Positions 1 to 64,000 of a stretch of 64,000 bases of DNA are shown here, in pieces. The notes under the pieces were generated by a model. That model was given only the letters and a program-made list of their open reading frames with translations, had not been told where the DNA came from and made no database searches. This stretch comes from Microbulbifer litoralis (GTDB lineage: Bacteria; Pseudomonadota; Gammaproteobacteria; Pseudomonadales; Cellvibrionaceae), in assembly GCF_023634065.1 (NCBI RefSeq), contig NZ_JALKCV010000003.1:310001-374000 (forward strand), written 5' to 3'. Each line of letters begins with the position of its first letter. The stretch's first letter is position 1. Both the position numbers and the translations under genes were made by a program.

Positions 1-363
1 GTTGATGGCGTTGAAGATCGGCGTGTGCATCGTGTCCAGCACACCCATGGCGTCGGCCACGTAGTACATGCGCGCGTGCACTTCCATCACCGGCTGCCAG
101 ATGGCCGGGATCTTCAGCAGCGCCACATCTGCGGGAATCTCTTTTTTCCAGCGCTTCAGGGCTGGCTCGAAGTGGTAGCAGTGGCCGCAGCCGTACCAGA
201 ACAGTTCGGTGACCTCGATCCTGTTGTCATCCTTCTGCGGCACCGCCTGCGGCAGTACCTGGTAGTGCTGGCCTTCCTTGAACTGGCCGCTGTCCTGGGC
301 GCAGGCGGCGAGGCTGAACAGCAGGGTCAGCAACAGGGTTAACGGGGCGGCGACGGCTCTCAT
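1..363 (-). CDS. dsbA: Thiol:disulfide interchange protein DsbA (C-terminus beyond window)
   Basis: This is a periplasmic disulfide-forming oxidase of the thioredoxin-fold DsbA family, and only the first 121 codons are inside the window. After a hydrophobic leader comes a thioredoxin-like segment with the active site C59-G60-H61-C62 in the context FWYGCGHCYHFEP, the classic DsbA CxHC motif. The leader ends LFSLAAC-A, which also satisfies a lipobox, so membrane anchoring through Cys21 is possible, although most DsbA proteins are soluble. The ATG at 363 follows no strong Shine-Dalgarno. The neighbour upstream on the same strand is cytochrome c4, the same order as in Pseudomonas, but a strong terminator separates them, so dsbA probably has its own promoter between 364 and 505. 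Confidence 0.93.
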   Translation of the reverse strand, partial: MRAVAAPLTLLLTLLFSLAACAQDSGQFKEGQHYQVLPQAVPQKDDNRIEVTELFWYGCGHCYHFEPALKRWKKEIPADVALLKIPAIWQPVMEVHARMYYVADAMGVLDTMHTPIFNAIN

Positions 364-508
364 AGTGTTCTCCAACGTTATTCTTGCGGCCGCAGAGACC
401 GCGGCGCTAGTCAATAGACAGCGCCGATTATTGAAGTTCCCGCTGCGCGACGCAAGAAATCCGGGCAATAAATGCACAAACCGATGCCAGCGATCCCGCA
501 GCGGGCAC

Positions 509-535
509 AAAAAAGCCGGTCGGGGACCGGCTTTT
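509..535 (-). terminator. Intrinsic terminator of the cytochrome c4 gene
   Basis: An 11-bp perfect stem (511-521 with 525-535) closes a GGG/CCC loop. On the minus strand it is followed by six T residues. It begins 22 bp after the cytochrome c4 stop. Confidence 0.85.
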
Positions 536-556
536 CTGGCTGTCTTCGGACGGCGA

Positions 557-1207
557 TCAGTCTGTCAGGCCGGCGACATAGTTGGCCACCGCCTCGATCT
601 CGGCATCGGACAACTGCTTGGCCACCGTGCGCATGGTGCGCGAGTCGCCGTCGTTGGTGCGGGTGCCGGCGCGGAAGGCCTTGAGCTGGGTTTCGACATA
701 ATCCGCGAACTGACCGGAAAGCCGCGGGTAGCCTGCCGGCGCATTGCCCTTGCCGGTGGGTGAATGGCAGCCCATGCAGGCGGGCACACCGGTCTCGCTG
801 TTACCGGCGCGGTAGAGGTCGCGGCCGAAGATCAGCGCGTCCACGCTCTCACCGCTGTTCAGGGTCACGGACATCGGCTGGGAGCCGGACAACTGCATGT
901 TCTGGGACGCAAAGTAGGCGGCGATATCCTGCAGGTCCTGTTCGTTGAAGTTATCCAGCTGGCCGATCATCTGCGGCACTTCGCGCGCACCGCTCTTGAT
1001 ATCCATCAACTGCTTGGCGAGGTACTTCTCCCCCTGGCCGGCGAGCTTGGGAAAGGTGGGCGCCGGGCTGTTGCCATCCGGGCCGTGGCAGGCCGCACAG
1101 GCGGCGGCCTTGGCTTTGCCGGCGGCGGCATCCCCGGCCGCCATCGCAAGAGGCGCAATCATTACCAGGCCGAAAGCCAGAGCGGTGTTCTTTATAATGC
1201 TGTTCAT
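557..1207 (-). CDS. Dihaem cytochrome c4
   Basis: This is a periplasmic di-haem cytochrome c of the c4 family, 216 aa, an electron donor to terminal oxidases. A signal peptide (about residues 1-23, ending AMA) precedes two cytochrome c domains. The haem motifs are C37-A-A-C-H41 and C144-M-G-C-H148, one per half, as expected from the internal duplication of the family. The frame stays open upstream to 1354, but the ATG at 1207 directly begins a good Sec signal peptide, so I start there. A longer version would bury the signal sequence. The gene is divergent from engB and lies next to dsbA, the order found in Pseudomonas. It is a plausible electron carrier for the caa3 oxidase encoded at 19-28 kb, but that link is inference. 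Confidence 0.92.
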   Translation of the reverse strand: MNSIIKNTALAFGLVMIAPLAMAAGDAAAGKAKAAACAACHGPDGNSPAPTFPKLAGQGEKYLAKQLMDIKSGAREVPQMIGQLDNFNEQDLQDIAAYFASQNMQLSGSQPMSVTLNSGESVDALIFGRDLYRAGNSETGVPACMGCHSPTGKGNAPAGYPRLSGQFADYVETQLKAFRAGTRTNDGDSRTMRTVAKQLSDAEIEAVANYVAGLTD

Positions 1208-1410
1208 ACGTCGTCCCATAGCGCGCTGAAATGTGGCATCTGGCGTCGCCCCCCTGGTCCGCGTCCGATACGCGGCCGACATCCTGCGACGCAAAAACCG
1301 CGGCATTATATACTTGCGCGCCAATACAGTGTACCGGTCCATACTGAATGACACCTTTGAGCGCCATCGAGCATGGACCGATACCCTCCATTCGAATCAG
1401 CGGACTTCCC
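1208..1410. promoter_or_regulatory. Divergent promoter region between cytochrome c4 and engB
   Basis: This 203-bp non-coding stretch separates two divergent genes and must hold both promoters. I see no convincing consensus -35/-10 pair or known operator in it. Confidence 0.4.
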
Positions 1411-2034
1411 ATGCCTGAATCCCATCCTGAAAGATTGAACTACCGCTCTGTACAATTCCTGACCAGCGCCCCGACCCTGGCCGAGTGCCCCCCCGACGAG
1501 GGTGCCGAAGTGGCCTTTGCCGGGCGCTCCAACGCCGGCAAGTCCAGCGCCATCAACGCGCTGACCGGCAACAACAAGCTGGCGCGCACATCGAAAACAC
1601 CGGGCCGCACCCAACTGATCAACTTCTTCCAGGTCGGTGAAGAGCAGCGGCTGGTGGACCTGCCCGGCTACGGCTACGCCAAGGTGGCGCGCTCGATGAA
1701 GGACGAGTGGCAGCGGCACCTGGCCTTCTACCTGGAAAACCGCGAGTGCCTGCGCGGCCTGGTGCTGCTGATGGATATCCGCCAGCCGCTGAAGGAGTTC
1801 GACCTGCATATGCTGACCTGGGCGGTCAACTCCGGCCTGCCGGCGCATATCCTGCTGACCAAGGCGGACAAACTGAAAAACGGCCCGGCCAACAATACCC
1901 GCTTCGCGGTCGAGAAAGCGTTGAAGGAACAGGGACTGGATACCGGCGTCAGTGTGCAGATCTTTTCCGCCACCAAGAAGAGCGGGCTGGACAAGCTGGA
2001 GCGACAGCTGAACGAGTGGCTGGCGCCAAGCTAA
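1411..2034 (+). CDS. engB: Ribosome-biogenesis GTPase EngB/YihA
   Basis: This GTPase acts in large-subunit ribosome assembly and in growth and division; it is 207 aa, the usual family length. The protein opens with the family-typical [13 protein letters not shown]. The G1 loop GRSNAGKSS, the G2 threonine in TSKTPGRTQ, the G3 DLPGYG and the G4 TKADKL are all present. The frame is open back to an ATG at 1348, but the ATG at 1411 gives the family N-terminus. In enterobacteria and Pseudomonas the neighbour of engB is polA, with the small RNA Spot 42 or ErsA between them. Here polA lies about 7 kb away with an operon inserted between them. Confidence 0.96.
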
Positions 2035-2073
2035 GTTTGCGGTGTTGCTACCGGTGACGTTTCCACGGCCGGG

Positions 2074-2259
2074 TCACAGTGGCGCGAGTGATCGATCGGC
2101 GCCGGATCCGGGCAGCAGCGACTGCAACAGTGCCCGCCGCAATTTCCTGCGGGCCCGCGGTGTCAGGCCGCGCAGGTCCTGCGCGGTCAGGCGCCGCTGG
2201 GCCAACAGCAATACCAGTGTCTCCTCGCGGATGCTGATTTCAAGGTAGGGCGATGACAT
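2074..2259 (-). CDS. Small protein of unknown function, second gene of a Fur-box unit
   Basis: A 61-aa basic protein that I do not recognise. It starts MSSPYLEISIREETLVLLLAQRRLTA and contains an Arg/Lys-rich helix (RARRKLRRALLQSLL). There are no cysteines and no signal peptide or membrane segment. It begins 32 bp after the 149-aa gene on the same strand and probably shares its promoter and Fur control. It converges on engB with only 39 bp between the stops. The coding call rests on the tight spacing, the ATG preceded by AGGGA, and the biased composition. A chance ORF in GC-rich DNA is still possible. Confidence 0.55.
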   Translation of the reverse strand: MSSPYLEISIREETLVLLLAQRRLTAQDLRGLTPRARRKLRRALLQSLLPGSGADRSLAPL

Positions 2260-2291
2260 GGCGGCGTCCCTGCGCGAACCGGTTCACCGCG

Positions 2292-2741
2292 TCAGTGCAG
2301 GCGGGCGCCGCCGACGGCGGTGCCCACCTCCCACGGCGTCCGTACCGGCTCTTCCGACTGGCCCACATAGAGCGCGCGGATGCAGTCCGCGGTGATCTGG
2401 TAGTGCTGGCGATTGGCCAGTTCCCGCGCCAGGCGCGAGCTGGCCCCCACCAGGATGTAATTGCAGCGATTGCCCTCGCCCCGCTGGCGGTAGGCCTCCA
2501 TCAACTGCCGGGCGCTGTCGCCAAAGCGCATCGCCGCGACCGAATAGCCCGGCCACTGTTCCCCGAGCAGGTAATCCGCCAGCTCGAAAGCGCAGCCCAG
2601 GAACGGGATCGCCTCGGCATAGCTGCCATCCTCGGCCAGGCTGGCGCCCCGCTCCACCCAATCCAGCCAGGCCTGCTCGGCGCGGTGCGGTTCAGCGGTC
2701 AGCCACTGGCGGTGGTTGGCGCACAGGAAACGTAGATTCAC
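2292..2741 (-). CDS. Conserved-looking protein of unknown function behind a Fur box
   Basis: A 149-aa protein, largely helical and cytosolic, with no signal peptide or membrane segment. I do not recognise the family. The N-terminus VNLRFLCANHRQWL and the regularly spaced helices around residues 30-110 (for example AWLDWVERGASLAEDGSYAEAIPFLGCAFELADYLL, cut here for description only) look like a single TPR-type repeat region. I choose the GTG at 2741 because GGGAG lies 6 bp upstream. The ORF is open to 2804, but that start would have no Shine-Dalgarno and would reach almost to the Fur box. The Fur-like operator at 2809-2827 suggests the gene is expressed under iron starvation. Confidence 0.65.
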   Translation of the reverse strand: MNLRFLCANHRQWLTAEPHRAEQAWLDWVERGASLAEDGSYAEAIPFLGCAFELADYLLGEQWPGYSVAAMRFGDSARQLMEAYRQRGEGNRCNYILVGASSRLARELANRQHYQITADCIRALYVGQSEEPVRTPWEVGTAVGGARLH

Positions 2742-2808
2742 GGCTTGCTCCCGATCTTGAAATTCAATTGAAGGTCGATCCCACGGGCCATCGACACCAT
2801 TCAATCAT

Positions 2809-2827
2809 GCTAATGCGAATCATTATC
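2809..2827 (-). promoter_or_regulatory. Candidate Fur box upstream of the 149-aa gene
   Basis: GCTAATGCGAATCATTATC matches 16 of 19 positions of the classical Fur consensus GATAATGATAATCATTATC. It sits 68 bp upstream of the chosen GTG at 2741, a normal operator position. No other gene starts nearby on the other strand. Confidence 0.75.
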
Positions 2828-2896
2828 AACCGCAACAGTAACAAGTGCAGATTTGCGCCACAGTGTCGGGGCGGCGGTTTTGCGCACAGACGGGAT

Positions 2897-3024
2897 AAAA
2901 AAAGCCGGCAGATGGGGACTGCCGGCCAGGGGTCAGTGCCCTTGGGGACGGGCACTTAACAGACGCACCCAGGGGGACGGGTACGCCTGTGGGTTCTCAC
3001 CCATTTCCATCGATCTTGCTCTCT
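2897..3024 (-). ncRNA. Candidate small RNA, unit A: three hairpins with UCCCC loops
   Basis: This is a minus-strand stretch without a credible ORF. Read 5' to 3' it holds AGCAAGATCGATGGAA (3020-3005) and a 5-bp GAGA-loop hairpin (2990-3003). Next comes an 11-bp stem with two G-U pairs and loop GUCCCCCU (2960-2989). A 7-bp stem with loop GUCCCCAA (2935-2956) follows, and then an 8-bp stem with loop UCCCCAU (2904-2926), followed directly by seven U. The last hairpin is an intrinsic terminator. Three unrelated stems showing the same UCCCC loop suggests selection for pairing with Shine-Dalgarno-like GGGGA. The 5' end is a guess. A degenerate sigma-E-like pair (GGAAA at 3058-3054, 18 bp, TCTTG at 3035-3031) is present, and a TACAAT -10-like box lies at 3103-3098. 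Confidence 0.65.
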
Positions 3025-3173
3025 CTTACGCAAGACTATGGTCAGTGGATCGCTTTCCCCACTGCTTTTTGACGCCGAACGGAATTTCGGCAGCAGGATT
3101 GTATTGCCTTTTGGCGACAGAAACCGGAATAAAGTCCCGCTGTGCCCGAGAGTCGGGGCAGTTTCCTGCAGGC

Positions 3174-3269
3174 AAAAAAATGCCCCGATGTTGGGGAGGT
3201 CTCGGGGCGAGGGAAGCTCACTTACGGGGTATGGAGTGGAGCAACAAATGAAGCAACAAAACTGTGTTG
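3174..3269 (-). ncRNA. Candidate small RNA, unit C, directly downstream of nrdJ
   Basis: The unit starts just after a sigma-E/AlgU-type promoter. It begins with a hairpin GCAACA/UGUUGC (about 3267-3250), then a C- and U-rich single-stranded part, then a terminator. The terminator is stem GCCCCGA (3208-3202) with UCGGGGC (3188-3182), a 13-nt loop containing CUCCCC, and seven U after an A (3180-3174). The terminator closely resembles that of unit B at 8.7 kb, including the C-rich loop. No ORF with a ribosome site is visible. It could be a free small RNA or, by read-through, the 3' UTR of nrdJ. Confidence 0.6.
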
Positions 3270-3274
3270 CCTGT

Positions 3275-3302
3275 TTAGAGGGGTCGGGAGGGGCGCAGTT
3301 CC
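3275..3302 (-). promoter_or_regulatory. Sigma-E/AlgU-type promoter of unit C
   Basis: On the minus strand GGAAC (3302-3298) and TCTAA (3279-3275) are separated by exactly 18 bp. This is the spacing and sequence expected for extracytoplasmic-stress sigma factors (GGAACTT-N15/16-TCTRA). The same arrangement recurs at 8772-8799 in front of unit B. Confidence 0.6.
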
Positions 3303-3335
3303 TGCAACCAACGTAAAGAAGCGTAAATCCCGGCG

Positions 3336-5150
3336 CTATTCGCCCTCGCGCTCGATGTCGCAGCAGTGGCTGGCCGACTCCCCGCCGCCACTGGTGAGCA
3401 CCGCCTCGGTGATGGGGTTGGGGCGGAAGGTGGTGCACCCCTTCAGGCCCAGTTCGAAGGCGCGGCGATACAGGGATTCAAAGTCTGCAAACGGATAGTC
3501 CTCGGGCACGTTCACCGTTTTTGAAATCGCGTTGTCCACAAACGGCTGCAGCGCCGCCTCCATGCGCAGGTGGGCCAGCGGCGGCAGGCGCCGCGCGGCA
3601 GCAAATATCCCGGGCAGAGCTTCCGGATCGCCGCCGCGCTCGCACCAGAGGCGATAGGCGGGATCGGTGATCTCGAACGTGCGGTAGTCGCCGTTTTCGG
3701 TCAAGACCCGGCGCGAGTGACGGAAATCGAACACCGGCTCTATGCCGCTGGAGACGCCGTTGGCCAGCAGGCTGATGGTGCCGGTCGGGGCGATGGCCAC
3801 CAGGTGGCTGTTGCGGATGCCGCGCGCGGCGATTCCGTCGCGCAGGGCCTCCGGCAGCGAGCGGATATCCGGCCCGCCCAGGTAGCTGTCGCGCTCGAAA
3901 AACGGAAAGGCGCCCTTTTCCTCCGCCAGCTGGATGGAGGACCGGTAGGCACTGTCGCGCAGGGTGCGCATCACTCGCGCCGCCAGCGCGCGCGCCGCCT
4001 CACTGTCGTAGTGCAGCCCCAACAGGATCAGCGCGTCGGCCAGCCCGGTGACGCCGATGCCCACGCGGCGACTGCCCTGGGCCTGGGCCCGCTGCGCCGG
4101 CAGCGGATAGCGGGACAGGTCGATCACATTGTCCAGCATGCGCACCCCCAGCGCCGCGGTGTCGGCGATGCCGGCCCAGTCCAGGTCCGCACGCGCGCTC
4201 AGCGGCGCCCGCACGAAGCGCGCCAGGTTTACCGAGCCCAGGTTGCAGGCGCCGTAGGCCGGTAGCGGAATCTCGCCGCAGGGATTGGTCGCGCCGATCT
4301 GTTCGCGGTAGTAGAGATTGTTGTGGCGGTTGATGCGATCGACAAACAGCACACCGGGCTCGGCGCAATCGTAGGTGGCGCGCATGATCCTCTGCCACAG
4401 TTCCCGCGCCCGCACCCGTTTCAATACGCGGCAGGGCACGGGTGTCCGCGCACCGCTCCAGTGGCGCTCGAGAGTTTCGCCATCGCCGTCCAGCTGGTGT
4501 TCGGGAAACAGCAGCGGCCACTCGCGATCGCCGTCCACTGCGGCCATGAAGGCGTCGCTGACCAGCACCGACAGGTTGAAGTGGCGCAGCTCGCGCGGAT
4601 CCCGCTTGGCATCGACAAACTGCTCTATGTCCGGATGATCACAGCGCAGTGTCGCCATCATGGCGCCGCGGCGGCTGCCGGTGGACAGCAGCGTGGCGCA
4701 GGTGGCGTCCCAGATGCGCATGAAGGATACCGGGCCGGAGGCGATGGTGCCGGTGTGCCGGGCGCGACTGGCGGCGGGGCGCAAGGTGGAGAAGTCGCAG
4801 CCGATACCGCCGCCCTGCTGCATGGTCAGCGCCGACTCCTTGAGCCGCTCGAAGATGGCGTCCATCGAATCCTCGATGTCGCCCATGACGAAGCAGTTGA
4901 ACAGCGTCACCCGGTGGCCGGTCCCCGCCCCGGCGAGAATGCGCCCGCCGGGCAGGAAGCGGAAGTCCTCCAGGTTGCGGTAGAAACGCAGTGCCCAGCG
5001 ACCGCGGTCCCGCGCCTCCACGCCGGCCAGGGCCCGCGCCAGCCGCCGCCAGCTGTCCTCCACGGACCGGTCGCGGACGGCGTCGCCGTCGCGATGGCGA
5101 TATTTGGTGTCCCAGATAAAGCGGGAGATCTCGGTGTCGAAATAGTCCAC
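3336..5150 (-). CDS. nrdJ: Adenosylcobalamin-dependent (class II) ribonucleotide reductase
   Basis: A 604-aa class II ribonucleotide reductase that reduces ribonucleotides using coenzyme B12 rather than oxygen. The catalytic finger-loop motif N289-P-C291-G-E293 is intact. The reducing pair is probably C86 (LFNCF) and C302 (ACNLGSVNL). STGSRRGAMM (about 156-165) and the C-terminal GCTTFRPN also fit the family. The tail ends SHCCDIEREGE, whose adjacent cysteines probably re-reduce the active site. The start is GTG at 5150, one base after the stop of the PRPP-synthetase gene, so translation is coupled. No cobalamin riboswitch is visible, and the gene appears to be driven from the operon promoter near 7.45 kb. 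It would supply dNTPs under low oxygen if the host has or imports B12. Confidence 0.9.
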   Translation of the reverse strand: MDYFDTEISRFIWDTKYRHRDGDAVRDRSVEDSWRRLARALAGVEARDRGRWALRFYRNLEDFRFLPGGRILAGAGTGHRVTLFNCFVMGDIEDSMDAIFERLKESALTMQQGGGIGCDFSTLRPAASRARHTGTIASGPVSFMRIWDATCATLLSTGSRRGAMMATLRCDHPDIEQFVDAKRDPRELRHFNLSVLVSDAFMAAVDGDREWPLLFPEHQLDGDGETLERHWSGARTPVPCRVLKRVRARELWQRIMRATYDCAEPGVLFVDRINRHNNLYYREQIGATNPCGEIPLPAYGACNLGSVNLARFVRAPLSARADLDWAGIADTAALGVRMLDNVIDLSRYPLPAQRAQAQGSRRVGIGVTGLADALILLGLHYDSEAARALAARVMRTLRDSAYRSSIQLAEEKGAFPFFERDSYLGGPDIRSLPEALRDGIAARGIRNSHLVAIAPTGTISLLANGVSSGIEPVFDFRHSRRVLTENGDYRTFEITDPAYRLWCERGGDPEALPGIFAAARRLPPLAHLRMEAALQPFVDNAISKTVNVPEDYPFADFESLYRRAFELGLKGCTTFRPNPITEAVLTSGGGESASHCCDIEREGE

Positions 5151-5151
5151 T

Positions 5152-6117
5152 TCAGAAGCTCAGCTGCGTTGCCGGACCGCTGTCGTGCAGGCGGCGGATG
5201 GCCTCCGCCAGCAGCGGTGCGCAGTCGACGATCTCCAGCCCCCGGCGCCGCTCTTGCGGCAGGGAGTTGGTCACTGCCAGTGCCTCCAGCGGCAATTGCG
5301 CCAGCCTGTCGAGCGCGTCGCCGCAGAACTGGCCGTGGCTGGCGAGGGCAATGATCCGCTTGGCCCCGCCCCGCTGTAACGCCTCGGCGGCGCGACAGAT
5401 GGTGCCGCCGCCGGCGATCAGGTCGTCGATGACCAGCACCGTGGCATCGCGCACCTGGCCCACCAGCGCGCCGCCGGTCAGCCGGTCGCCGCTGCGGTAT
5501 TTCTCCACGAAGGCGTTGCCCAACTGCCGCTGCAGCCGTTCCGCCAGCGCCAGGCGCAGCGCCTCGGCGCGCTTGACGCCGCCCACATCCGGCGACGCCA
5601 CCACCAGCGGATTGCTATCGCCCTTCAACAGCCGCGCCGCGTACTCGACAAACAGCGGCTGCGCCGGCAGATGCAGGGTGCGGCAGCGGAAGGCGTTCTC
5701 GAACGCGGCCTGGTTGTGGGCGTCGAGGGTGACCACGGCATCGGTGCCCACGGCTTCGAACAGGCTCGCCAGGTAGCGGCTGGACAGCGGATCGTGCAGT
5801 TTCGTGCGGCGGTCCTTGCGCGCGTAGCAGAGGTACGGCACGACCGCACAGACCCGCGCGGCACCGGCATCTTTCAGGGCGTTGATAAAGAACAGGCTGC
5901 GCACCAGCCTGTCGTCGACACTGCCACTGGCATCGCCGTGCAGCGATTGCACCAGGTAGACGTCGGCCCCCTCGACATCGTCCAGGGGGCGGATCTTGTG
6001 TTCGCCGTCGACAAAATCGCGCTCCTCGTGTGCGGCCAGCGGCTCGCCCAGAGCGGCGGCAACGCGGCCGGCAAACTCCGCACCGGCCTCGAGGCTGAAC
6101 AGTTTCAGGCGGCTCAC
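5152..6117 (-). CDS. Ribose-phosphate pyrophosphokinase paralogue
   Basis: A 321-aa enzyme of the PRPP synthetase family (ribose 5-phosphate + ATP to PRPP + AMP). The flexible-loop segment PYLCYARKDRRT corresponds to the family's PYFGYARQDRR, and TLDAHN matches the family's DLHA region. The PRPP-binding loop VLVIDDLIAGGGTI is present, but the usual DTGGT aspartate is replaced by Ala. It is clearly diverged from a housekeeping Prs and is probably a specialised paralogue. The start is GTG at 6117, overlapping the hydrolase stop by 4 bp. Its position between a phosphoribosyltransferase and a ribonucleotide reductase suggests it feeds PRPP to nucleotide salvage in this operon. Confidence 0.85.
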   Translation of the reverse strand: MSRLKLFSLEAGAEFAGRVAAALGEPLAAHEERDFVDGEHKIRPLDDVEGADVYLVQSLHGDASGSVDDRLVRSLFFINALKDAGAARVCAVVPYLCYARKDRRTKLHDPLSSRYLASLFEAVGTDAVVTLDAHNQAAFENAFRCRTLHLPAQPLFVEYAARLLKGDSNPLVVASPDVGGVKRAEALRLALAERLQRQLGNAFVEKYRSGDRLTGGALVGQVRDATVLVIDDLIAGGGTICRAAEALQRGGAKRIIALASHGQFCGDALDRLAQLPLEALAVTNSLPQERRRGLEIVDCAPLLAEAIRRLHDSGPATQLSF

Positions 6118-6773
6118 GGCCGACGCGCCTGGACGAGATAGCGGCGGAACCAGTCGATCGCCCGCTGCACCACGAGATCCAGTGTGCCCGGCTCCTCGAA
6201 CAGATGTGTGGCGCCGGGCACCAGTTCCAGTTTCGGCTTGTTGTTCATCCGCTCGGCCGCCTCGCGATTGAGCTGGATCACCTCGGTATCGCGGTCACCG
6301 ACCACCAGCAGTGTCGGCGCGCGCACATGCGGCAGTGCGTCGCCGGCCAGGTCCGGACGGCCGCCGCGTGACACTACCGCCCGCGCCAGCTGCAGCCGCT
6401 CGGCGGCGGCGATCAGGGCCGCGGCAGCACCGGTGCTGGAGCCGAACAGGCCGTAGCGGAGCCCGGCGGTGGTCGCTTCCGCGGCCGCCCAGTCGAGCGC
6501 CGCCGACAAGCGGCCGGCGAGCAGCGGGATGTCGAAGCGATATTCGCGCGTCATCTGGTCGGCGCGGTGTTCGTCGGCGCTGAGCAGGTCGAACAGCAGG
6601 GTGCCGAAGCCGGCGTCGTTCAGCTGTTCGGCGACGCGCTTGTTGCGCGGGCTGAAGCGGCTGCTGCCGCTGCCGTGGGCAAAAAGTACCAGCGCGCCGG
6701 CATCCGGCGGCAGGGTCAGGACACCCTCCAGCAGTTCGCCGGCGGCGTCCACCAGCACATCGCAGCTATTCAT
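6114..6773 (-). CDS. Alpha/beta hydrolase (dienelactone hydrolase-like)
   Basis: A 219-aa cytosolic alpha/beta hydrolase. The oxyanion-hole segment is FAHGSGSS (residues 31-38), the nucleophile elbow is G111-S-S113-T-G, the acid is in VVGDRDTEV, and the histidine is in GATHLFEEPG, giving a complete Ser-Asp-His triad. The substrate is unknown. It overlaps the upstream phosphoribosyltransferase by 8 bp and the downstream PRPP synthetase by 4 bp. Small hydrolases of this type are fused to or paired with phosphoribosyltransferases elsewhere, for example mycobacterial Rv0571c, so a joint function with the neighbour is likely. Confidence 0.82.
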   Translation of the reverse strand: MNSCDVLVDAAGELLEGVLTLPPDAGALVLFAHGSGSSRFSPRNKRVAEQLNDAGFGTLLFDLLSADEHRADQMTREYRFDIPLLAGRLSAALDWAAAEATTAGLRYGLFGSSTGAAAALIAAAERLQLARAVVSRGGRPDLAGDALPHVRAPTLLVVGDRDTEVIQLNREAAERMNNKPKLELVPGATHLFEEPGTLDLVVQRAIDWFRRYLVQARRP

Positions 6774-7425
6774 CGGCCGCCCCCCGGAGCCCGTCCGCCT
6801 CGCGCATCATGTCGATCACCTGCTCGTCGGAAAGCTGGGAAAAATCCCGGTACCAGGCACCGATGGCCCAGAAGGACTCCGGTGTCATCAGGCACTCGAT
6901 GCGATCCGCCAGCCCCCGGAAGCGGTGCAGTGTCGACGGCGGCGCGACCGGCACCGCCAACACCAGTTCCGCCGGCCCCTGTTCGCGCACCGCGCGGGCC
7001 GCGGCTGCCATGGTGGCGCCGGTGGCGATACCGTCGTCCACCAGGATCACGCGGCGACCGGCCAGCTGCGGCCAGGGCCTGTCGCCGCGGTAGCGCCCGG
7101 CCCGGCGCTCCAGTTCCGCCCGCTCCCGCTGGGCGACGGCTTCTATCTCCTCGTCGCTGACGCCGGTGCTGGCCAGTACATCCTCGTTCAACACCCGCCC
7201 GTGCCCGGTGATGGCCCCCATCGCCAGTTCCTCGTGGCCCGGCACCCCCAGTTTGCGCACCAGCATCAGGTCGAGCGGGACTTTCAGGGCGCGGGCCACT
7301 TCCAGGCCCACCGGCACGCCGCCGCGGGGCAGCGCCAGCACAATGACATCTTCGCGATCGGTGTAGTCGCCGAGGGATTCCGCCAGCCGGCGGCCGGCCT
7401 CGACACGGTTCTGGAAGGGCTCCAT
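6766..7425 (-). CDS. Phosphoribosyltransferase domain protein
   Basis: A 219-aa type I phosphoribosyltransferase with the PRPP-binding motif VILVDDGIATGAT at residues 126-138 and the early loop LPRGGVPVG (32-40). The hood region (about 85-115) is charged and helical. The specific base or acceptor cannot be read from the sequence. The frame is open to 7641 only because it runs through the MITE-like palindrome. The ATG at 7425 begins the conserved core and is the first gene of a four-gene minus-strand operon ending in nrdJ. The promoter must lie between the gene and the palindrome (about 7426-7474) or within the palindrome. Confidence 0.85.
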   Translation of the reverse strand: MEPFQNRVEAGRRLAESLGDYTDREDVIVLALPRGGVPVGLEVARALKVPLDLMLVRKLGVPGHEELAMGAITGHGRVLNEDVLASTGVSDEEIEAVAQRERAELERRAGRYRGDRPWPQLAGRRVILVDDGIATGATMAAAARAVREQGPAELVLAVPVAPPSTLHRFRGLADRIECLMTPESFWAIGAWYRDFSQLSDEQVIDMMREADGLRGAADE

Positions 7426-7474
7426 CGCGGCTTCGCCCTCGCATCTGGGAGGAATGGGGACTGATAAAACTAGA

Positions 7475-7638
7475 CTAGTGTGCTGTACGGGAAGTTCGCA
7501 AACAGTTCGCTGCGCCAAAGCGCCCAGCTCTGCGTTGAGAAAGCTTGAAATAGCCCTGCTATTCCAGCGCTTTCTCGCCTTGATCTGAGCGCTTTGACTG
7601 TGCTCCTTTGTTGGCGAACTTCCCCCACAGCACACTAG
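7475..7638. mobile_element. MITE-like non-autonomous element with CTAG flanks
   Basis: The terminal inverted repeats start TGTGCTGT at 7479 and end ACAGCACA at 7634. They match at about 19 of the first 21 positions, including GGGAAGTTCGC. The whole 156-bp interior is an imperfect palindrome: GAAAGC, AATAGC and CAAAGCGC blocks recur in inverted order, so the transcript would fold into one long hairpin. CTAG flanks both ends (7475-7478 and 7635-7638), as a 4-bp target duplication would. It has no coding capacity. It lies between two divergent genes and may have displaced or supplied promoter elements. Confidence 0.75.
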
Positions 7639-7666
7639 CAAACAGGCTTCGCCATCAGAGTCAGCA

Positions 7667-8671
7667 ATGGACCCGATCGACGCCGACAGGCCGGCCCTGG
7701 AGGAAAAGACCCGCTTCCTGCTCTCCGTGGACAGCTACCCGGAGGGCACGGGATCCGTGCGGCTGGTGGAAACCCATATGGCGCGGGTCTTCCTGACCGA
7801 CCGCCACGCCTACAAGATGAAGAAGCCGGTACGCACCCGCTACCTGGATTTCAGCAGCCTGGACAAGCGCTACGGCGTCTGCCGCCAGGAGCTGCGCCTG
7901 AACCGGCGATTGACCGACAATGTCTACCTGGACGTGGTGCCGCTGCGGCTGGTCGGCGGCGACCGATTGTCGCTCGGCGGCGCGGGCACGCCGGTGGAGT
8001 GGCTGGTCAAGATGCGCCGCCTGGCCCGGGAAGACTGTATGGTGGCGCGGATTGACGCCCTGGCGACGGCCGACCTGGTGCCGCTGCTGGAACGGCTCTG
8101 TGCCTTCTACCGCCGGGCGCCGGTGATTCCGCTGACCGCGGAACAGTATCTGCTGCGACTGCGCCGGCACAGCGGACAGTTTCGCGACGACCTGCTGCTG
8201 CCGCAGCTGGCGCAGGACCGCGGCGAGATCCGCGAGCTGGCGGCATCGCTGCTCGACTACACCCACCGCAGCGGCACACTGCTGGGCGAGCGGGCGGAAT
8301 CCGGCCTGATCGTCGAGGGCCACGGCGACCTGCGCCCGGAACACTGCTTCCTGTGTGCGCCGCCACAGGTGATCGACTGCCTGGAGTTCAGCCGCGACCT
8401 GCGCTGCCTGGATCCGCTGGACGAGCTGAGTTATCTGGCACTGGAATGTGAACTGCTGGGCCGGGGGGATCTGGCGGCTGCGGTAGTGAGCAGTTACTGC
8501 GGCGCAGAATCGCCGGCGGATTCACTCTCGCCCTTCTACAAAGCCTATCGCGCCTTCCTGCGCGCGCGGCTGGCGGCGGCGCACCTGCTGGACGAGGATG
8601 TGGACGAACCGGACAAGTGGCTGCGCAAGACGAGGGCCTATCTCGACGCGGCGCAGCGGCACTGCCCCTGA
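7667..8671 (+). CDS. Phosphotransferase-like protein (COG2187 type)
   Basis: A 334-aa protein with an aminoglycoside-phosphotransferase-like kinase fold. The N-lobe lysine is probably in the YKMKKPVRTRYLDFS region (49-63). The catalytic-loop motif is H219-GDLRPEH (Brenner-type), followed by IDCLEFS (236-242) as the metal-binding aspartate segment. In many bacteria this domain is fused to a C-terminal P-loop kinase, which is absent here. The substrate is unknown. It is divergent from the phosphoribosyltransferase operon, separated by the palindrome. Mycobacterial Rv2004c, a DosR-regulon protein, carries the same domain, which supports a shared stress role with the divergent operon. The start is ATG at 7667 with a weak ribosome site. 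Confidence 0.8.
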   Translation: MDPIDADRPALEEKTRFLLSVDSYPEGTGSVRLVETHMARVFLTDRHAYKMKKPVRTRYLDFSSLDKRYGVCRQELRLNRRLTDNVYLDVVPLRLVGGDRLSLGGAGTPVEWLVKMRRLAREDCMVARIDALATADLVPLLERLCAFYRRAPVIPLTAEQYLLRLRRHSGQFRDDLLLPQLAQDRGEIRELAASLLDYTHRSGTLLGERAESGLIVEGHGDLRPEHCFLCAPPQVIDCLEFSRDLRCLDPLDELSYLALECELLGRGDLAAAVVSSYCGAESPADSLSPFYKAYRAFLRARLAAAHLLDEDVDEPDKWLRKTRAYLDAAQRHCP

Positions 8672-8685
8672 CGCCAGAGACAGAC

Positions 8686-8766
8686 AAAAAAAAGCCCCGG
8701 ACTTGGGGGGTTCCGGGGCAAACATCTGACTTCCTTGGGGGATGATGACGCATTCCAACGATCTTG
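8686..8766 (-). ncRNA. Candidate small RNA, unit B (ErsA/Spot 42 position)
   Basis: From about 8766 the minus strand reads AGCAAGATCGTTGGAA, identical to unit A at 15 of 16 bases. A CAUC/GAUG-closed segment showing AUCCCCCAAGGAAG follows. Next is the terminator: stem GCCCCGGA/UCCGGGGC (8719-8712 with 8701-8694), loop ACCCCCCAAG, and eight U (8693-8686). A sigma-E-type promoter lies just upstream at 8772-8799. It lies downstream of polA on the same strand, exactly where Pseudomonas ErsA (AlgU-dependent, with a UCCCC seed) and enterobacterial Spot 42 are found. No ORF with a ribosome site is present. The stop of the convergent phosphotransferase-like gene is 15 bp away, so the terminator may act on both strands. 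Confidence 0.72.
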
Positions 8767-8771
8767 CTTAG

Positions 8772-8799
8772 TTAGAGGCACGGCTGGCGTGACGGTTCC
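8772..8799 (-). promoter_or_regulatory. Sigma-E/AlgU-type promoter of unit B
   Basis: GGAAC (8799-8795) and TCTAA (8776-8772) on the minus strand are separated by 18 bp, the same geometry as the promoter at 3275-3302. The predicted start is about 6-8 bp downstream, near 8766, at the beginning of the AGCAAGATCG segment. Confidence 0.62.
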
Positions 8800-8885
8800 C
8801 CCAAAAACGTTAAAAAGTGTTAAAAAATTGATCAGGGTCGCGAGATTGTCGCCCGATTCATTCACAAGTGGTGCGAGACGTAAAT

Positions 8886-9101
8886 TCAGCCGTCATCGGG
8901 ACAGACCGCACAACCCCGGCGAGCGCGCCAGGCCAGCGCGACCAGGTAGACAGAGGCGGTGAGCAGCGCCCACAGCAGGCCGTGACTGAATGCCTGTTCC
9001 GGCGGCCGGCCGCGCAGCAGCTGGCCGCCGGTAATGAAAACCAGGGCCAGCAAATAGGCCTGCGCAAAACGGCGCAGCCAGAATCCGTTCTTTACTCCCA
9101 T
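8886..9101 (-). CDS. Small inner-membrane protein of unknown function
   Basis: A 71-aa protein with two predicted membrane helices (about residues 12-28 and 39-57) joined by a short charged loop (RGRPPEQAFSH). The C-terminal tail RARRGCAVCPDDG contains a CxxC that could bind metal or form a disulfide. The ATG at 9101 has a strong GGAGG four bases upstream, which argues that it is real. It sits between polA (same strand, 50 bp upstream) and small-RNA unit B. I do not recognise the family. Confidence 0.7.
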   Translation of the reverse strand: MGVKNGFWLRRFAQAYLLALVFITGGQLLRGRPPEQAFSHGLLWALLTASVYLVALAWRARRGCAVCPDDG

Positions 9102-9151
9102 ATAACCTCCATACCCTGTGCTCCCATTAAACCCCGTCAAACACCGTCGGA

Positions 9152-11878
9152 TCAGTGGGCCTCGTCCCAATTGGCGCCCTGCCCCACATCGACGATCAGC
9201 GGCACCGCCAGCTCCGCCGCGCCCTGCATCAGGCCGGTGATCCCCTGGACGACGGTCTGCACCTCTTTCTCCGGCACCTCCAGCACCAGTTCGTCGTGCA
9301 CCTGCATGATCAGTTTGGTCGCCAGCTTCTGCTCGGCCAGCCAGGCATCCACCTCGATCATGGCGCGTTTGATGATATCCGCGGCGCTGCCCTGCATGGG
9401 CGCGTTGATGGCAGTGCGCTCGGCGGCCTGGCGCTGCATGCCGTTGCGCGAGTTGATCTCCGGCAGGTACAGGCGGCGGCCGAACAGGGTTTCGACGTAG
9501 CCCTGCTCCGACGCCTGTTTGCGGGTGTTGTCCATATAGGCGCGCACGCCCGGGTAGCGCTCGAAGTACAGGTCCACGTATTTCTGCGCGTCGGCGCGGG
9601 GAATGCCCAGCTGTTTGGCCAGGCCGAAGGCGGACATACCGTAGATCAGGCCGAAGTTGATCGCCTTGGCGCGGCGGCGCTGTTCGTCGCTGACATCGTC
9701 CGGCTTCTCGCCGAATACCTCGGCGGCGGTGGCCCTGTGGATATCCTCGCCGTTGGCGAAGGCGTCCACCAGCCCCCGGTCACCGGACAGGTGCGCCATG
9801 ATGCGCAATTCAATCTGTGAATAGTCCGCGGCGATGATCACGCTGCCCTCCGGCGCTACGAAGGCCTGGCGGATGCGGCGGCCCTCTTCACTGCGGATGG
9901 GGATGTTCTGCAGGTTGGGGTCGCTGGACGACAGCCTGCCGGTGGCGGCCACCGCCTGGTGGTAGGAGGTGTGCACACGGCCGCTTTTGGGGTCGATCAT
10001 CTGCGGCAGCTTGTCGGTATAGGTGTTCTTGAGCTTGGCCAGGCCGCGGTACTGCATGATCAGCGCCGGCAGCTCGTGGCTGAGCGCCAGTTCCTGCAAC
10101 ACCGGTTCGGCGGTGGAGGGGGCGCCCTTGGGGGTTTTCTTGATCACCGGGATGCCGAGCTTTTCGAACAGGATGGCGCCCAGCTGCTTGGTGGAGCCGA
10201 GATTGAATTCCTCGCCGGCCTCGTCGAACGCCTTCTGCTCCACCTCGCGCATTTTCTGTTCCAGTTCACCGCTCTGCCCGGCCAGCATCTGCGCGTCCAG
10301 GTAGGTACCGTTGCGCTCCATATGGATCAGCACCGGCAGCAGTGGCATCTCGATTTCGTCCAGAACCTTTTCCAGCGGCGGAACCTGTTCCAGGCGCGCG
10401 GACAATTCGCGATGCAGGCGCAGGGTGATATCCGCATCCTCGGCGGCGTAGGGACCCGCCTTGTCCAGCTCGATCTGGTTGAAGGTCAGCTGCTTGGCGC
10501 CCTTGCCGGCAATATCCTCGAAGTGCACGGTTTTCTCGTTCAGGTACTTGAGCGCCAGGCTGTCCATATCGTGGCGGCTGGCGGTGCTGTCGAGGGCATA
10601 GGATTCCAGCATGGTATCGCGTTCGATACCGCGCAGTTCGATATCGTAGTTCGCCAGGATATGGCTGTCGTACTTCAGGTTCTGGCCGACCTTCTTCTGC
10701 TGCGGGTCTTCCAGGATCGGCTTCAGTTTGGCCAGCACCTGGTCGAACGGCAGCTGTTCCGGCGCGCCCATATAGTCGTGCGCCAGCGGCACATAGGCGG
10801 CCTTGTAGGGCTCCACGGCGAAGGACAGGCCCACCAGTTTCGCCTGCATATAGTTGAGGCTGGTGGTCTCGGTATCGAAGGCGAAGATGTCTGAATCCTT
10901 CAGTTTCTGCAGCCAGGCGTCGAACCCGGCCATGTCGGTGACGATGACGTATTCGCGCTCGACCGCCTCGGCCATGGCCTCTTCGGCGTCCTCACCGGAC
11001 AGCTCCTCCAGCCAGCCGCGGAATTCCAGCTCGCCGAACAGCGCGATCAGCTTGTCCTTGTGCGGCTCGGCGTTGTGGAGATCCTGTGGATGAATCGACA
11101 TATCCACATCGGTCTTGATGGTGGCCAGCTTGTAGGAGAGTTCCGCCGCCTCGCGGTGCTCGGCCATCTTCTTGCCCAGGGTCTTGGCACCGCGGAAGCC
11201 CAGCGGTGCAATGGCATCCAGGTCCGCGTAGATGGCTTGCAACCCGCCCAGGTTTTGCAGCAGCGACAGCGCGGTCTTCTGGCCCACGCCGGGCACGCCG
11301 GGGATGTTGTCGGACTTGTCGCCCATCAGCGCCAGGAAGTCGATGATCAGTTCCGGGCCCACGCCGAATTTCTCTTCCACGCCCGCACTGTCCATCTCGG
11401 TATTGGACATGGTGTTGACCAGGGTAATGCCCGGGCGCACCAGCTGGGCCATGTCCTTGTCGCCGGTGGAGATGATCACTTCCACACCCTTCCTCTGCGC
11501 CTCCAAGGCCAGCGTACCGATGACGTCGTCCGCCTCCACGCCTTCGATCACCAACCGCGGCAGGCCCATGGCGTCGATCACATCGTGAATCGGCTGTATC
11601 TGCTCGCGCAGGTCGTCCGGCATCGGCGGGCGGTGGGATTTGTAGTCGGCGAACAGCTCGTCGCGGAAGGTCTTGCCCTTGGCATCGAAGACCACTGCCA
11701 CGGTGCTGTCCGGATGCTCCTTCAGGTGCCGGCGCAACATGCTGATCACGCCACGCACCGCGCCGGTGGGCTTGCCACTGCTGGTGGCCAGCGGCGGCAG
11801 GGCGTGGAAAGCGCGGTACAGGTAGGAGGAGCCGTCCACCAGGATCAGCGGTGCGGCATTGGACTTCTGCTTGCTCAT
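9152..11878 (-). CDS. polA: DNA polymerase I
   Basis: A 908-aa DNA polymerase I for lagging-strand maturation and excision repair. It contains an N-terminal 5'-3' nuclease domain (residues about 10-290, acidic motifs VEADDVI and TGDKDMAQL, helix-hairpin-helix near 190-210). A proofreading domain follows, with D335-T-E337 (FDTETTSL), NLKYDSHIL and [12 protein letters not shown], so all DEDDy exonuclease motifs are intact. The polymerase domain has DYSQIELR, the O-helix region [13 protein letters not shown] and VHDEL. The frame is open to 11992, but the ATG at 11878 gives the family start [24 protein letters not shown]. The linker around 300 is acidic. Orthologues elsewhere neighbour engB and a small RNA. 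Here the gene is followed by a small membrane protein and unit B. Confidence 0.97.
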
Positions 11879-12142
11879 AAACTCTCGGGTCCGGGTATTC
11901 GATTGGTTGGCGCGGCGATCGGCGGCGGCCAGTAAAACAGTGCCATAGCATAACCGCCCTTGCCGCTTTTTTCCTTCGCCCCCGCCATTCACCGTCCTTT
12001 TCGGAGCGATTGGCGCAGTGCGTCCGGGTTCCGCATTTCCCCGTCTAGCCTTAACGGTAAAGGCGACGGCTTTTCAGCGAGCTGCGCACAATCTCCGCGG
12101 TAATCGCGGCCCCGTACCCTGCAATGATCGAGGGAATTGACG

Positions 12143-12421
12143 ATGAAGGTTTTTCTCTGCGCGAGCGCGCTGGTGGCGGCGGTGATTGCCACGCCCATCC
12201 CGGCCGCTTCCATCGGCGAGCATCAACTGCCGGCGCCGGACGTGCAACTGGACGAGATAAAATTCGAGAAGACCGGTTTCAGGGCGGCGGAGTTCTCCGG
12301 GAAAAACCACACGGACTCGATTCTGGAAAAGCAGATGCGCCACCTGCAGAGACTGCGCGAACAGGCCGAGCGGGACGCGGCGAGGATCGAAAAGCTGAAG
12401 CGCTTGCAGAGAGATTCCTGA
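12143..12421 (+). CDS. Small secreted protein of unknown function
   Basis: A 92-aa protein with a clear Sec signal peptide (MKVFLCASALVAAVIATPIPAAS, about 23 residues, probably cleaved after an Ala). The mature part is a short polar segment followed by a charged, probably coiled-coil helix rich in Glu, Arg, Lys and Gln over the last 35 residues. I do not recognise it. The ATG at 12143 has GAGGGA seven bases upstream, which favours it over the TTG at 12137. It is divergent from polA and convergent with znuA. Confidence 0.65.
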   Translation: MKVFLCASALVAAVIATPIPAASIGEHQLPAPDVQLDEIKFEKTGFRAAEFSGKNHTDSILEKQMRHLQRLREQAERDAARIEKLKRLQRDS

Positions 12422-12437
12422 CTGTCGCGCAGCGGCG

Positions 12438-13316
12438 TCAGTCCGTCGCCTGCGGTACTTCGTCCAGGCAGCGGCGCGCATCGGCCAGCAGGCGGGCCAG
12501 CAGGTCCCGGTAGTCGGCGTTCTGCGGCAGTTCCGAGGCCAGCGGATCCAGCGGCACATAGCGCAGGCCGAGGTTTTCGGCCGTGCGCCGGTCGCGGTCG
12601 TTCGCCGGCACCTCGCCAAACAGGCAGCCATCGCCGGCGCCCCGCAATTCAAGCAATGTCCGGGCTCCGCGCTGGCTGCGGCTGCTGTCGCTGAGGGGGC
12701 GGGTTTCGACCCCCGCCGGGCCGAAGAAATGGCCATAGGCGTCGTGGGTGACGGCGATCGGCACATCCCGGTAGGCCCACAGCGCCCGGTTCTGTACCTT
12801 CTGTAAATTGGCCATGCCGCGGGAAAAATCCCGAGCCCGCCGGCGGTAGACCTGCGCCCGCTGCGGCTCCAGCTCCGCCAGCCGCGTGGCGATATGGGCC
12901 GCCATCACCGCCGCGTTGCGCGGTCGCAGCCACAGGTGCGGGTCGTCCGCCGAGGCGCCGCCGTATTCATAGCCCCCCGCGGGGAGCAGCTGTAACTGCC
13001 GCTCCTCCGGCAACAGCGCCATCTGTTTTGCCAGCACACCCTCCATCTGCGGGCCCAGCCAGATCGCCAGGTGGGCCCGCTCCAATGCCGCGCGGTCGGC
13101 GACCGTGGGCGCATAGTGGTGCGGATCGCCATTCTGGACCAGCACCCGCAGCGGCGTCTCCGGGCCGGCAATCTCCCGCGCGATCATCGCCACCGGGCGC
13201 ACGCTGACCACCAGCTCATCGGACCTTTCCGGGGCGGCGCGCCCGCAGGCGGCGAGCACGGCGGCAAAGAGCAACAGCGCGGACAGAAGAGGGAGGGGAT
13301 ACTGCGGGCGTTTCAT
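12438..13316 (-). CDS. znuA: Zinc ABC transporter substrate-binding lipoprotein
   Basis: A 292-aa cluster-A1 metal-binding protein that hands zinc to ZnuBC. A lipoprotein signal (LLFAAVLAAC, Cys24) suggests anchoring, unusual for a gammaproteobacterial ZnuA, which is normally free in the periplasm. Zinc ligands are probably the His in DPHHYAP, the His in DPHLWL and the His in VTHDAYGHFF. The long His-rich loop seen in E. coli ZnuA is missing. The frame is open to 13493, but the ATG at 13316 starts the leader. It is divergent from znuCB with 269 bp between them, the standard znu layout. Confidence 0.88.
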   Translation of the reverse strand: MKRPQYPLPLLSALLLFAAVLAACGRAAPERSDELVVSVRPVAMIAREIAGPETPLRVLVQNGDPHHYAPTVADRAALERAHLAIWLGPQMEGVLAKQMALLPEERQLQLLPAGGYEYGGASADDPHLWLRPRNAAVMAAHIATRLAELEPQRAQVYRRRARDFSRGMANLQKVQNRALWAYRDVPIAVTHDAYGHFFGPAGVETRPLSDSSRSQRGARTLLELRGAGDGCLFGEVPANDRDRRTAENLGLRYVPLDPLASELPQNADYRDLLARLLADARRCLDEVPQATD

Positions 13317-13585
13317 CGGGATCCAGGGCGTCTGACAATCAGCACCCGCCACCGCGGGCGGGGGGATGATATAACCACAGCGGCCGGCCCACCGCCAGCC
13401 CGATCGGCGATTGCCGACAGCGGGGGGCGCCGTCCGCAAAGAGACCGGATAGACCGGAATCCCCCATTTTGCAGGCGGAAACGATATAATCACACCCTGT
13501 CGCGGCCCGCCAGTCCAGAGATGGATTCGCGGGCTTTACATTCTTTGCACGGAAGTGGATCCACCGCACCGGGTCCTTCCAGACA
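13317..13585. promoter_or_regulatory. Divergent znuA / znuCB control region with two GATATAA boxes
   Basis: Two similar motifs occur, TGATATAACCACA (13367-13379) and CGATATAATCACA (13482-13494). They share the GATATAAyCACA core and loosely resemble Zur half-sites; the second also contains a perfect TATAAT that could be the znuC -10 box. A full Zur palindrome is not visible. A 28-codon ORF from 13521 with no ribosome site runs across the znuC start and is probably not translated. Confidence 0.35.
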
Positions 13586-14395
13586 TTGGCGGAGCATCCC
13601 CTGAGTCATTCCGAGCCGCTTATCACCGCCGACCAGCTGGGGCTGGAGATCGCCGGCCGACAGCTGTTGCAGGACATCACCCTGGAACTGCACGCCGGGG
13701 AAATCGTCACCGTGATCGGCCCCAATGGCGCCGGCAAGACCACGCTGCTGCGCCTGCTGCTGGGGCTGACGGCGCCCACCGGTGGCCGGGTGCGCCGCCG
13801 CCCGGGCCTGCGCCTGGGCTATATGCCGCAGCGTCTGCAGATAGATCCTTCCATGCCCATGTCGGTGGCGCGTTTCGTACAGTTGGGGCAAGCGCGGGTA
13901 TCGGTGGCGGAGGCGCTGGAACGGGTCGGCGCCGGCCACCTGGCCGATGCCAGCCTGGCGGCGCTGTCCGGCGGCGAAATGCAGCGGGTACTGCTGGCGC
14001 GCGCCGCGTCGCGCAAACCCCAGTTGCTGGTGCTGGACGAACCCACCCAGGGCGTGGACCTGGGCGGCCAGGGTGAAGTCTACCGACTGATCGCGAACCT
14101 GCGCGACGAACTCGGCTGTGGCGTGCTGCTGGTCTCTCACGACCTTCACCTGGTGATGGCCGCCACCGACCAGGTAATCTGTATCAACCAACACATCTGC
14201 TGCCACGGCGCCCCGGAACAGGTCAGCCGCGATCCGGCCTACCTGGAACTGTTCGGCGACAAGGTGGCGCCCTACACCCACCAGCACAATCACGAGCACG
14301 ATCTCAGCGGCGATATCGTGCACGGCGGTACCTGCGATCACCCGCATTCCGGCAATCGCGCCCCCCACAGTCATCGGCAACAGAACCGGGAGTAG
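13586..14395 (+). CDS. znuC: Zinc ABC transporter ATP-binding protein
   Basis: A 269-aa ATPase that powers zinc import. Walker A is GPNGAGKTT (about residue 45), the signature LSGGEMQRVLLARA (about 135) and Walker B LLVLDEPTQGVD, followed by an intact switch His (LVSHDLH). The C-terminal tail is His-rich (THQHNHEHD, HPHSG, HSHRQQ), a common feature of zinc-linked proteins that may sense or buffer Zn. The only reasonable start is TTG at 13586, without a good Shine-Dalgarno, so the start is uncertain. znuB follows after 9 bp. Confidence 0.92.
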   Translation: MAEHPLSHSEPLITADQLGLEIAGRQLLQDITLELHAGEIVTVIGPNGAGKTTLLRLLLGLTAPTGGRVRRRPGLRLGYMPQRLQIDPSMPMSVARFVQLGQARVSVAEALERVGAGHLADASLAALSGGEMQRVLLARAASRKPQLLVLDEPTQGVDLGGQGEVYRLIANLRDELGCGVLLVSHDLHLVMAATDQVICINQHICCHGAPEQVSRDPAYLELFGDKVAPYTHQHNHEHDLSGDIVHGGTCDHPHSGNRAPHSHRQQNRE

Positions 14396-14404
14396 CATCC
14401 ACCA

Positions 14405-15202
14405 GTGCAATTCGGCGAACTTATACAGAGCCAGTTCCTCTGGTACGCGCTGGCCGCCGGCCTGCTGGTGGCGCTGGTCAGCGGTCCACTGGGTTGCTTC
14501 GCGGTCTGGCGGCGCATGGCCTACTTTGGCGATACCCTGGCCCACTCGGCCCTGCTCGGTGTGACCCTGGGCTTCGTCCTGCAGTTGGATGCCACCATAG
14601 CCGTCGGTGCCAGCAGCTGCCTGCTGGCCGTGGTGCTGGGCTATCTGCAGCGCCGGCAGAAATTATCAGTGGATACGTTGCTGGGAATCCTGTCGCACTC
14701 GATGCTGGCGCTGGGTATCGTCACCGTGAGCCTGTTCGGGATCAACGTGGACCTGCTATCGCTGCTGCTCGGCGACCTGCTGGCCGTGGGTCCACGCGAC
14801 CTGGCAATGATGGCCGCAGCCTCGGCGCTGATCGCCGGCCTGCTCTACTGGCTGTGGGAAAAACTGCTCGCCTTCACCCTGCACGAGGAACTGGCCGCGG
14901 TGGAGGGTGTGCCGGTGGAGGGGGTCCGCCTGGCGCTGATGCTGATGCTGGCCCTGCTGATCGCCATCGCCATGAAGGTGGTCGGCGTGCTACTGATCAC
15001 TGCGCTGTTGATTATCCCCGCTGCTTCCGCGCGCAGACTGTCGCACACACCGGAGCGCATGGCACTGCTCGCGTCCGCAATCGGCTGTACCGCAGTGATA
15101 TTGGGGCTGCTGGCTTCGATTCTCTGGGACACTCCGGCCGGGCCGTCGATCGTACTGTCGGCCGCAGTGATCTTCTCGCTGACGCAACTGCGCAGGACCT
15201 GA
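14405..15202 (+). CDS. znuB: Zinc ABC transporter permease
   Basis: A 265-aa polytopic permease of the ABC-3 family with about eight membrane helices. Typical features are RRMAYFGDTLAHSALLG near the N-terminus and MKVVGVLLITALLIIPAASARRL in the second half. The GTG start at 14405 lies 9 bp after the znuC stop. It completes the ZnuABC system. There is no obvious terminator before the TonB receptor, which lies 307 bp downstream on the same strand. Confidence 0.93.
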   Translation: MQFGELIQSQFLWYALAAGLLVALVSGPLGCFAVWRRMAYFGDTLAHSALLGVTLGFVLQLDATIAVGASSCLLAVVLGYLQRRQKLSVDTLLGILSHSMLALGIVTVSLFGINVDLLSLLLGDLLAVGPRDLAMMAAASALIAGLLYWLWEKLLAFTLHEELAAVEGVPVEGVRLALMLMLALLIAIAMKVVGVLLITALLIIPAASARRLSHTPERMALLASAIGCTAVILGLLASILWDTPAGPSIVLSAAVIFSLTQLRRT

Positions 15203-15509
15203 CCCGGCCCGGGTATTTGCGGATATCCCGTCAACCCGCTCCCCGCTGTAATATCCGGGCGAGCCCTCAACGGTACCATCTCGCCCTACCGTATCGCGCC
15301 TGTTTTCCTGTTACAGAAAATTCGATAAGCGACCCGCGGATTGGGAAATCTGCGAAGGTCCCTGCCCCCCGGTCGCGACATCCGTCACCGCTTTCAACGA
15401 ATCTTTCACAACTCATCGCAGGCCGATTGCCGTGTTTTTTGGCCGTTGCTAGTGTTGATCGCGACCAATGAATGGTCATCTATCAATAATCAAAATAAAT
15501 GGAAGATCA
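15203..15509 (+). promoter_or_regulatory. Leader region of the TonB-dependent receptor
   Basis: This 307-bp gap between znuB and the receptor becomes A/T-rich over its last 40 bp. No Fur box, Zur palindrome, riboswitch fold or ORF with a ribosome site is evident. Confidence 0.3.
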
Positions 15510-18131
15510 ATGATTATGGACAAGCAATCTTTTCATCGTAACGCACTGGCCACAGCCGTACTGAGTGTGGTCGCAGGGGTATCGCATCATTCACTCGCAC
15601 AGGAAGAACCGGCAATGGAGGAAGTCGCCGTGGTCGGTTCGCGCATTTCCCGCAATGCCGAATTCGAGACCGCCACACCGATTCAGGTGATGGACCGGGA
15701 GGCACTGGAAAAATCCGGCTACACCAACCTGCAGCAGATGTTCGAAAAAAACCCGGCGGCGGGTAACGGCACCTTTTCCACGCGCGGCAACAACCAGGAC
15801 TCCACCGCCAACGGTGCCGCCGCCGTCAGCCTGCGCGGTATGGGCGCCGACGCCACGCTGGTGCTGGTGAACGGCCGGCGGGTCGCCATCAGCGCCTTTG
15901 CCGAGAGCATCACCACCAATTTCGTCGATATCAATAGCATTCCGCTGGCGGCCATCGAGCGGGTCGAAGTATTGAAGGATGGCGCTTCCGCCATCTACGG
16001 TTCCGACGCCGTCGCCGGCGTGGTGAACCTCGTACTGCGCGAGGATTTCGAGGGCGCCGAGGTATCCGTCGATTACGGTGGCGCCGACGGCTATGACGAG
16101 CAGTCCACATCCGCCATCTGGGGCGTCAACGGTGACAACTCGAACCTGACGGTTATTTTCGACCACCAGACCAACAGCACCCTGAGCAGCACCGAGCGCT
16201 CCGGCCTGGATACCGCCGACCAGTCTTTCCGCGGCGGTATGGATTTCCGTTCATCGCGCGGTTATCCGGGCAGCTTTGCGGTCGACGGCGAATTCCGGCC
16301 GGACCCGGCCTGCCCGCCGGCACAGGCAACGGATACCGCCTGTGTTTACGACTACGGTCCCTGGACACTGCTGACACCGGAGGCGGAGCGGACCGGGGTG
16401 ATGCTGCTGGGCAACAGCCATGTCAGCGACAGTGTCGAGTTCTTCACCGAGATGGCCTTCCAGCACAATACCTCGAGCGCCCAGGGCGCGCCGACACCGC
16501 TGGACGCCGACGCCGGCCTGACGGTACCGGCGGACCACCCCGACAACCCCTTCGACAGCAGCGCCGATCTGGAAATCTACCGCTACCGCACTGTCGACGC
16601 AGGCGCGCGGCAGTGGAGTATCGAAACGGACAACCTACGCGGCGTGTTCGGCCTGCGCGGCAGTGTCTCGAACTGGAACTGGGAGGCCTCGGTACAGCGC
16701 TCCCGCAGCGAATCCACCCAGACCGGCGACCGCAGCCAGGGCTGGGTGCGCACGGATCTGCTGCAGCGGGAAATCGATGCGGGGCGCTACAATCCGTTTG
16801 GCGGAGTGCAGAATCCGCAGTCGGTGATCGACGCCATCACCACCAGCCTGGTACGGCAGGGCAAATCCCAATTGACCAGCGCCAATTTCACCATCGACGG
16901 CAACCTGCTGGACACCAGTAACGGTGCCATCGCCATGGCCGCTGGCGTCGAGCACCGCGAGGAGGAGGTCTCGGATATTCCCGACGACCAGTTCCAGCGC
17001 GGGCTGATATTCGGCACCGAATCGGTTTCCGCCAGTGCCAGCCGCGATATCAGCTCGGCGTTTGTCGAATTCGCGATACCGCTGCCGGCCAACGTCGACC
17101 TGACCCTGGCGGGCCGCTACGACGACTACAGCGATTTCGGCTCCACTACCAACCCGATGGCCAACCTGCTCTGGACCGCCAGCGACCAACTGTCCCTGCG
17201 CGCCTCCTGGGGTACCGGCTTCCGCGCACCCTCGCTGGCACAGATTGGCCTGGGCCCTTCGGAGGAATCCCTGTTCTTTGAAGACACCTACGGCTGTGCG
17301 GTTAATAGCGCATACTGCGCCAGCACCGATTACAACATCGTCTTTTCCGGCAACCCGGATCTGGAGCCGGAGGAATCTGAATCCTTCAATATTGGCGCTG
17401 TGTTGAAACCGCTGGACGCCGTGCAGGTATCGCTGGACTACTGGAGCGTGACCCAGGAAGGCAAGATTGACGAAGTGCCGTTCGGCTATCTCTACGGACT
17501 GTACTGCAACGACCAGGACAGCGACATCTGCGTCCGCTCGGATCCCCTGCCGGGCGAGACCCTCGGCGGGCTGCAATCCATCAACAGCGGCTTTATCAAT
17601 ATCGGCGAACAGACGGTTTCCGGTGTGGACCTGAGCCTGCTCTATTCCGGCTTGCCGCTCGCCGGTGGCGACCTGGGCCTGCGGCTGGACTACAGCTATC
17701 TGGCCGAGTTCGAGCGGGTGGAGCTGGATGCATCCGGTGAGAACTTCCTGACACGGGACCTGGCCGGCGAGTACGAGTACCCGCAGCACCGCTGGGCCGC
17801 ATCCGCCGACTGGGCCCGGGAGAGCTTCGCCTTCACCCTGGGGTTGAACTATATCGGCGAGTTTGAGGATACACCGGATATCGATTTCGACGGCACGCTG
17901 GACTACGACAACAACCGCTCCCGTATCGTGGATGCCTTCCTGACGGTGAACCTGCAGGCGCGCTACACCGGTTTCGAGAATGTGGTACTCAGCCTGGGCG
18001 CCGACAACGCGCTCGATGAGGCGCCGCCTTTCGCCATCGGCGACGGCGATTCGGACTTGTACGGCTACGTCTCCAGCCAGCACGATCCGCGGGGACGCTT
18101 TGTCTACGGCAAGATGGTCTACAGCTTCTGA
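15510..18131 (+). CDS. TonB-dependent outer-membrane receptor
   Basis: An 873-aa TonB-dependent receptor. The leader (ending VSHHSLAQ) is followed by a probable TonB box region (MEEVAVVGSRISR). The plug domain carries LVLVNGRRVAI, FVDINSIPLAAIERVEVLKDGASAIYGSDAVAGVVN, with that segment matching the Pfam plug end. A beta-barrel follows, ending in the aromatic residue of GKMVYSF. Two loop regions with paired cysteines (DPACPPAQATDTAC and YGCAVNSAYC) occur. GGAAG at 15501 suits ATG 15510 or ATG 15516; a longer frame to 15468 lacks support. The substrate is unknown. Adjacency to znuCB makes a zinc complex worth considering, but the protein lacks His clusters and resembles general nutrient receptors. 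Confidence 0.88.
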   Translation: MIMDKQSFHRNALATAVLSVVAGVSHHSLAQEEPAMEEVAVVGSRISRNAEFETATPIQVMDREALEKSGYTNLQQMFEKNPAAGNGTFSTRGNNQDSTANGAAAVSLRGMGADATLVLVNGRRVAISAFAESITTNFVDINSIPLAAIERVEVLKDGASAIYGSDAVAGVVNLVLREDFEGAEVSVDYGGADGYDEQSTSAIWGVNGDNSNLTVIFDHQTNSTLSSTERSGLDTADQSFRGGMDFRSSRGYPGSFAVDGEFRPDPACPPAQATDTACVYDYGPWTLLTPEAERTGVMLLGNSHVSDSVEFFTEMAFQHNTSSAQGAPTPLDADAGLTVPADHPDNPFDSSADLEIYRYRTVDAGARQWSIETDNLRGVFGLRGSVSNWNWEASVQRSRSESTQTGDRSQGWVRTDLLQREIDAGRYNPFGGVQNPQSVIDAITTSLVRQGKSQLTSANFTIDGNLLDTSNGAIAMAAGVEHREEEVSDIPDDQFQRGLIFGTESVSASASRDISSAFVEFAIPLPANVDLTLAGRYDDYSDFGSTTNPMANLLWTASDQLSLRASWGTGFRAPSLAQIGLGPSEESLFFEDTYGCAVNSAYCASTDYNIVFSGNPDLEPEESESFNIGAVLKPLDAVQVSLDYWSVTQEGKIDEVPFGYLYGLYCNDQDSDICVRSDPLPGETLGGLQSINSGFINIGEQTVSGVDLSLLYSGLPLAGGDLGLRLDYSYLAEFERVELDASGENFLTRDLAGEYEYPQHRWAASADWARESFAFTLGLNYIGEFEDTPDIDFDGTLDYDNNRSRIVDAFLTVNLQARYTGFENVVLSLGADNALDEAPPFAIGDGDSDLYGYVSSQHDPRGRFVYGKMVYSF

Positions 18132-18152
18132 TTTTCACACCAGCCAGATGGA

Positions 18153-18180
18153 AAGGGAGGGCTTCGGCCCTTCCTTCTTA
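18153..18180 (+). terminator. Possible intrinsic terminator after the TonB receptor
   Basis: A 10-bp stem with a UUCG tetraloop (AAGGGAGGGC with GCCCTTCCTT, one G-U pair) is followed by a weak T-rich tail (TTCTTA). It lies 22 bp after the receptor stop. Confidence 0.55.
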
Positions 18181-18212
18181 TCCGGCCGTTTTTGCACAAT
18201 TGCCGTTACCGC

Positions 18213-18677
18213 TCAGCGCCATGGCAGCAAATCGACAACCATTTCCGAAAGATCGTATGCCCGATCGATGCCATCGCGCAGTAACCCCTCGCCTTTTTCG
18301 CCAAACGTCACCCCAAGCACCGCGCAATTCAGCACTACGGTCAACCAGAAAATCCGGCGAAACGCCGCTTTGGAGGTTTTGTGATTGAATATCTGCTGGG
18401 CCAGCATTGCCCCCGGCCAGCCGCCAACGAGTGACAACAGGTGCAATGTCTTTTCACTGATGCGACTCCAGTCGCGCACCGCACAGAGTTTGTCCCAGCC
18501 ATAAAGCAACAGCGTCAACAGGCTGGCCGCGGTAATCCAGTAGAGCACTTCCGGCGGATAGCGCCAACGGAGGACCGCCGCGGCCAACACCACAGTCAGC
18601 GCCGCAGGCAACAGGATGGCAATACGGGCATCGGCGCGCCGGTGGGGGCGGAAAGCGGGCCGGGCGTCAATCCGCAT
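18213..18677 (-). CDS. DUF1294 family membrane protein
   Basis: A 154-aa inner-membrane protein with four predicted helices. The DUF1294 core is visible: LLYGWDKLCAVRDWSRISEKTLH, then GGWPGAMLAQQIFNHKTSKAAFRRIFWLTV. The family is often fused to a cold-shock domain, but here only a short basic N-terminal tail precedes the helices. Function is unknown. It lies downstream of, and in the same direction as, the cytosine deaminase gene, with 30 bp between them. Confidence 0.85.
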   Translation of the reverse strand: MRIDARPAFRPHRRADARIAILLPAALTVVLAAAVLRWRYPPEVLYWITAASLLTLLLYGWDKLCAVRDWSRISEKTLHLLSLVGGWPGAMLAQQIFNHKTSKAAFRRIFWLTVVLNCAVLGVTFGEKGEGLLRDGIDRAYDLSEMVVDLLPWR

Positions 18678-18707
18678 CGATGAGCCTTTGCGCCAGCGGT
18701 CCGCCGC

Positions 18708-19157
18708 TCATTCCCCGATATCCTCCCGCCACAGCTCCCGGTGTTTGTCGATGAAAGCTGTCATCAGCGCCTTGCACTCCCCGCTGTCGCAGAGTGTCAG
18801 TTCGACACCGCGGCTACGCAGGTAATCCTCAGGCCCCCTGAAGGTGACATTCTCGCCAATCACCACACGGGGGATGCCATACAACAGCACCGTACCGCTG
18901 CACATATCGCATGGCGACAGGGTCGTGTACAGGGTGCAGTCCCGGTAATGCCGCGATGGCAGGCGCCCGGCATTTTCGAGGCAGTCCATCTCCGCGTGCA
19001 GGATACTGCTGTTTTTCTGGATGCGGCGGTTGTGGCCGCGGCCGATGATTTTTCCATCGCGAACCAGCACGGCACCAATCGGTATACCGCCCTCGGCCAG
19101 GCCCTTTTGGGCCTCTTCAATCGCGGCGTGCAGGAAGTCACCGGTCGATGCCATCAT
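18708..19157 (-). CDS. Cytosine deaminase, yeast Fcy1-like
   Basis: A 149-aa zinc-dependent deaminase of the CDA/dCMP deaminase superfamily, converting cytosine to uracil and ammonia. Zinc and catalytic residues are H54-A-E56 and P-C83-D-M-C86. The surrounding text (GRGHNRRIQKNSSILHAE, LYTTLSPCDMCSG, YGIPRVVIGENVTF, EDIGE at the C-terminus) resembles Saccharomyces Fcy1 rather than the unrelated E. coli CodA amidohydrolase. The start is ATG 19157 (or ATG 19154) with GGAG upstream. It lies between DUF1294 and the senC gene of the oxidase cluster, and salvage of pyrimidines is the likely role. Confidence 0.85.
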   Translation of the reverse strand: MMASTGDFLHAAIEEAQKGLAEGGIPIGAVLVRDGKIIGRGHNRRIQKNSSILHAEMDCLENAGRLPSRHYRDCTLYTTLSPCDMCSGTVLLYGIPRVVIGENVTFRGPEDYLRSRGVELTLCDSGECKALMTAFIDKHRELWREDIGE

Positions 19158-19172
19158 CGGGCCGTCTCCGCA

Positions 19173-19859
19173 TCAGCCATTGTAGGTCGCCCGCATGGAG
19201 CGATAGGTGAGCTTCATCTTGGCCGGATCGAGCGGGGCCTTGAAAAAGGCGTGGTAGTGGCCGCGCGGGTTGATCAGCACTACCTGGGAGCCGTGGTCTA
19301 CGGTGTACTCGCCATTTTCCAGCGGCACTTTGTTGAAGGGCACGTTGAGCTGGTTGGCGAAGCGTTTCAGGTCCAGGAATTCGCCGGTCACGCCGTGGAA
19401 CTCCGGATTGAAATAGCGCACATAATCCCGCAACAGTTCGGGCCGGTCGCGTTTCGGGTCCACGGACACCAGCAGGATATCGGTATCCGCCCGCGTCCCC
19501 TCGTCCAGGGTCTGGTAGAAGCGGTCCAGTGTCGCCAGCGTGGTCGGGCAGATATCCGGGCAATGGGTAAAACCGAAGAATACCAGTGTCCAGTTTCCTT
19601 CCAGCTGCCTGGTATGAAAGGGTTTGCCGCTGTCGGCGAGCAGTTCGAAGTCATCCAGGATGCGCGGGCGCTCCAGTTTCACAGCACCATTCAGCCGCAG
19701 TTCGGATTCGGTAATCACCCGCGGCTGGCCGAGCTTGTGCAGGAATCCGGCCAGCACGGCGATCATGAAGAACACCAGTACGGCCACCGTAATCAGGATG
19801 CCGCGCTGCTGTTCGGGGCTCTTCTGTGAGTTCTGCTTGTGAGTGCGTTCTTCAGCCAT
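19173..19859 (-). CDS. senC: SCO1/SenC copper chaperone for cytochrome oxidase
   Basis: A 228-aa membrane-anchored thioredoxin-fold protein that helps deliver copper to the CuA site of subunit II. A membrane helix (about 21-40) precedes the periplasmic domain. The copper motif C100-P-D-I-C104 and H189 (VDHGSQ) are present. It is the last gene of the cox/cta cluster and starts 3 bp after the cyoE stop, so it is in the same operon. Confidence 0.93.
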   Translation of the reverse strand: MAEERTHKQNSQKSPEQQRGILITVAVLVFFMIAVLAGFLHKLGQPRVITESELRLNGAVKLERPRILDDFELLADSGKPFHTRQLEGNWTLVFFGFTHCPDICPTTLATLDRFYQTLDEGTRADTDILLVSVDPKRDRPELLRDYVRYFNPEFHGVTGEFLDLKRFANQLNVPFNKVPLENGEYTVDHGSQVVLINPRGHYHAFFKAPLDPAKMKLTYRSMRATYNG

Positions 19860-19862
19860 CGT

Positions 19863-20756
19863 TTACACCGCCACCAGGTAGTGATCCAGCAACATGATGC
19901 AGAACAGTGCCATCAGGTAGATGATGGAGTATTTAAAGGTTTCCATGCCCGCATTCGGGTTTCGGTCCCGCAGCATTTCCACCGCCCAGTAGATAAAACC
20001 GATTCCCAGTACCACCGCGCCGAGCAGGTAGAGCCAGCCCAGCATGGCGGTGGCAAACGGCAGTAGGCTGACGGCGAAGAGTACGAATGTGTACAGCAGG
20101 ATATGCAGCTTGGTATAGGCGACACCGTGGGTTACCGGCAGCATCGGGATGTCCGCCTTGGCATATTCCTCGCGGCGGTGGACCGCCAGTGCCCAGAAAT
20201 GCGGCGGTGTCCAGGCGAAGATGATCAGCACCAGCAGCAGGCCGTGGCCGTGCAGATTGCCGGTCACTGCAGTCCACCCCAGCAGCGGCGGCGCGGCGCC
20301 GGCGAGACCGCCGATAACGATATTCTGCGGCGTGGCGCGCTTCAGGAACATGGTGTAGACAACGGCGTAGCCGAGCAGCGAAAATAGCGTCAGCCAGGCG
20401 GTGAGTGCGTTGACGAACACAAGCAGTATGCCCATCCCGGCGCAGCCGAGCAGCAGTGCGAAGACAATCGCCCTGTGCGGCTCCACCCGGCCGCGGGCAA
20501 TCGGGCGATTGCTGGTGCGCGCCATCTTGATATCGATATGGCGGTCCACCAGGTGATTGACGGCCGCGGCACTGCCGGCACACAGGGCAATGCCCAGGTT
20601 GCCGAGGATCAGGATATTCACCGGCACCATGCCGGGCACCGCCAGCAACATGCCGATCACCGAGGTGAGGATCATCAGCATCACCACGCGCGGTTTGGTC
20701 AGCTCGTAGTAATCGCGCCAGCCACTGTGGCCCAGAATGGCGGTTTGTGTGGTCAT
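19863..20756 (-). CDS. cyoE: Protohaem IX farnesyltransferase (haem O synthase)
   Basis: A 297-aa UbiA-family prenyltransferase that makes haem O from haem B and farnesyl diphosphate, the first step to haem A. About eight or nine membrane helices are predicted. The two aspartate-containing motifs are [15 protein letters not shown] and [14 protein letters not shown], with ELTKPRVV at the N-terminus. It lies directly upstream of senC and downstream of ctaA, the order seen in Pseudomonas (PA0112-PA0114). Confidence 0.95.
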
Positions 20757-20856
20757 GACTGCACCCCGTTATTGTCTTTGTCGCCCGACACACCGGTGTG
20801 AGCGAAGTTACACAATGAAGCTGTTCGGTTTCCGGCGTCGCCGCCGCCCCCTCCCG

Positions 20857-21969
20857 TTATAACGTACCGGCCAACGCCGTGTTGTCCACGCCGGGCTTCT
20901 CCGGAATCCCGTCCCGGTTCGAAACCCGTGGCTGCGCCGTCTGGATTCGATAGCAGAATGTCAGCAACCCCAACAGCAGCACCGCGGCGCCAGCGTTGTG
21001 GGCCACGGCGATCGGCAGCGGCAGGAACATAACCACATTGGCGATGCCCAGGCTCACCTGCAACAGCAACACACCAGCGAGGCCCGCGGCCCAGCGGTGC
21101 GAACCGGCCCGCCAGGCGAACGCGGCCAGTGCCAGCACCAGGATACTGACCAACAGTGCGCCCAGGCGGTGGGCGACATGGATGGCCGTGCGCGCATCGC
21201 TCTCCAGCGTGCCGCCGAGATAGTTGGGCCCGATCTGCTGGGCGATGTTGAAGCCCTGGCGAAAGTCTGTCTGCGGCCACCACTCTCCGTGACAGGTGGG
21301 AAAATCGGCACAGGCCAGCGCCGCGTAATTGGAACTGGTCCAGCCGCCCAGCGCGATCTGCAGCACCACAGCGCCGGTGGCGGCAAAGGCCAGCGGCCGG
21401 ATTTTCTGCAGAAGGCGGTATTCGTGCGCCGGAATAAACCGGCCCTTGCTTGGCGGCGCGTTGCGCAACCGTTCGACCATCAACCACAGCATGGACAGCG
21501 TCGCCATACCGCCGAGCAGGTGTGCCGTGACCACCTGCGGCCAGAGTTTCAGGGTCACCGTCCACATGCCGAATGCGGCCTGCAGCAGGATCAGCGCCAA
21601 CAGGAAATGGGTCTGCTTGAAGGCGCGGTGACCGCGGCGACGCCAGGCGAGTACTGTCAGCCCGCCGACCAGCAACAGCAGCGCCCCGGCGAAATAGCGG
21701 TGCACCATTTCCGGCCAGGTCTTATCGGTCTCCACCGGCGCGTGCGGAAAGGCCGCATTGGCGGTCTCAATTTCGTGGTGTTCATCCGGCCAGGTCAGGT
21801 GGCCATAACAACCCGGCCAGTCCGGACAGCCCAGGCCCGCGTCCGCCAGCCGGGTGAAGGCGCCGAGTACCACCACCACCACCGCCAGCGCGGTACCGGC
21901 CAGGGCCAGGCGCAGGCGCCAGTCGGTGTGGGCGCCGCTGTCCCTGGAGTCGAAAGCCGGGTTGTGCAT
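20857..21969 (-). CDS. ctaA: Haem A synthase
   Basis: A 370-aa CtaA/Cox15 protein that oxidises haem O to haem A. Eight membrane helices are predicted with the duplicated four-helix design. Haem-ligand histidines are expected in MVHRYFAG, VVTAHLLGG, AIHVAHRLGA and AVAHNAG. Paired cysteines in GLGCPDWPGCYG and ACADFPTCHGEW match the family's extracytoplasmic loops. The frame allows an ATG at 21993, but GGAGG five bases before the ATG at 21969 supports this start, 13 bp after the preceding stop. Confidence 0.93.
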   Translation of the reverse strand: MHNPAFDSRDSGAHTDWRLRLALAGTALAVVVVVLGAFTRLADAGLGCPDWPGCYGHLTWPDEHHEIETANAAFPHAPVETDKTWPEMVHRYFAGALLLLVGGLTVLAWRRRGHRAFKQTHFLLALILLQAAFGMWTVTLKLWPQVVTAHLLGGMATLSMLWLMVERLRNAPPSKGRFIPAHEYRLLQKIRPLAFAATGAVVLQIALGGWTSSNYAALACADFPTCHGEWWPQTDFRQGFNIAQQIGPNYLGGTLESDARTAIHVAHRLGALLVSILVLALAAFAWRAGSHRWAAGLAGVLLLQVSLGIANVVMFLPLPIAVAHNAGAAVLLLGLLTFCYRIQTAQPRVSNRDGIPEKPGVDNTALAGTL

Positions 21970-21982
21970 GTCCACCTCCATA

Positions 21983-22627
21983 TTACTGCTCATAGGAGTA
22001 CTTCAGAAGACGCTTGATATCCTTGAGAAGCTGGTTGCCGCTGTGACCGTTGTCGTAGGCCATCATGGCAAAACCGCGCTGGTCCACCAGCAGCACCCGC
22101 GCACCGCTGGTATTTTCTGTCGACGTCTGCCGTTGCAACCGTTGCAGTGCACCCTTATCCAGTTGCACCAGGCGCAGTCGCGGGTGGTCGCGGCCCAGCT
22201 TCTCCCGGGTCAATGCATCGACTGGCGAGGCGCTCACCAGCAGCCGCTCGACACGATCGGCTTTCTCACTGAGGCGAATATGCACCTGGCGGCTGGTATA
22301 GAGCAGTTTCTCGCAGTCCTGTTCACAGCTGCCGGAAGGCAGGATCAGGTAACGCCATTTTTCCTCCGCATCCGCGAAGTTCATATGCGCGTGGTCCCCA
22401 CCGACGAAGTCCAGCCCTTTGATGTCCACCGGTGGCTGGATCAGGTCGCCCTGGTTGATCGTATCGTCCGGCATGCCGATGCCGGTGTAAAAAACGATAT
22501 AGGCGGCCGCTATCGGCAGCAGTACTGAGGCGAGAACGGACAGGCCCTGCAAGCGCCCGACGCCCGGGGAAGAGGGTTTTGACGTTTCTGCTGCGCCGCC
22601 GGCGGCAGTATCGAAGTTCTGGTTCAC
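21983..22627 (-). CDS. Membrane-anchored protein of the cox cluster (PA0111-like)
   Basis: A 214-aa protein with one N-terminal membrane helix (about 28-48) and a periplasmic domain of thioredoxin-like length. It contains SGSCEQDCEKLLYTSRQ, a CxxxC that recalls the copper motif of SCO proteins, and ends LLKDIKRLLKYSYEQ. In Pseudomonas a gene of similar size and position (PA0111) stands between surf1 and ctaA, but its function is not settled. Oxidase assembly is the obvious guess. The start is GTG at 22627, overlapping surf1 by 4 bp. Confidence 0.75.
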   Translation of the reverse strand: MNQNFDTAAGGAAETSKPSSPGVGRLQGLSVLASVLLPIAAAYIVFYTGIGMPDDTINQGDLIQPPVDIKGLDFVGGDHAHMNFADAEEKWRYLILPSGSCEQDCEKLLYTSRQVHIRLSEKADRVERLLVSASPVDALTREKLGRDHPRLRLVQLDKGALQRLQRQTSTENTSGARVLLVDQRGFAMMAYDNGHSGNQLLKDIKRLLKYSYEQ

Positions 22628-23382
22628 GACGGTGTACCTCGATTATCGTTATTGTTGTCGTTGTTCCTGCGAGACAGCTGCACTATGCGCGTCGCGGCAA
22701 ACAGCCACAACAATACCAGCGCAGCGGCCATCGCAAACCACTGGGCGGCATAGGCGTAGTGGCGCTGTGGCCGGCTGTTGAGCAACTGCCAGTCGGTGAC
22801 CAGCGCGGTATCGGAATCCGCGCTCAGGCGGACAGTCCACTGCAGCTGTGCGAGGTCCAGACTAACAGCAATTTGCCGATCGAGCTGCTGAATTCTCTGA
22901 CCATGAGCAGCGCCCGGGGTTTCCGTTGCCGACACCGGGTAGAGAAATCCCGTGATGATTTTGGCTGCGCGAGGCCAGGTCACCTCCGGCAAGCGGCTGC
23001 GTTCGCCCGGTGCCGGCAGCCAGCCGCGGTTGATCAACCAGCGCTGGCCATCGCTGACGAATACCTGTAACAATTCGTAACCGACGCGGCCGTTGCGGGT
23101 TCGGTTGTCGAGAAGACGGTAGTCACCGGTGTAGTAGCCCGATAAGCGCAGCGGTGTATAGCGACGCAGCTGGTCAAGATTCTGCGGTGAAACCGGTTGC
23201 GAGGACAACCGCTGGTTGATGGTCGCTTCGATCGCTGCCTTCTCTCCGCCGCGCTGTATCTGCCAGATACCCAGAGCGACCAACAGCGGTAGCAAAGCAC
23301 CGCTGAGCAGCGTGAGGGGCCAGTTGTGAATCAGTGCTACACTGGCGTTCTTCGCTCTCGATGAGCTGATCTCTGGTGTCAT
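22624..23382 (-). CDS. SURF1 family oxidase assembly protein
   Basis: A 252-aa SURF1 homologue involved in haem A insertion and oxidase assembly. It has the canonical two membrane helices, one near each end (about 21-41 and 214-233), around a periplasmic domain. Family motifs are LGIWQIQRGGEK, YTPLRLSGYY and LINRGWLP. It overlaps the next gene by 4 bp. Its start is only 45 bp from that of the oppositely oriented DUF2909 gene. Confidence 0.88.
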   Translation of the reverse strand: MTPEISSSRAKNASVALIHNWPLTLLSGALLPLLVALGIWQIQRGGEKAAIEATINQRLSSQPVSPQNLDQLRRYTPLRLSGYYTGDYRLLDNRTRNGRVGYELLQVFVSDGQRWLINRGWLPAPGERSRLPEVTWPRAAKIITGFLYPVSATETPGAAHGQRIQQLDRQIAVSLDLAQLQWTVRLSADSDTALVTDWQLLNSRPQRHYAYAAQWFAMAAALVLLWLFAATRIVQLSRRNNDNNNDNRGTPS

Positions 23383-23427
23383 GCCAATTTACAACAAAAG
23401 TTACAACAAGAATGGCGAATAATAATT

Positions 23428-23652
23428 ATGTGGCTGAAAGTCGTTATTGTTTTTCTGTTCCTGGCAGTGCTGGCCAGCCTGTCCAGCGCGCTTTTTTTCC
23501 TGCTGCGGGATATGGGCGCGCCGGAATCCAAGCGCACGCTCTATGCGCTGGGTATCCGTATTACGCTGGCCGCACTGCTGGTATTCGCCATCTGGTACGG
23601 CTTTGACAGCGGAATCCTTTCCAACACGGCGCCCTGGGCAAACAAATACTGA
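23428..23652 (+). CDS. DUF2909 twin-helix membrane protein
   Basis: A 74-aa protein made of two membrane helices separated by a short loop (RDMGAPESKRTLYALGIR), as in the DUF2909 family found inside pseudomonad cox clusters (PA0109 position). It is transcribed opposite to every other gene of this cluster, so it splits the cluster into a coxB-coxC part and a surf1-senC part. Function is unknown. Confidence 0.8.
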   Translation: MWLKVVIVFLFLAVLASLSSALFFLLRDMGAPESKRTLYALGIRITLAALLVFAIWYGFDSGILSNTAPWANKY

Positions 23653-23712
23653 ACCCGCCGTCCGGGCCCGGGCCGCACTCGGGCCCCGGAGCCCATTCAC
23701 TCCACAGCGCCG

Positions 23713-24603
23713 TCAGGACCCGAGGACATAGACGAATATAAACAGTCCCACCCAGACGACATCCACAAAGTGCCAGTACCAGCTGGCCGCCTCGAAGCCG
23801 AAGTGATCATCCGGCTTGAAATGGTGCGCGATCACCGAGCGCAGCAACATGACCAGTAGCATGATGGTGCCCAGGGTGACATGGGCGCCGTGGAAGCCTG
23901 TCAGCATAAAGAAGGTGGTGCCGTAGATACCGGACTCCAGCGTCAGCCCCAGGTGCTGGTAGGCCTCCAGGTACTCCTCCACCTGGAAGAACAGGAAGGC
24001 CGCGCCCAGTACGACCGTGATCGCCAGCCAGGCGTTGAATGCAGTGCGCTTGTTTTTCTTCAGGAAAACGTGGGCAAAGTGCACGGTTACACTGGAGGCC
24101 AGCAGCAATACCGTATTGAGTAGCGGCAGGTGCCAGGGGTCGATGATATCCCTGGGGCCCACGACCTTGGCTGCATCGCCATGCGCTGCGGCATCCGGCG
24201 TCACCATCAGCGGCCAGGTATGTTCGAAGCCCTGCCACAGCATATTGGAGGAGCCGCGATCGCCCTCACCGCCGAGCCACGGCAGCGCGAAAGTGCGAAT
24301 ATAGTAGAGAGCACCGAAGAATGCCGCAAAGAACATCACTTCGGAGAAAATAAACCAGCCCATGCCCCAGACATAGGAGCGTTTCAGCTGGTCGCTGTTC
24401 AAGCCCGCCATGTTTTCCCGGATCACGGCGGCAAACCAGAACCACAATACCGTCGCCATGGCCAGGGCACCGGCGAAGAAAATATAGGCGCTGCCACCGT
24501 TGATCCAGTTGGCGGCACCAAAGGCTGTCAGGAACATGCCGATGGTGGCAAAGATTGGCAGCCGGGACTGCTCGGGCACATAGTAGGTGCTTTCACTGGC
24601 CAT
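23713..24603 (-). CDS. ctaE: Cytochrome c oxidase subunit III
   Basis: A 296-aa subunit III of the aa3/caa3-type oxidase with seven predicted helices. Typical segments are FSEVMFFAAFFGALYY (with the conserved Glu) and GFHGAHVTLGT, plus the terminal ASWYWHFVDVVWVGLFIFVY. An extra loop after helix III (DAAAHGDAAKVVGPRDIIDPW) is common in the marine and pseudomonad versions. It follows ctaG with 6 bp between the two genes. Confidence 0.95.
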   Translation of the reverse strand: MASESTYYVPEQSRLPIFATIGMFLTAFGAANWINGGSAYIFFAGALAMATVLWFWFAAVIRENMAGLNSDQLKRSYVWGMGWFIFSEVMFFAAFFGALYYIRTFALPWLGGEGDRGSSNMLWQGFEHTWPLMVTPDAAAHGDAAKVVGPRDIIDPWHLPLLNTVLLLASSVTVHFAHVFLKKNKRTAFNAWLAITVVLGAAFLFFQVEEYLEAYQHLGLTLESGIYGTTFFMLTGFHGAHVTLGTIMLLVMLLRSVIAHHFKPDDHFGFEAASWYWHFVDVVWVGLFIFVYVLGS

Positions 24604-24609
24604 GGTATT

Positions 24610-25230
24610 TTATCCCTCTCGCTCGGAGTCGGTATTTTTATTGTTGAGATTGTCTGCAATCCGGGCCCCGGCGCGCGGGGCCGATGCAGAGGTTGATTCG
24701 GGTTTCACCCTTTCCGTAACATCGAACAGCGTATAGGACAGGGTGATCGTATTGACGCCCCTGGGCAGGTCCGGATCGACGATAAAGCGCAGTGGCAATT
24801 CCGCCGACTCGCCGGCTTTCAGCGTCTGCTGGTTGAAGCAGAAACACTCGGTCTTGTGGAAATACTGCGCTGTCTCGAAGGGCACCAGGCTGGGGATCGC
24901 CTGCCCGACCATGTCCCGCCTTGTGGGGTTGTGGGCCAGGAAGACGGTGTCCATCGCCTCCCCCGGGTGCACTTTCATCGTCGTCACACTGGGCTTGAAA
25001 CCCCACGGCATATTTTCATTGTTGCTGGCGACAAACTGCACCTTTACCAGGCGCCCAGTATCTACCGCCGCCGGTACCGCCTCGTATTTTTCACCGGTCT
25101 TGCCATTGAGGCCGGTAATCTCGCAAAAGGCGTCGTAGAGCGGCGGCATGACGAAAAGGGCAAAGCAGAGCATGCCGGCGGCGAGCCCCACCAGTTTCAG
25201 CGCAACCCTGCTGTTTTCCGTCAATTGCAT
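24610..25230 (-). CDS. ctaG: Cytochrome oxidase copper-insertion protein CtaG/Cox11
   Basis: A 206-aa Cox11-family protein that delivers copper to the CuB site of subunit I. It has an N-terminal membrane helix (about 10-30) and a periplasmic immunoglobulin-like domain with the copper motif ECFCFNQQ. The frame is open to 25509, but the ATG at 25230 has GGAGG eight bases upstream. The C-terminal tail is polar and not conserved in the family. It lies between coxA and coxC. Confidence 0.93.
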   Translation of the reverse strand: MQLTENSRVALKLVGLAAGMLCFALFVMPPLYDAFCEITGLNGKTGEKYEAVPAAVDTGRLVKVQFVASNNENMPWGFKPSVTTMKVHPGEAMDTVFLAHNPTRRDMVGQAIPSLVPFETAQYFHKTECFCFNQQTLKAGESAELPLRFIVDPDLPRGVNTITLSYTLFDVTERVKPESTSASAPRAGARIADNLNNKNTDSEREG

Positions 25231-25255
25231 CGCCCGACCTCCCCGCGACAGATAC

Positions 25256-26806
25256 TCAGCGCACGGCCGGCGGCGTGCTGAAGGTGTGGTAGGGCGCCGG
25301 CGACGGCACCGTCCACTCCAGGCCCTGCGGATTGTCCCAGACCTCGTCGCTCGCTTTCCTGCCGCCCCTGACCGTGCGCACCACATTGAACAGGAACACG
25401 ATCTGCGCGGCGCCGAACAGGAAGGCGCCCATGCTGGCGATCTGGTTGAAGTCGGCAAACTGCAGCGCATAGTCCGGAATGCGGCGCGGCATGCCAGCCA
25501 GGCCGACAAAATGCATCGGGAAGAAGGTCACGTTAAGGCCGATAAATGCCAGCCAGAAGTGCACCTTGCCCATGGTTTCGTTGTACATGTTGCCGGTCCA
25601 CTTGGGCAGCCAGTAGTAGACGCCGGCGGTGATCGAGAAAATGGCGCCGGGCACCAGCACATAGTGGAAGTGGGCCACGACGAAGTAGGTATCGTGGTAC
25701 TGGAAGTCCGCCGGCGCGATGGCCAGCATCAGGCCGGAGAAACCGCCCAGGGTAAACAGGATCACGAAGGCCACCGAGAACAGCATCGGCGTTTCGAACG
25801 TCATGGAGCCGCGGAACATGGTGCTGATCCAGTTGAACACCTTCACCCCGGTGGGCACCGCGATCAACATGGTGGCGTACATGAAGAAAAGTTCGCCGGC
25901 GATGGGCATACCCACCGTGAACATGTGGTGGGCCCAGACGATAAAGCTCAGGAAGGCGATCGAGGCCGTCGCATACACCATTGAGCTGTAGCCGAACAGC
26001 GGCTTGCGCGCGAAGGTGGGGATGATCGCCGACACGATACCAAAGGCCGGCAGGATCATGATGTACACCTCCGGGTGGCCGAAGAACCAGAACACGTGCT
26101 GGAACAACACCGGGTCACCACCGCCGGCGGCGCTGAAGAAGCTGGTGCCGAAGTGGATATCCATCAGCATCATGGTCACCACGCCCGCCAGTACCGGCAT
26201 CACCGCGATCAGCAGGTAGGCGGTGATCAGCCAGGTCCACACGAACAGCGGCATCTTCATCAGGGTCATGCCCGGTGCGCGCATGTTGAGGATGGTGGCG
26301 ATGATATTGATCGCCCCCATGATCGAACTGGCCCCCATGATATGGATGGAGAAGATGAAGAAGGTCACGCTCGGCGGCGCATACTCGGTGGACAGCGGGG
26401 CGTAGAAGGTCCAGCCGAAATTGGGCGCGCCGCCCTCCATGAACAGCGTCGAGGCCAGCATCGCGAAGGCGAAGGGCAGTATCCAGAAACTCCAGTTGTT
26501 CATGCGCGGCAGCGCCATGTCCGGGGCGCCGATCATCATCGGGATCATCCAGTTGGCGAGGCCGACGAAAGCCGGCATCACCGCCCCGAACACCATGATC
26601 AGGCCGTGCATGGTGGTCATCTGGTTGAAGAATTCCGGCTGCACGATTTGCAGGCCGGGCTCGAACAGTTCGGCGCGAATCACCAGCGCCATGCAGCCGC
26701 CCAACAGGAACATGGCAAAGCTGAACCAGAGGTACATGCTGCCGATGTCTTTGTGGTTGGTGGTGTAGAGCCACCGCTTGAATCCGGGTTGAGGTCCGTG
26801 TGCCAT
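25256..26806 (-). CDS. ctaD: Cytochrome c oxidase subunit I
   Basis: A 516-aa haem-copper oxidase subunit I of type A1, the proton-pumping terminal oxidase core. Low-spin haem ligand H67 lies in MTTMHGLIM. CuB ligands are H244 in the His-Tyr crosslink motif HPEVY (Y248) and H293-H294. The histidines in VVAHFHYVL are the remaining haem ligands. XGHPEVY with glutamate before the Tyr indicates an A1 D-channel enzyme. It lies 17 bp after the subunit II gene. Confidence 0.97.
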   Translation of the reverse strand: MAHGPQPGFKRWLYTTNHKDIGSMYLWFSFAMFLLGGCMALVIRAELFEPGLQIVQPEFFNQMTTMHGLIMVFGAVMPAFVGLANWMIPMMIGAPDMALPRMNNWSFWILPFAFAMLASTLFMEGGAPNFGWTFYAPLSTEYAPPSVTFFIFSIHIMGASSIMGAINIIATILNMRAPGMTLMKMPLFVWTWLITAYLLIAVMPVLAGVVTMMLMDIHFGTSFFSAAGGGDPVLFQHVFWFFGHPEVYIMILPAFGIVSAIIPTFARKPLFGYSSMVYATASIAFLSFIVWAHHMFTVGMPIAGELFFMYATMLIAVPTGVKVFNWISTMFRGSMTFETPMLFSVAFVILFTLGGFSGLMLAIAPADFQYHDTYFVVAHFHYVLVPGAIFSITAGVYYWLPKWTGNMYNETMGKVHFWLAFIGLNVTFFPMHFVGLAGMPRRIPDYALQFADFNQIASMGAFLFGAAQIVFLFNVVRTVRGGRKASDEVWDNPQGLEWTVPSPAPYHTFSTPPAVR

Positions 26807-26823
26807 GACTTGTTTCCCCCGCC

Positions 26824-27972
26824 TTACTGCTTATTCTTGAAATTGAGAATGTCGACGGGCTGCACGGTGTCGCCCATATCGTTGCCGAATGCATTGCGCT
26901 GGTAGGTGATCACCGCGGCCAGGTCCACCTCCGACATCTGCGCGCCGAAGGCCTGCATCGCCGGGTTGACCTGGGAGCCGTTGACCACCATGTTCATGTG
27001 CCCATCCAGCGGGCCGGTGGCCACGGCCGAGCCGGCAATGGCCGGGAAGGTGCCCGGCACACCCTGGCCGTTCGGCTGGTGACAGGCGGCGCAGGTCCGG
27101 TTGTAGACCTTCTCGCCGCGGGCAAACAGCTCGTCGAAGGTGAAGGTTTTCTCGGTCAATTCGCGCAGCTTCGCCGCCTCCGCGGCGCGCCCGGCCAGCC
27201 AGGAGTCGTACTCCTGCTGCGGCACCGCCTTGACCACCACCGGCATGAAACCGTGGTCCTTGCCACACAGTTCGGCGCACTGGCCGCGGTAGATACCGGG
27301 CTCGTCGATGCGGGTCCAGGATTCATTGATAAAGCCGGGAATCGCATCCTTTTTCACTGCCAGGTCGGGCACCCACCAGGCGTGGATGACGTCGTTGGCG
27401 GTAATCAGGAAACGGATTTTCTGGCCCACCGGCACCACCAGTGGTTCGTCCACCTCCAGCAGGTAATTGGCATTCTTGGGCTGCTGGTTGTCGATCTGCG
27501 AGCGGGGAGTGGCGAGGTTGGAAAAGAAGGAGACATCGGAACCCAGGTAGTCGTATTTCCACTTCCACTGGTAGCCGGTGATCATGATGTCGAGATCGGC
27601 TTCCTTGGTGTCGTAGATGTCGTAGAGGGTCTTGGTGGCGGGAACCGCCATGCCGATCAGGATCAGGGTCGGTACGATGGTCCAGACCAACTCCACCGCG
27701 GTGCTCTCGTGGAACTGCGCGGCCTTGTAGCCCTTGCTCTTGCGATGGCGCCACATGCTGTAGAACATCACCCCGAACACCACCACGCCGATACCCACGC
27801 AGATCCAGAAGATCAGCATGTGCAGTTCGTAGGTGGTCTGGGATACTTCCGTAACCCCCTGGGTCATATTGACCCCCCAGCGCTCGGCATCCCGCTCTTC
27901 CTGTGCAAGGGAAGGCAGGCTCAGCACCGAAGTGGCCAGCAAGGCGAACAGCCGATTGAAGCCTTTCAACAT
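26824..27972 (-). CDS. ctaC: Cytochrome c oxidase subunit II with fused cytochrome c (caa3 type)
   Basis: A 382-aa subunit II. A signal peptide and two membrane helices (about 50-72 and 93-112) precede the CuA domain with H197, C232, C236, H240 and M243 (QCAELCGKDHGFM). A C-terminal cytochrome c domain carries C294-A-A-C-H298 and a later Met ligand. The covalent haem c domain makes this a caa3-type oxidase, which may accept electrons from cytochrome c4 or directly from the bc1 complex. It is the first gene of the cluster; the promoter must lie in 27973-28150. Confidence 0.96.
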   Translation of the reverse strand: MLKGFNRLFALLATSVLSLPSLAQEERDAERWGVNMTQGVTEVSQTTYELHMLIFWICVGIGVVVFGVMFYSMWRHRKSKGYKAAQFHESTAVELVWTIVPTLILIGMAVPATKTLYDIYDTKEADLDIMITGYQWKWKYDYLGSDVSFFSNLATPRSQIDNQQPKNANYLLEVDEPLVVPVGQKIRFLITANDVIHAWWVPDLAVKKDAIPGFINESWTRIDEPGIYRGQCAELCGKDHGFMPVVVKAVPQQEYDSWLAGRAAEAAKLRELTEKTFTFDELFARGEKVYNRTCAACHQPNGQGVPGTFPAIAGSAVATGPLDGHMNMVVNGSQVNPAMQAFGAQMSEVDLAAVITYQRNAFGNDMGDTVQPVDILNFKNKQ

Positions 27973-28331
27973 CGCCTACAGATCTCCGTGTATTGGCGAG
28001 CTCCACGCGGAAACTCGACATTATTATTCTCGGCTGTCAGCCGTCACGGATAACTGGATTCCACACTGCCGGAGACCGGCAGCACGGTAAATCCACACAA
28101 AAATTGTGGACATGCTGTAGTAACACAAGACTACATACACTGGGCGGGACTGAGCTCCCGCGATACTGCCGTCAGTGCAACTTGTTATTGTTTTGAGATA
28201 ATTACTTCAGATGTCGTCGTCCGGAAGGTACAACCAACAACCTGTGTCTTTTTGTCGCATCTACTGCACGGCTTAAATGAACACATCGCCGGCAAAAAGT
28301 CAATTAAACCGCCAACTTAAGTCTCCCCTTG
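27973..28331. promoter_or_regulatory. Divergent region between the cox cluster and the MATE gene
   Basis: 359 bp without a credible ORF. It is markedly A/T-richer than its surroundings around 28180-28330. A short inverted repeat CGGGA/TCCCG occurs near 28145-28160. No consensus Anr/FNR or Fur site is apparent. Confidence 0.4.
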
Positions 28332-29678
28332 ATGTCCCAGTCACAAAGCCCCCAACGCCCCTATTTTCGTGTCTGGCATCTCGCCTGGCCGATGATCCTG
28401 AGCAATATCTCGGTGCCGTTGCTGGGCGCAGTGGATACGGCGATTCTCGGCCACCTGCCCTCTCCCGAGTACCTGTCCGGCGTGGCCATTGGCGCCAGCG
28501 TGATGTCGATGCTGTTGTGGGCTTTCGGCTTCCTGCGCATGGGGACCACCGGCCTGGTGGCCCGCAGCAGCGGTATCGACGGCCGCGGCGGCGAGGACTG
28601 GCTGTTGCGGGCGCTGCTGCTGGCCCTGGCATTGGGGCTGGTACTACTGTTACTGGCCTCACCGCTGCTGCAGTTGATTGTCGGCTGGATGAATGCCAGT
28701 GCCCAGGCGGCGCCCCACGCGCGCGATTACCTGCAGATACGCCTGTTCAGCGCGCCGCTGGCACTGGCCAACTTCGCCCTGCTGGGCTTTTTTATCGGCC
28801 GCCAGGACAGCCGCGCACCGCTGTTTATCCTGCTCGCGGCCAATCTTCTCAACATCGCCCTGGATCTGGTTTTTATCCTGTGGCTGGGCCTGGGCGCCCG
28901 CGGTGCCGCCATGGCCACCGTATGCGCCGACCTGTGTGCCTTCCTGTTCGGCCTGCGCTTGTTGGGCCGGGTGGAAACCGATATCTGGCAGCGGCTGCAC
29001 CGGCAACTGGCCCGCGCGGACTTTTTCCCCTGGCGGGGCAGCGCGCCGTGGATGGAGCTGTTGCGGATCAACGGCGACCTGTTTATCCGCACCTGCCTGC
29101 TGTTGATGACCATGACTTTCTTTACCGCCCAGGGCGCGGCGCAGGGCGATGCGGTGCTCGCGGCCAATGCGATCCTGTTGCAGTTGCTGATGATGACCTC
29201 CTACGCACTGGACGGTTTTGCCCACGCCACCGAGGCGCTGGTGGGCCAGTCCATCGCCAAGAAGTCGCCGCGGCTCTTCTACACCACGGTGCGCAGCGCC
29301 GGCGCCTGGGCACTGGCCAGTGCCTGCATCATCACACTGATATTTTTCTACGGGCGGGGCCTGATCCTGCCGCTGTTTACCGACCTGCAGAACGTGATTA
29401 CCGAGGCGCAAAAGGTCTACGGCTGGCTCTGCGCGCTGCCGTTGATCGCGGTGTGGAGTTACCAGCTGGATGGGGTTTTTATCGGCGCGGGAAAAAGCCG
29501 GGAAATGCGCAATACTATGTTTGTGGCAACCGTATTGGTTTTCTTCCCGGCTTGGTGGCTCACCCACTCCTGGGGCAACCACGGCGTCTGGTTCAGCTTC
29601 TTTTTGTGGAACAGTTCTCGCTCTTTAGGTCTACTGGTTTACTATTGTTACTACACTCAAAGCAAGGCTTGGTTCTAA
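28332..29678 (+). CDS. MATE family efflux transporter (DinF-like)
   Basis: A 448-aa transporter with 12 predicted helices in two halves. The N-terminal segment VWHLAWPMILSNISVPLLGAVDTAILGHL and the FLRMGTTGLVARSSG turn are typical of the DinF branch. Such proteins export organic cations or drugs using Na+ or H+. Start ATG 28332 is preceded immediately by an in-frame TTG, and no strong ribosome site is visible. It stands alone, and the next gene starts 109 bp downstream. Confidence 0.87.
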   Translation: MSQSQSPQRPYFRVWHLAWPMILSNISVPLLGAVDTAILGHLPSPEYLSGVAIGASVMSMLLWAFGFLRMGTTGLVARSSGIDGRGGEDWLLRALLLALALGLVLLLLASPLLQLIVGWMNASAQAAPHARDYLQIRLFSAPLALANFALLGFFIGRQDSRAPLFILLAANLLNIALDLVFILWLGLGARGAAMATVCADLCAFLFGLRLLGRVETDIWQRLHRQLARADFFPWRGSAPWMELLRINGDLFIRTCLLLMTMTFFTAQGAAQGDAVLAANAILLQLLMMTSYALDGFAHATEALVGQSIAKKSPRLFYTTVRSAGAWALASACIITLIFFYGRGLILPLFTDLQNVITEAQKVYGWLCALPLIAVWSYQLDGVFIGAGKSREMRNTMFVATVLVFFPAWWLTHSWGNHGVWFSFFLWNSSRSLGLLVYYCYYTQSKAWF

Positions 29679-29787
29679 ATTGAGTCAACAGTACTAAAAG
29701 AGCAACAATAAAAACGGGGTTTCCGCATCTTCTTTTAGCGTTAAGCGGTATTGCCACCCAGCAAATCAACGGAAAAGGGGATCGCCG

Positions 29788-30468
29788 TTGGACAGTGAAG
29801 TGGTGTCTAAAACTGAAGACTATCAGTTGATGCAGCAATGCATCGATCGCGCCGTCACCCTCGAGCGGCACAAGGGGGGCTTTCGCCGCGCGATCCGCAA
29901 ATCCCTGCCCCACCTGCACCGCAGCATACAATTGCCGCAGCACGATGGCCCGCTGCACCTCACTTCTTTCGTCATACGCTACATCCAGGCGGTACCCAAA
30001 TGGCTGCGCCAGCTGGAAACCCTGTGCGAGGCGGCCGGGGTCGACTTCGAACCGGTACGGGAACTGATCGGGCACAGCTTCGCCGATCCACCGGAGCGGC
30101 ACCCGGATGAAATCGGCCTGGCAGCGCTGCTGGACGACGCCTACCTGGCCCACCGCACCCTCGAGGAAATCAACGAGCGGCTGCAACCGGCCTGCGGCAT
30201 CCCACTGTTGCCGATGGACCCCATGGTGGCCAATCTGGTGGTGCGGGAACTGCTGGGCGAGACGTTTGCGAACGAACTGGACGCCATCTGTGTCGAGCTG
30301 GGTAGTCGCTACCGGGACCAGCAGCTGGGGCCCGACAGCATCGTCGCAATGATCCTGTGCCGCCAGAAATTTATCGAGGCGCCGGGCGACTGGCCCGATT
30401 TTGCCGGCGAGATGGAGATAGGTTTGCGCATGCCGGCGATGGAGGCGGATCTGGACAAGCTGCACTGA
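29788..30468 (+). CDS. Protein of unknown function, helical, cytosolic
   Basis: A 226-aa soluble, mostly helical protein with no signal or membrane segment and no family I can name. Features include a basic N-terminal part (HKGGFRRAIRKSLPHLHRS), a helix pair around residues 55-75 and a conserved-looking hydrophobic stretch PLLPMDPMVANLVVRELLG. The TTG start at 29788 is chosen because AGGGGA lies six bases upstream. Alternative GTG codons follow at 29800 and 29803. It is convergent with the next gene. Confidence 0.7.
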   Translation: MDSEVVSKTEDYQLMQQCIDRAVTLERHKGGFRRAIRKSLPHLHRSIQLPQHDGPLHLTSFVIRYIQAVPKWLRQLETLCEAAGVDFEPVRELIGHSFADPPERHPDEIGLAALLDDAYLAHRTLEEINERLQPACGIPLLPMDPMVANLVVRELLGETFANELDAICVELGSRYRDQQLGPDSIVAMILCRQKFIEAPGDWPDFAGEMEIGLRMPAMEADLDKLH

Positions 30469-30493
30469 TTTTCCAGCGGTTACCCGGATCCGT

Positions 30494-31324
30494 TCAGAAT
30501 CCGGCTCCCCCGCTCTGCTGGCGAGCCACTATCTGGGTCCAGTTTGCAAAAAAATCCGCCTCACCCTGGATGATTGCGCTGTTCAACTGATCGATTTCAC
30601 GGCGCAATTCTCGATCATAGAAATACAGGCTGCCGCCGCGCAGCGTATAGCCGTCCGGATTTTCTGCCAGTAATTGAAAGTAGCGTTTCGTGCGCTGCAG
30701 ATAGGCATCGACGCGGCGACGGGAAAAATTTCCGTCTCGATAGTAGTCGAGCACTTCGGTGTCGATTTCCGCCTGCGCTCGCTCGCGTGCCGGTGGTGAA
30801 AGACCGCCTTCGTCGAGTTGGTTGCGGATATCCACACGCAGGTCCTCGAGGTAGCGATCGGCGGCTTCGGCGGAGACTTTCAGGCGATCGATCGTGCGCT
30901 GTCGATGATGGAGTGAGCGTCTACTTTTGAAGGTATCGCTATCGCGCATCTTTGGTGAGGCAAAATCACCCAGCGGTTCAAAAATGGTTTTGTGCTGGAT
31001 ATTGCTGTGGCGAGTCAGTTGACGACAGATCTCGACGCCGGCCTGCCACTCGGCAAAGGGTTCGCCGTCCAGCAGCTGCTGCGGTAAACCCTCGATCGCC
31101 CCATCCAGCTTCCGGGCCTGCTCCCGGTGGTAATGGGGGCGTTCTCGCCAGTCGTTGCCCTGCAGGCTGAACAGCGACAGCAACCCCTGGTTGACGCAAC
31201 GGGCCAGCAAGTGTGCGGTCTGCTCGCGCTGCTTTTCCCGCACCTCCCGGTAGCGGTCCAGGCCGAACAGTGCGGCGATGATGGCCACCAGCAGAAACGC
31301 CAGCAGCGGGTAGAGTTTTTTCAC
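30494..31324 (-). CDS. Membrane-anchored protein of unknown function
   Basis: A 276-aa protein with an N-terminal membrane anchor (residues 4-21) and a large periplasmic, strongly helical and charged domain, probably coiled coil around 130-200. I do not recognise the family. The start is ATG 31324 and the gene lies 6 bp after yheV on the same strand, so it belongs to the prlC-yheV unit. Confidence 0.72.
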   Translation of the reverse strand: MKKLYPLLAFLLVAIIAALFGLDRYREVREKQREQTAHLLARCVNQGLLSLFSLQGNDWRERPHYHREQARKLDGAIEGLPQQLLDGEPFAEWQAGVEICRQLTRHSNIQHKTIFEPLGDFASPKMRDSDTFKSRRSLHHRQRTIDRLKVSAEAADRYLEDLRVDIRNQLDEGGLSPPARERAQAEIDTEVLDYYRDGNFSRRRVDAYLQRTKRYFQLLAENPDGYTLRGGSLYFYDRELRREIDQLNSAIIQGEADFFANWTQIVARQQSGGAGF

Positions 31325-31330
31325 AGTGGG

Positions 31331-31600
31331 TTATTGTTTTTTATTGGGCTGAATAATTTTTACCGGCGTCTCGACTTCCTCTGCGCCGCCGCTGGTGTTG
31401 ACCCGGGTTTGCAGCTCGCGCGGCGAGGACTGCAGGCGGATCTCATCCCTGAAACCGCAGGCGACACACTCGCGGTAGTTTTTATCGCCCTCGCGATAAT
31501 TGACGATTTTGTCCATTTCGCTGCAGCGCGGGCAGACGGCGCCGGCGATAAAGCGTTTCTTCGGCTTGCGCGCCGTCGGTCTGTGCTGTTCGTCGGTCAT
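31331..31600 (-). CDS. yheV: YheV family zinc-ribbon protein
   Basis: An 89-aa small protein of the YheV (DUF2387) family. It has the diagnostic KKRFIAGAVCPRCSEMD and a second CxxC in YRECVACGFRDE, forming one four-cysteine zinc ribbon. Start ATG 31600 (TTG 31603 just before it) has AGAGG upstream. It follows prlC in the same direction, the order also seen in Pseudomonas. A role close to PrlC is suspected but unproven. Confidence 0.9.
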   Translation of the reverse strand: MTDEQHRPTARKPKKRFIAGAVCPRCSEMDKIVNYREGDKNYRECVACGFRDEIRLQSSPRELQTRVNTSGGAEEVETPVKIIQPNKKQ

Positions 31601-31641
31601 CAATCGATACCTCTCAATTCGATTCGGCAGATCCGGGCCTG

Positions 31642-33690
31642 TCAGCCCGGGTCCGTGTTCAGTTCCAGTTGTTCAATACCGGAGTGACGCAACAGCGCGT
31701 CTATTTTAGGCCCGCGGCCACGGAATTCTGTGAACAGGTCCTGTGCATCGCGACTCCCCCCCTGCTCGAGGATGCTGTGCAGGAATTTCTCGCCGGTCTC
31801 CTGATCGAAGATGCCGTTTTCCTCGAACAGCGAGAAGGCGTCTGCCGACAGGACCTCGGCCCATTTGTAGCTGTAATAGCCGGCCGCATAGCCGCCGGCA
31901 AAAATATGTGCGAAGCCGTGCTGGAAGCGGTTCTCCGCCGCCGACGGCACCACCGCCACCCGCTTGCGCACATCCTCCAGCAGTTGCTGTATCCCGGCCG
32001 CCGTGGCACCGCCGCTACGGCTGTGCAGCAGGAAATCGAACAGGGCAAACTCCAGCTGGCGTACGGTAAACATGGCCGACTGGAAGTTCTTCGCCGCCAG
32101 CATTTTGTCGAGGAGTTCCGCCGGTAGTGGCTGGCCGGTTTTGTAGTGGCCGGACATCATGGCGATGGCCTGTGGCTGCCAGCACCAGTTCTCCAGGAAC
32201 TGGCTCGGCAATTCCACCGCATCCCAGGCCACGCCGTTGATGCCCGACACCGCGGCCACATCGACTTTGGTCAACATATGATGCAGGCCGTGGCCGAATT
32301 CGTGGAACAGCGTGGTGACCTCGTTGTGGGTCAGCAGGGAGGGCTCGCCACCGGCGGCAGCACTGAAGTTGCACACCAGGTAGGCGACGGGTAGCTGAAG
32401 GCCGCCCTCTGTTGCGCGGCGCACACAGACGGTATCCATCCAGGCGCCGCCGCGCTTTTTCTCGCGGGCAAAGGGATCTAGGTAGAAGCCGGCGATACGC
32501 TCGCCGTTTCGGCTCAGCCAGAAGAACTTCGTATCCTCGTGCCAGGTGGCGACGCTGTCGTCGACCTCGGCGGTCACACCGAAGAGCTTTTCCACCACCG
32601 CGAACAGGCCCGCCAGTACCTTTTCATAGGGGAAGTAGGGCCGCAGCTCCTCCTGGCTGATGGCGTAGCGCTCCTGTTTCAGCTTTTCCGCCGCCCAGGG
32701 GATATCCCAGGGTTTCAGCTCGCGCAGGTCGAGCGTTTCCGCGGCGAAGGCTTTCAGCTGGGCAAATTCCCGCTCGGCCGCGGGCCTGGCGCGCTCGGCC
32801 AGGTCGTTGAGAAATGCCAGCACCGTGTCGGTATCCGGCGCCATCTTGCTGGCCACCGACAGCTCCGCGTAATTCTCCATGTCCAGCAGCCTGGCCTGTT
32901 CGGCCCGCAGTTTGAGAATTTCCTCCATCACTGCGGAGTTGTCGAACTTGCCGCCGTCGGGGCCGGTTTCCGAGGCGCGGCTGACAAAGGCGCGGTGCAC
33001 CCGCTCGCGCAGCGCGCGATTGTCGGCGTGGGTCATCACCGCCAGGTAGCTGGGGCCCTCGAGGGTGATGACCCAGCCCGGCAGGGTCCGGGACTGTGCC
33101 GCGGCCTCGGCGGTGGCCACTGCGGTCTGCGGCAGGCCGGCCAGCTCCGCGGCGTCCTCGGTGTGATAAGTCCAGGCATTGGTGGCATCCAACACATTGT
33201 TGGCAAACTGGCTGCCGAGCTCCGCCAGCCGGCGGCTGTTGGCGGCGAAGCGTTGACGGGATTCGCCCTCCAGGCCGACACCGCTGAGCACAAAGTCCCG
33301 CAAGCCGAGCCTGACCGCCTGCCGGCGGGCCTGGGGCCAGCCGGCAAATTCGGCGGAATCCGCCAGTTGCTGGTAGACGCCGTAGAGGTCGCGGTTCTGG
33401 CCCAGCTCGGTCCAGTAAGCGGTAATCTCCGCCAGCGCGGCCTCGTAGGGTTCGCGCCAGGGGCCACTGAGCACGCTGTTCAGGTGGCTGACCGGCGAGA
33501 AGGCGCGGTTCAACTGGTCCTGGGCGGCTTCCAGCGGTGCCAGGGTGTTATCCCAGCCCGGGTTCTCCAGGCCCTTCTCCAGTTGCGCGCGGCAGTTTTC
33601 GATCAGTTCGGCGATAGCGGGCGACACCTGCGACGGTTGCAGCTGGTCGAAGGCGGGCAGTAACGGGAGATTCAACAACGGATTGGACAT
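31642..33690 (-). CDS. prlC: Oligopeptidase A (M3 zinc metallopeptidase)
   Basis: A 682-aa cytosolic M3-family peptidase that degrades signal peptides and other short peptides. The zinc site FHEFGHGLHHM provides HExxH, and the downstream Glu ligand region is GVAWDAVELPSQFLENW. Length and N-terminus (MSNPLLNLPLLPAFDQLQPSQVSPAI) match the family. It is divergent from the gamma-carbonic anhydrase gene with 65 bp between starts, the same arrangement as PA0066-PA0067. Confidence 0.96.
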   Translation of the reverse strand: MSNPLLNLPLLPAFDQLQPSQVSPAIAELIENCRAQLEKGLENPGWDNTLAPLEAAQDQLNRAFSPVSHLNSVLSGPWREPYEAALAEITAYWTELGQNRDLYGVYQQLADSAEFAGWPQARRQAVRLGLRDFVLSGVGLEGESRQRFAANSRRLAELGSQFANNVLDATNAWTYHTEDAAELAGLPQTAVATAEAAAQSRTLPGWVITLEGPSYLAVMTHADNRALRERVHRAFVSRASETGPDGGKFDNSAVMEEILKLRAEQARLLDMENYAELSVASKMAPDTDTVLAFLNDLAERARPAAEREFAQLKAFAAETLDLRELKPWDIPWAAEKLKQERYAISQEELRPYFPYEKVLAGLFAVVEKLFGVTAEVDDSVATWHEDTKFFWLSRNGERIAGFYLDPFAREKKRGGAWMDTVCVRRATEGGLQLPVAYLVCNFSAAAGGEPSLLTHNEVTTLFHEFGHGLHHMLTKVDVAAVSGINGVAWDAVELPSQFLENWCWQPQAIAMMSGHYKTGQPLPAELLDKMLAAKNFQSAMFTVRQLEFALFDFLLHSRSGGATAAGIQQLLEDVRKRVAVVPSAAENRFQHGFAHIFAGGYAAGYYSYKWAEVLSADAFSLFEENGIFDQETGEKFLHSILEQGGSRDAQDLFTEFRGRGPKIDALLRHSGIEQLELNTDPG

Positions 33691-33755
33691 ACAGCACCCT
33701 TTGCAGAGAAATCGATAGAGCTATCATAGGAGACTGATTGTACAGGAGGTTGACC

Positions 33756-34313
33756 ATGTCCCCATTACGCGCCCACGGCAACGGCGAAAAAGAAAAATCC
33801 CCCCGGCTCGGCAACGGCGTCTATATCGATCCGCAGTCGGCGGTCATCGGCGATGTCACCCTCGACGACGACTGCTCCGTCTGGCCCATGGCGGTGGTGC
33901 GCGGCGACATGCACCGCATCCGGATCGGCGCCCGCACCAGTGTGCAGGACGGTGCCGTGCTGCATATTACCCACGCCGGGCCCTTCAACGCCGACGGCTG
34001 GCCGCTCGAGATCGGCGAGGACGTGACCATCGGCCACAAGGCCTGCCTGCACGGCTGCACCGTCGGCAGCCGGGTACTGATCGGTATCGGCGCCATCGTT
34101 CTCGACGGCGCTGTGATCGAGGACGAAGTGGTACTGGCCGCCGGCGCGCTGGTGCCACCGGGCAAAAAGCTCGAGAGCGGCTACCTGTATGTGGGCGCCC
34201 CCTGTAGGCAGGCCCGTCCGCTGAATGACAAGGAAAAAGAGTTCTTCCGCTATTCGGCCGCCAACTACGTCAAACTGAAAGACCAGTACCTGACCGAGCA
34301 CGACCAGCCCTGA
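33756..34313 (+). CDS. Gamma-class carbonic anhydrase family protein (YrdA-like)
   Basis: A 185-aa left-handed beta-helix trimer-forming protein. Hexapeptide repeats run from about residue 20 to 140. The metal-binding histidines expected from the family are in VLHITHAG and in TIGHKACLHGCTVG. The C-terminal helix KEKEFFRYSAANYVKLKDQYL is typical of the YrdA group. The start is ATG 33756 with AGGAGG six bases upstream. Real carbonic anhydrase activity is uncertain in this subgroup. Confidence 0.92.
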   Translation: MSPLRAHGNGEKEKSPRLGNGVYIDPQSAVIGDVTLDDDCSVWPMAVVRGDMHRIRIGARTSVQDGAVLHITHAGPFNADGWPLEIGEDVTIGHKACLHGCTVGSRVLIGIGAIVLDGAVIEDEVVLAAGALVPPGKKLESGYLYVGAPCRQARPLNDKEKEFFRYSAANYVKLKDQYLTEHDQP

Positions 34314-34414
34314 AGCCATAGCCTTGCACGAGTGAACCTGCCGGGAGCGGGCCTGCGGCCCACCGCTCCACGCCCGAGAGCAACTCCTGCAGGCGCTTCT
34401 CAGAGAACCGACTC

Positions 34415-35332
34415 ATGAACAACCTGTCCCTGGAGCAACTGCGCACCTTCGTCGCCGCCTGCGAGAAGGGCTCCTTCTCCGCGGTGGCGCGAGACACGGG
34501 TCGGGCGCAATCGGCAGTCAGTGCGCAGATCCACAACCTGGAGCTGGACCTGGCGCTGGAACTGTTCGACCGCAGCGGCAAGTACCCGGCGCCCACCGCC
34601 ACCGCCCAGGCACTGTTGCCACTGGCGCGCCAGGCCATCGGCCAGTTGCAGCGTTTCCAGCAGGCGGCGGATTCCTACCAGCGCGGCGAGGAGCCGCAAC
34701 TGCATATCGTGTTCGAGGAACTGGTGATGCCGGACCGGCTGAACGATATGCTGGCCGCCTTCGCCGAGCGTTTTCCGCACACCCGCATCCGCTCCAGCAG
34801 CGCCGGCACCGACTGTGCCATCGGCCAGATCGCCGGCGGCCGCGCGGATTTCGCCTTCGTCACCGCCAGGGACAACTACCCGGATGCGCTGGACTTCAGC
34901 AACCTGGGGCAGCAGCGCATCCTGACCCTGGCCAGCCCCGAGCACCCGCTGGCGCAGCGGGCCGCACCGACACTGAACGATGCGGCGGAATACCGCCAGA
35001 TCATCGCCGCCTCGCCCACCGACAATGGCCGCTGGCGCCTGTCGCCGCACTGCTGGAGTTGCGATTCGCTGCTGCAGGCGCTGGACCTAGCCGGCCGCGG
35101 GGTCGGCTGGGTCAACGCGCCCTTCGAACTGGCCCGCCCCTTCCTGAAAAGCGGCAAACTGGTGGAGCTGAACCTGACCAGTGCACTGAGCGCCTGGAGC
35201 CTGGGCGTCGACCTGCTCTGGTCCGCCAGCACCCCGCTGGGCACCGCCGCGCGCTGGTTCGCCCGCGAGGCGCGACGCCTCTACGGCAACTACTACAGCC
35301 CGCCGGTGGAGGATGCCCGCAGCGCCACCTAA
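34415..35332 (+). CDS. LysR family transcriptional regulator
   Basis: A 305-aa regulator with an N-terminal winged helix-turn-helix (residues 3-62, SLEQLRTFVAACEKGSFSAVARDTGRAQSAVSAQI region) and a periplasmic-binding-protein-like effector domain. The ligand is unknown. It stands in line with tpm, 128 bp upstream of it, and no divergent gene is present, so its target is not evident from position. Confidence 0.9.
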   Translation: MNNLSLEQLRTFVAACEKGSFSAVARDTGRAQSAVSAQIHNLELDLALELFDRSGKYPAPTATAQALLPLARQAIGQLQRFQQAADSYQRGEEPQLHIVFEELVMPDRLNDMLAAFAERFPHTRIRSSSAGTDCAIGQIAGGRADFAFVTARDNYPDALDFSNLGQQRILTLASPEHPLAQRAAPTLNDAAEYRQIIAASPTDNGRWRLSPHCWSCDSLLQALDLAGRGVGWVNAPFELARPFLKSGKLVELNLTSALSAWSLGVDLLWSASTPLGTAARWFAREARRLYGNYYSPPVEDARSAT

Positions 35333-35460
35333 CGGAAAACCCGATAGATTCCAACTTTCACCCATCTCACACCGGTCGCACTATGACGCCCTCGCTGCGA
35401 TCTGCCAGTCGACCATTGCCCGGACACCGAACCCGCAGATTGACCAAAAAGGAAAACGTT

Positions 35461-36096
35461 ATGGACGCAGATTTCTGGCACCGAAAATGGACGGACAACG
35501 AGATCGCCTTCCACGAGGGCGAGGCCAACACCCTGTTGGTCGAGTATTTCCCGCACCTGTCGGTACCCGACGGTGGCCGCGTGTTCCTGCCACTGTGCGG
35601 CAAGACGCGCGATATCGCCTGGCTGTTGTCGCAGGGCTACCGCGTCGCCGGCGCCGAGCTCAGCGAAACGGCGGTACGGCAGTTGTTCGACGAACTGGAT
35701 GTGGAGCCGGAAATCTCCACGGCCGGCGACCTCAGCCACTGTCGCGCCGACGGTATCGATATTTTCGTCGGCGATATCTTCCAGCTGTCCCGGGCAATGC
35801 TCGGGCCGGTGGATACGGTCTACGATCGCGCCGCACTGGTGGCCCTGCCCCGCAGCATGCGCGCGGGCTACACCTCACACCTGGTGGACATCACGGATCG
35901 CGCGCCGCAGCTGCTGATCACCTTTGAATACGATCAGGAGCTGATGGACGGCCCACCGTTTTCCATCCACGACACGGAAGTCCGGCAGCACTACCGCGAC
36001 CACTACCAGCTGACCCGGCTGGAGCAGAGAAAGGTGCCCGGCGGCCTCAAGGGCAAATGTGCCGCGCAGGAAAGCGCCTGGTTGCTGGTTCCGTAG
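35461..36096 (+). CDS. tpm: Thiopurine S-methyltransferase
   Basis: A 211-aa SAM-dependent methyltransferase of the Tpm family, which in gammaproteobacteria methylates and volatilises selenium and tellurium compounds. Diagnostic sequence: DFWHRKWTDNEIAFHEGEAN, the SAM loop VFLPLCGKTRDIAWLLSQG, and VYDRAALVALP. The frame is open far upstream, but the ATG at 35461 begins the family N-terminus. It ends in a palindrome-like GCGCGCGCCGCGCGC just at its stop, related to the repeats at 50.4 and 52.0 kb. Confidence 0.95.
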   Translation: MDADFWHRKWTDNEIAFHEGEANTLLVEYFPHLSVPDGGRVFLPLCGKTRDIAWLLSQGYRVAGAELSETAVRQLFDELDVEPEISTAGDLSHCRADGIDIFVGDIFQLSRAMLGPVDTVYDRAALVALPRSMRAGYTSHLVDITDRAPQLLITFEYDQELMDGPPFSIHDTEVRQHYRDHYQLTRLEQRKVPGGLKGKCAAQESAWLLVP

Positions 36097-36147
36097 CGCG
36101 CGCCGCGCGCCACACCAGATTCAAACTATCCGAAGAGGAGCAACACC

Positions 36148-36666
36148 GTGGACAGACAAGAGCAATTGCGGGAACTGGAAAGCTTCTCGCAACACTACCG
36201 CTACGACGCGACCTACCTGAAGGAACTGTGGGAAAGTTCCCCGGAAGGCTTCCGCAAGTTCGCCGACTTCCGCCCGCTGTCCTACCACCGCGAGTTCCTG
36301 CCACTGGAGACCTACTGGGTCGGCAAACTGGCGGCGATGCAGGTGGCGGACTGCGGCGAGTGCCTGCAGCTGATGGTGCGCATGGCGCTGGAGGCGGGTG
36401 TGGACGAGAGGCTGGTGCGCGCCTGCATTCACGGCGGCAGCGGCCTGCCGGAAGCGTTGAAGGATATTTTCGATTTCGCTACCGCCGTGGCCAGCTACCG
36501 CAATATCGATCCGCAACTGAACGAGCGTATCGATACACAGCTCGACAGGCACCAGCGCATCGAACTGGGCGTCTGCGTCGCCAGCGCGCCCATCTACCCG
36601 ACCATCAAACGCGCGCTCGGCCATACGCAGAGTTGCAGCCTGGTGGAGATAGAGTTTGCGGCCTGA
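36148..36666 (+). CDS. AhpD/carboxymuconolactone decarboxylase family protein
   Basis: A 172-aa all-helical protein with the redox motif ADCGECLQLMVRMA (CxxC) typical of the AhpD-like CMD family. The usual downstream helix and VRACIHGG follow. Such proteins act as peroxide-linked disulfide reductases, although many are uncharacterised. The GTG start at 36148 has AGAGGAG upstream. It converges on argP with 8 bp between stops and lies 51 bp after tpm. Confidence 0.78.
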   Translation: MDRQEQLRELESFSQHYRYDATYLKELWESSPEGFRKFADFRPLSYHREFLPLETYWVGKLAAMQVADCGECLQLMVRMALEAGVDERLVRACIHGGSGLPEALKDIFDFATAVASYRNIDPQLNERIDTQLDRHQRIELGVCVASAPIYPTIKRALGHTQSCSLVEIEFAA

Positions 36667-36674
36667 GCGACTGC

Positions 36675-37562
36675 CTATTGCACCAATAGTCGCTCTGCAG
36701 CCCGGACAAGCTGGCCGGTAAGCTCTCGCAACAGTTCACCGCCGTTGCGCCAGTAGTGCCAGTAAAGCGGTACATCCACCGGCCGCTCCGGCAGCAATTC
36801 CATCAGCTCGCCGCGGGCCAGCGCGTCACCGACCTGCAGCTCCGGCACCAGCCCCCAGCCGAGACCCGCCGAAGTAAGGCGTACAAAACCCTCCGAGGAC
36901 GGGCAAAGGTGATGGGCGAAAGTGCCGGCGATACCCAGCGATTCCAGGTAGCGGTGCTGGAGAAAATCGTCCGGCCCGAAAACCACGGCCGGGCTCCGGG
37001 CCAGTGCCGCGGGCGTCACGCCTGCAGGGAAATGTCGGGCGATAAACCCCGGGCTGGCCAGGGCCCGATAGCGCATGGCCCCCAGCGGAACGCTGCGCGC
37101 GCCGGCCACCGGTCGCTCGGCGGCACAGACACTGGCCGCTACCTCACCCGCCCGCATGCGCCTGAAACCCACCTCCTGATCTTCCACCACCAGGTCCAGC
37201 AGCACTCGCTGCCCGGCACAGAAATCGGCCACGGCGGTCGCCCACCAGGTCGCCAGGCTGTCGGCATTGATCGAGATACGCAGGCGCTCCGGTGGGCCGC
37301 CCTCATCGAGGGCCGGTACCTGCCCCTGCAGGTCCCGTTCGAGCAGACGCACCTGCTGCACATGGTTGAGCAGGCGCCGGCCGAGTTCAGTGGGCTGGGG
37401 CGGTGTCGCCCTCACCAGGACCGGCTGGCCGACCCGCGCCTCGAGCAGTTTGATCCTCTGCGACACCGCCGATTGCGACAACCCCAGCACCTGTGCGGCC
37501 CGCTCGAAGCCGGCCTGCTCCACCACCACAGCCAGTGCAGATAGCAGCTTGTAGTCAAACAT
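36675..37562 (-). CDS. argP: LysR regulator ArgP (IciA)
   Basis: A 295-aa LysR-type regulator of the ArgP/LysG group that controls export of basic amino acids. The N-terminus MFDYKLLSALAVVVEQAGFERAAQVL with SQSAVSQRIKLLEARVG is the family helix-turn-helix. It is divergent from the LysE-type exporter with 116 bp between starts, the standard regulator-target pair. Lysine and arginine are the expected effectors. Confidence 0.9.
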   Translation of the reverse strand: MFDYKLLSALAVVVEQAGFERAAQVLGLSQSAVSQRIKLLEARVGQPVLVRATPPQPTELGRRLLNHVQQVRLLERDLQGQVPALDEGGPPERLRISINADSLATWWATAVADFCAGQRVLLDLVVEDQEVGFRRMRAGEVAASVCAAERPVAGARSVPLGAMRYRALASPGFIARHFPAGVTPAALARSPAVVFGPDDFLQHRYLESLGIAGTFAHHLCPSSEGFVRLTSAGLGWGLVPELQVGDALARGELMELLPERPVDVPLYWHYWRNGGELLRELTGQLVRAAERLLVQ

Positions 37563-37678
37563 ATCGATTTCTCTAATGGGCCATCAGGGATATTTGTTTT
37601 TCTTATAGCAGTTATCGGTACAGACTCGCCAGCGCTGGAACAGATCGATGAATTGACACAAAGAGGAGCAGTGGTGGA
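37563..37678. promoter_or_regulatory. argP/argO divergent control region
   Basis: A 116-bp region with an A/T-rich stretch near 37585-37615 (ATTTGTTTTTCTTATAG) that could hold the LysR-type T-N11-A operator. No exact palindrome was identified. Confidence 0.35.
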
Positions 37679-38281
37679 ATGTGGCAGAGTTACCTGAACG
37701 GCTTGCTGGTGGGCGCCGGACTGATCATCGCCATAGGAACACAGAACGCCTTTGTACTGGCACAGAGCCTGCGCCGCGAACACCACCTGCCGGTAGCTGC
37801 GCTGTGTGTACTGTGTGATGTGGTGCTGGTTACCGCCGGCGTATTCGGCCTGGCCACCCTGCTGCTGCAGAGCCCGTTGCTGCTGGCCGCGGCGCGCTGG
37901 GGCGGTGCGATTTTCCTGTTCTGGTACGGATTCCGGGCCCTGCTTCGCGCCCTTCGCCCACAGGGACTCACACGGGCCACGGACGCCGGCCCCCGCTCCC
38001 TCCGCGCCGTGCTGCTGACCGCCCTGGCAGTAACTTTGCTGAACCCGCACGTCTATCTGGACACGGTATTGCTGATCGGCTCCCTCGGCGCCCAGCAGGC
38101 CGAACCGGGCGCCTACGCGCTGGGCGCCGCCAGCGCATCAGTGACCTGGTTCTTCGGCCTCGCCCTCGCAGCCGCCTGGCTCTCGCCCCGGCTCGCTCGC
38201 CCGGCGGTCTGGCGCCTGCTCGACCTGTGTGTGGCCGCGATGATGTTCGGCGTGGCCGCGCAGCTGCTGCTTGCGCACTGA
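37679..38281 (+). CDS. argO: LysE/ArgO family amino-acid exporter
   Basis: A 200-aa exporter with six predicted helices. The family N-terminus (LLVGAGLIIAIGTQNAFVLAQSLRR) and the ALAVTLLNPHVYLDTVLL segment identify ArgO/LysE, which secretes arginine and lysine. The start is ATG 37679 with AAGAGGAG about ten bases upstream. GTG codons at 37671 and 37674 are out of a sensible distance. It is probably activated by the divergent ArgP. Confidence 0.9.
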   Translation: MWQSYLNGLLVGAGLIIAIGTQNAFVLAQSLRREHHLPVAALCVLCDVVLVTAGVFGLATLLLQSPLLLAAARWGGAIFLFWYGFRALLRALRPQGLTRATDAGPRSLRAVLLTALAVTLLNPHVYLDTVLLIGSLGAQQAEPGAYALGAASASVTWFFGLALAAAWLSPRLARPAVWRLLDLCVAAMMFGVAAQLLLAH

Positions 38282-38296
38282 TACCCGGTCCCGTTG

Positions 38297-38698
38297 TCAC
38301 TTGCCCTGGGCGCGCAACAGGCCCGACCCGGCAATACCGCCGGCGACGCAGGCCAGCACGATGACCAGCGGCGCCAGCATTCCCAGCGCCAGGGCGCCGG
38401 GGCCGTAGCCGCGCATCGGCAGCAGCAGGAACAGCAGCACGCCGGCCGGTATCAGCGACAGGAAAAATCCCCGCGCCAGCCAGGACCTCCGCCACGGCAG
38501 CAGGAAAATCAGCCCGCAGATGCCGCCCCAGACAATGCGCTGGTACAGGTAGGCGTTGGAAAGATACGGGGCGATATCGACACCCGCCCAGCGGGTAAAA
38601 CCGTAGTGGCCCAGGGCCCACAGCGCCAGCGCATAACCGAGGCCGCCGAGGCAGCCGGCGGCGAAGCAGACCGACAGGTTTTTGACGAATTCTCGCAC
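38297..38698 (-). CDS. Four-helix membrane protein of unknown function
   Basis: A 133-aa inner-membrane protein with four predicted helices (about 7-29, 54-68, 76-93, 103-124) and little soluble sequence. I do not recognise a named family. The start is GTG 38698. It follows the purEK terminator and converges on argO. Confidence 0.65.
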   Translation of the reverse strand: MREFVKNLSVCFAAGCLGGLGYALALWALGHYGFTRWAGVDIAPYLSNAYLYQRIVWGGICGLIFLLPWRRSWLARGFFLSLIPAGVLLFLLLPMRGYGPGALALGMLAPLVIVLACVAGGIAGSGLLRAQGK

Positions 38699-38795
38699 TG
38701 GTTATCTCCGACGCAATGAATGGGCGGCAGTCTGTCAAAGCCGCGGAACCGCACCGTAAACGGGGAGTTCACTATTACGGCTCAGGGGGGATTTA

Positions 38796-38835
38796 CAAAA
38801 GAAATCGGGCACAGCCCCGTTTGCGGGGCCATGCC
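38796..38835 (-). terminator. Intrinsic terminator of purEK
   Basis: Two stacked stems, GGCA/TGCC and GCCCCG/CGGGGC, separated by a 2x2 internal loop and capped by CAAA. They are followed on the minus strand by ATTTCTTTTG. It begins 12 bp after the purK stop. Confidence 0.75.
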
Positions 38836-38847
38836 TCCCGACGGGGA

Positions 38848-39969
38848 TCAGGCGGGCCGTCCGGACTCGCCGTAGAGCGCTTCCAGCATCGCCTGTGTGC
38901 GCTCGGCCAGCGCCCGCTGGCTGTCGTCCAGCAGAATCACGTGGCCCATCTTGCGCCCGGGGCGCAGGCTCTTGCCGTACAGCCAGACACCCTCGTTCGC
39001 CAGCGTCGGCTTCTTGTCGACACCGAGCATATTGATCATCACCGCCGGGCGTTCGCTGTCGGTGTCTCCCAGTGGCATGCCGAGGATCGCGCGCACGTGA
39101 TTGGCAAACTGGCTGGTTTTGGCACCGGCCAGCGTCCAGTGACCGCTGTTGTGCACGCGCGGGGCCAGCTCGTTGATCAGCAGGCCGTCGTCACTGACAA
39201 AGCACTCCATCGCCAGTACGCCGACATAGTCCCAGGCGTTCATCAGCGTCGACAGGTAGTCCTGCGCGGTTTTCTGTAATGCCTCGCCGACGTCCGGTGC
39301 CGGCGCGGTGGATACCAGCAGCGTGCCGCGGTAGTGATCGTTCTCCGCCAGCGGGTAGGTCACCACCTGGCCGTCGGCGGTGCGGGCGCCGATCAGCGAC
39401 ACCTCGCGGGAGAAGTCAATGCCCTTCTCCACCACGTATTCATCGTCCGGCACCTGGCCGCGGAGCGCCTCGAGCGACGCGTCGCTGTCCACCCGCCACT
39501 GGTTCTTGCCGTCGTAGCCGTTCTCACAGCTCTTGATAAACGCCGGGTAACCCAGTTTCTCGACTGCGGTGCAGATCTCGCCGTAGTTGTTGGCGGGCAG
39601 GAAAGGCGCCACCGGCAGGCCGGCGGCGGTGATGGCATTTTTCTCCCGCAGGCGGTGCTGGGTTTTCCCGAACGCATCCGGGCGCGGGTAGACCGGGCAG
39701 AATTTCTCCAGCGCACGCAACAGCTCTACCGATACCTGCTCGCGCTCGGCGGTGATCACTTCGGGACTGCCCATGGCGCGGTAGAGCGACGCCGCATCCG
39801 CGTCGTCGCCGTCGCCGGCGTGCACAATGGTGCCCAGCCCCTCGACGCAGCTGGTGTTTTCCCCGCCCTCGGCGAGAAAGCTGAATTCGATACCCAGCGG
39901 CCGGGCCTCCTGGGCCATCATCTGCGCCAACTGGCCACAGCCGACTATGCCTACGCGCCTGACTGTCAT
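38848..39969 (-). CDS. purK: N5-carboxyaminoimidazole ribonucleotide synthase
   Basis: A 373-aa ATP-grasp enzyme that carboxylates AIR with bicarbonate in purine biosynthesis. The N-terminus RRVGIVGCGQLAQMMAQEARPLG and ATP-grasp segments YVVEKGIDFSREVSLI and INELAPRVHNSGHWT are diagnostic. The start is ATG 39969, 28 bp after the purE stop, in one operon with purE. Confidence 0.96.
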   Translation of the reverse strand: MTVRRVGIVGCGQLAQMMAQEARPLGIEFSFLAEGGENTSCVEGLGTIVHAGDGDDADAASLYRAMGSPEVITAEREQVSVELLRALEKFCPVYPRPDAFGKTQHRLREKNAITAAGLPVAPFLPANNYGEICTAVEKLGYPAFIKSCENGYDGKNQWRVDSDASLEALRGQVPDDEYVVEKGIDFSREVSLIGARTADGQVVTYPLAENDHYRGTLLVSTAPAPDVGEALQKTAQDYLSTLMNAWDYVGVLAMECFVSDDGLLINELAPRVHNSGHWTLAGAKTSQFANHVRAILGMPLGDTDSERPAVMINMLGVDKKPTLANEGVWLYGKSLRPGRKMGHVILLDDSQRALAERTQAMLEALYGESGRPA

Positions 39970-39997
39970 TTCCGGACTACCTCTCTCAATCCCGACT

Positions 39998-40489
39998 TCA
40001 CTCGACCTCGAACGGCACCTGGGCGCTCTGGTTTTCGCGCCAGGCGATCAGCCGCTGCTGCAGTTGCGCGTCTGTCAGCGACAGCATCTGCGCCGCCATC
40101 AGGCCCGCGTTGTAGGCCCCGGAGGCGCCCACGGCCTGGGTGGCAACCGCCACGCCCTTGGGCATCTGCACGATCGACAACAGGCTGTCCATCCCGGTCA
40201 TGAATTTGCTCTCCACCGGCACGCCGATCACCGGCAGCGGCGTCATGGCGGCGATCATGCCCGGCAGGTGGGCGGAGCCGCCGGCGCCGGCGATGATCAC
40301 CTGGGTGCCCCGCTCGTGGGCGTTGCTGGCGAATTCCACCAGTCGCTGGGGCGTGCGGTGGGCGGAGACCACAGCGGTGGCGAAGGGCACCTGCAACTCC
40401 GTGAGCGGTACCGTCGCCCGCTGCATGGTCGGCCAGTCAGATTGGGATCCCATCACGATGGTGACTTTTTCGAAGGGAATCTGTTTCAC
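39998..40489 (-). CDS. purE: N5-carboxyaminoimidazole ribonucleotide mutase
   Basis: A 163-aa class I PurE that shifts the carboxyl group of N5-CAIR to give CAIR. The substrate motifs [22 protein letters not shown] and [12 protein letters not shown] are intact, including the catalytic His of SAHR. The start is GTG 40489. Upstream lies a 221-bp gap with the promoter; I see no clear PurR operator. Confidence 0.96.
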
Positions 40490-40710
40490 TTACTGTTAAC
40501 TCCAGTATTGCACGAGCGCCTGACTGGCTGGTTTCGCCACCGGCTGATAGTAAAGGGTAGGGTGATCGCGGGTGGAAAATCCGGCAGAACGCCCGCTCCG
40601 GCACCACCGGCTGCCCCAAAATAGGGGCGAGAGGATACCAAAACCCGGCGAGAAAGCACCCCTGACGGGGCCCTTTTGGCCCGCTCAGCTGGCGCTGGGG
40701 ACCGATCGGG
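40490..40710. promoter_or_regulatory. purEK promoter region and aroE 3' region
   Basis: A 221-bp non-coding gap. A GCCCC/GGGGC hairpin with an AAAATA loop lies near 40613-40628, and GGGCC/GGCCC plus CCCC/GGGG inverted repeats lie near 40663-40683. These may end aroE transcription, but none has a good T-tract. Confidence 0.4.
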
Positions 40711-41535
40711 TCACTCTTCACCCAGCCGCGCACGCAGCCCGGCCAGCACCGGCGCGACCTCCGGGCGCACTCCGCGCCACAGGTAAAACGATTCCGCCGC
40801 CTGCCCCACCAGCATGCCGAGGCCGTCCGCGACCTCGGCGCCGCGCGCCGACGCCCAGGCCATGAACGCCGTCGGTTCGGCGCCGTAGACCATGTCGTAG
40901 GCACAGCAGCCGGGGCCGACCACGGAGTCCGGCAGCGGTGGCAGTTCGCCGCCGAGGCTGGCGGAACTGGCATTGATGATCAGGTCGAAGTCGCCGGGGA
41001 AGAGCTCCAGGCCGCCGGCGCTCATCGGGCCGCGGGCGGAAAACTCGGCAACCAGCTGCTCCGCCTTCGCGAAGGTGCGATTGGCCACATGCAGCAGTTG
41101 CGGCTTTTCGTCCAACAGCGGCAGCAGTGCACCGCGGGCGGCGCCGCCGGCGCCGAGCAGCAGGACTTTCCGGCCGCCAATCGACCAGCCCAGGTTATCG
41201 CGCAGATCCGCGACCAGGCCGGCGCCGTCGGTGTTGTCACCCAGCAGGCTGCCGTCGTCGCGCTTTTTCAATGTGTTGACTGCGCCCGCGGCGCGGGCGC
41301 GCTCGGTCAGCGCATCGGCAAAGCCGTAGGCATCCAGCTTGAACGGCACGGTGATGTTCAGGCCGCGGCCGCCGGAGGCAAAAAACAGGCGCGCGAAATC
41401 CGCAAAGCCGTCTTTTTCCGCCAGCAGTTTATCGTAGCGAATGTCCTCACCGATCTGCGCGGCAAAGGCGCGGTGAATCTGCGGCGACAGCGAGTGGGCG
41501 ATCGGGTTGCCCACAACGGCGTATTGATCGGTCAT
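40711..41535 (-). CDS. aroE: Shikimate dehydrogenase
   Basis: A 274-aa NADP-dependent enzyme that reduces 3-dehydroshikimate to shikimate. The substrate site [12 protein letters not shown], the catalytic lysine in [17 protein letters not shown] and the NADP loop [13 protein letters not shown] are all present. The start ATG at 41535 overlaps the upstream small gene by 4 bp. The gene order aroE-hemF-tsaC-dprA is the pseudomonad one. Confidence 0.96.
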
Positions 41536-41990
41536 CCCTGCGCTCCACCAGCGGCTCTTTTCCCCGCGCGCACGGCGCCGCGAATCTTCGCCGCCTCGTC
41601 CACCAGCACCAGCCCGTCGATTTTGAGACCGTCCTCCGTGTCGCCGACGAGATAGCGGGTGGTGGCGCTGTAGAGCTCGCCGCTTTTTTCCCCCTGCGGG
41701 CGGAGCAGCGTCCAGTTCAGTGAAGCCAGGCTGCTGTTCTCGTTCAACTCGATCACATCGGTCACGGTGCCGACTATCTGGCTGACCTGCAGGCGCTGGT
41801 AGGCCCTCAGCAACTTGTCCACCTGCTGTACAAACTCTTCGCGACCGACGGCCTGCTTGCTGCCATCCTCGCGGTAGTAATGCAGCGGGAAGCGGTAAAA
41901 GTCCGCCACCTGTCGCGCGTCGCCAACCTCGAACTGGCGGCGGTAGTCCAGGAACAGGCGGTTGATTTCCTCGAGTCGCCCTTTGTGCAC
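41532..41990 (-). CDS. SnoaL/NTF2-like small protein
   Basis: A 152-aa protein with the cone-shaped NTF2-like pattern: N-terminal helix ([28 protein letters not shown]), a beta-sheet-rich middle ([28 protein letters not shown]) and a conserved Trp. No catalytic residues are obvious, and function is unknown. The GTG at 41990 has AGGAGAG upstream and is preferred over the TTG at 42005. It is translationally coupled to aroE. Confidence 0.75.
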
Positions 41991-42021
41991 TGCGGCTCTC
42001 CTCAATTCGTTTTTTTGCGGT

Positions 42022-43520
<1,499 letters not shown>

Positions 43521-43743
43521 CGACCCTTACCCGATCTGGCGCCGTTGCAATTGATGGCCCAATTTCGCCGTGAATGGCTTTCTCATGTCAGCCCTCTCGC
43601 CCTGATAATTCCGGAGACGCGGCAAACTAGCGGATTGTTACCCGCCGCACAAGTTCACAACTGCCCGGAACAGGCTTCGAGCAGTTTATCTCCGGTGTCT
43701 ACGCAACTCGTTGAACAGCCGAGCCAGTTCTGCTCCACGGTGC
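43521..43743. other. Non-coding gap upstream of tsaC
   Basis: A 223-bp gap between the TPR lipoprotein stop and the tsaC start. I see no convincing terminator, operator or RNA fold, and the tsaC promoter must lie here. Confidence 0.4.
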
Positions 43744-44940
43744 TCAATGCCACCACCACCACAAAGGGGCACGGTTTGGGTGGCGCCGCTCCCGGCGCGG
43801 CGAGGCCGCAATCTCCTCTCCCAGCAAATCCATTTTGCGACGATATCCACTGAGCGCCACGTCACTGTCCGCCAGTTTCATGGCAGTACGAAACTCCCCC
43901 CGATAGTCGCTATCACCGAGACGGAAGCGGGCCATTCCCAGCAGGAAGTGAAAACGGTGGTCCAGGTCCTCGATCGAAATGGCATTTTCCGCGCTGTCCG
44001 CAGCGGAAGTGTAGTCGCCGCGTCGATAGGCCTTCAGGGCCTGCGTGTACCAGAAATAGGGGTTTTTCCTGCGATAGCTCGTCAGCCGGTGGCTGAGGTT
44101 ATCCGCGAGCGCCAATTCCCCACCCGCCCGGGACAGTTGCTCCAGGTTGGCCATTGCAGACAGGTTTTCGTCATCCTGCTGCAGTGCAATCAGGTAAGCC
44201 GACCGGGCGCGGCTCGCTTCACCCGCCCGGCGGTAAATGACCCCGAGGTTATTCCACAGGGTGGTGTCGCCGGGATTAAGCTGCAACGCCTTCTGCAAAT
44301 ACCGGTGGGCCTCGCGATAATCGCCATTATCCAGTAGTTCCATCGAGATATTGCTATAGTAGCGTGCGAATGCCTCGGCGTCCGTCAGTTGCCGCTGCCG
44401 GTAGTCGGCGCTGTAGCCGGTGAAGTTGAAATCGATCACGCGTTGCCCGCGCCCGGCATCCGCCACCACGTTGACGTGCCGGTAGACGGCGATCTGTTCG
44501 CTCTCCAGCTGCCAGGTGGCCGGCACCATCACTTGGTTAAAGTGAGCCTCGATACCCAGCTCCCGGGCCATGGCCACCATCAGTGCGCTGAACGCCATGC
44601 AGTTGCCCCGACGACGGGAGAACACTTCCGCCGCGGGCAGGGTGGCGTTGGCGTCGTAATAGACACTGAATGCCCGTGACTCCAACTCTGTCATCAAGTG
44701 ATCCAGACGGTACCCGGGTGGGCCTTCGGGGATGGTTTCGAGAAGCGCCTTCATGGCGGGGCTGAGCTGTAATATCTGGTCGTCCGGCAGTGCACTCACT
44801 GTGGCCAGGGGGCCACCGCGAAGCAACCCGGCCCGGGAGTGCTCCGGTGGCGGGAGAAACTCAACAATCGGCGGCTGCGAGGCACAGCCCACCAGAACAG
44901 CGATGAGAAGGCAGAGACAGGCCCTTATTGTTATCGGCAT
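43744..44940 (-). CDS. TPR lipoprotein with transglutaminase-like core
   Basis: A 398-aa outer-envelope lipoprotein. The lipobox is LIAVLVGC with Cys19. A transglutaminase-like cysteine segment, RRGNCMAFSALMVAMARELG (about 108-127), is followed by HVNVV with a plausible catalytic His. TPR repeats come next (DNGDYREAHRYLQKALQLNPGD, and NNLGVIYRRAGEASRARSAYLIAL). The C-terminus is odd: four Trp encoded by TGG repeats, then His. The specific role is unknown; peptide or peptidoglycan processing is possible. The start is ATG 44940. Confidence 0.75.
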   Translation of the reverse strand: MPITIRACLCLLIAVLVGCASQPPIVEFLPPPEHSRAGLLRGGPLATVSALPDDQILQLSPAMKALLETIPEGPPGYRLDHLMTELESRAFSVYYDANATLPAAEVFSRRRGNCMAFSALMVAMARELGIEAHFNQVMVPATWQLESEQIAVYRHVNVVADAGRGQRVIDFNFTGYSADYRQRQLTDAEAFARYYSNISMELLDNGDYREAHRYLQKALQLNPGDTTLWNNLGVIYRRAGEASRARSAYLIALQQDDENLSAMANLEQLSRAGGELALADNLSHRLTSYRRKNPYFWYTQALKAYRRGDYTSAADSAENAISIEDLDHRFHFLLGMARFRLGDSDYRGEFRTAMKLADSDVALSGYRRKMDLLGEEIAASPRRERRHPNRAPLWWWWH

Positions 44941-44981
44941 ACGGTCCTCCAGATCCTCAGAAATCGCAAAACTGCCGGGAG

Positions 44982-46118
44982 TCAGGCCCCCGTCAACAGG
45001 GATTCCGCTCCTCCAGGTGTGAGCTGGTAACCGCCGGCTACCTGCTCCACCAGCCCCGCCAGCTCCATTTGCAGCAGCGCCGCCATCAGTTCACCAGTGT
45101 CATCCCCTGTGTCACGGGCCAATTGCTCCATGCTGCGGAGGTCACCACCGAGGGCATCGACCAGGCGGCGCTGGATCGGCTCCACTACAGCTTCGGTCGA
45201 AGCGATTTCCTGCACCTGCGGCCGCGCCAGCAATCCGCCCAGCTGCTCGACGATATCGGCACTGGTCTCCACCAGCGCCGCGCCCTGCTTGATGACCCGG
45301 TGACAGCCGCGCGACATCGGGTTGTGGATGGAACCGGGAATGACGAACACCTCGCGGTTCTGTTCCAGCGCCAGGCGCGCGGTGATCAGGGAGCCGGAGC
45401 GCACCGCGGCCTCCACCAGCAACACCCCCATGGACAGGCCGCTGATGATACGGTTGCGGCGCGGGAAGTTGGCGGCCTCGGCCGATGCGCCCAGCGGCAT
45501 CTCGCTGATCACGGCGCCGCCGCTGGCGAGAATTTCCTCTGCCAGGGCGACGTTGCGCCGCGGGTAGAGCCGGTCGACACCGCTGCCGAGCACCGCCACC
45601 GTGTTACCGTCGGCCTGCAGCGCACCGCGGTGGGCGGCGGCGTCGACCCCCAGCGCCAGGCCGGAGGTGATGGCGAAACCGGCGCCGGCCAGATCCGCGG
45701 AGAAGGCGCGGGCGTTGTCGAGCCCCGCGCGGCTGGCGCGGCGCGCGCCGACCACGGCGATCTGCGGCAGGTGCAGCGCGTCGGGTCGACCGCGCAGGTA
45801 GAGAATCGGCGGCGGGCGCGAGATCTGCGCCAGCAGCTGCGGATAGTCGTCTCGATCGCCGCACAGCAGCTGCACACAGGCATCGTCACAGCGCGCCCTT
45901 TCGGCCTGGGCCCACTGCACCAGCTCGCTGCCCTCACCGCGGCGCTCGAAATCGCGCCATTGGGACCGGGCCCGCTCGGGCAGCTTGTGCAACAGGGGTT
46001 CGGGGAGAGAGGACAGGGCCGTGCCGGCATCGCCGAAATGTTCCAGCAGTTGCCAGTAGCGGCCGGGGCCCATGCCCTCGAGCCGCAGCAGGGCCAGGGT
46101 TGCAGTCAACGCGTCCAT
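44982..46118 (-). CDS. dprA: DNA processing protein DprA (Smf)
   Basis: A 378-aa protein that loads RecA on incoming single-stranded DNA during transformation. A helix-hairpin-helix-like N-terminus (LLRLEGMGPGRYWQLLEHFG), the Rossmann-fold core (AVVGARRASRAGL, SGLALGVDAAAHRGAL, NTVAVLGSGVDRLYPRRN, FPRRNRIISGLS) and a C-terminal winged-helix domain are present. The order lysM-dprA is that of Pseudomonas. A heptamer repeat lies between the two genes. Confidence 0.95.
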   Translation of the reverse strand: MDALTATLALLRLEGMGPGRYWQLLEHFGDAGTALSSLPEPLLHKLPERARSQWRDFERRGEGSELVQWAQAERARCDDACVQLLCGDRDDYPQLLAQISRPPPILYLRGRPDALHLPQIAVVGARRASRAGLDNARAFSADLAGAGFAITSGLALGVDAAAHRGALQADGNTVAVLGSGVDRLYPRRNVALAEEILASGGAVISEMPLGASAEAANFPRRNRIISGLSMGVLLVEAAVRSGSLITARLALEQNREVFVIPGSIHNPMSRGCHRVIKQGAALVETSADIVEQLGGLLARPQVQEIASTEAVVEPIQRRLVDALGGDLRSMEQLARDTGDDTGELMAALLQMELAGLVEQVAGGYQLTPGGAESLLTGA

Positions 46119-46177
46119 GCGATTGTCGATTCAGGTTGTGATTGGGTTTGGGAGCTAATTGTTCAAGCGCCGGGGCA

Positions 46178-46233
46178 TCCCGAGTCCCGAGTCCCGAGTC
46201 CCGAGTCCCGAGTCCCGAGTCCCGAGTCCCGAC
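46178..46233. repeat. TCCCGAG heptamer tandem repeat
   Basis: Seven perfect copies of TCCCGAG plus a six-base partial copy run from 46178 to 46233, ending at the stop codon of the LysM gene. The reverse complement unit (GGGACTC) recurs three times at 51963-51983, just after trkA. Confidence 0.95.
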
Positions 46234-47303
46234 TAAGGATTCCGCACCAGGTCCATGACTTCCAGCGGGCGATCCGCCTCCAGCACCAGTGCCAGGCTCA
46301 TCTTTTCGAAGGTGCGGAACACCATCAGCACACCGGCGCGCTCGTCCGGCAGTTTCACGGTGTCGCGCTCGATGCGGTCGCGCACCGTGGCGCCGCGCTT
46401 GAAGATGGCCAGCACATGACCCGGCTGCAACCCCTCGCGGGCGCCGCGGTTGACGGCCACGACGTCGAACTTGGCGATCTGGGTGACGCCCTCTTCGACA
46501 CCCAGGATCACACCCTCGATCGGCATCGGCGGCGAACCCGGCTGGAACAGGGCGGCGATGGAGCGCTCTTCAACCGGCAACAGCCGATCCTCGAGGCGGA
46601 TCTCGCGGGAGGTGCGGGTCACCTCCATGGTGGCCACGGCAAAATCCTGGCGGTTATCCGGATCCAGCTGGTAGAGGTCGGCGGAGCCCACATCCAGCGC
46701 CTTCATCCCGAGCACCTCGCCGCTATAGGGATCGGTGTACACCTCACCCGGGCGATAGATACCATAGGAAGCCAACGGCTCGCGGAAATCGCCGCGGGCG
46801 TAGATTTTCTCGCCGGCCCCCATCAGGATGCGCTGGTCGGCGCCGGAGATCACATAGGGAGTGCCGCGGAAGGCCTCCGGGCCGACGATGCGGGTGCGCG
46901 ACAGGAAGGCGTTGATGGCCTCCAGCGGCACCGCCGGAATCGCCTCGCCCACCGCCTCGCGGCGCACGCGCGGGTGCAGGCTGCCGGCATCGGCGGCCGG
47001 GCTCAGCTTGTAGGCCTGGGGACCGCGCTCCAGGTGCAGCTGCGGCTCGCCGTCCACATAGACCAGGCGCAGGCGGTCGCCGGGGTAGATCAGGTGCGGG
47101 TTCTCGACCTGGGGATTCACCTGCCAGATTTCCGGCCAGTACCAGGGCTGGGTGAGGAAGCGACCGGAGATATCCCAGAGGGTGTCGCCTTTCTGCACCA
47201 CATAGACATCCGGGTGGTCGGGATTGAGGCGCACCTGATCCTGCGCCTGAATGCCGAAGGTCGCCGCCAGTAATACGGCCGCGGCCAGGATAATTTTTTT
47301 CAT
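46233..47303 (-). CDS. LysM domain protein
   Basis: A 356-aa secreted protein with a signal peptide (MKKIILAAAVLLAATFGIQA). It then has a single LysM domain (VYVVQKGDTLWDISGRFLTQPWYWPEIWQVNP start, about 33-80, ending YPGDRLRLVYV). The rest is a conserved beta-rich region of unknown function. LysM binds peptidoglycan. The start is ATG 47303, although the frame is open to 47360. It is upstream of dprA on the same strand and divergent from def, as in Pseudomonas (PA0020-PA0019). Confidence 0.9.
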   Translation of the reverse strand: MKKIILAAAVLLAATFGIQAQDQVRLNPDHPDVYVVQKGDTLWDISGRFLTQPWYWPEIWQVNPQVENPHLIYPGDRLRLVYVDGEPQLHLERGPQAYKLSPAADAGSLHPRVRREAVGEAIPAVPLEAINAFLSRTRIVGPEAFRGTPYVISGADQRILMGAGEKIYARGDFREPLASYGIYRPGEVYTDPYSGEVLGMKALDVGSADLYQLDPDNRQDFAVATMEVTRTSREIRLEDRLLPVEERSIAALFQPGSPPMPIEGVILGVEEGVTQIAKFDVVAVNRGAREGLQPGHVLAIFKRGATVRDRIERDTVKLPDERAGVLMVFRTFEKMSLALVLEADRPLEVMDLVRNP

Positions 47304-47580
47304 GGAAGCATTCCTATGCTCTTTATCGCTATAATTCACAGCGCCGGGCCGCTGCCCCATCGGGCCCCGCCGCAGAGGCGGCGGGCATGGCTGGAGCCTG
47401 ACGGGAACGTCAGTAGAAAATAAGACTCCAAAATCGGCAAATATTGAGCGCGATCATTATGTTATCAGCGCAAGTTCCACGATTACTAGAAGTTTGTCAC
47501 AGGTGGGCAGCGCTGTAGTCGTGACGGGCGGACACCCGCGGGTGCCCGCACAGTAGATTGACAGAGATGACCAGGGTGTT
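47304..47580. promoter_or_regulatory. Divergent region between the LysM gene and def
   Basis: A 277-bp non-coding region. A GC-rich inverted repeat CCCGCC/GGCGGG with a short loop lies near 47367-47386. Promoters for both genes must be here; no consensus pair is clear enough to place. Confidence 0.4.
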
Positions 47581-48087
47581 ATGGCCAAACTCGAAATTCT
47601 AGAATTCCCCGATCCGCGCCTGCGCGAGGTCGCCAAACCGGTCGACAAGATGACCGACGAGCTGACCCGGCTGGTGGACGACATGTTCGAGACCATGTAC
47701 GACGCCCCCGGCGTGGGACTGGCGGCGACGCAGGTCAATGTGCACAAGCGCATCGTCGTCATCGACGTGTCAGAGGACCAGAGCGAACCGCTGGCGTTCA
47801 TCAACCCGGAAATCGAAATCCTCGACGAGGAGATCCACCAGTACGACGAGGGCTGCCTGTCGGTACCCGGTTTCTACGAGACGGTGGAACGCCCGCGCAA
47901 GGTGCGCGTCAAGGCGCTGGACAAGCACGGCGAGCCCTTCGCCATCGAGGCCGAGGGCCTGCTGGCGGTATGTATCCAGCACGAGGTGGACCACCTGAAC
48001 GGCAAGCTGTTCGTGGACTATATCTCGCCGCTGAAGCGCAACCGCATCCGCTCCAAACTGGAGAAGTCCCAGCGCAAGCGCGCCTGA
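47581..48087 (+). CDS. def: Peptide deformylase
   Basis: A 168-aa iron-dependent enzyme that removes the N-formyl group from new proteins. The three family motifs are [17 protein letters not shown] and [15 protein letters not shown], giving the Cys, two His and Glu of the active site. The start is ATG 47581. An intrinsic terminator separates it from fmt. Confidence 0.97.
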
Positions 48088-48112
48088 CGCGCCCCGCACC
48101 GAAGAGTATCCC

Positions 48113-48140
48113 GCCGCCGGCCCTCCCGGCGGCTTTTTTT
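48113..48140 (+). terminator. Strong intrinsic terminator between def and fmt
   Basis: An 8-bp perfect GC stem GCCGCCGG/CCGGCGGC (48113-48120 with 48126-48133), a CCCTC loop and seven T. It ends 11 bp before the fmt start, so fmt must rely on read-through or on a promoter inside def. Confidence 0.88.
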
Positions 48141-48151
48141 GTTTTGAATCT

Positions 48152-49111
48152 ATGCAACCACTGAACCTGATCTTCGCCGGCACGCCGGACTTTGCCGCCG
48201 TGCACCTGCAGGCCCTGCTCGACAGCCCGCACCGGGTGATCGCCGTCTACAGCCAACCGGACAGGCCCGCCGGGCGCGGCAAGAAGCTGCTCGCCAGCCC
48301 GGTCAAGCAGCTGGCGCTGGAACACGGGATACCGGTCTACCAGCCGCAGAGCCTGCGCGACGCATCGGCGCAGGCGGAACTGGCGGCGCTGGAAGCCGAC
48401 GCGATGGTGGTGGTGGCCTACGGCCTGATACTGCCGCAGGCGGTGCTGGACACGCCGCGACTCGGCTGCGTGAACGTACACGCCTCACTGCTGCCGCGCT
48501 GGCGCGGCGCGGCGCCCATCCAGCGCGCCATCGAGGCCGGCGACGCCGAGAGCGGCGTCGCCATCATGCAGATGGAGGCGGGCCTGGATACCGGCCCGGT
48601 GCTGGTGGAGCGCCGCTGCGCCATCGCCCCGGGCGATACCGGCGGCAACCTGCACGACAAACTCGCCCAACTGGGCGGGCCGGCGCTGCTGGACGCACTG
48701 GCACAGTTGGCCGACGACACGGCAGAACCGCGAGCGCAGGATGAGGCCGGGGCCAACTACGCCGGCAAGATCAGCAAGGACGAGGCGCGGATCGACTGGC
48801 AGCGCCCGGCGGCGGAACTGGAACGCCAGATCCGCGCCTTCAACCCTTTCCCGGTGTGCTGGACCAGCTACCAGGACAAGAAGGGCCCGCAACGGCTGCG
48901 CATCCACGGCGCACAAGTGGAACACGGCGGCCGCGACGATGCCCCGGGCACCCTGCTTGCCGCCGACGACGAGGGCCTGCTGGTGGCCTGCGGCAGCGGC
49001 GCGCTGCGCCTGAAATCACTGCAACTGCCGGGCAAAAAGGCCCTGCCGGCAGCGGAAATTCTCAAGGGCTACCGGGCGCTGTTCGCGCCCGGCACGCGGC
49101 TGGGGCAATAG
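48152..49111 (+). CDS. fmt: Methionyl-tRNA formyltransferase
   Basis: A 319-aa enzyme that formylates initiator Met-tRNA using 10-formyl-tetrahydrofolate. The N-terminal formyltransferase domain contains [28 protein letters not shown] (catalytic Asn-His) and [11 protein letters not shown], and a C-terminal OB-fold domain follows. The start is ATG 48152. rsmB follows 4 bp later. Confidence 0.97.
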
Positions 49112-49115
49112 ATCG

Positions 49116-50420
49116 ATGAGCGGAGATGTGCGCGCACAGGCGGCGCGGGTACTGGGCGACCTGCTCCAGCAACGGGGTTCGCTGGCGCGGCTGCTGCCGC
49201 GCGCCGAACAGGGTGTCGACGAACGCGACCGCGGCCTGCTGCGGGAACTCTGCTACGGCGGCGCGCGCACCGCGCCGCGGCTGCAGCTGGTGGCCGGGAA
49301 GCTGCTGCGCAGGCCGCCGGCGGACAGCCGCGTGGAAGCACTGATCCTGCTGGGCCTCTACCAGCTGGAGTACACCCGCATCCCCGACCACGCCGCCATC
49401 TCGGCCACGGTCAACGCGGCCCGCGCACTGGAACTGGACCGCGCCACCGGCCTGATCAACGGCGTGCTGCGCAATGCACAGCGCAACCGCGAGCAGTTGC
49501 AGCGCAAACTGTCCGGCAATCCCCAGTTCAGTTCCATGCACCCGGCCTGGCTGCAACAGCGCATCAAGTCGGCCTGGCCCGAGCGGGCCTCCGATATTTT
49601 CCGCGCCAACAACAGCAACCCGCCGATGACCCTGCGGGTCAACGCCGCCAGGACTTCCCGTGACTCCTACCTGCAACTGCTGGCCGACGCCGGTATCGCC
49701 GCCGGCGCCTGCCGCGTGTCGCCGGTGGGTATCCAGCTGGCCGCGGCCTGCGCGGTGGGCGAGCTGCCGGGCTTTGCCGAGGGGCTGGTCAGTGTCCAGG
49801 ACGAATCCGCGCAGCTGGCGGCACTGCTACTGGCGCCGCGTGCTGGCGAGCGGGTGCTGGACGCCTGCGCCGCGCCCGGCGGCAAGAGCTGCCACCTGCT
49901 GGAGCAGCAGCCGGATATCGCGCTCGGCGCACTGGATATAGACGAAGACCGCCTCGAGCGGGTGGCGGAAAACCTGCACCGGACCGGCTTCGAGGCGGAG
50001 CTGATCTGCGCCGACGCCGCCGAGGTGGACGCCTGGTGGAACGGCGAGCCCTACGATCGCATCCTGCTGGATGCGCCCTGCTCCGCCACCGGCGTAATCC
50101 GCCGCAACCCGGATATCAAGCTGCTGCGGCGGGAATCGGATATCGGCGAACTGGCGCAGCTGCAGGCTCGGATACTGCGCGCCCAGTGGCGCCTGCTGAA
50201 GCCCGGTGGCAGCCTGCTTTACGCCACCTGCTCCATACTGCCGGCGGAAAACACGGAGGTGGTGGCGCGTTTCGTTGCGGAGACCGGGGATGCGCGCGAC
50301 AATACGCCGCAATTGCTGGGCGACGAACCCTGGGGGGAACCGCAGCAAGCGGGTATGCAGTTGTTTCCACACGGCGATGGTGGCGACGGTTTCTACTACG
50401 CTCTGTTGCAGAAGTCATAG
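49116..50420 (+). CDS. rsmB: 16S rRNA (cytosine-967-C5) methyltransferase
   Basis: A 434-aa enzyme with an N-terminal NusB-like RNA-binding domain (residues about 5-135) and a C-terminal SAM-dependent methyltransferase domain. The SAM loop is DACAAPGGKSCHLLE. Catalytic and release cysteines lie in LDAPCSATGVIRRNPDIK and ATCSILPAEN. It ends at 50420, where a GC-rich palindromic repeat begins. Confidence 0.96.
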   Translation: MSGDVRAQAARVLGDLLQQRGSLARLLPRAEQGVDERDRGLLRELCYGGARTAPRLQLVAGKLLRRPPADSRVEALILLGLYQLEYTRIPDHAAISATVNAARALELDRATGLINGVLRNAQRNREQLQRKLSGNPQFSSMHPAWLQQRIKSAWPERASDIFRANNSNPPMTLRVNAARTSRDSYLQLLADAGIAAGACRVSPVGIQLAAACAVGELPGFAEGLVSVQDESAQLAALLLAPRAGERVLDACAAPGGKSCHLLEQQPDIALGALDIDEDRLERVAENLHRTGFEAELICADAAEVDAWWNGEPYDRILLDAPCSATGVIRRNPDIKLLRRESDIGELAQLQARILRAQWRLLKPGGSLLYATCSILPAENTEVVARFVAETGDARDNTPQLLGDEPWGEPQQAGMQLFPHGDGGDGFYYALLQKS

Positions 50421-50442
50421 GGCGCGCCGTGCGCCCGCCCAT
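50418..50442. repeat. GC-rich palindromic repeat after rsmB
   Basis: TAGGGCGCGCCGTGCGCCC starts at the rsmB stop codon and is self-complementary at most positions. It is related to the repeat at 51987-52038 and to the sequence at the tpm stop (36094-36112). The rest of the 152-bp gap to trkA holds nothing I can identify. Confidence 0.55.
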
Positions 50443-50572
50443 CTCAAATTCGCTCAACTTATGTATAGAAGGTGCGAGGCCACCAGGTGAGCGTCCGTGC
50501 GGGCAATGCACGGAGCCGTTGTCCGCCGCCGCGCACCCTGCGGCCAGAATAACAAGTCGGCTGTGATCGCTT

Positions 50573-51958
50573 ATGAAAATTGTCATTCTTGGTGCCGGCC
50601 AGGTGGGCGGATCGCTGGCGGAGAGCCTGGCCTCCGAGCGCAACGATATCGTGCTGGTGGACAGCAACGAGAAAACCCTGCGCGAGCTGCGCGACCGCAT
50701 CGATATCGGCGTGACCATCGGCCACGCCTCCCACCCGGACGTACTGCTGGACGCCGGCATCGAGGATGCCGATATCCTGGTGGCGGTGACCAATAACGAC
50801 GAAACCAACATGGCGGCCTGCCAGATCGCCCACTCGCTGTTTCGCGTACCCACCAAGATCGCCCGCATCCGCGCCGCCTCCTACCTCAAATACCCGCAGC
50901 TGTTCGATACCCAGGCCATTCCCATCGACGTGCTGATCAGCCCGGAGCAACTGGTCTCGGAATATATCGCGCGGCTGATGGAACACCCGGGCGCACTGCA
51001 GGTGCTGGACTTCGCCCACGGCCGCGTACAGTTGGTGGCGGTGCGCGCCGTCCAGGGCGGCCCGCTGGTAGGACACCAGTTGAGCTACCTGCGCCAGCAT
51101 ATGCCCAAGGTGGATACCCGCGTGGCGGCCATCTACCGGCGCAACAGCCCCATCATTCCCCAGGGGGACACGGTCATCGAGGCCGGCGACGAGGTCTTCT
51201 TTATCGCCGCACGCGCCGATATCCGCGCGGTCATGAGTGAACTGCGACGCCTCGAGCAGGGCTACAAGCGCGTCACCATCGCCGGCGGCGGCAATATCGG
51301 CCTGCGGCTGGCGCGCAAGCTGGAACAGCGCTATTCGATCAAGATCATCGAGCAGAGCCACGAGCGCTGTGTGTTCCTGTCGGAAGAACTGTCCAACAGT
51401 ATCGTGCTGCACGGCAGTGCCTCGGACCAGGACCTGTTGCTGGAAGAAAATATCGAGGACACCGATGTCTTCCTGGCGCTGACCAACGACGACGAGGCCA
51501 ATATCATGTCGTCGCTGCTGGCCAAGCGACTGGGCGCGCGCAAGGTGATGACGCTGATCAACAACCGCGCCTACGTGGACCTGGTACAGGGCGGCGAGAT
51601 CGATATCGCCATATCGCCGCAACAGAACACCATCGGCAGCCTGCTGACCCACGTGCGCCGCGGCGATATGGTCAATGTGCACTCGCTGCGGCGCGGCGCG
51701 GCGGAAGCCATCGAAGTGATCGCCCACGGCGACAGCCGCACATCGAAAGTGGTGGGCAGGAAGATCGAGGATATCGACCTGCCGGAGGGCGCCGCCATCG
51801 GCGCCATCGTGCGCGAGACCGACAGCGGCAGCCAGGTGCTGATCGCCCACGACAATGTGGTGGTGGAGACCAACGATCATGTGATCGTCTTCCTGGTGGA
51901 TCGGCGCCACACCCGGCATGTCGAGCAGCTGTTCCAGGTGGGCTTCAGTTTCTTTTAA
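50573..51958 (+). CDS. trkA: Trk potassium uptake regulatory subunit
   Basis: A 461-aa cytosolic NAD-binding gating subunit of the Trk K+ system. Two RCK modules are visible, each with a Rossmann GxGxx[20 protein letters not shown] at the N-terminus and [17 protein letters not shown] at about residue 235. Each is followed by a RCK-C domain. It binds the TrkH channel, encoded 104 bp downstream. The order rsmB-trkA is conserved in gammaproteobacteria. Confidence 0.96.
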
Positions 51959-51962
51959 GAGC

Positions 51963-52038
51963 GGGACTCGGGACTCGGGACTCGGGTAGGGTGCGCCGTG
52001 CGCACCGCCGGTATCAACGGTGCCCACGGCGCCCCCTA
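51963..52038. repeat. GGGACTC triplicate and REP-like palindrome between trkA and trkH
   Basis: Three copies of GGGACTC (51963-51983) abut an inverted repeat. TAGGGTGCGCCGTGCGCACC (51987-52006) pairs with 52019-52038 at 18 of 20 positions around a 12-base loop. A transcript would form a long stable hairpin between the two trk genes. Confidence 0.8.
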
Positions 52039-52062
52039 CATTTGGATCAATGACAGGCTGAA

Positions 52063-53514
52063 ATGCGAATAGCGGTAATTGCGCGGGTTTTCGGAATTCT
52101 CCTGACGGTGTTCAGCCTCACGCTGTTGCCGCCGATCGCGGTGTCCCTGTGGTACGAGGACGGCTCCCACAGCGCCTTTACCGCCGCCTTTGTCATCACG
52201 CTGGTGACCGGCCTGTTCATGTGGCTGCCGGTACACGACCTGCGCCAGGAAATGCGCACCCGCGACGGCTTCGTGGTGACCTCCCTGTTCTGGCTGGTAC
52301 TGGGCAGCTTCGGCGCCCTGCCGCTGATCATCAGCCCCCACCCGGCCCTGAGTATTACCGACGCCATCTTTGAATCCATCTCCGGACTCAGTACAACCGG
52401 CGCCACCACCATCACCGGCCTCGACAGCCTGCCGCCGGCGATCCTCTACTACCGCCAGCAGTTGCAGTGGTTCGGCGGTATCGGCGTGATCGTGATTGCA
52501 CTGGCAGTACTGCCGATGCTGGGCATCGGCGGCATGCAGCTGTACAAGGCGGAGATTCCCGGGCCGGTGAAGGACACCAAGCTGACGCCGCGCATCGCCG
52601 AGACCGCTCGCGCGCTGTTCGTGATCTACATCACCCTGACCGCGCTCTGCAGCCTGGGTTACTGGTGGGCCGGCATGACAGTGTTCGACGCTGTGGGTCA
52701 CGCCTTCTCCACGGTCGCCAACGGCGGCTTCTCCACCCACGACGCCAGCATGGGCTTCTACGCCAACAATCACGCGATCATGGTGATTTGCATCATTTTC
52801 ATGCTGACAGCGGGGATCAACTTCGGCCTGCACTTCTTCGCCTTCCGCAATCGCACCCTGCGCCACTACTGGCGAGACTCCGAATTCCGTTTCTACGTGC
52901 TGATGACCATCGGCGCCTGCGTACTGATCGTCGGTTACCTGTGGGCCTCCGGTACCTTCTCACTGCGGGGCAGCCTGCTGCACGGTGTTTTCCAGGTTGT
53001 CTCCATCGGCACCACCGCCGGCTTCGGCTCCGAAAGCTTCTACGCCTGGCCCGCGTTCCTGCCCTACATACTGATCATGATCGGCATCATGGGCGCCTGT
53101 GCCGGTTCCACCTCGGGCGGTATCAAGGCGGTGCGCGTGATGTTGATCATGAAATCCGGCCTGCGGGAGCTGAACCGGCTGGTCCATTCCAACGCGGTGG
53201 TGCCGATCAAGGTCAACCGGAAAATCGTGCCGGAGAGAGTCACCGACGCCGTGTGGGGCTTTTTTGCCGTCTATATCCTGTCTTTCTTCGTACTGACGAT
53301 CGTGGTCATGGCCACCGGCGAGAATTTCGAGACGTCTTTTTCCACCGTTGCCTCTTGCCTGAGCAATATCGGCCCGGCCCTCGGTGAGGCCGCCGCGAAT
53401 TACAGCTCGGTCAACGAGGTGGCCAAGTGGTTCCTGATCCTGGCCATGCTGATGGGCCGCCTGGAAATCTTCACCCTGCTGGTGCTGCTGACGCCCGCGT
53501 TCTGGCGTCATTAG
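52063..53514 (+). CDS. trkH: Trk potassium uptake channel TrkH
   Basis: A 483-aa K+ channel subunit with four M1-P-M2-like repeats. Selectivity-filter segments are visible as STTGATTIT, ANGGFSTHDAS, GTTAGFGSE and SNIGPALGEA. The last membrane segment ends LLVLLTPAFWRH. TrkH is often unlinked from trkA, but here it directly follows it. Confidence 0.95.
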   Translation: MRIAVIARVFGILLTVFSLTLLPPIAVSLWYEDGSHSAFTAAFVITLVTGLFMWLPVHDLRQEMRTRDGFVVTSLFWLVLGSFGALPLIISPHPALSITDAIFESISGLSTTGATTITGLDSLPPAILYYRQQLQWFGGIGVIVIALAVLPMLGIGGMQLYKAEIPGPVKDTKLTPRIAETARALFVIYITLTALCSLGYWWAGMTVFDAVGHAFSTVANGGFSTHDASMGFYANNHAIMVICIIFMLTAGINFGLHFFAFRNRTLRHYWRDSEFRFYVLMTIGACVLIVGYLWASGTFSLRGSLLHGVFQVVSIGTTAGFGSESFYAWPAFLPYILIMIGIMGACAGSTSGGIKAVRVMLIMKSGLRELNRLVHSNAVVPIKVNRKIVPERVTDAVWGFFAVYILSFFVLTIVVMATGENFETSFSTVASCLSNIGPALGEAAANYSSVNEVAKWFLILAMLMGRLEIFTLLVLLTPAFWRH

Positions 53515-53610
53515 TCGGCCACAATCGGTACTCTTGTGCGATAGTCAAATTTGTAAGTTTCTGCCACAGTAGCGGACTACAGGAAGTAGTCATAATAAGA
53601 AACCGGCAGC

Positions 53611-54660
53611 ATGAGCAGAAACACCAGCGAACTCCTCGACCAGTTGAAAATTGACCGGGAGGCGAGAACCGATTCGCGCACACCGACCAGAGGCCTCCTG
53701 ATCGCCGCTGCCATCAGCGCCGCCACCGGCATACTGATCGGGGCCGTGGCAATGGCGCAGTTTGCCGCGGATCCTGCAGCGGAACCCGCGCCGGCAACCG
53801 CGCCACCAGCCACCGCTTCCGAGACATCCGCACCGGCCCGACCCGCGCCTCTCCCCGCTGCCGAAGTCCGCGAAACCGTACTCAACGCCTCCGGTTATAT
53901 CACCGCCCGCCGCATGGCCACCGTATCGGCGGAAGTCATGGGGCTGATCGTCGGCGTCGATGTCGAGGAAGGCATGCGCGTCGACGAAGGCCAGGTACTG
54001 GCGCGACTGGATGCCGCCAAGGCGCGGGTGGCACTGGACCTGGCCGCGGCGCGGGTGCAGGTGCTGCAGGCCCGCATCGCCAGTATCGAAGCCAACCTGG
54101 CCGAGGCACGCCGCCAGCGGGTCCGCTACGCCGGACTGATGGACAAGAACTATTCCAGCCGCGCCCAACTGACCCAGAGCGAAGCCAGTGTCGAGAGCCT
54201 GGTTGCGGAACTGGCCAGCGCGCGCGCCGATATCCGCGTGGCGGAACTGGAAGTGCAGCGCCAGCGCGAACAGCTGGATGACTACACCATTCGCGCGCCC
54301 TTCACCGGTGTGGTTACACAGAAAAATGCACAGCCCGGCGAAATCGTCGCCCCCAGCTCCGCCGGCGGCGGTTTTACTCGCACCGGTATCTGCACCATCG
54401 TCGATATGGATTCACTGGAAATCGAGGTGGATGTCAACGAGGCATTTATCGGCCGCGTGCGCGAGGGGCAGAAAGTGAGCGCAACCCTGGATGCCTATCC
54501 GGATTGGGAAATCCCGGCCACCGTGGTTGCGATCATTCCCACCGCCGACCGCGCCAAGGCGACAGTGCAGGTGCGCGTCGGTATCGACAGAAAGGATCCG
54601 CGCATCCTGCCGGATATGGGCGTCAAGGTAGCCTTCCTGGCGGAGGGGCAATCTTCGTAG
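53611..54660 (+). CDS. HlyD-type membrane fusion protein of an ABC exporter
   Basis: A 349-aa periplasmic adaptor. It has an N-terminal membrane helix (about 29-50) and an Ala/Pro-rich linker. A split lipoyl domain (VSAEVMGLIVGVDVEEGMRVDEGQVLARLD, and YTIRAPFTGVVTQKNAQPGEIV) flanks a long coiled-coil hairpin (about 130-215). A beta-barrel domain ends it. It is the first gene of a four-gene exporter operon, and no outer-membrane TolC-type gene is in the window. Confidence 0.88.
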   Translation: MSRNTSELLDQLKIDREARTDSRTPTRGLLIAAAISAATGILIGAVAMAQFAADPAAEPAPATAPPATASETSAPARPAPLPAAEVRETVLNASGYITARRMATVSAEVMGLIVGVDVEEGMRVDEGQVLARLDAAKARVALDLAAARVQVLQARIASIEANLAEARRQRVRYAGLMDKNYSSRAQLTQSEASVESLVAELASARADIRVAELEVQRQREQLDDYTIRAPFTGVVTQKNAQPGEIVAPSSAGGGFTRTGICTIVDMDSLEIEVDVNEAFIGRVREGQKVSATLDAYPDWEIPATVVAIIPTADRAKATVQVRVGIDRKDPRILPDMGVKVAFLAEGQSS

Positions 54661-54712
54661 CCGGAGAGCCCGATCGAAAAATAACGTTACAAACAAGCGG
54701 AGGGATTTGGCG

Positions 54713-55408
54713 ATGTCAGAGGATGTACTGTTTCAACTCAACGGTGTCAGCAAACATTTCGTGCGCGGCAAGGAAGAGATTTCCATTTTTGACAACCTGG
54801 ACATGTCCATCGAACGCGGCGACTTCCTCGCCATCATGGGTCCGTCCGGTTCCGGCAAGACCACGCTGCTGAATATGCTCGGCGGCGTCGACCAGCCCAG
54901 CGGCGGCGAGATCCATTTCGACGGCAGCCGCGTCGACAATCTCAGGGAAAGCGAACTCACCCGCTGGCGCGCGCACAATATCGGTTTCATTTTCCAGTTC
55001 TACAACCTGATGCCGATGCTCAATGCGGCGCGCAACGTGGAACTGCCACTGCTGCTGACAAAGCTCTCCAGGGCACAGCGCAGGGTCAGCGTGGAGACCG
55101 CGCTGGCCCTGGTGGGCCTGAACGACCGCGCCCGGCACATGCCCAACCAGCTGTCCGGCGGACAGCAGCAACGCGTCGCCATCGCCCGCGCCATCGTCTC
55201 CGATCCCAACCTGATTCTGTGCGACGAGCCCACCGGCGACCTGGACCGCAAGACCGCCGACGAAATCCTCGAGATGCTGCAATTGCTGAATCGCGAGCAC
55301 GGCAAGACCATTGTCATGGTGACCCACGACCCGGAGGCGGCGCGCTACGCGAAGCGGACGGTACACCTGGACAAAGGCCGGTTCGAACAGAGGGAAGTGG
55401 CGGCATGA
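54713..55408 (+). CDS. MacB-type ABC transporter ATPase
   Basis: A 231-aa ATPase. Walker A is GPSGSGKTT (about 43-51), the signature [14 protein letters not shown] and Walker [13 protein letters not shown], then TIVMVTHD. These features are characteristic of the LolD/MacB/FtsE group that works with FtsX-like permeases. ATG 54713 has GGAGGG eight bases upstream and is preferred over the TTG at 54707. It overlaps the next gene by 4 bp (ATGA). Confidence 0.92.
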
Positions 55409-56562
55409 CTGATTTCTACCTGATCGTCAAGAACATGACGCGCAAGCCACTGCGGCTTTTCCTGACCTGCTTTGCAATTTTTATCGCCTTCCTGATATTC
55501 GGCGCGGTAACGACGCTGAAAGGCGCACTGGATTCCGGCATCGACCTGGCCGCCGACGACCGGCTGGTGGTGGTGAACCGCATCAATTTCACCAATCCAC
55601 TGCCGATTTCCTACTACCGCAAGGTGGCGGCCATGGAGGGCGTGCGCAACGTGACTCACATGAACTGGTTCGGCGGCTACTACCAGGATCCGACCCAGCA
55701 GCTGGTGACCATGGCGGTGGAGCCGGAATCCTACCTACGGGTTTATGATGAGGTGGTGATAGAACCGGAACAGCGCAGCGCCTGGCTGCAGGATCGCCAG
55801 GGCGCATTGATCGGTGAAAAACTGGCGAAAATCCACGGCTGGAAGATCGGCGACCGCATACCGATCTCGTCCAGTATTTTCTCCCACCGGGACGGCGGCC
55901 ACACCTGGGATTTCGTCGTCTCCGGAATCTTTACCGGCGAGAATGAGCAGTACGATACCGGCTACCTGGTATTTCACTACAAATACTTTATGGAGACACA
56001 GACCTTCGGCGGCGACACCATCGGCTGGCTGACGCTGACCACCGAGGACCCGTCGCTGAACGAAGCCGTCGCCAAGCGCATCGACGAGTCGTTTGCCAAC
56101 TCCCAGTACGAAACCGATACCAGTACCGAAAAGGCTTTCAATAAAGCGTTTATCGAACAGATCGGCAATATCGGCCTGATCATTTTCGGGGTCGTGTTCA
56201 TGGCCTTTTTCACCATCCTGGTGGTGGTCGGCAACACCATGGCGCTGGCAATCCGGGAACGCACCGGCGAAATTGCGGTACTGAAAACCCTCGGCTTTTC
56301 CAGCGCGCGGATTTTCCGCATGGTGCTGTCCGAATCGCTGCTGGTGGCGCTGATCGGCGGCCTCGCCGGTCTGGCCGCCGCCTGGTTCCTGATCGAGGGC
56401 GCCAAGGCGGCGATGGCGCGCTTCCTGCCCAACCTGGTCATGGGCGGCGATACCGTGCTGCAGGCAATCGGCTTCATGCTGCTGCTGGGCCTGATCACCG
56501 GTCTGCTGCCGGCGATCAATGCGCTGCGCCTGAACATCGTCACCGCATTCAACAGGGGATAA
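55405..56562 (+). CDS. FtsX-like ABC permease, first copy
   Basis: A 385-aa permease with one N-terminal helix (about 15-37), a large periplasmic MacB-like domain and three C-terminal helices (about 255-280, 305-330, 350-370). The C-terminal portion contains IRERTGEIAVLKTLGFSSARIFRMVLSE, the FtsX-family coupling segment. The start ATG 55405 overlaps the ATPase stop. The longer open frame upstream is only the shadow of the ATPase gene. Confidence 0.88.
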   Translation: MTDFYLIVKNMTRKPLRLFLTCFAIFIAFLIFGAVTTLKGALDSGIDLAADDRLVVVNRINFTNPLPISYYRKVAAMEGVRNVTHMNWFGGYYQDPTQQLVTMAVEPESYLRVYDEVVIEPEQRSAWLQDRQGALIGEKLAKIHGWKIGDRIPISSSIFSHRDGGHTWDFVVSGIFTGENEQYDTGYLVFHYKYFMETQTFGGDTIGWLTLTTEDPSLNEAVAKRIDESFANSQYETDTSTEKAFNKAFIEQIGNIGLIIFGVVFMAFFTILVVVGNTMALAIRERTGEIAVLKTLGFSSARIFRMVLSESLLVALIGGLAGLAAAWFLIEGAKAAMARFLPNLVMGGDTVLQAIGFMLLLGLITGLLPAINALRLNIVTAFNRG

Positions 56563-56566
56563 AGCG

Positions 56567-57754
56567 ATGGGCTCTCTATTTTCTCAGATCGCCACGGTCA
56601 CGGTAATGAATGTCCGCAGCCTGCCGCGGCGCCTGTGGATGTCGCTGGCAATGGTGCTGGCATCGGCGGTGGTCGTGGCCATCCTGCTCGCTTTCCTGGC
56701 CATGGCCAGGGGCTTCGAACGCACCATGGACGGCGCCGGCTCAGAGGGCACCGCCATCCTGATGCGCGAGGGCGCGGCCTCGGAAATCAACAGCGTCATC
56801 TCGCGCGAACAGGTGAACCTGGTGGAGGCGTCGCCGGGTATCGCCCGCGATGCGGAGGGGCCGCTGGTGTCGCCGGAACTCTACGTGATTGTCGACGGCA
56901 TCAAGAAATCCACCGACAGCGAGGCCAATATCGCCCTGCGCGGCCTGAATGCGCGCGGCATGGCGATGCGCGAAAACATGCAGCTGCTGGAGGGCCGCCT
57001 GTTTACCCCCGGCACCAACGAGATGATCGTCGGCGCCGGCGTGCTGCGCGAGTTCGACGGCTTCGCGGTCGGCGACGAGGTGCGTTTCGGCAAGAACGTG
57101 TGGCGCGTGGTGGGCGTCTTCAGTACCAGCGGCAGCGCCTTCGAAAGCGAACTGTGGGCGGATGTCAAGGTGATCCAGAGCCTCTACGACCGCGGCAGCA
57201 GTGTGCAGACGGTGCGAGCAAAACTGGAGAACCCCGGCGACCTGGCGCCACTGGAAAAAACCATCGAGCAGGAACCGCGCCTGAACCTGGAAGTGCAGAC
57301 GGAACAGGCCTACTTCGCCGGGCAGGGCAAGCAGTTGCAGTACATGGCGATCTTCGGCCGTGTCATCAGCTTCGTAATGGCGCTGGGGGCACTGGCCGGG
57401 GCCCTGAATACCATGTACACCTCGGTGGCGGACCGGGCGCGGGAAATCGCCACGCTGCGCGCCCTGGGCTTCAGCAGTTTCTCCGCCTTCTGCGGCACCC
57501 TCGCCGAGGCGCTGGTGCTGGCGATTGCCGGCGGGCTGCTCGGCTCGCTAGCGGCGTTCCTGTTTTTCGACGGGCTCAACGCCTCCACTTTCGGCGGCAG
57601 TTTCACCCAGGTGGTCTTCCGCTTCGAGATGTCGCCGGACCTGCTTTTGCAGGGCGCCTGGCTGGCGCTGGTGATCGGCTTTGTCAGCGGCTTCTTCCCC
57701 GCCTGGCGCGCCGCGCGGCTGCCGGTGATCGTCGCCTTCCGCAACGCCGCCTGA
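56567..57754 (+). CDS. FtsX-like ABC permease, second copy
   Basis: A 395-aa permease of the same build as its neighbour: N-terminal helix (about 22-46), periplasmic domain, and three C-terminal helices. The C-terminal portion contains ADRAREIATLRALGFSSFSAFCGTLAEALV. The two permeases probably form a heterodimer with the ATPase and the fusion protein, a DevBCA-like or MacAB-like exporter whose substrate is unknown. It starts 4 bp after the first permease. Confidence 0.88.
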   Translation: MGSLFSQIATVTVMNVRSLPRRLWMSLAMVLASAVVVAILLAFLAMARGFERTMDGAGSEGTAILMREGAASEINSVISREQVNLVEASPGIARDAEGPLVSPELYVIVDGIKKSTDSEANIALRGLNARGMAMRENMQLLEGRLFTPGTNEMIVGAGVLREFDGFAVGDEVRFGKNVWRVVGVFSTSGSAFESELWADVKVIQSLYDRGSSVQTVRAKLENPGDLAPLEKTIEQEPRLNLEVQTEQAYFAGQGKQLQYMAIFGRVISFVMALGALAGALNTMYTSVADRAREIATLRALGFSSFSAFCGTLAEALVLAIAGGLLGSLAAFLFFDGLNASTFGGSFTQVVFRFEMSPDLLLQGAWLALVIGFVSGFFPAWRAARLPVIVAFRNAA

Positions 57755-57776
57755 AACCGCTACAGGAAACCGTTCC

Positions 57777-58418
57777 ATGACCGGACAACTGACACTCTAC
57801 GGCGCCAGGGGCGGCGGCTCCGCCATTATCGAGGCGCTCTTCGCACTGGCGGGTATCGAATACCAGGTCCGCTATTTCTCCTGGGAGGATCTGCCGGACA
57901 GCGAGCTGCTGGCAATCAACCCGCAGGGGGAGATCCCCGCGCTGCGCCTCGAAAACGGCGAGATACTGACCGAGACCGCGGCCATTGCACTGTGGATTGG
58001 CGACCACTTCCCCGAGTCGGGCCTGGTACCGCCGGCCGGCGACCCGTGCCGCAACCGGTTCCTGCACCGCCTGATCTGGCTGGTGGCGGCCGTCTATCCC
58101 ACCTTTACGTTCAGCGATCACCCGCGCCGCTTTATCCCCGGTGACGACGGGGCGCAGGCGCTGTACGAGTCCACCGAGCGGCGCCGCCAGCAGTTGTGGC
58201 GCCAGTTCGAGGCGGAGCTGGATGCCCCCTGGGCCTGTGGCGAAGAGATGACTGCGGTCGACGTGTTCATCGCCGTGATGAGCTGCTGGCGACCGCGGCG
58301 GGCGTGGTTTGCGCAGGAGTGCCCGAAACTGTTCGCCATCGCCCGGCAGGTGGACAAGTTGACGCCGCTGCACCGGGTCTGGCGCGACAACGAGCTGGCG
58401 GGCGAAGCGGGGATCTGA
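57777..58418 (+). CDS. Glutathione S-transferase family protein
   Basis: A 213-aa cytosolic GST with an N-terminal thioredoxin-like domain (LTLYGARGGGSAIIEALFALAGIEYQ; NPQGEIPALRLENGEILTETAAIALWI) and a C-terminal helical domain. The usual catalytic Ser/Tyr/Cys position holds Gly-Ser (GGGS), so activity cannot be judged. It begins 22 bp after the export operon and may be part of it. Confidence 0.82.
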   Translation: MTGQLTLYGARGGGSAIIEALFALAGIEYQVRYFSWEDLPDSELLAINPQGEIPALRLENGEILTETAAIALWIGDHFPESGLVPPAGDPCRNRFLHRLIWLVAAVYPTFTFSDHPRRFIPGDDGAQALYESTERRRQQLWRQFEAELDAPWACGEEMTAVDVFIAVMSCWRPRRAWFAQECPKLFAIARQVDKLTPLHRVWRDNELAGEAGI

Positions 58419-58421
58419 GCC

Positions 58422-59033
58422 CTATCCGAAGGTGTCATGGCGGCCGCGCAGGATCATCCAGTAGCGCGGCAGAAAGATCGCCAGGACCCAGGCTTCCAGT
58501 GCGCAGCCCACCAGGCTGAAGACCTTGATGGCGTTGCTCACCAGGCGCGCAAGTTCGGAAGTTTCCGACAGCCAGTTGATGGCCACCAGCTGCAGAAAAC
58601 CTGTCCCCAGCACCAGGAAGGCGACAGCGGTCGCCGCCTTCGGCAGCAGCCGCGGCGCCACCTTGAACGGGATCTTTTTCCAGCCGATCAATACCGCGAT
58701 CACGGACAGCTGCGCGCTGTACCGCAGCAGCACCAGCGCCGCGTAGAGCGGCACCTGGGTCTCGTTGAACCACAGCAGCGCCATCAGTGACAGCACGAAC
58801 AGCTTGTCCGCCAGCAGGTCCAGCAGCGCACCGACATGGGTGCGCCAGTTGAAGGCCCGCGCCAGGCGACCGTCGAGGAAATCCGTCAGGGCGCCGGCAA
58901 CGAACGCCGCAAAGGCAAACAGCGGATAGCTATTCCATGTGAACCAGGCAATCACGGGGATCAGCGCGATGCGCAGCGCGGAGAGGAAATTCGGCAGGTG
59001 TCGCCAGTAACTGCGGTCTATATCTTGCGCCAA
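58422..59033 (-). CDS. CDP-alcohol phosphatidyltransferase
   Basis: A 203-aa membrane enzyme with about six helices that joins a CDP-linked lipid and an alcohol phosphate. The signature D-x2-D-G-x2-A-R-x8-G-x3-D-x3-D is complete in DFLDGRLARAFNWRTHVGALLDLLAD. The family includes phosphatidylglycerophosphate synthase PgsA, and this one may be a paralogue or cardiolipin-type enzyme. It is next to an acyltransferase gene on the same strand, 44 bp downstream of it. Confidence 0.85.
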   Translation of the reverse strand: MAQDIDRSYWRHLPNFLSALRIALIPVIAWFTWNSYPLFAFAAFVAGALTDFLDGRLARAFNWRTHVGALLDLLADKLFVLSLMALLWFNETQVPLYAALVLLRYSAQLSVIAVLIGWKKIPFKVAPRLLPKAATAVAFLVLGTGFLQLVAINWLSETSELARLVSNAIKVFSLVGCALEAWVLAIFLPRYWMILRGRHDTFG

Positions 59034-59077
59034 AATAACTCAGCCGTGCGAAATTCAGCCACTGTCGCCAAGTATAG

Positions 59078-59962
59078 TTACGGCTTGCGGTAGATCCTGC
59101 TCTTGCCCTCCGGTTGCTTGCGGAAGCGCTTGTACTCCCACTGGTACTGCTCCGGCGCCTCCGCGATGCAGGCCTCCACACCGCGGTTCATGGCCGCCAG
59201 CGACACCCGGGTCTCGTCGCTGTAAATGGCTTTTTCCGCCGGCAGGAACACCAGTTCAAAGCCGTCATCGATCCGCTTGCCAAAACCGAATACGCAGCGG
59301 CAGCCGGTGCGCTGCAGCAGGTTGTGGGCCAGGGTCATGGTCAGCGCCGGCTTGCCGAAGAAGGGCGCGAAATCCCCGCCCATGTCCGGCTCCTGGTCCG
59401 GCAGTACCATCACGATGCCCCCCGCCTTCAGCGCTTTCAGCAGCGCCCGCACACCGTGCACATTGGTGGGCACCATCTGCGCGCCGGTAGCCTCGCGCCC
59501 GGCGCGGATCACCGGGTCCAGCGCGGTGATCTTGGGCGGCGCGTAGAGGGCGGTGGACGGCCCCAGGGTCGCCAGGTACATGCCGAAGATCTCCCAGTTG
59601 CCGGTATGCGGCATCAGTACCAGTACCCCGCGGTCGTCATCGACCTCCTCGCACAGCAACTGCTGGTTGCGTACGCGCACGATGCGGTCCTCGCTGCGGC
59701 TCCAGGGCTGGCGCCAGAGGGTCGCCACCTCGCAGCCGGTCACGGCGGTGTGCACGACGCTGTCCCGCGCCAGCCGCTCGCGCTCCGCCGGGTCCATCGC
59801 CGGGTAACAGAGCGCCAGGTTGATACGGCTGATGCGCAGGCTGTCGCCGCGGGTCCAGACCGCCAGCTTGCCGACCAGCCAGCCGAGGCGGCGCGACCAG
59901 CGCAGGGGCAGTGTTCCGACCAGTTTCAGCGCCGAGGCGGCCAGCCAACCTTTGATATCCAA
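59078..59962 (-). CDS. lpxL: Lipid A lauroyl acyltransferase (LpxL/HtrB-like)
   Basis: A 294-aa inner-membrane acyltransferase of the LpxL/LpxM family that adds a secondary acyl chain to lipid A. The catalytic motif is H119-T-G-N-W-E124, preceded by an N-terminal hydrophobic helix. The segments VMVLPDQEPDMGGDFAPFFG and YQWEYKRFR are typical. In Pseudomonas the homologue (PA0011) also lies next to glyQS. The start is ATG 59962. Confidence 0.93.
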   Translation of the reverse strand: MDIKGWLAASALKLVGTLPLRWSRRLGWLVGKLAVWTRGDSLRISRINLALCYPAMDPAERERLARDSVVHTAVTGCEVATLWRQPWSRSEDRIVRVRNQQLLCEEVDDDRGVLVLMPHTGNWEIFGMYLATLGPSTALYAPPKITALDPVIRAGREATGAQMVPTNVHGVRALLKALKAGGIVMVLPDQEPDMGGDFAPFFGKPALTMTLAHNLLQRTGCRCVFGFGKRIDDGFELVFLPAEKAIYSDETRVSLAAMNRGVEACIAEAPEQYQWEYKRFRKQPEGKSRIYRKP

Positions 59963-60098
59963 TGCAACTACTTCCTGATTCCTGAATCGAATGCGGGATC
60001 CGCGGGACCGCCGGCCCCGCCTTCAAAGTATGGGACCCCCGCCACTGCAGCGCCGCCAGGGCCCCCTATACAGGCCGCGGACCTGTTCAGAGGTTCCT

Positions 60099-60127
60099 TT
60101 TAGTAGGCCGCGCGCTGCCGCTATAAT
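60099..60127 (+). promoter_or_regulatory. Predicted sigma-70 promoter of glyQS
   Basis: TTTAGT (60099-60104), a 17-bp spacer and a perfect TATAAT (60122-60127) lie 67 bp upstream of the glyQ start. The rest of the 231-bp gap (59963-60193) holds GC-rich inverted repeats only. Confidence 0.6.
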
Positions 60128-60193
60128 TGCGTCCCTTTGCCCGCGGCGCCCCGGGAGCGCCGCGGATCGAGTACAACCTATCCGGAGAAAGCG

Positions 60194-61150
60194 GTGTCCA
60201 AGCAATACGACCTCAGCACCTTCCAGGGATTGATCTTTGCCCTGCAGGACTACTGGGCGCGCCAAGGGTGCGTCATTCTACAGCCTCTGGATATGGAAGT
60301 GGGCGCCGGCACCTTCCACCCGGCCACCTTCCTGCACGCGGTGGGTCCCGAGACCTGGAATGCCGCCTATGTACAACCCTGCCGCCGCCCCACCGACGGC
60401 CGCTACGGCGACAACCCCAACCGCCTGCAGCACTACTACCAGTACCAGGTGGTGATGAAGCCGTCGCCGGACAATATCCAGGAGCTCTATCTGGACAGCC
60501 TGCGCGCCATGGGCGTGGATCCGGCGGTGCACGATATCCGCTTTGTCGAAGACAACTGGGAATCCCCCACCCTGGGCGCCTGGGGCCTGGGCTGGGAGGT
60601 GTGGCTGAACGGCATGGAGGTGACCCAGTTCACCTACTTCCAGCAGGTGGGTGGCCTGGAGTGCTACCCGGTCACCGGCGAGATCACCTACGGCCTCGAG
60701 CGTATCGCCATGTACCTGCAGGGCGTCGAGTCCATCTACGACCTGGTCTGGACCCGCAGCCCCGACGGCACCCCGGTTACTTACGGCGATGTCTTCCACC
60801 AGAACGAGGTGGAGATGTCCCACTACAACTTCGAGCACGCGGACGTGGAGTTCCTGTTCGCCACCTTCGACCACTGCGAGCGCGAGAGCGGCCGCCTGAT
60901 CGAGCTGGGCCTGCCGCTGCCGGCCTACGAGCAGGTCATGAAGGCCTCGCACGCGTTCAATATGCTGGATGCGCGCCACGCCATCTCCGTGACCGAGCGC
61001 CAGCGCTATATCCTGCGCGTGCGCACTCTCGCCCGCGCCGTGGCCCAGGCCTACTACGACGCGCGCCGCAGCCTCGGTTTCCCGCTGGCGGCGGAACATA
61101 TTCGCAAAGAAATACTGGCCGAAGACGTCGAACAAGAGGAGAAGCAGTAA
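60194..61150 (+). CDS. glyQ: Glycyl-tRNA synthetase alpha subunit
   Basis: A 318-aa catalytic alpha subunit of the alpha2beta2 bacterial glycyl-tRNA synthetase. The family N-terminus [27 protein letters not shown] and the motifs [19 protein letters not shown] and [22 protein letters not shown] are diagnostic. The GTG at 60194, with GGAG six bases upstream, is the start; the frame is open earlier. Its stop overlaps the glyS ATG (TAATG). Confidence 0.97.
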
Positions 61151-63231
61151 TGGCGCAGGATTTTCTGGTAGAGCTGGGCACCGAGGAGCTGCCGCCAAAA
61201 GCACTGCACACGCTGATGACTGCCTTTGCCGACGGTATCGGGCAGGGCCTGAAAGCCGCGGAACTGGAGTACGGCGAGGTGAAAGCCTACGCCGCACCGC
61301 GCCGGCTGGCAGTGGCCGTGTCCGGCCTGGCCGACAAACAGGCCGACAAACAGGTCGAGAAGCTGGGCCCGGCCGTGAAGGCCGCCTTCGACAAGGACGG
61401 CAATCCGAGTAAGGCCGCCGAGGGCTTCGCGCGCAGCAATGGCGTCACCGTGGACCAGTTGCAGCGCAAGGACACCGACAAGGGCGAGCGCCTGGCGTTC
61501 GTCAGCGAGCAGAAGGGTGTCGCTACCGAGACCCTGCTCGGCGGGATCGTGGAAAAGTCCCTGGCACAACTGCCGATCCCGAAGCGCATGCGCTGGGGCG
61601 TCCGCCGCGAAGAATTCGTGCGCCCGGTGCACTGGCTGCTGATGTTGTTCGGCAACAGCGTGGTCGACGCCGAGGTACTGGGCCTGAAAGCCGGCAACAG
61701 CAGCCGCGGCCACCGCTTCCACTGCAACCGCGAGTTGGAAATCCACTCGGCGCAGGACTATGTACAACAGCTGCGCGACCCCGGCTATGTGGTCGCCGAC
61801 TTCAATGAGCGCCGCGAGATCATCCGCGACCAGGTCACGGCCGAGGCCCACAACGTCAATGGCGAGGCCGTGATCGACGACGACCTGCTGGACGAGGTCA
61901 CCGCGCTGGTCGAGTGGCCGGTGGCGCTGACCGGCCGTTTCGAGGAGCGCTTCCTGAACGTGCCCGCCGAGGCGCTTATCTCGTCGATGAAGGAGCACCA
62001 GAAATACTTCCACGTCGTCGACGGCGACGGCCAGCTGCTGCCCTTCTTTATTACCGTATCCAATATCGAGAGCGCTGACCCGGTGCAGGTGATCCAGGGC
62101 AACGAGCGGGTCATCCGCCCGCGCCTCGCTGACGCCGCCTTCTTCTTCGATACCGACAAGAAAACCAGCCTCGAAGCGCGCCGCGAGCGCCTCAGGCAGG
62201 TGATCTTCCAGAAACACTTGGGCACCGTCTACGACAAGACCGAGCGGCTGGCGGCGCTGGCGCCGAAGATCGCCGAACAGACCGGCGCCAACCCGGACTG
62301 GGCCGGTCGCGCGGCCAGACTGTGCAAATCGGACCTGGTCACCGAAATGGTGTTCGAGTTCGCCGACATGCAGGGCATCGCCGGTTACTACTACGCCGAG
62401 AACGACAAGGAGCCCCTGGAAGTGGCCAAGTCCATGTACGAACAGTACATGCCCAAGTTCGCCGGCGACGAACTGCCGGCCAGCGACACCGGCACCGTCA
62501 TCGCACTGGCGGACCGGCTCGACACCCTGGTCGGCATCTTCGGTATCGGCCAGCCGCCCAGCGGTTCCCGCGATCCCTTCGCGCTGCGCCGCGCCAGCCT
62601 GGGTGTGATCCGCATCCTGGTGGAGAAGAAGCTCGACCTGGACCTGCGCCAGCTGCTGGAGCTGGCCCGCGACAACTACCCGCGTACCGCGCTGGGCGAA
62701 TACAACACCGTGGTCGACGAGGCGCTGAACTATATCCTCGAGCGCTTCCGCGCCCGCTACGAAGATCAGGGTATTGCCACCGAGGTCTTTATGGCCGTGG
62801 CGGCGCGCAGGCTGTCGCGGCCGCTGGATATCGACAACCGCGTACACGCGGTGCACGCCTTCAGCGAACTGCCGGAAGCGGCGGCGCTGGCCGCGGCCAA
62901 CAAGCGGGTATCGAATATCCTCGCCAAACTGGAGGGCCCGGCGCCCACCAGCGTGGACGAGAGCCTGTTGCAGGAGGATGCGGAAAAGGCGCTGCACGCC
63001 GCCGTCAGGGATGCACAGCAACAGGTCGGACCCCTGTACGCGGATGCGCTCTACACTGAGGGCCTGGCCGGGCTGGCCGGCCTGCGGGAAACCGTCGACA
63101 GCTTCTTCGACCACGTCATGGTCATGGCCGACGACGAGAAGCTGCGCGACAACCGCCTGGCACTGCTGGCGCAACTGCGGGAGCTGTTCCTGGAAGTGGC
63201 GGATATCTCGCTGCTGGCGCCGGCCAAATAG
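61150..63231 (+). CDS. glyS: Glycyl-tRNA synthetase beta subunit
   Basis: A 693-aa beta subunit that recognises tRNA-Gly. The N-terminus AQDFLVELGTEELPPKALHTLM is diagnostic. An HD-type segment (about 280-360, VFEFADMQGIAGYYYAEN) and a C-terminal anticodon-binding helical domain follow. The start ATG 61150 overlaps the glyQ stop by one base. The very long open frame back to 60127 is chance. Confidence 0.97.
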   Translation: MAQDFLVELGTEELPPKALHTLMTAFADGIGQGLKAAELEYGEVKAYAAPRRLAVAVSGLADKQADKQVEKLGPAVKAAFDKDGNPSKAAEGFARSNGVTVDQLQRKDTDKGERLAFVSEQKGVATETLLGGIVEKSLAQLPIPKRMRWGVRREEFVRPVHWLLMLFGNSVVDAEVLGLKAGNSSRGHRFHCNRELEIHSAQDYVQQLRDPGYVVADFNERREIIRDQVTAEAHNVNGEAVIDDDLLDEVTALVEWPVALTGRFEERFLNVPAEALISSMKEHQKYFHVVDGDGQLLPFFITVSNIESADPVQVIQGNERVIRPRLADAAFFFDTDKKTSLEARRERLRQVIFQKHLGTVYDKTERLAALAPKIAEQTGANPDWAGRAARLCKSDLVTEMVFEFADMQGIAGYYYAENDKEPLEVAKSMYEQYMPKFAGDELPASDTGTVIALADRLDTLVGIFGIGQPPSGSRDPFALRRASLGVIRILVEKKLDLDLRQLLELARDNYPRTALGEYNTVVDEALNYILERFRARYEDQGIATEVFMAVAARRLSRPLDIDNRVHAVHAFSELPEAAALAAANKRVSNILAKLEGPAPTSVDESLLQEDAEKALHAAVRDAQQQVGPLYADALYTEGLAGLAGLRETVDSFFDHVMVMADDEKLRDNRLALLAQLRELFLEVADISLLAPAK

Positions 63232-63241
63232 AGGAAATAAA

Positions 63242-63288
63242 CTGCTGCAGAGGGCCTTAAAATAAATTCCTGCTGCAGCAGATTTTTG
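63242..63288 (+). terminator. Intrinsic terminator of glyQS
   Basis: A 9-bp perfect stem CTGCTGCAG/CTGCAGCAG (63242-63250 with 63273-63281) with a 22-base loop is followed by ATTTTTG. It lies 10 bp after the glyS stop. Confidence 0.7.
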
Positions 63289-63340
63289 CCCCCTATACAA
63301 CCTGTTTTGATACGGATATACCGACACACAAGGAAAAGTT

Positions 63341-63658
63341 ATGCCAAAGCTCTATCAATACCTAGGAATAACCCTTTTCTTCTACAGTAACGAACACGAG
63401 CCCATTCACATTCATGCCAAACACGAGGGCCGCGAGAGTAAAGCTGAAATACATTTCTTTCACGGAAAGATCAAAGAAATTATTATCAAGGACAAGGGCC
63501 GGGGACTGGACCCTAAGAAACGGAAGGAGTTCGAAGAGTTCGTCAACGTCTATGCGGATGAAATAGTAGATAAATGGGTTGCCTACTTCGTCAGGAAGCA
63601 GCCAATTGCACCGAAAGTAATCACTCAGCGAGTAAAAAATGTCAGAAATTTCGGTTAA
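63341..63658 (+). CDS. DUF4160 domain protein
   Basis: A 105-aa protein of the DUF4160 family: MPKLYQYLGITLFFYSNEHEPIHIHAKHEGRE, with the His-containing EPIHIHA core. It is A/T-richer than all neighbours, and its codon use suggests later arrival. The start ATG 63341 has AAGGAAAAG upstream. It overlaps the next gene by 20 bp. DUF4160-DUF2442 pairs are often listed as possible toxin-antitoxin modules, but no activity can be claimed here. Confidence 0.85.
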   Translation: MPKLYQYLGITLFFYSNEHEPIHIHAKHEGRESKAEIHFFHGKIKEIIIKDKGRGLDPKKRKEFEEFVNVYADEIVDKWVAYFVRKQPIAPKVITQRVKNVRNFG

Positions 63659-63896
63659 AACCGCAAAGCATCTCAAGTCCCATATACTGGAAATTGAGTT
63701 TTCTGATGGACATAGACAAATAGTCGACTTCGCGCCATTTATTTTTTCAGCCGGACATCCCGACTATGATAAATATAAATCCGAAAGTGGTTTCCTGAGT
63801 TACGAAATATTGGATGGAAATCTAAACTGGGATGACTACACCATGATTTTCCCTGTGGAAGATCTGTATACCAACAACATCCTGAAGAACAAATAA
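63639..63896 (+). CDS. DUF2442 domain protein
   Basis: An 85-aa protein of the DUF2442 family (VKTAKHLKSHILEIEFSDGHRQIVDFAPFI; the C-terminal NLNWDDYTMIFPVEDLYTNNI is characteristic). The ATG at 63639 lies inside the end of the DUF4160 gene, so the pair is translationally coupled. The A/T-rich composition matches its partner. It is probably the antitoxin-like or binding partner if this is a two-gene module. Confidence 0.83.
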   Translation: MSEISVKTAKHLKSHILEIEFSDGHRQIVDFAPFIFSAGHPDYDKYKSESGFLSYEILDGNLNWDDYTMIFPVEDLYTNNILKNK

Positions 63897-63944
63897 TGCT
63901 TCTCCGGAATAGAAACCCTACCCCCTTACAATGATCGAATGCAT

Positions 63945-64000
63945 ATGCCACTAATCGTTCTGGACCGCGACGGCGTCATCAACCAGCAGACCAGTGACCA
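63945..64000 (+). CDS. gmhB: D-glycero-D-manno-heptose-1,7-bisphosphate phosphatase (5' end only)
   Basis: Only the first 18 codons are present: MPLIVLDRDGVINQQTSD. The DRDGxIN motif is the HAD-phosphatase nucleophile loop and is diagnostic of GmhB, an ADP-heptose pathway enzyme for LPS core. An ATG two codons earlier (63939) could also start it. In Pseudomonas gmhB likewise follows glyQS. Confidence 0.8.
   Translation, partial: MPLIVLDRDGVINQQTSD

Follow-up and report, generated by a model that had tools for sequence, protein, structure and literature searches.

A probable small RNA gene with three C-rich hairpin loops near polA in Microbulbifer, its sibling candidates and a sign of one locus-bound family

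Does the DNA between engB and polA in Microbulbifer litoralis encode a small RNA (sRNA) that pairs through C-rich loops and, if so, is its design new or already known from this locus under other names? The window analysed here is a stretch of 64,000 nucleotides (contig NZ_JALKCV010000003.1, positions 310,001 to 374,000), in which the original prediction, made from the letters alone, had placed three successive minus-strand hairpins with C-rich loops, GUCCCCCU, GUCCCCAA and UCCCCAU. Sequence and fold bear out both the coordinates and the loops. The hairpin region of this gene, referred to as A (Table 1), occupies minus-strand positions 2990–2897 and consists of three hairpins, each with a CCCC or CCCCC run in its loop. 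The last of these is a terminator with a U7 tract, as had been proposed, and the tract (2903–2897) forms the 3′ end of A. The stem lengths agree as well: the 11 bp noted for stem 1 lie inside a 12-bp stem, stem 2 has 7 bp, and the 8 bp noted for stem 3 lie inside a 9-bp stem. The minus strand has a folding z-score of −5.48, with none of 200 shuffles equally stable. The four C-runs of A, counting the linker run that separates stem 2 from stem 3, are predicted to be unpaired with a probability of 0.87–1.0 (0.87–0.92 for the linker run).

Table 1. Positions of the RNA genes, motifs and neighbouring genes in the window
Feature	Position	Strand	Basis or remark
RNA gene A (three-hairpin C-loop RNA)	2897..3029	minus	Fold, genus conservation, compensatory changes; 5′ end putative
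A stem-loop 1, loop GUCCCCCU	2959..2990	minus	12 bp drawn; both-side changes in 8/12 pairs
A stem-loop 2, loop GUCCCCAA	2935..2956	minus	7 bp; both-side changes in 4/7 pairs
A linker CCCC, between stems 2 and 3	2929..2932	minus	Fourth C-run of A
A stem-loop 3 with U7, intrinsic terminator, loop UCCCCAU	2897..2927	minus	Stem 2927–2903, 9 bp with G-U
A small 5′ hairpin GGGU-GAGA-ACCC	2991..3002	minus	Weak, with pairs in 73.6% of cells; retained by some of the genus only
A promoter-like motif TGGGGA-N17-TAGTCT	3033..3061	minus	Putative sigma70-like layout
RNA candidate B	8686..8765	minus	Follows polA after one short stretch; 5′ end putative
B sigmaE/AlgU-type promoter motif GGAACC-N17-TCTAA	8772..8799	minus	Sequence pattern
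RNA candidate C	3174..3268	minus	Terminator with CUCCCC in loop, U7; 5′ end putative
C sigmaE/AlgU-type promoter motif GGAACT-N17-TCTAA	3275..3302	minus	Sequence pattern
engB (presumed)	1396..2034	plus	GTPase domains in Pfam and genome search; convergent with A
polA	9152..11992	minus	PF00476, E 9.8e-169; shares its strand with A, B and C
RNR and prs genes	3336..6117	minus	Pfam; part of the block between B and C–A
orf170	2292–2741 or 2804	minus	

A full copy of A was found by blastn in 36 of 37 genus genomes, the exception (G007) being 80% complete, and in none of 21 genomes from elsewhere in the order. Since blastn gave no match outside the genus, a covariance model, R1, was built from the 36 genus loci and used there. 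In the alignment of these loci, standard pairs make up 93.3% of the cells in the stems, compared with 87.6% in column shuffles and 33–47% in slid controls. The compensatory changes that had been proposed as a check are present: 16 of the 32 pairs show changes at both partners, where shuffles give 7.0, and the cells concerned number 69, where shuffles give 16.2. One of five measures, the number of further pair types, does not rise above shuffles (31 vs 30.1), and stem 3 contributes both-side changes in 2 of its 9 pairs, with five pairs invariant. As judged from the alignment, the compensatory changes support the structure. A is a genuine RNA structure under selection and, with high probability, the gene of an sRNA.

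The stems also bear on the strand. In the ten inner pairs of stem 1 and in stems 2 and 3, 89 cells are G-U and 3 are non-standard, figures that count cells and not independent events. Because G-U cells are kept and A-C cells are almost absent, the RNA strand is the minus strand. The same loops read GGGGAC on the other strand, and an RNA made from it would display GGA loops that might bind CsrA/RsmA like RsmY/RsmZ or CsrB. We find this scarcely credible: besides the G-U cells, the T-tract ends the minus strand, the plus strand folds differently and more weakly (z −2.25 vs −5.48), and no Csr/Rsm family is among the Rfam matches of A up to E 10.

Invariant CCCC loops had also been expected, which turned out true of loops 1 and 2, with C-runs in 36 of 36 genus sequences, but not of loop 3, whose C-run is found in 23 of the 36. 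The remaining 13 carry GCUGCAAU in its place, belong to one clade (L015, L023, L024, L027–L030 and L032–L037) and keep stem 3. The linker C-run is present in 34 of 36 sequences, or 33 by a stricter pattern. A search pattern made of the two invariant loops matched 42 stretches of named genomes, of which 25 belong to Microbulbifer; R1 scores all 25 at 111.7–134.8 bits and lists one of the 17 others, at 13.2 bits. In the clade with the altered loop 3, polA lies in the 1.5-kb upstream flank of 12 of the 13 loci, the thirteenth having too little contig, and of none of the 23 loci that keep the C-run. A near copy of the A terminator hairpin (GGCCGGCAG...CUGCCGGC) occurs at an unrelated place (L040, G003:C1 near 4052367), where the other hairpins are missing.

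The placement of A in the engB–polA interval was right as regards the ErsA/Spot 42 locus, but it holds only loosely in the window, where some 6 kb, containing RNR, prs and further genes, separate A from the end of polA at 9152. The convergent gene on the far side of A is presumably engB, to go by its family. In the genus as a whole, polA is the next upstream gene (tblastn, 1.5-kb flank) at 12 of the 36 A loci. The gene order is polA–B–A–engB in one clade, while in the clade of the window RNR, prs and others separate B from C–A. No match in the window attains the gathering score of its Rfam family.

A promoter-like motif, TGGG[GA]A-N16-17-TANNNT, is found upstream of A in 33 of 36 genus sequences, and in the window it would put the 5′ end of A near 3025–3029. 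A consensus promoter scan of 2000–4500 reported no promoter, and the genus loci scanned have no sigma22/AlgU-type promoter motif at A. Lying downstream of both C and the RNR gene on the same strand, A might instead be the 3′ part of a longer transcript from one of them, processed or terminated there. This is improbable given that C has its own terminator, that A has the motif just described, and that A is kept with differing upstream neighbours, with prs or polA in place of RNR.

On the other side of A, orf170 starts on the same strand about 100–150 bases past the terminator, an arrangement in which A could serve as a regulatory leader with a terminator for this gene. Such a role is very unlikely, however. 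By tblastn orf170 is found at 27 of the 36 A loci and not at the other nine, which keep A. Moreover, a Fur-box-like site lies between the two in the window (2809–2827, minus strand), agreeing at 15 of 19 positions with the Fur consensus. Sites matching at least 14 of 19 positions within 250 bases past A occur at 15 of the 36 genus loci, compared with 0.05 expected from shuffles. Their position between A and orf170 suggests that orf170 has a control of its own, and the gene may be iron-controlled, to go by this motif. Both orf170 and orf61, which together fall within 2074–2804 on the minus strand, are small open reading frames without a Pfam match and lie between A and engB at many genus loci.

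Two further C-loop RNA candidates, B and C, absent from the original prediction, lie on the A strand. B has CCCCC near 8742–8737 and CCCCCC in its terminator loop and is matched in 47 of 48 genus genomes. In its alignment (34 rows, one sequence entered twice) GGAAC[CT]-N17-TCTAA precedes 32 of the 33 sequences, with a spacer of 17 in all 32. For C, a strict pattern recovers the corresponding motif in 10 of 13 sequences and a loose one in all 13. The layout is of the sigmaE/AlgU type. As regards gene presence only, RpoE was found in 21 of 21 genus genomes and Hfq in 31 of 31. The stretch around B, taken alone, folds no better than shuffles (z −0.43), and R1 touches B at 8687–8812 with 17.8 bits. 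In comparisons against shuffles that keep base composition only, not dinucleotides, B and C are alike (none of 500 shuffles reaches their score), while A and C are not (145 of 500 do). The A and B leaders have in common a 16-base stretch with one mismatch (none of 2000 shuffles), which hints that A and B may be copies of each other; this match is a feature of the window, the A leader being poorly conserved across the genus.

Is the three-loop design new? The original prediction knew of no three-loop version at this locus, a view that sX13 of Xanthomonas overturns, having three C-loop stems downstream of polA. The sX13 paper of 2013 describes an RNA of 115 nt with loops of 4C, 4C and 5C, encoded 175 bp downstream of polA, Hfq-independent and acting via 4G motifs close to the start codon; the pairing of the loops to these motifs was shown with GFP fusions and mutated loops (PMC3771888). 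The same paper calls the RNA exclusive to Xanthomonadaceae and asks whether the polA locus of other bacteria encodes such sRNAs. It places two further RNAs at the polA locus, ar7 of alphaproteobacteria, with three stem-loops and C-rich motifs, and Spot 42 of E. coli and Vibrionaceae, which has no sequence similarity to sX13 and requires Hfq (PMC3771888).

A is like sX13 (RF02232) in its three stems, C-rich apical loops, end terminator and similar length. All three apical loops have their C-runs in 23 of 36 genus sequences and two have them in the rest. The same-strand place downstream of polA is also common to both, except that in the window A is about 6 kb away. A differs in its extra linker C-run and in having the sibling genes B and C. 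With the sX13 model A scores 30.5 bits over its full length (E 6.1e-4 on 561 bases), short of the gathering score of 50, and a search of the window's whole genome with that model at E 0.01 did not report A. For hfq, a target of sX13, GGGG was found in none of 30 genus start regions (about −22 to +48; the window's own hfq was not among them).

ErsA comes from the polA–engB region, depends on AlgU/sigma22 and has 132 nt and three stem-loops; on anr it is predicted to use an unstructured U-rich domain (PMC8575079, PMC5819304, PMC8395346). ErsA (Pseudomon-1, RF01719) is like A in its locus and like B and C, but not A, in its sigmaE/AlgU-type promoter, the A motif being sigma70-like. Hfq binding and the targets algC, amrZ, oprD and anr further characterise ErsA. 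The ErsA model lists neither A up to E 10 nor B up to E 5, and has no match in the window's own genome at E 0.001. A third relative, anti-hemB of Burkholderia (RF02837), resembles A as a C-loop terminator RNA adjacent to polA or engB at most of its best 30 loci. Its model is shorter (81 positions) and gives 16.2 bits for A and 19.3 for B, far under the threshold of 49.5. At the thresholds applied, the sX13, anti-hemB and ErsA models reported nothing from the genome of the window, and the Spot 42 family is not among the Rfam matches of A up to E 10 or of B up to E 5. LhrC of Listeria and CcsR of Rhodobacter, from other bacterial groups, also have repeated C-rich pairing sites. By sequence, then, A is neither the sX13 nor the ErsA of Rfam, while by design and locus it most likely works like sX13. 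In the literature searched, outside which many subscription papers lie, no paper mentions both sX13 and ErsA or was seen to link these families, and none mentions Microbulbifer together with small RNA and sRNA; anti-hemB appears there only in tables of two Burkholderia papers.

We conclude with reasonable confidence that A encodes an sRNA which acts in trans by base pairing, as sX13 does. It is one of three C-loop genes (A, B and C) that lie between polA and engB on the strand of polA, of which B and C would have sigmaE-type promoters and A a sigma70-like one. An A RNA of about 130 nt would display C-rich runs in hairpin loops and in one linker. These would pair with G-rich stretches at or near the start codon in several mRNAs, whose translation would drop as a result, an effect taken from the experiments on sX13. 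By the same analogy, pairing with multiple targets is plausible. With their ErsA-like sigmaE/AlgU promoter motifs, B and C would answer envelope stress, and A, with its sigma70-like motif, would be made more constantly. What the analysis shows is the sequence, structure and strand of A, its conservation and locus, its neighbours and the promoter motifs; from these and from sX13 we infer the transcription of A, the 5′ ends, the acting sigma factors, the targets and repression by pairing.

The likeness of A to sX13 and ErsA could mean descent within one family or separate origins. In the latter case A would still be a real sRNA of this design, with A, sX13 and ErsA having arisen separately and the C-loop terminators between polA and engB being a product of convergence. 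Both terminators and C-rich runs can evolve easily. The scores between the groups are low: in addition to the 30.5 bits of A with the sX13 model, R1 gives 22.3–23.0 bits on true sX13 loci and does not list the ErsA loci L139–L141. Since these scores (22–31 bits) come near the 21.1 bits that R1 gives to an unrelated place with a similar terminator, convergence has to be taken seriously, as a tentative alternative.

Against it stands, first of all, a survey of the locus in other bacteria. To avoid a model-based choice, 60 engB-adjacent regions were fetched. Twenty-five of them, in which polA was missing from the adjoining 2.6 kb or so, were dropped. The other 35, with polA within that distance, represent 24 families and were kept; for two longer intervals (L149 and L175) the count covered the 1500 bases closest to engB. 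A terminator with a CCCC loop in the last 110 bases was found on the polA strand of 20 of the 35 intervals and on the opposite strand of two, with 0.9 expected from shuffles. When an upstream ECF-like motif (a loose pattern) is added, the counts become 16, 0 and 0.0. At least one such interval occurs in 13 of the 24 families, and three intervals have three C loops. Rfam identifies three intervals (L139–L141) as ErsA, at 126.8–138.7 bits with a gathering score of 50. The same place and strand in so many families argue against convergence, and the survey suggests that similar C-loop RNAs lie at the polA locus in many families, which ties the matter to ErsA of Pseudomonas. The two opposite-strand cases (L157 and L175) both belong to family f38, where the C-loop terminator is perhaps an inverted copy.

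Model searches lead to the same locus. Within the order, 20 R1 loci outside the genus (L057–L076) were taken, with 19 further ones left aside. Nine of them score at least 33.5 bits, all in one family (f28), and have engB (9/9) and polA (8/9) in the flank. The other eleven, none of which exceeds 31.3 bits, lack both genes in the flank and were set aside as chance matches or unrelated terminators. At E 0.05 R1 found nothing in the eight listed genomes from other genera of the family to which Microbulbifer belongs; searched on their own, two loci from these genomes reach 25.9 and 28.6 bits. Loci found with the sX13 model lie at polA–engB in three of five cases in the order and beside polA or engB in 7 of 12 in the class. 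The class searches with the sX13, anti-hemB and ErsA models covered the same 274 genomes and have matches in common (G596, G490, G481, G582 and G692), and so do not count as independent. The anti-hemB model is a loose one, matching 123 of the 274 genomes, of which 13 pass the cut-off. Among its best 30 loci, 23 lie beside polA and/or engB, and seven, including the top locus (L243), have neither gene in the flank; all 10 ErsA-model loci lie beside polA or engB. By loose patterns, for which about 0.06 matches are expected per 150 bases of even composition, an ECF-like motif precedes 20 of the 30 anti-hemB loci and 8 of the 10 ErsA loci. Both the proximity to polA or engB and the common promoter motif speak against convergence.

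In genome G596 (L201) the space between polA and engB contains a tandem row of four C-loop RNA genes, each about 100 bases long and about 210 bases apart. Each copy sits behind GGAAC and GGTCTGA elements. All four are seen by the anti-hemB model and one each by the sX13 and ErsA models, and this recognition of tandem copies in one genome by different Rfam models is a further point against convergence.

On balance we lean slightly towards descent, that is, towards ErsA, sX13 and anti-hemB being slices of one old sRNA family bound to polA–engB, mostly with sigmaE-type promoters. Tandem copying would have taken place in it several times, giving two or three genes in Microbulbifer and four in G596, and A would be a copy gone from sigmaE control, with up to four C-rich pairing sites. 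Rfam can then be read as holding this putative family in pieces, under several names. The three-C-loop design of A was already known from sX13; of more interest are the presence in Microbulbifer of a set of two or three such genes and the indication that several named sRNAs form one locus-bound family. The survey speaks to the closing question of the sX13 paper on the polA loci of other bacteria (PMC3771888). If the single family is real, the findings on sX13 and ErsA could be read together, envelope stress would be the likely older input, and Microbulbifer, with sigmaE-type B and C beside a differently driven A, would offer a natural test of a division of work.

Two other loci have arrangements of their own. 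In family f8, locus L130 contains two tandem weak matches to the ErsA model (40.1 and 34.8 bits) and a third C-loop terminator further on. At L120, from another genus of the same family as Microbulbifer, long inverted repeats with arms of 65, 32 and 28 bases, perhaps a mobile or repeat element, lie between the C-loop RNA and engB.
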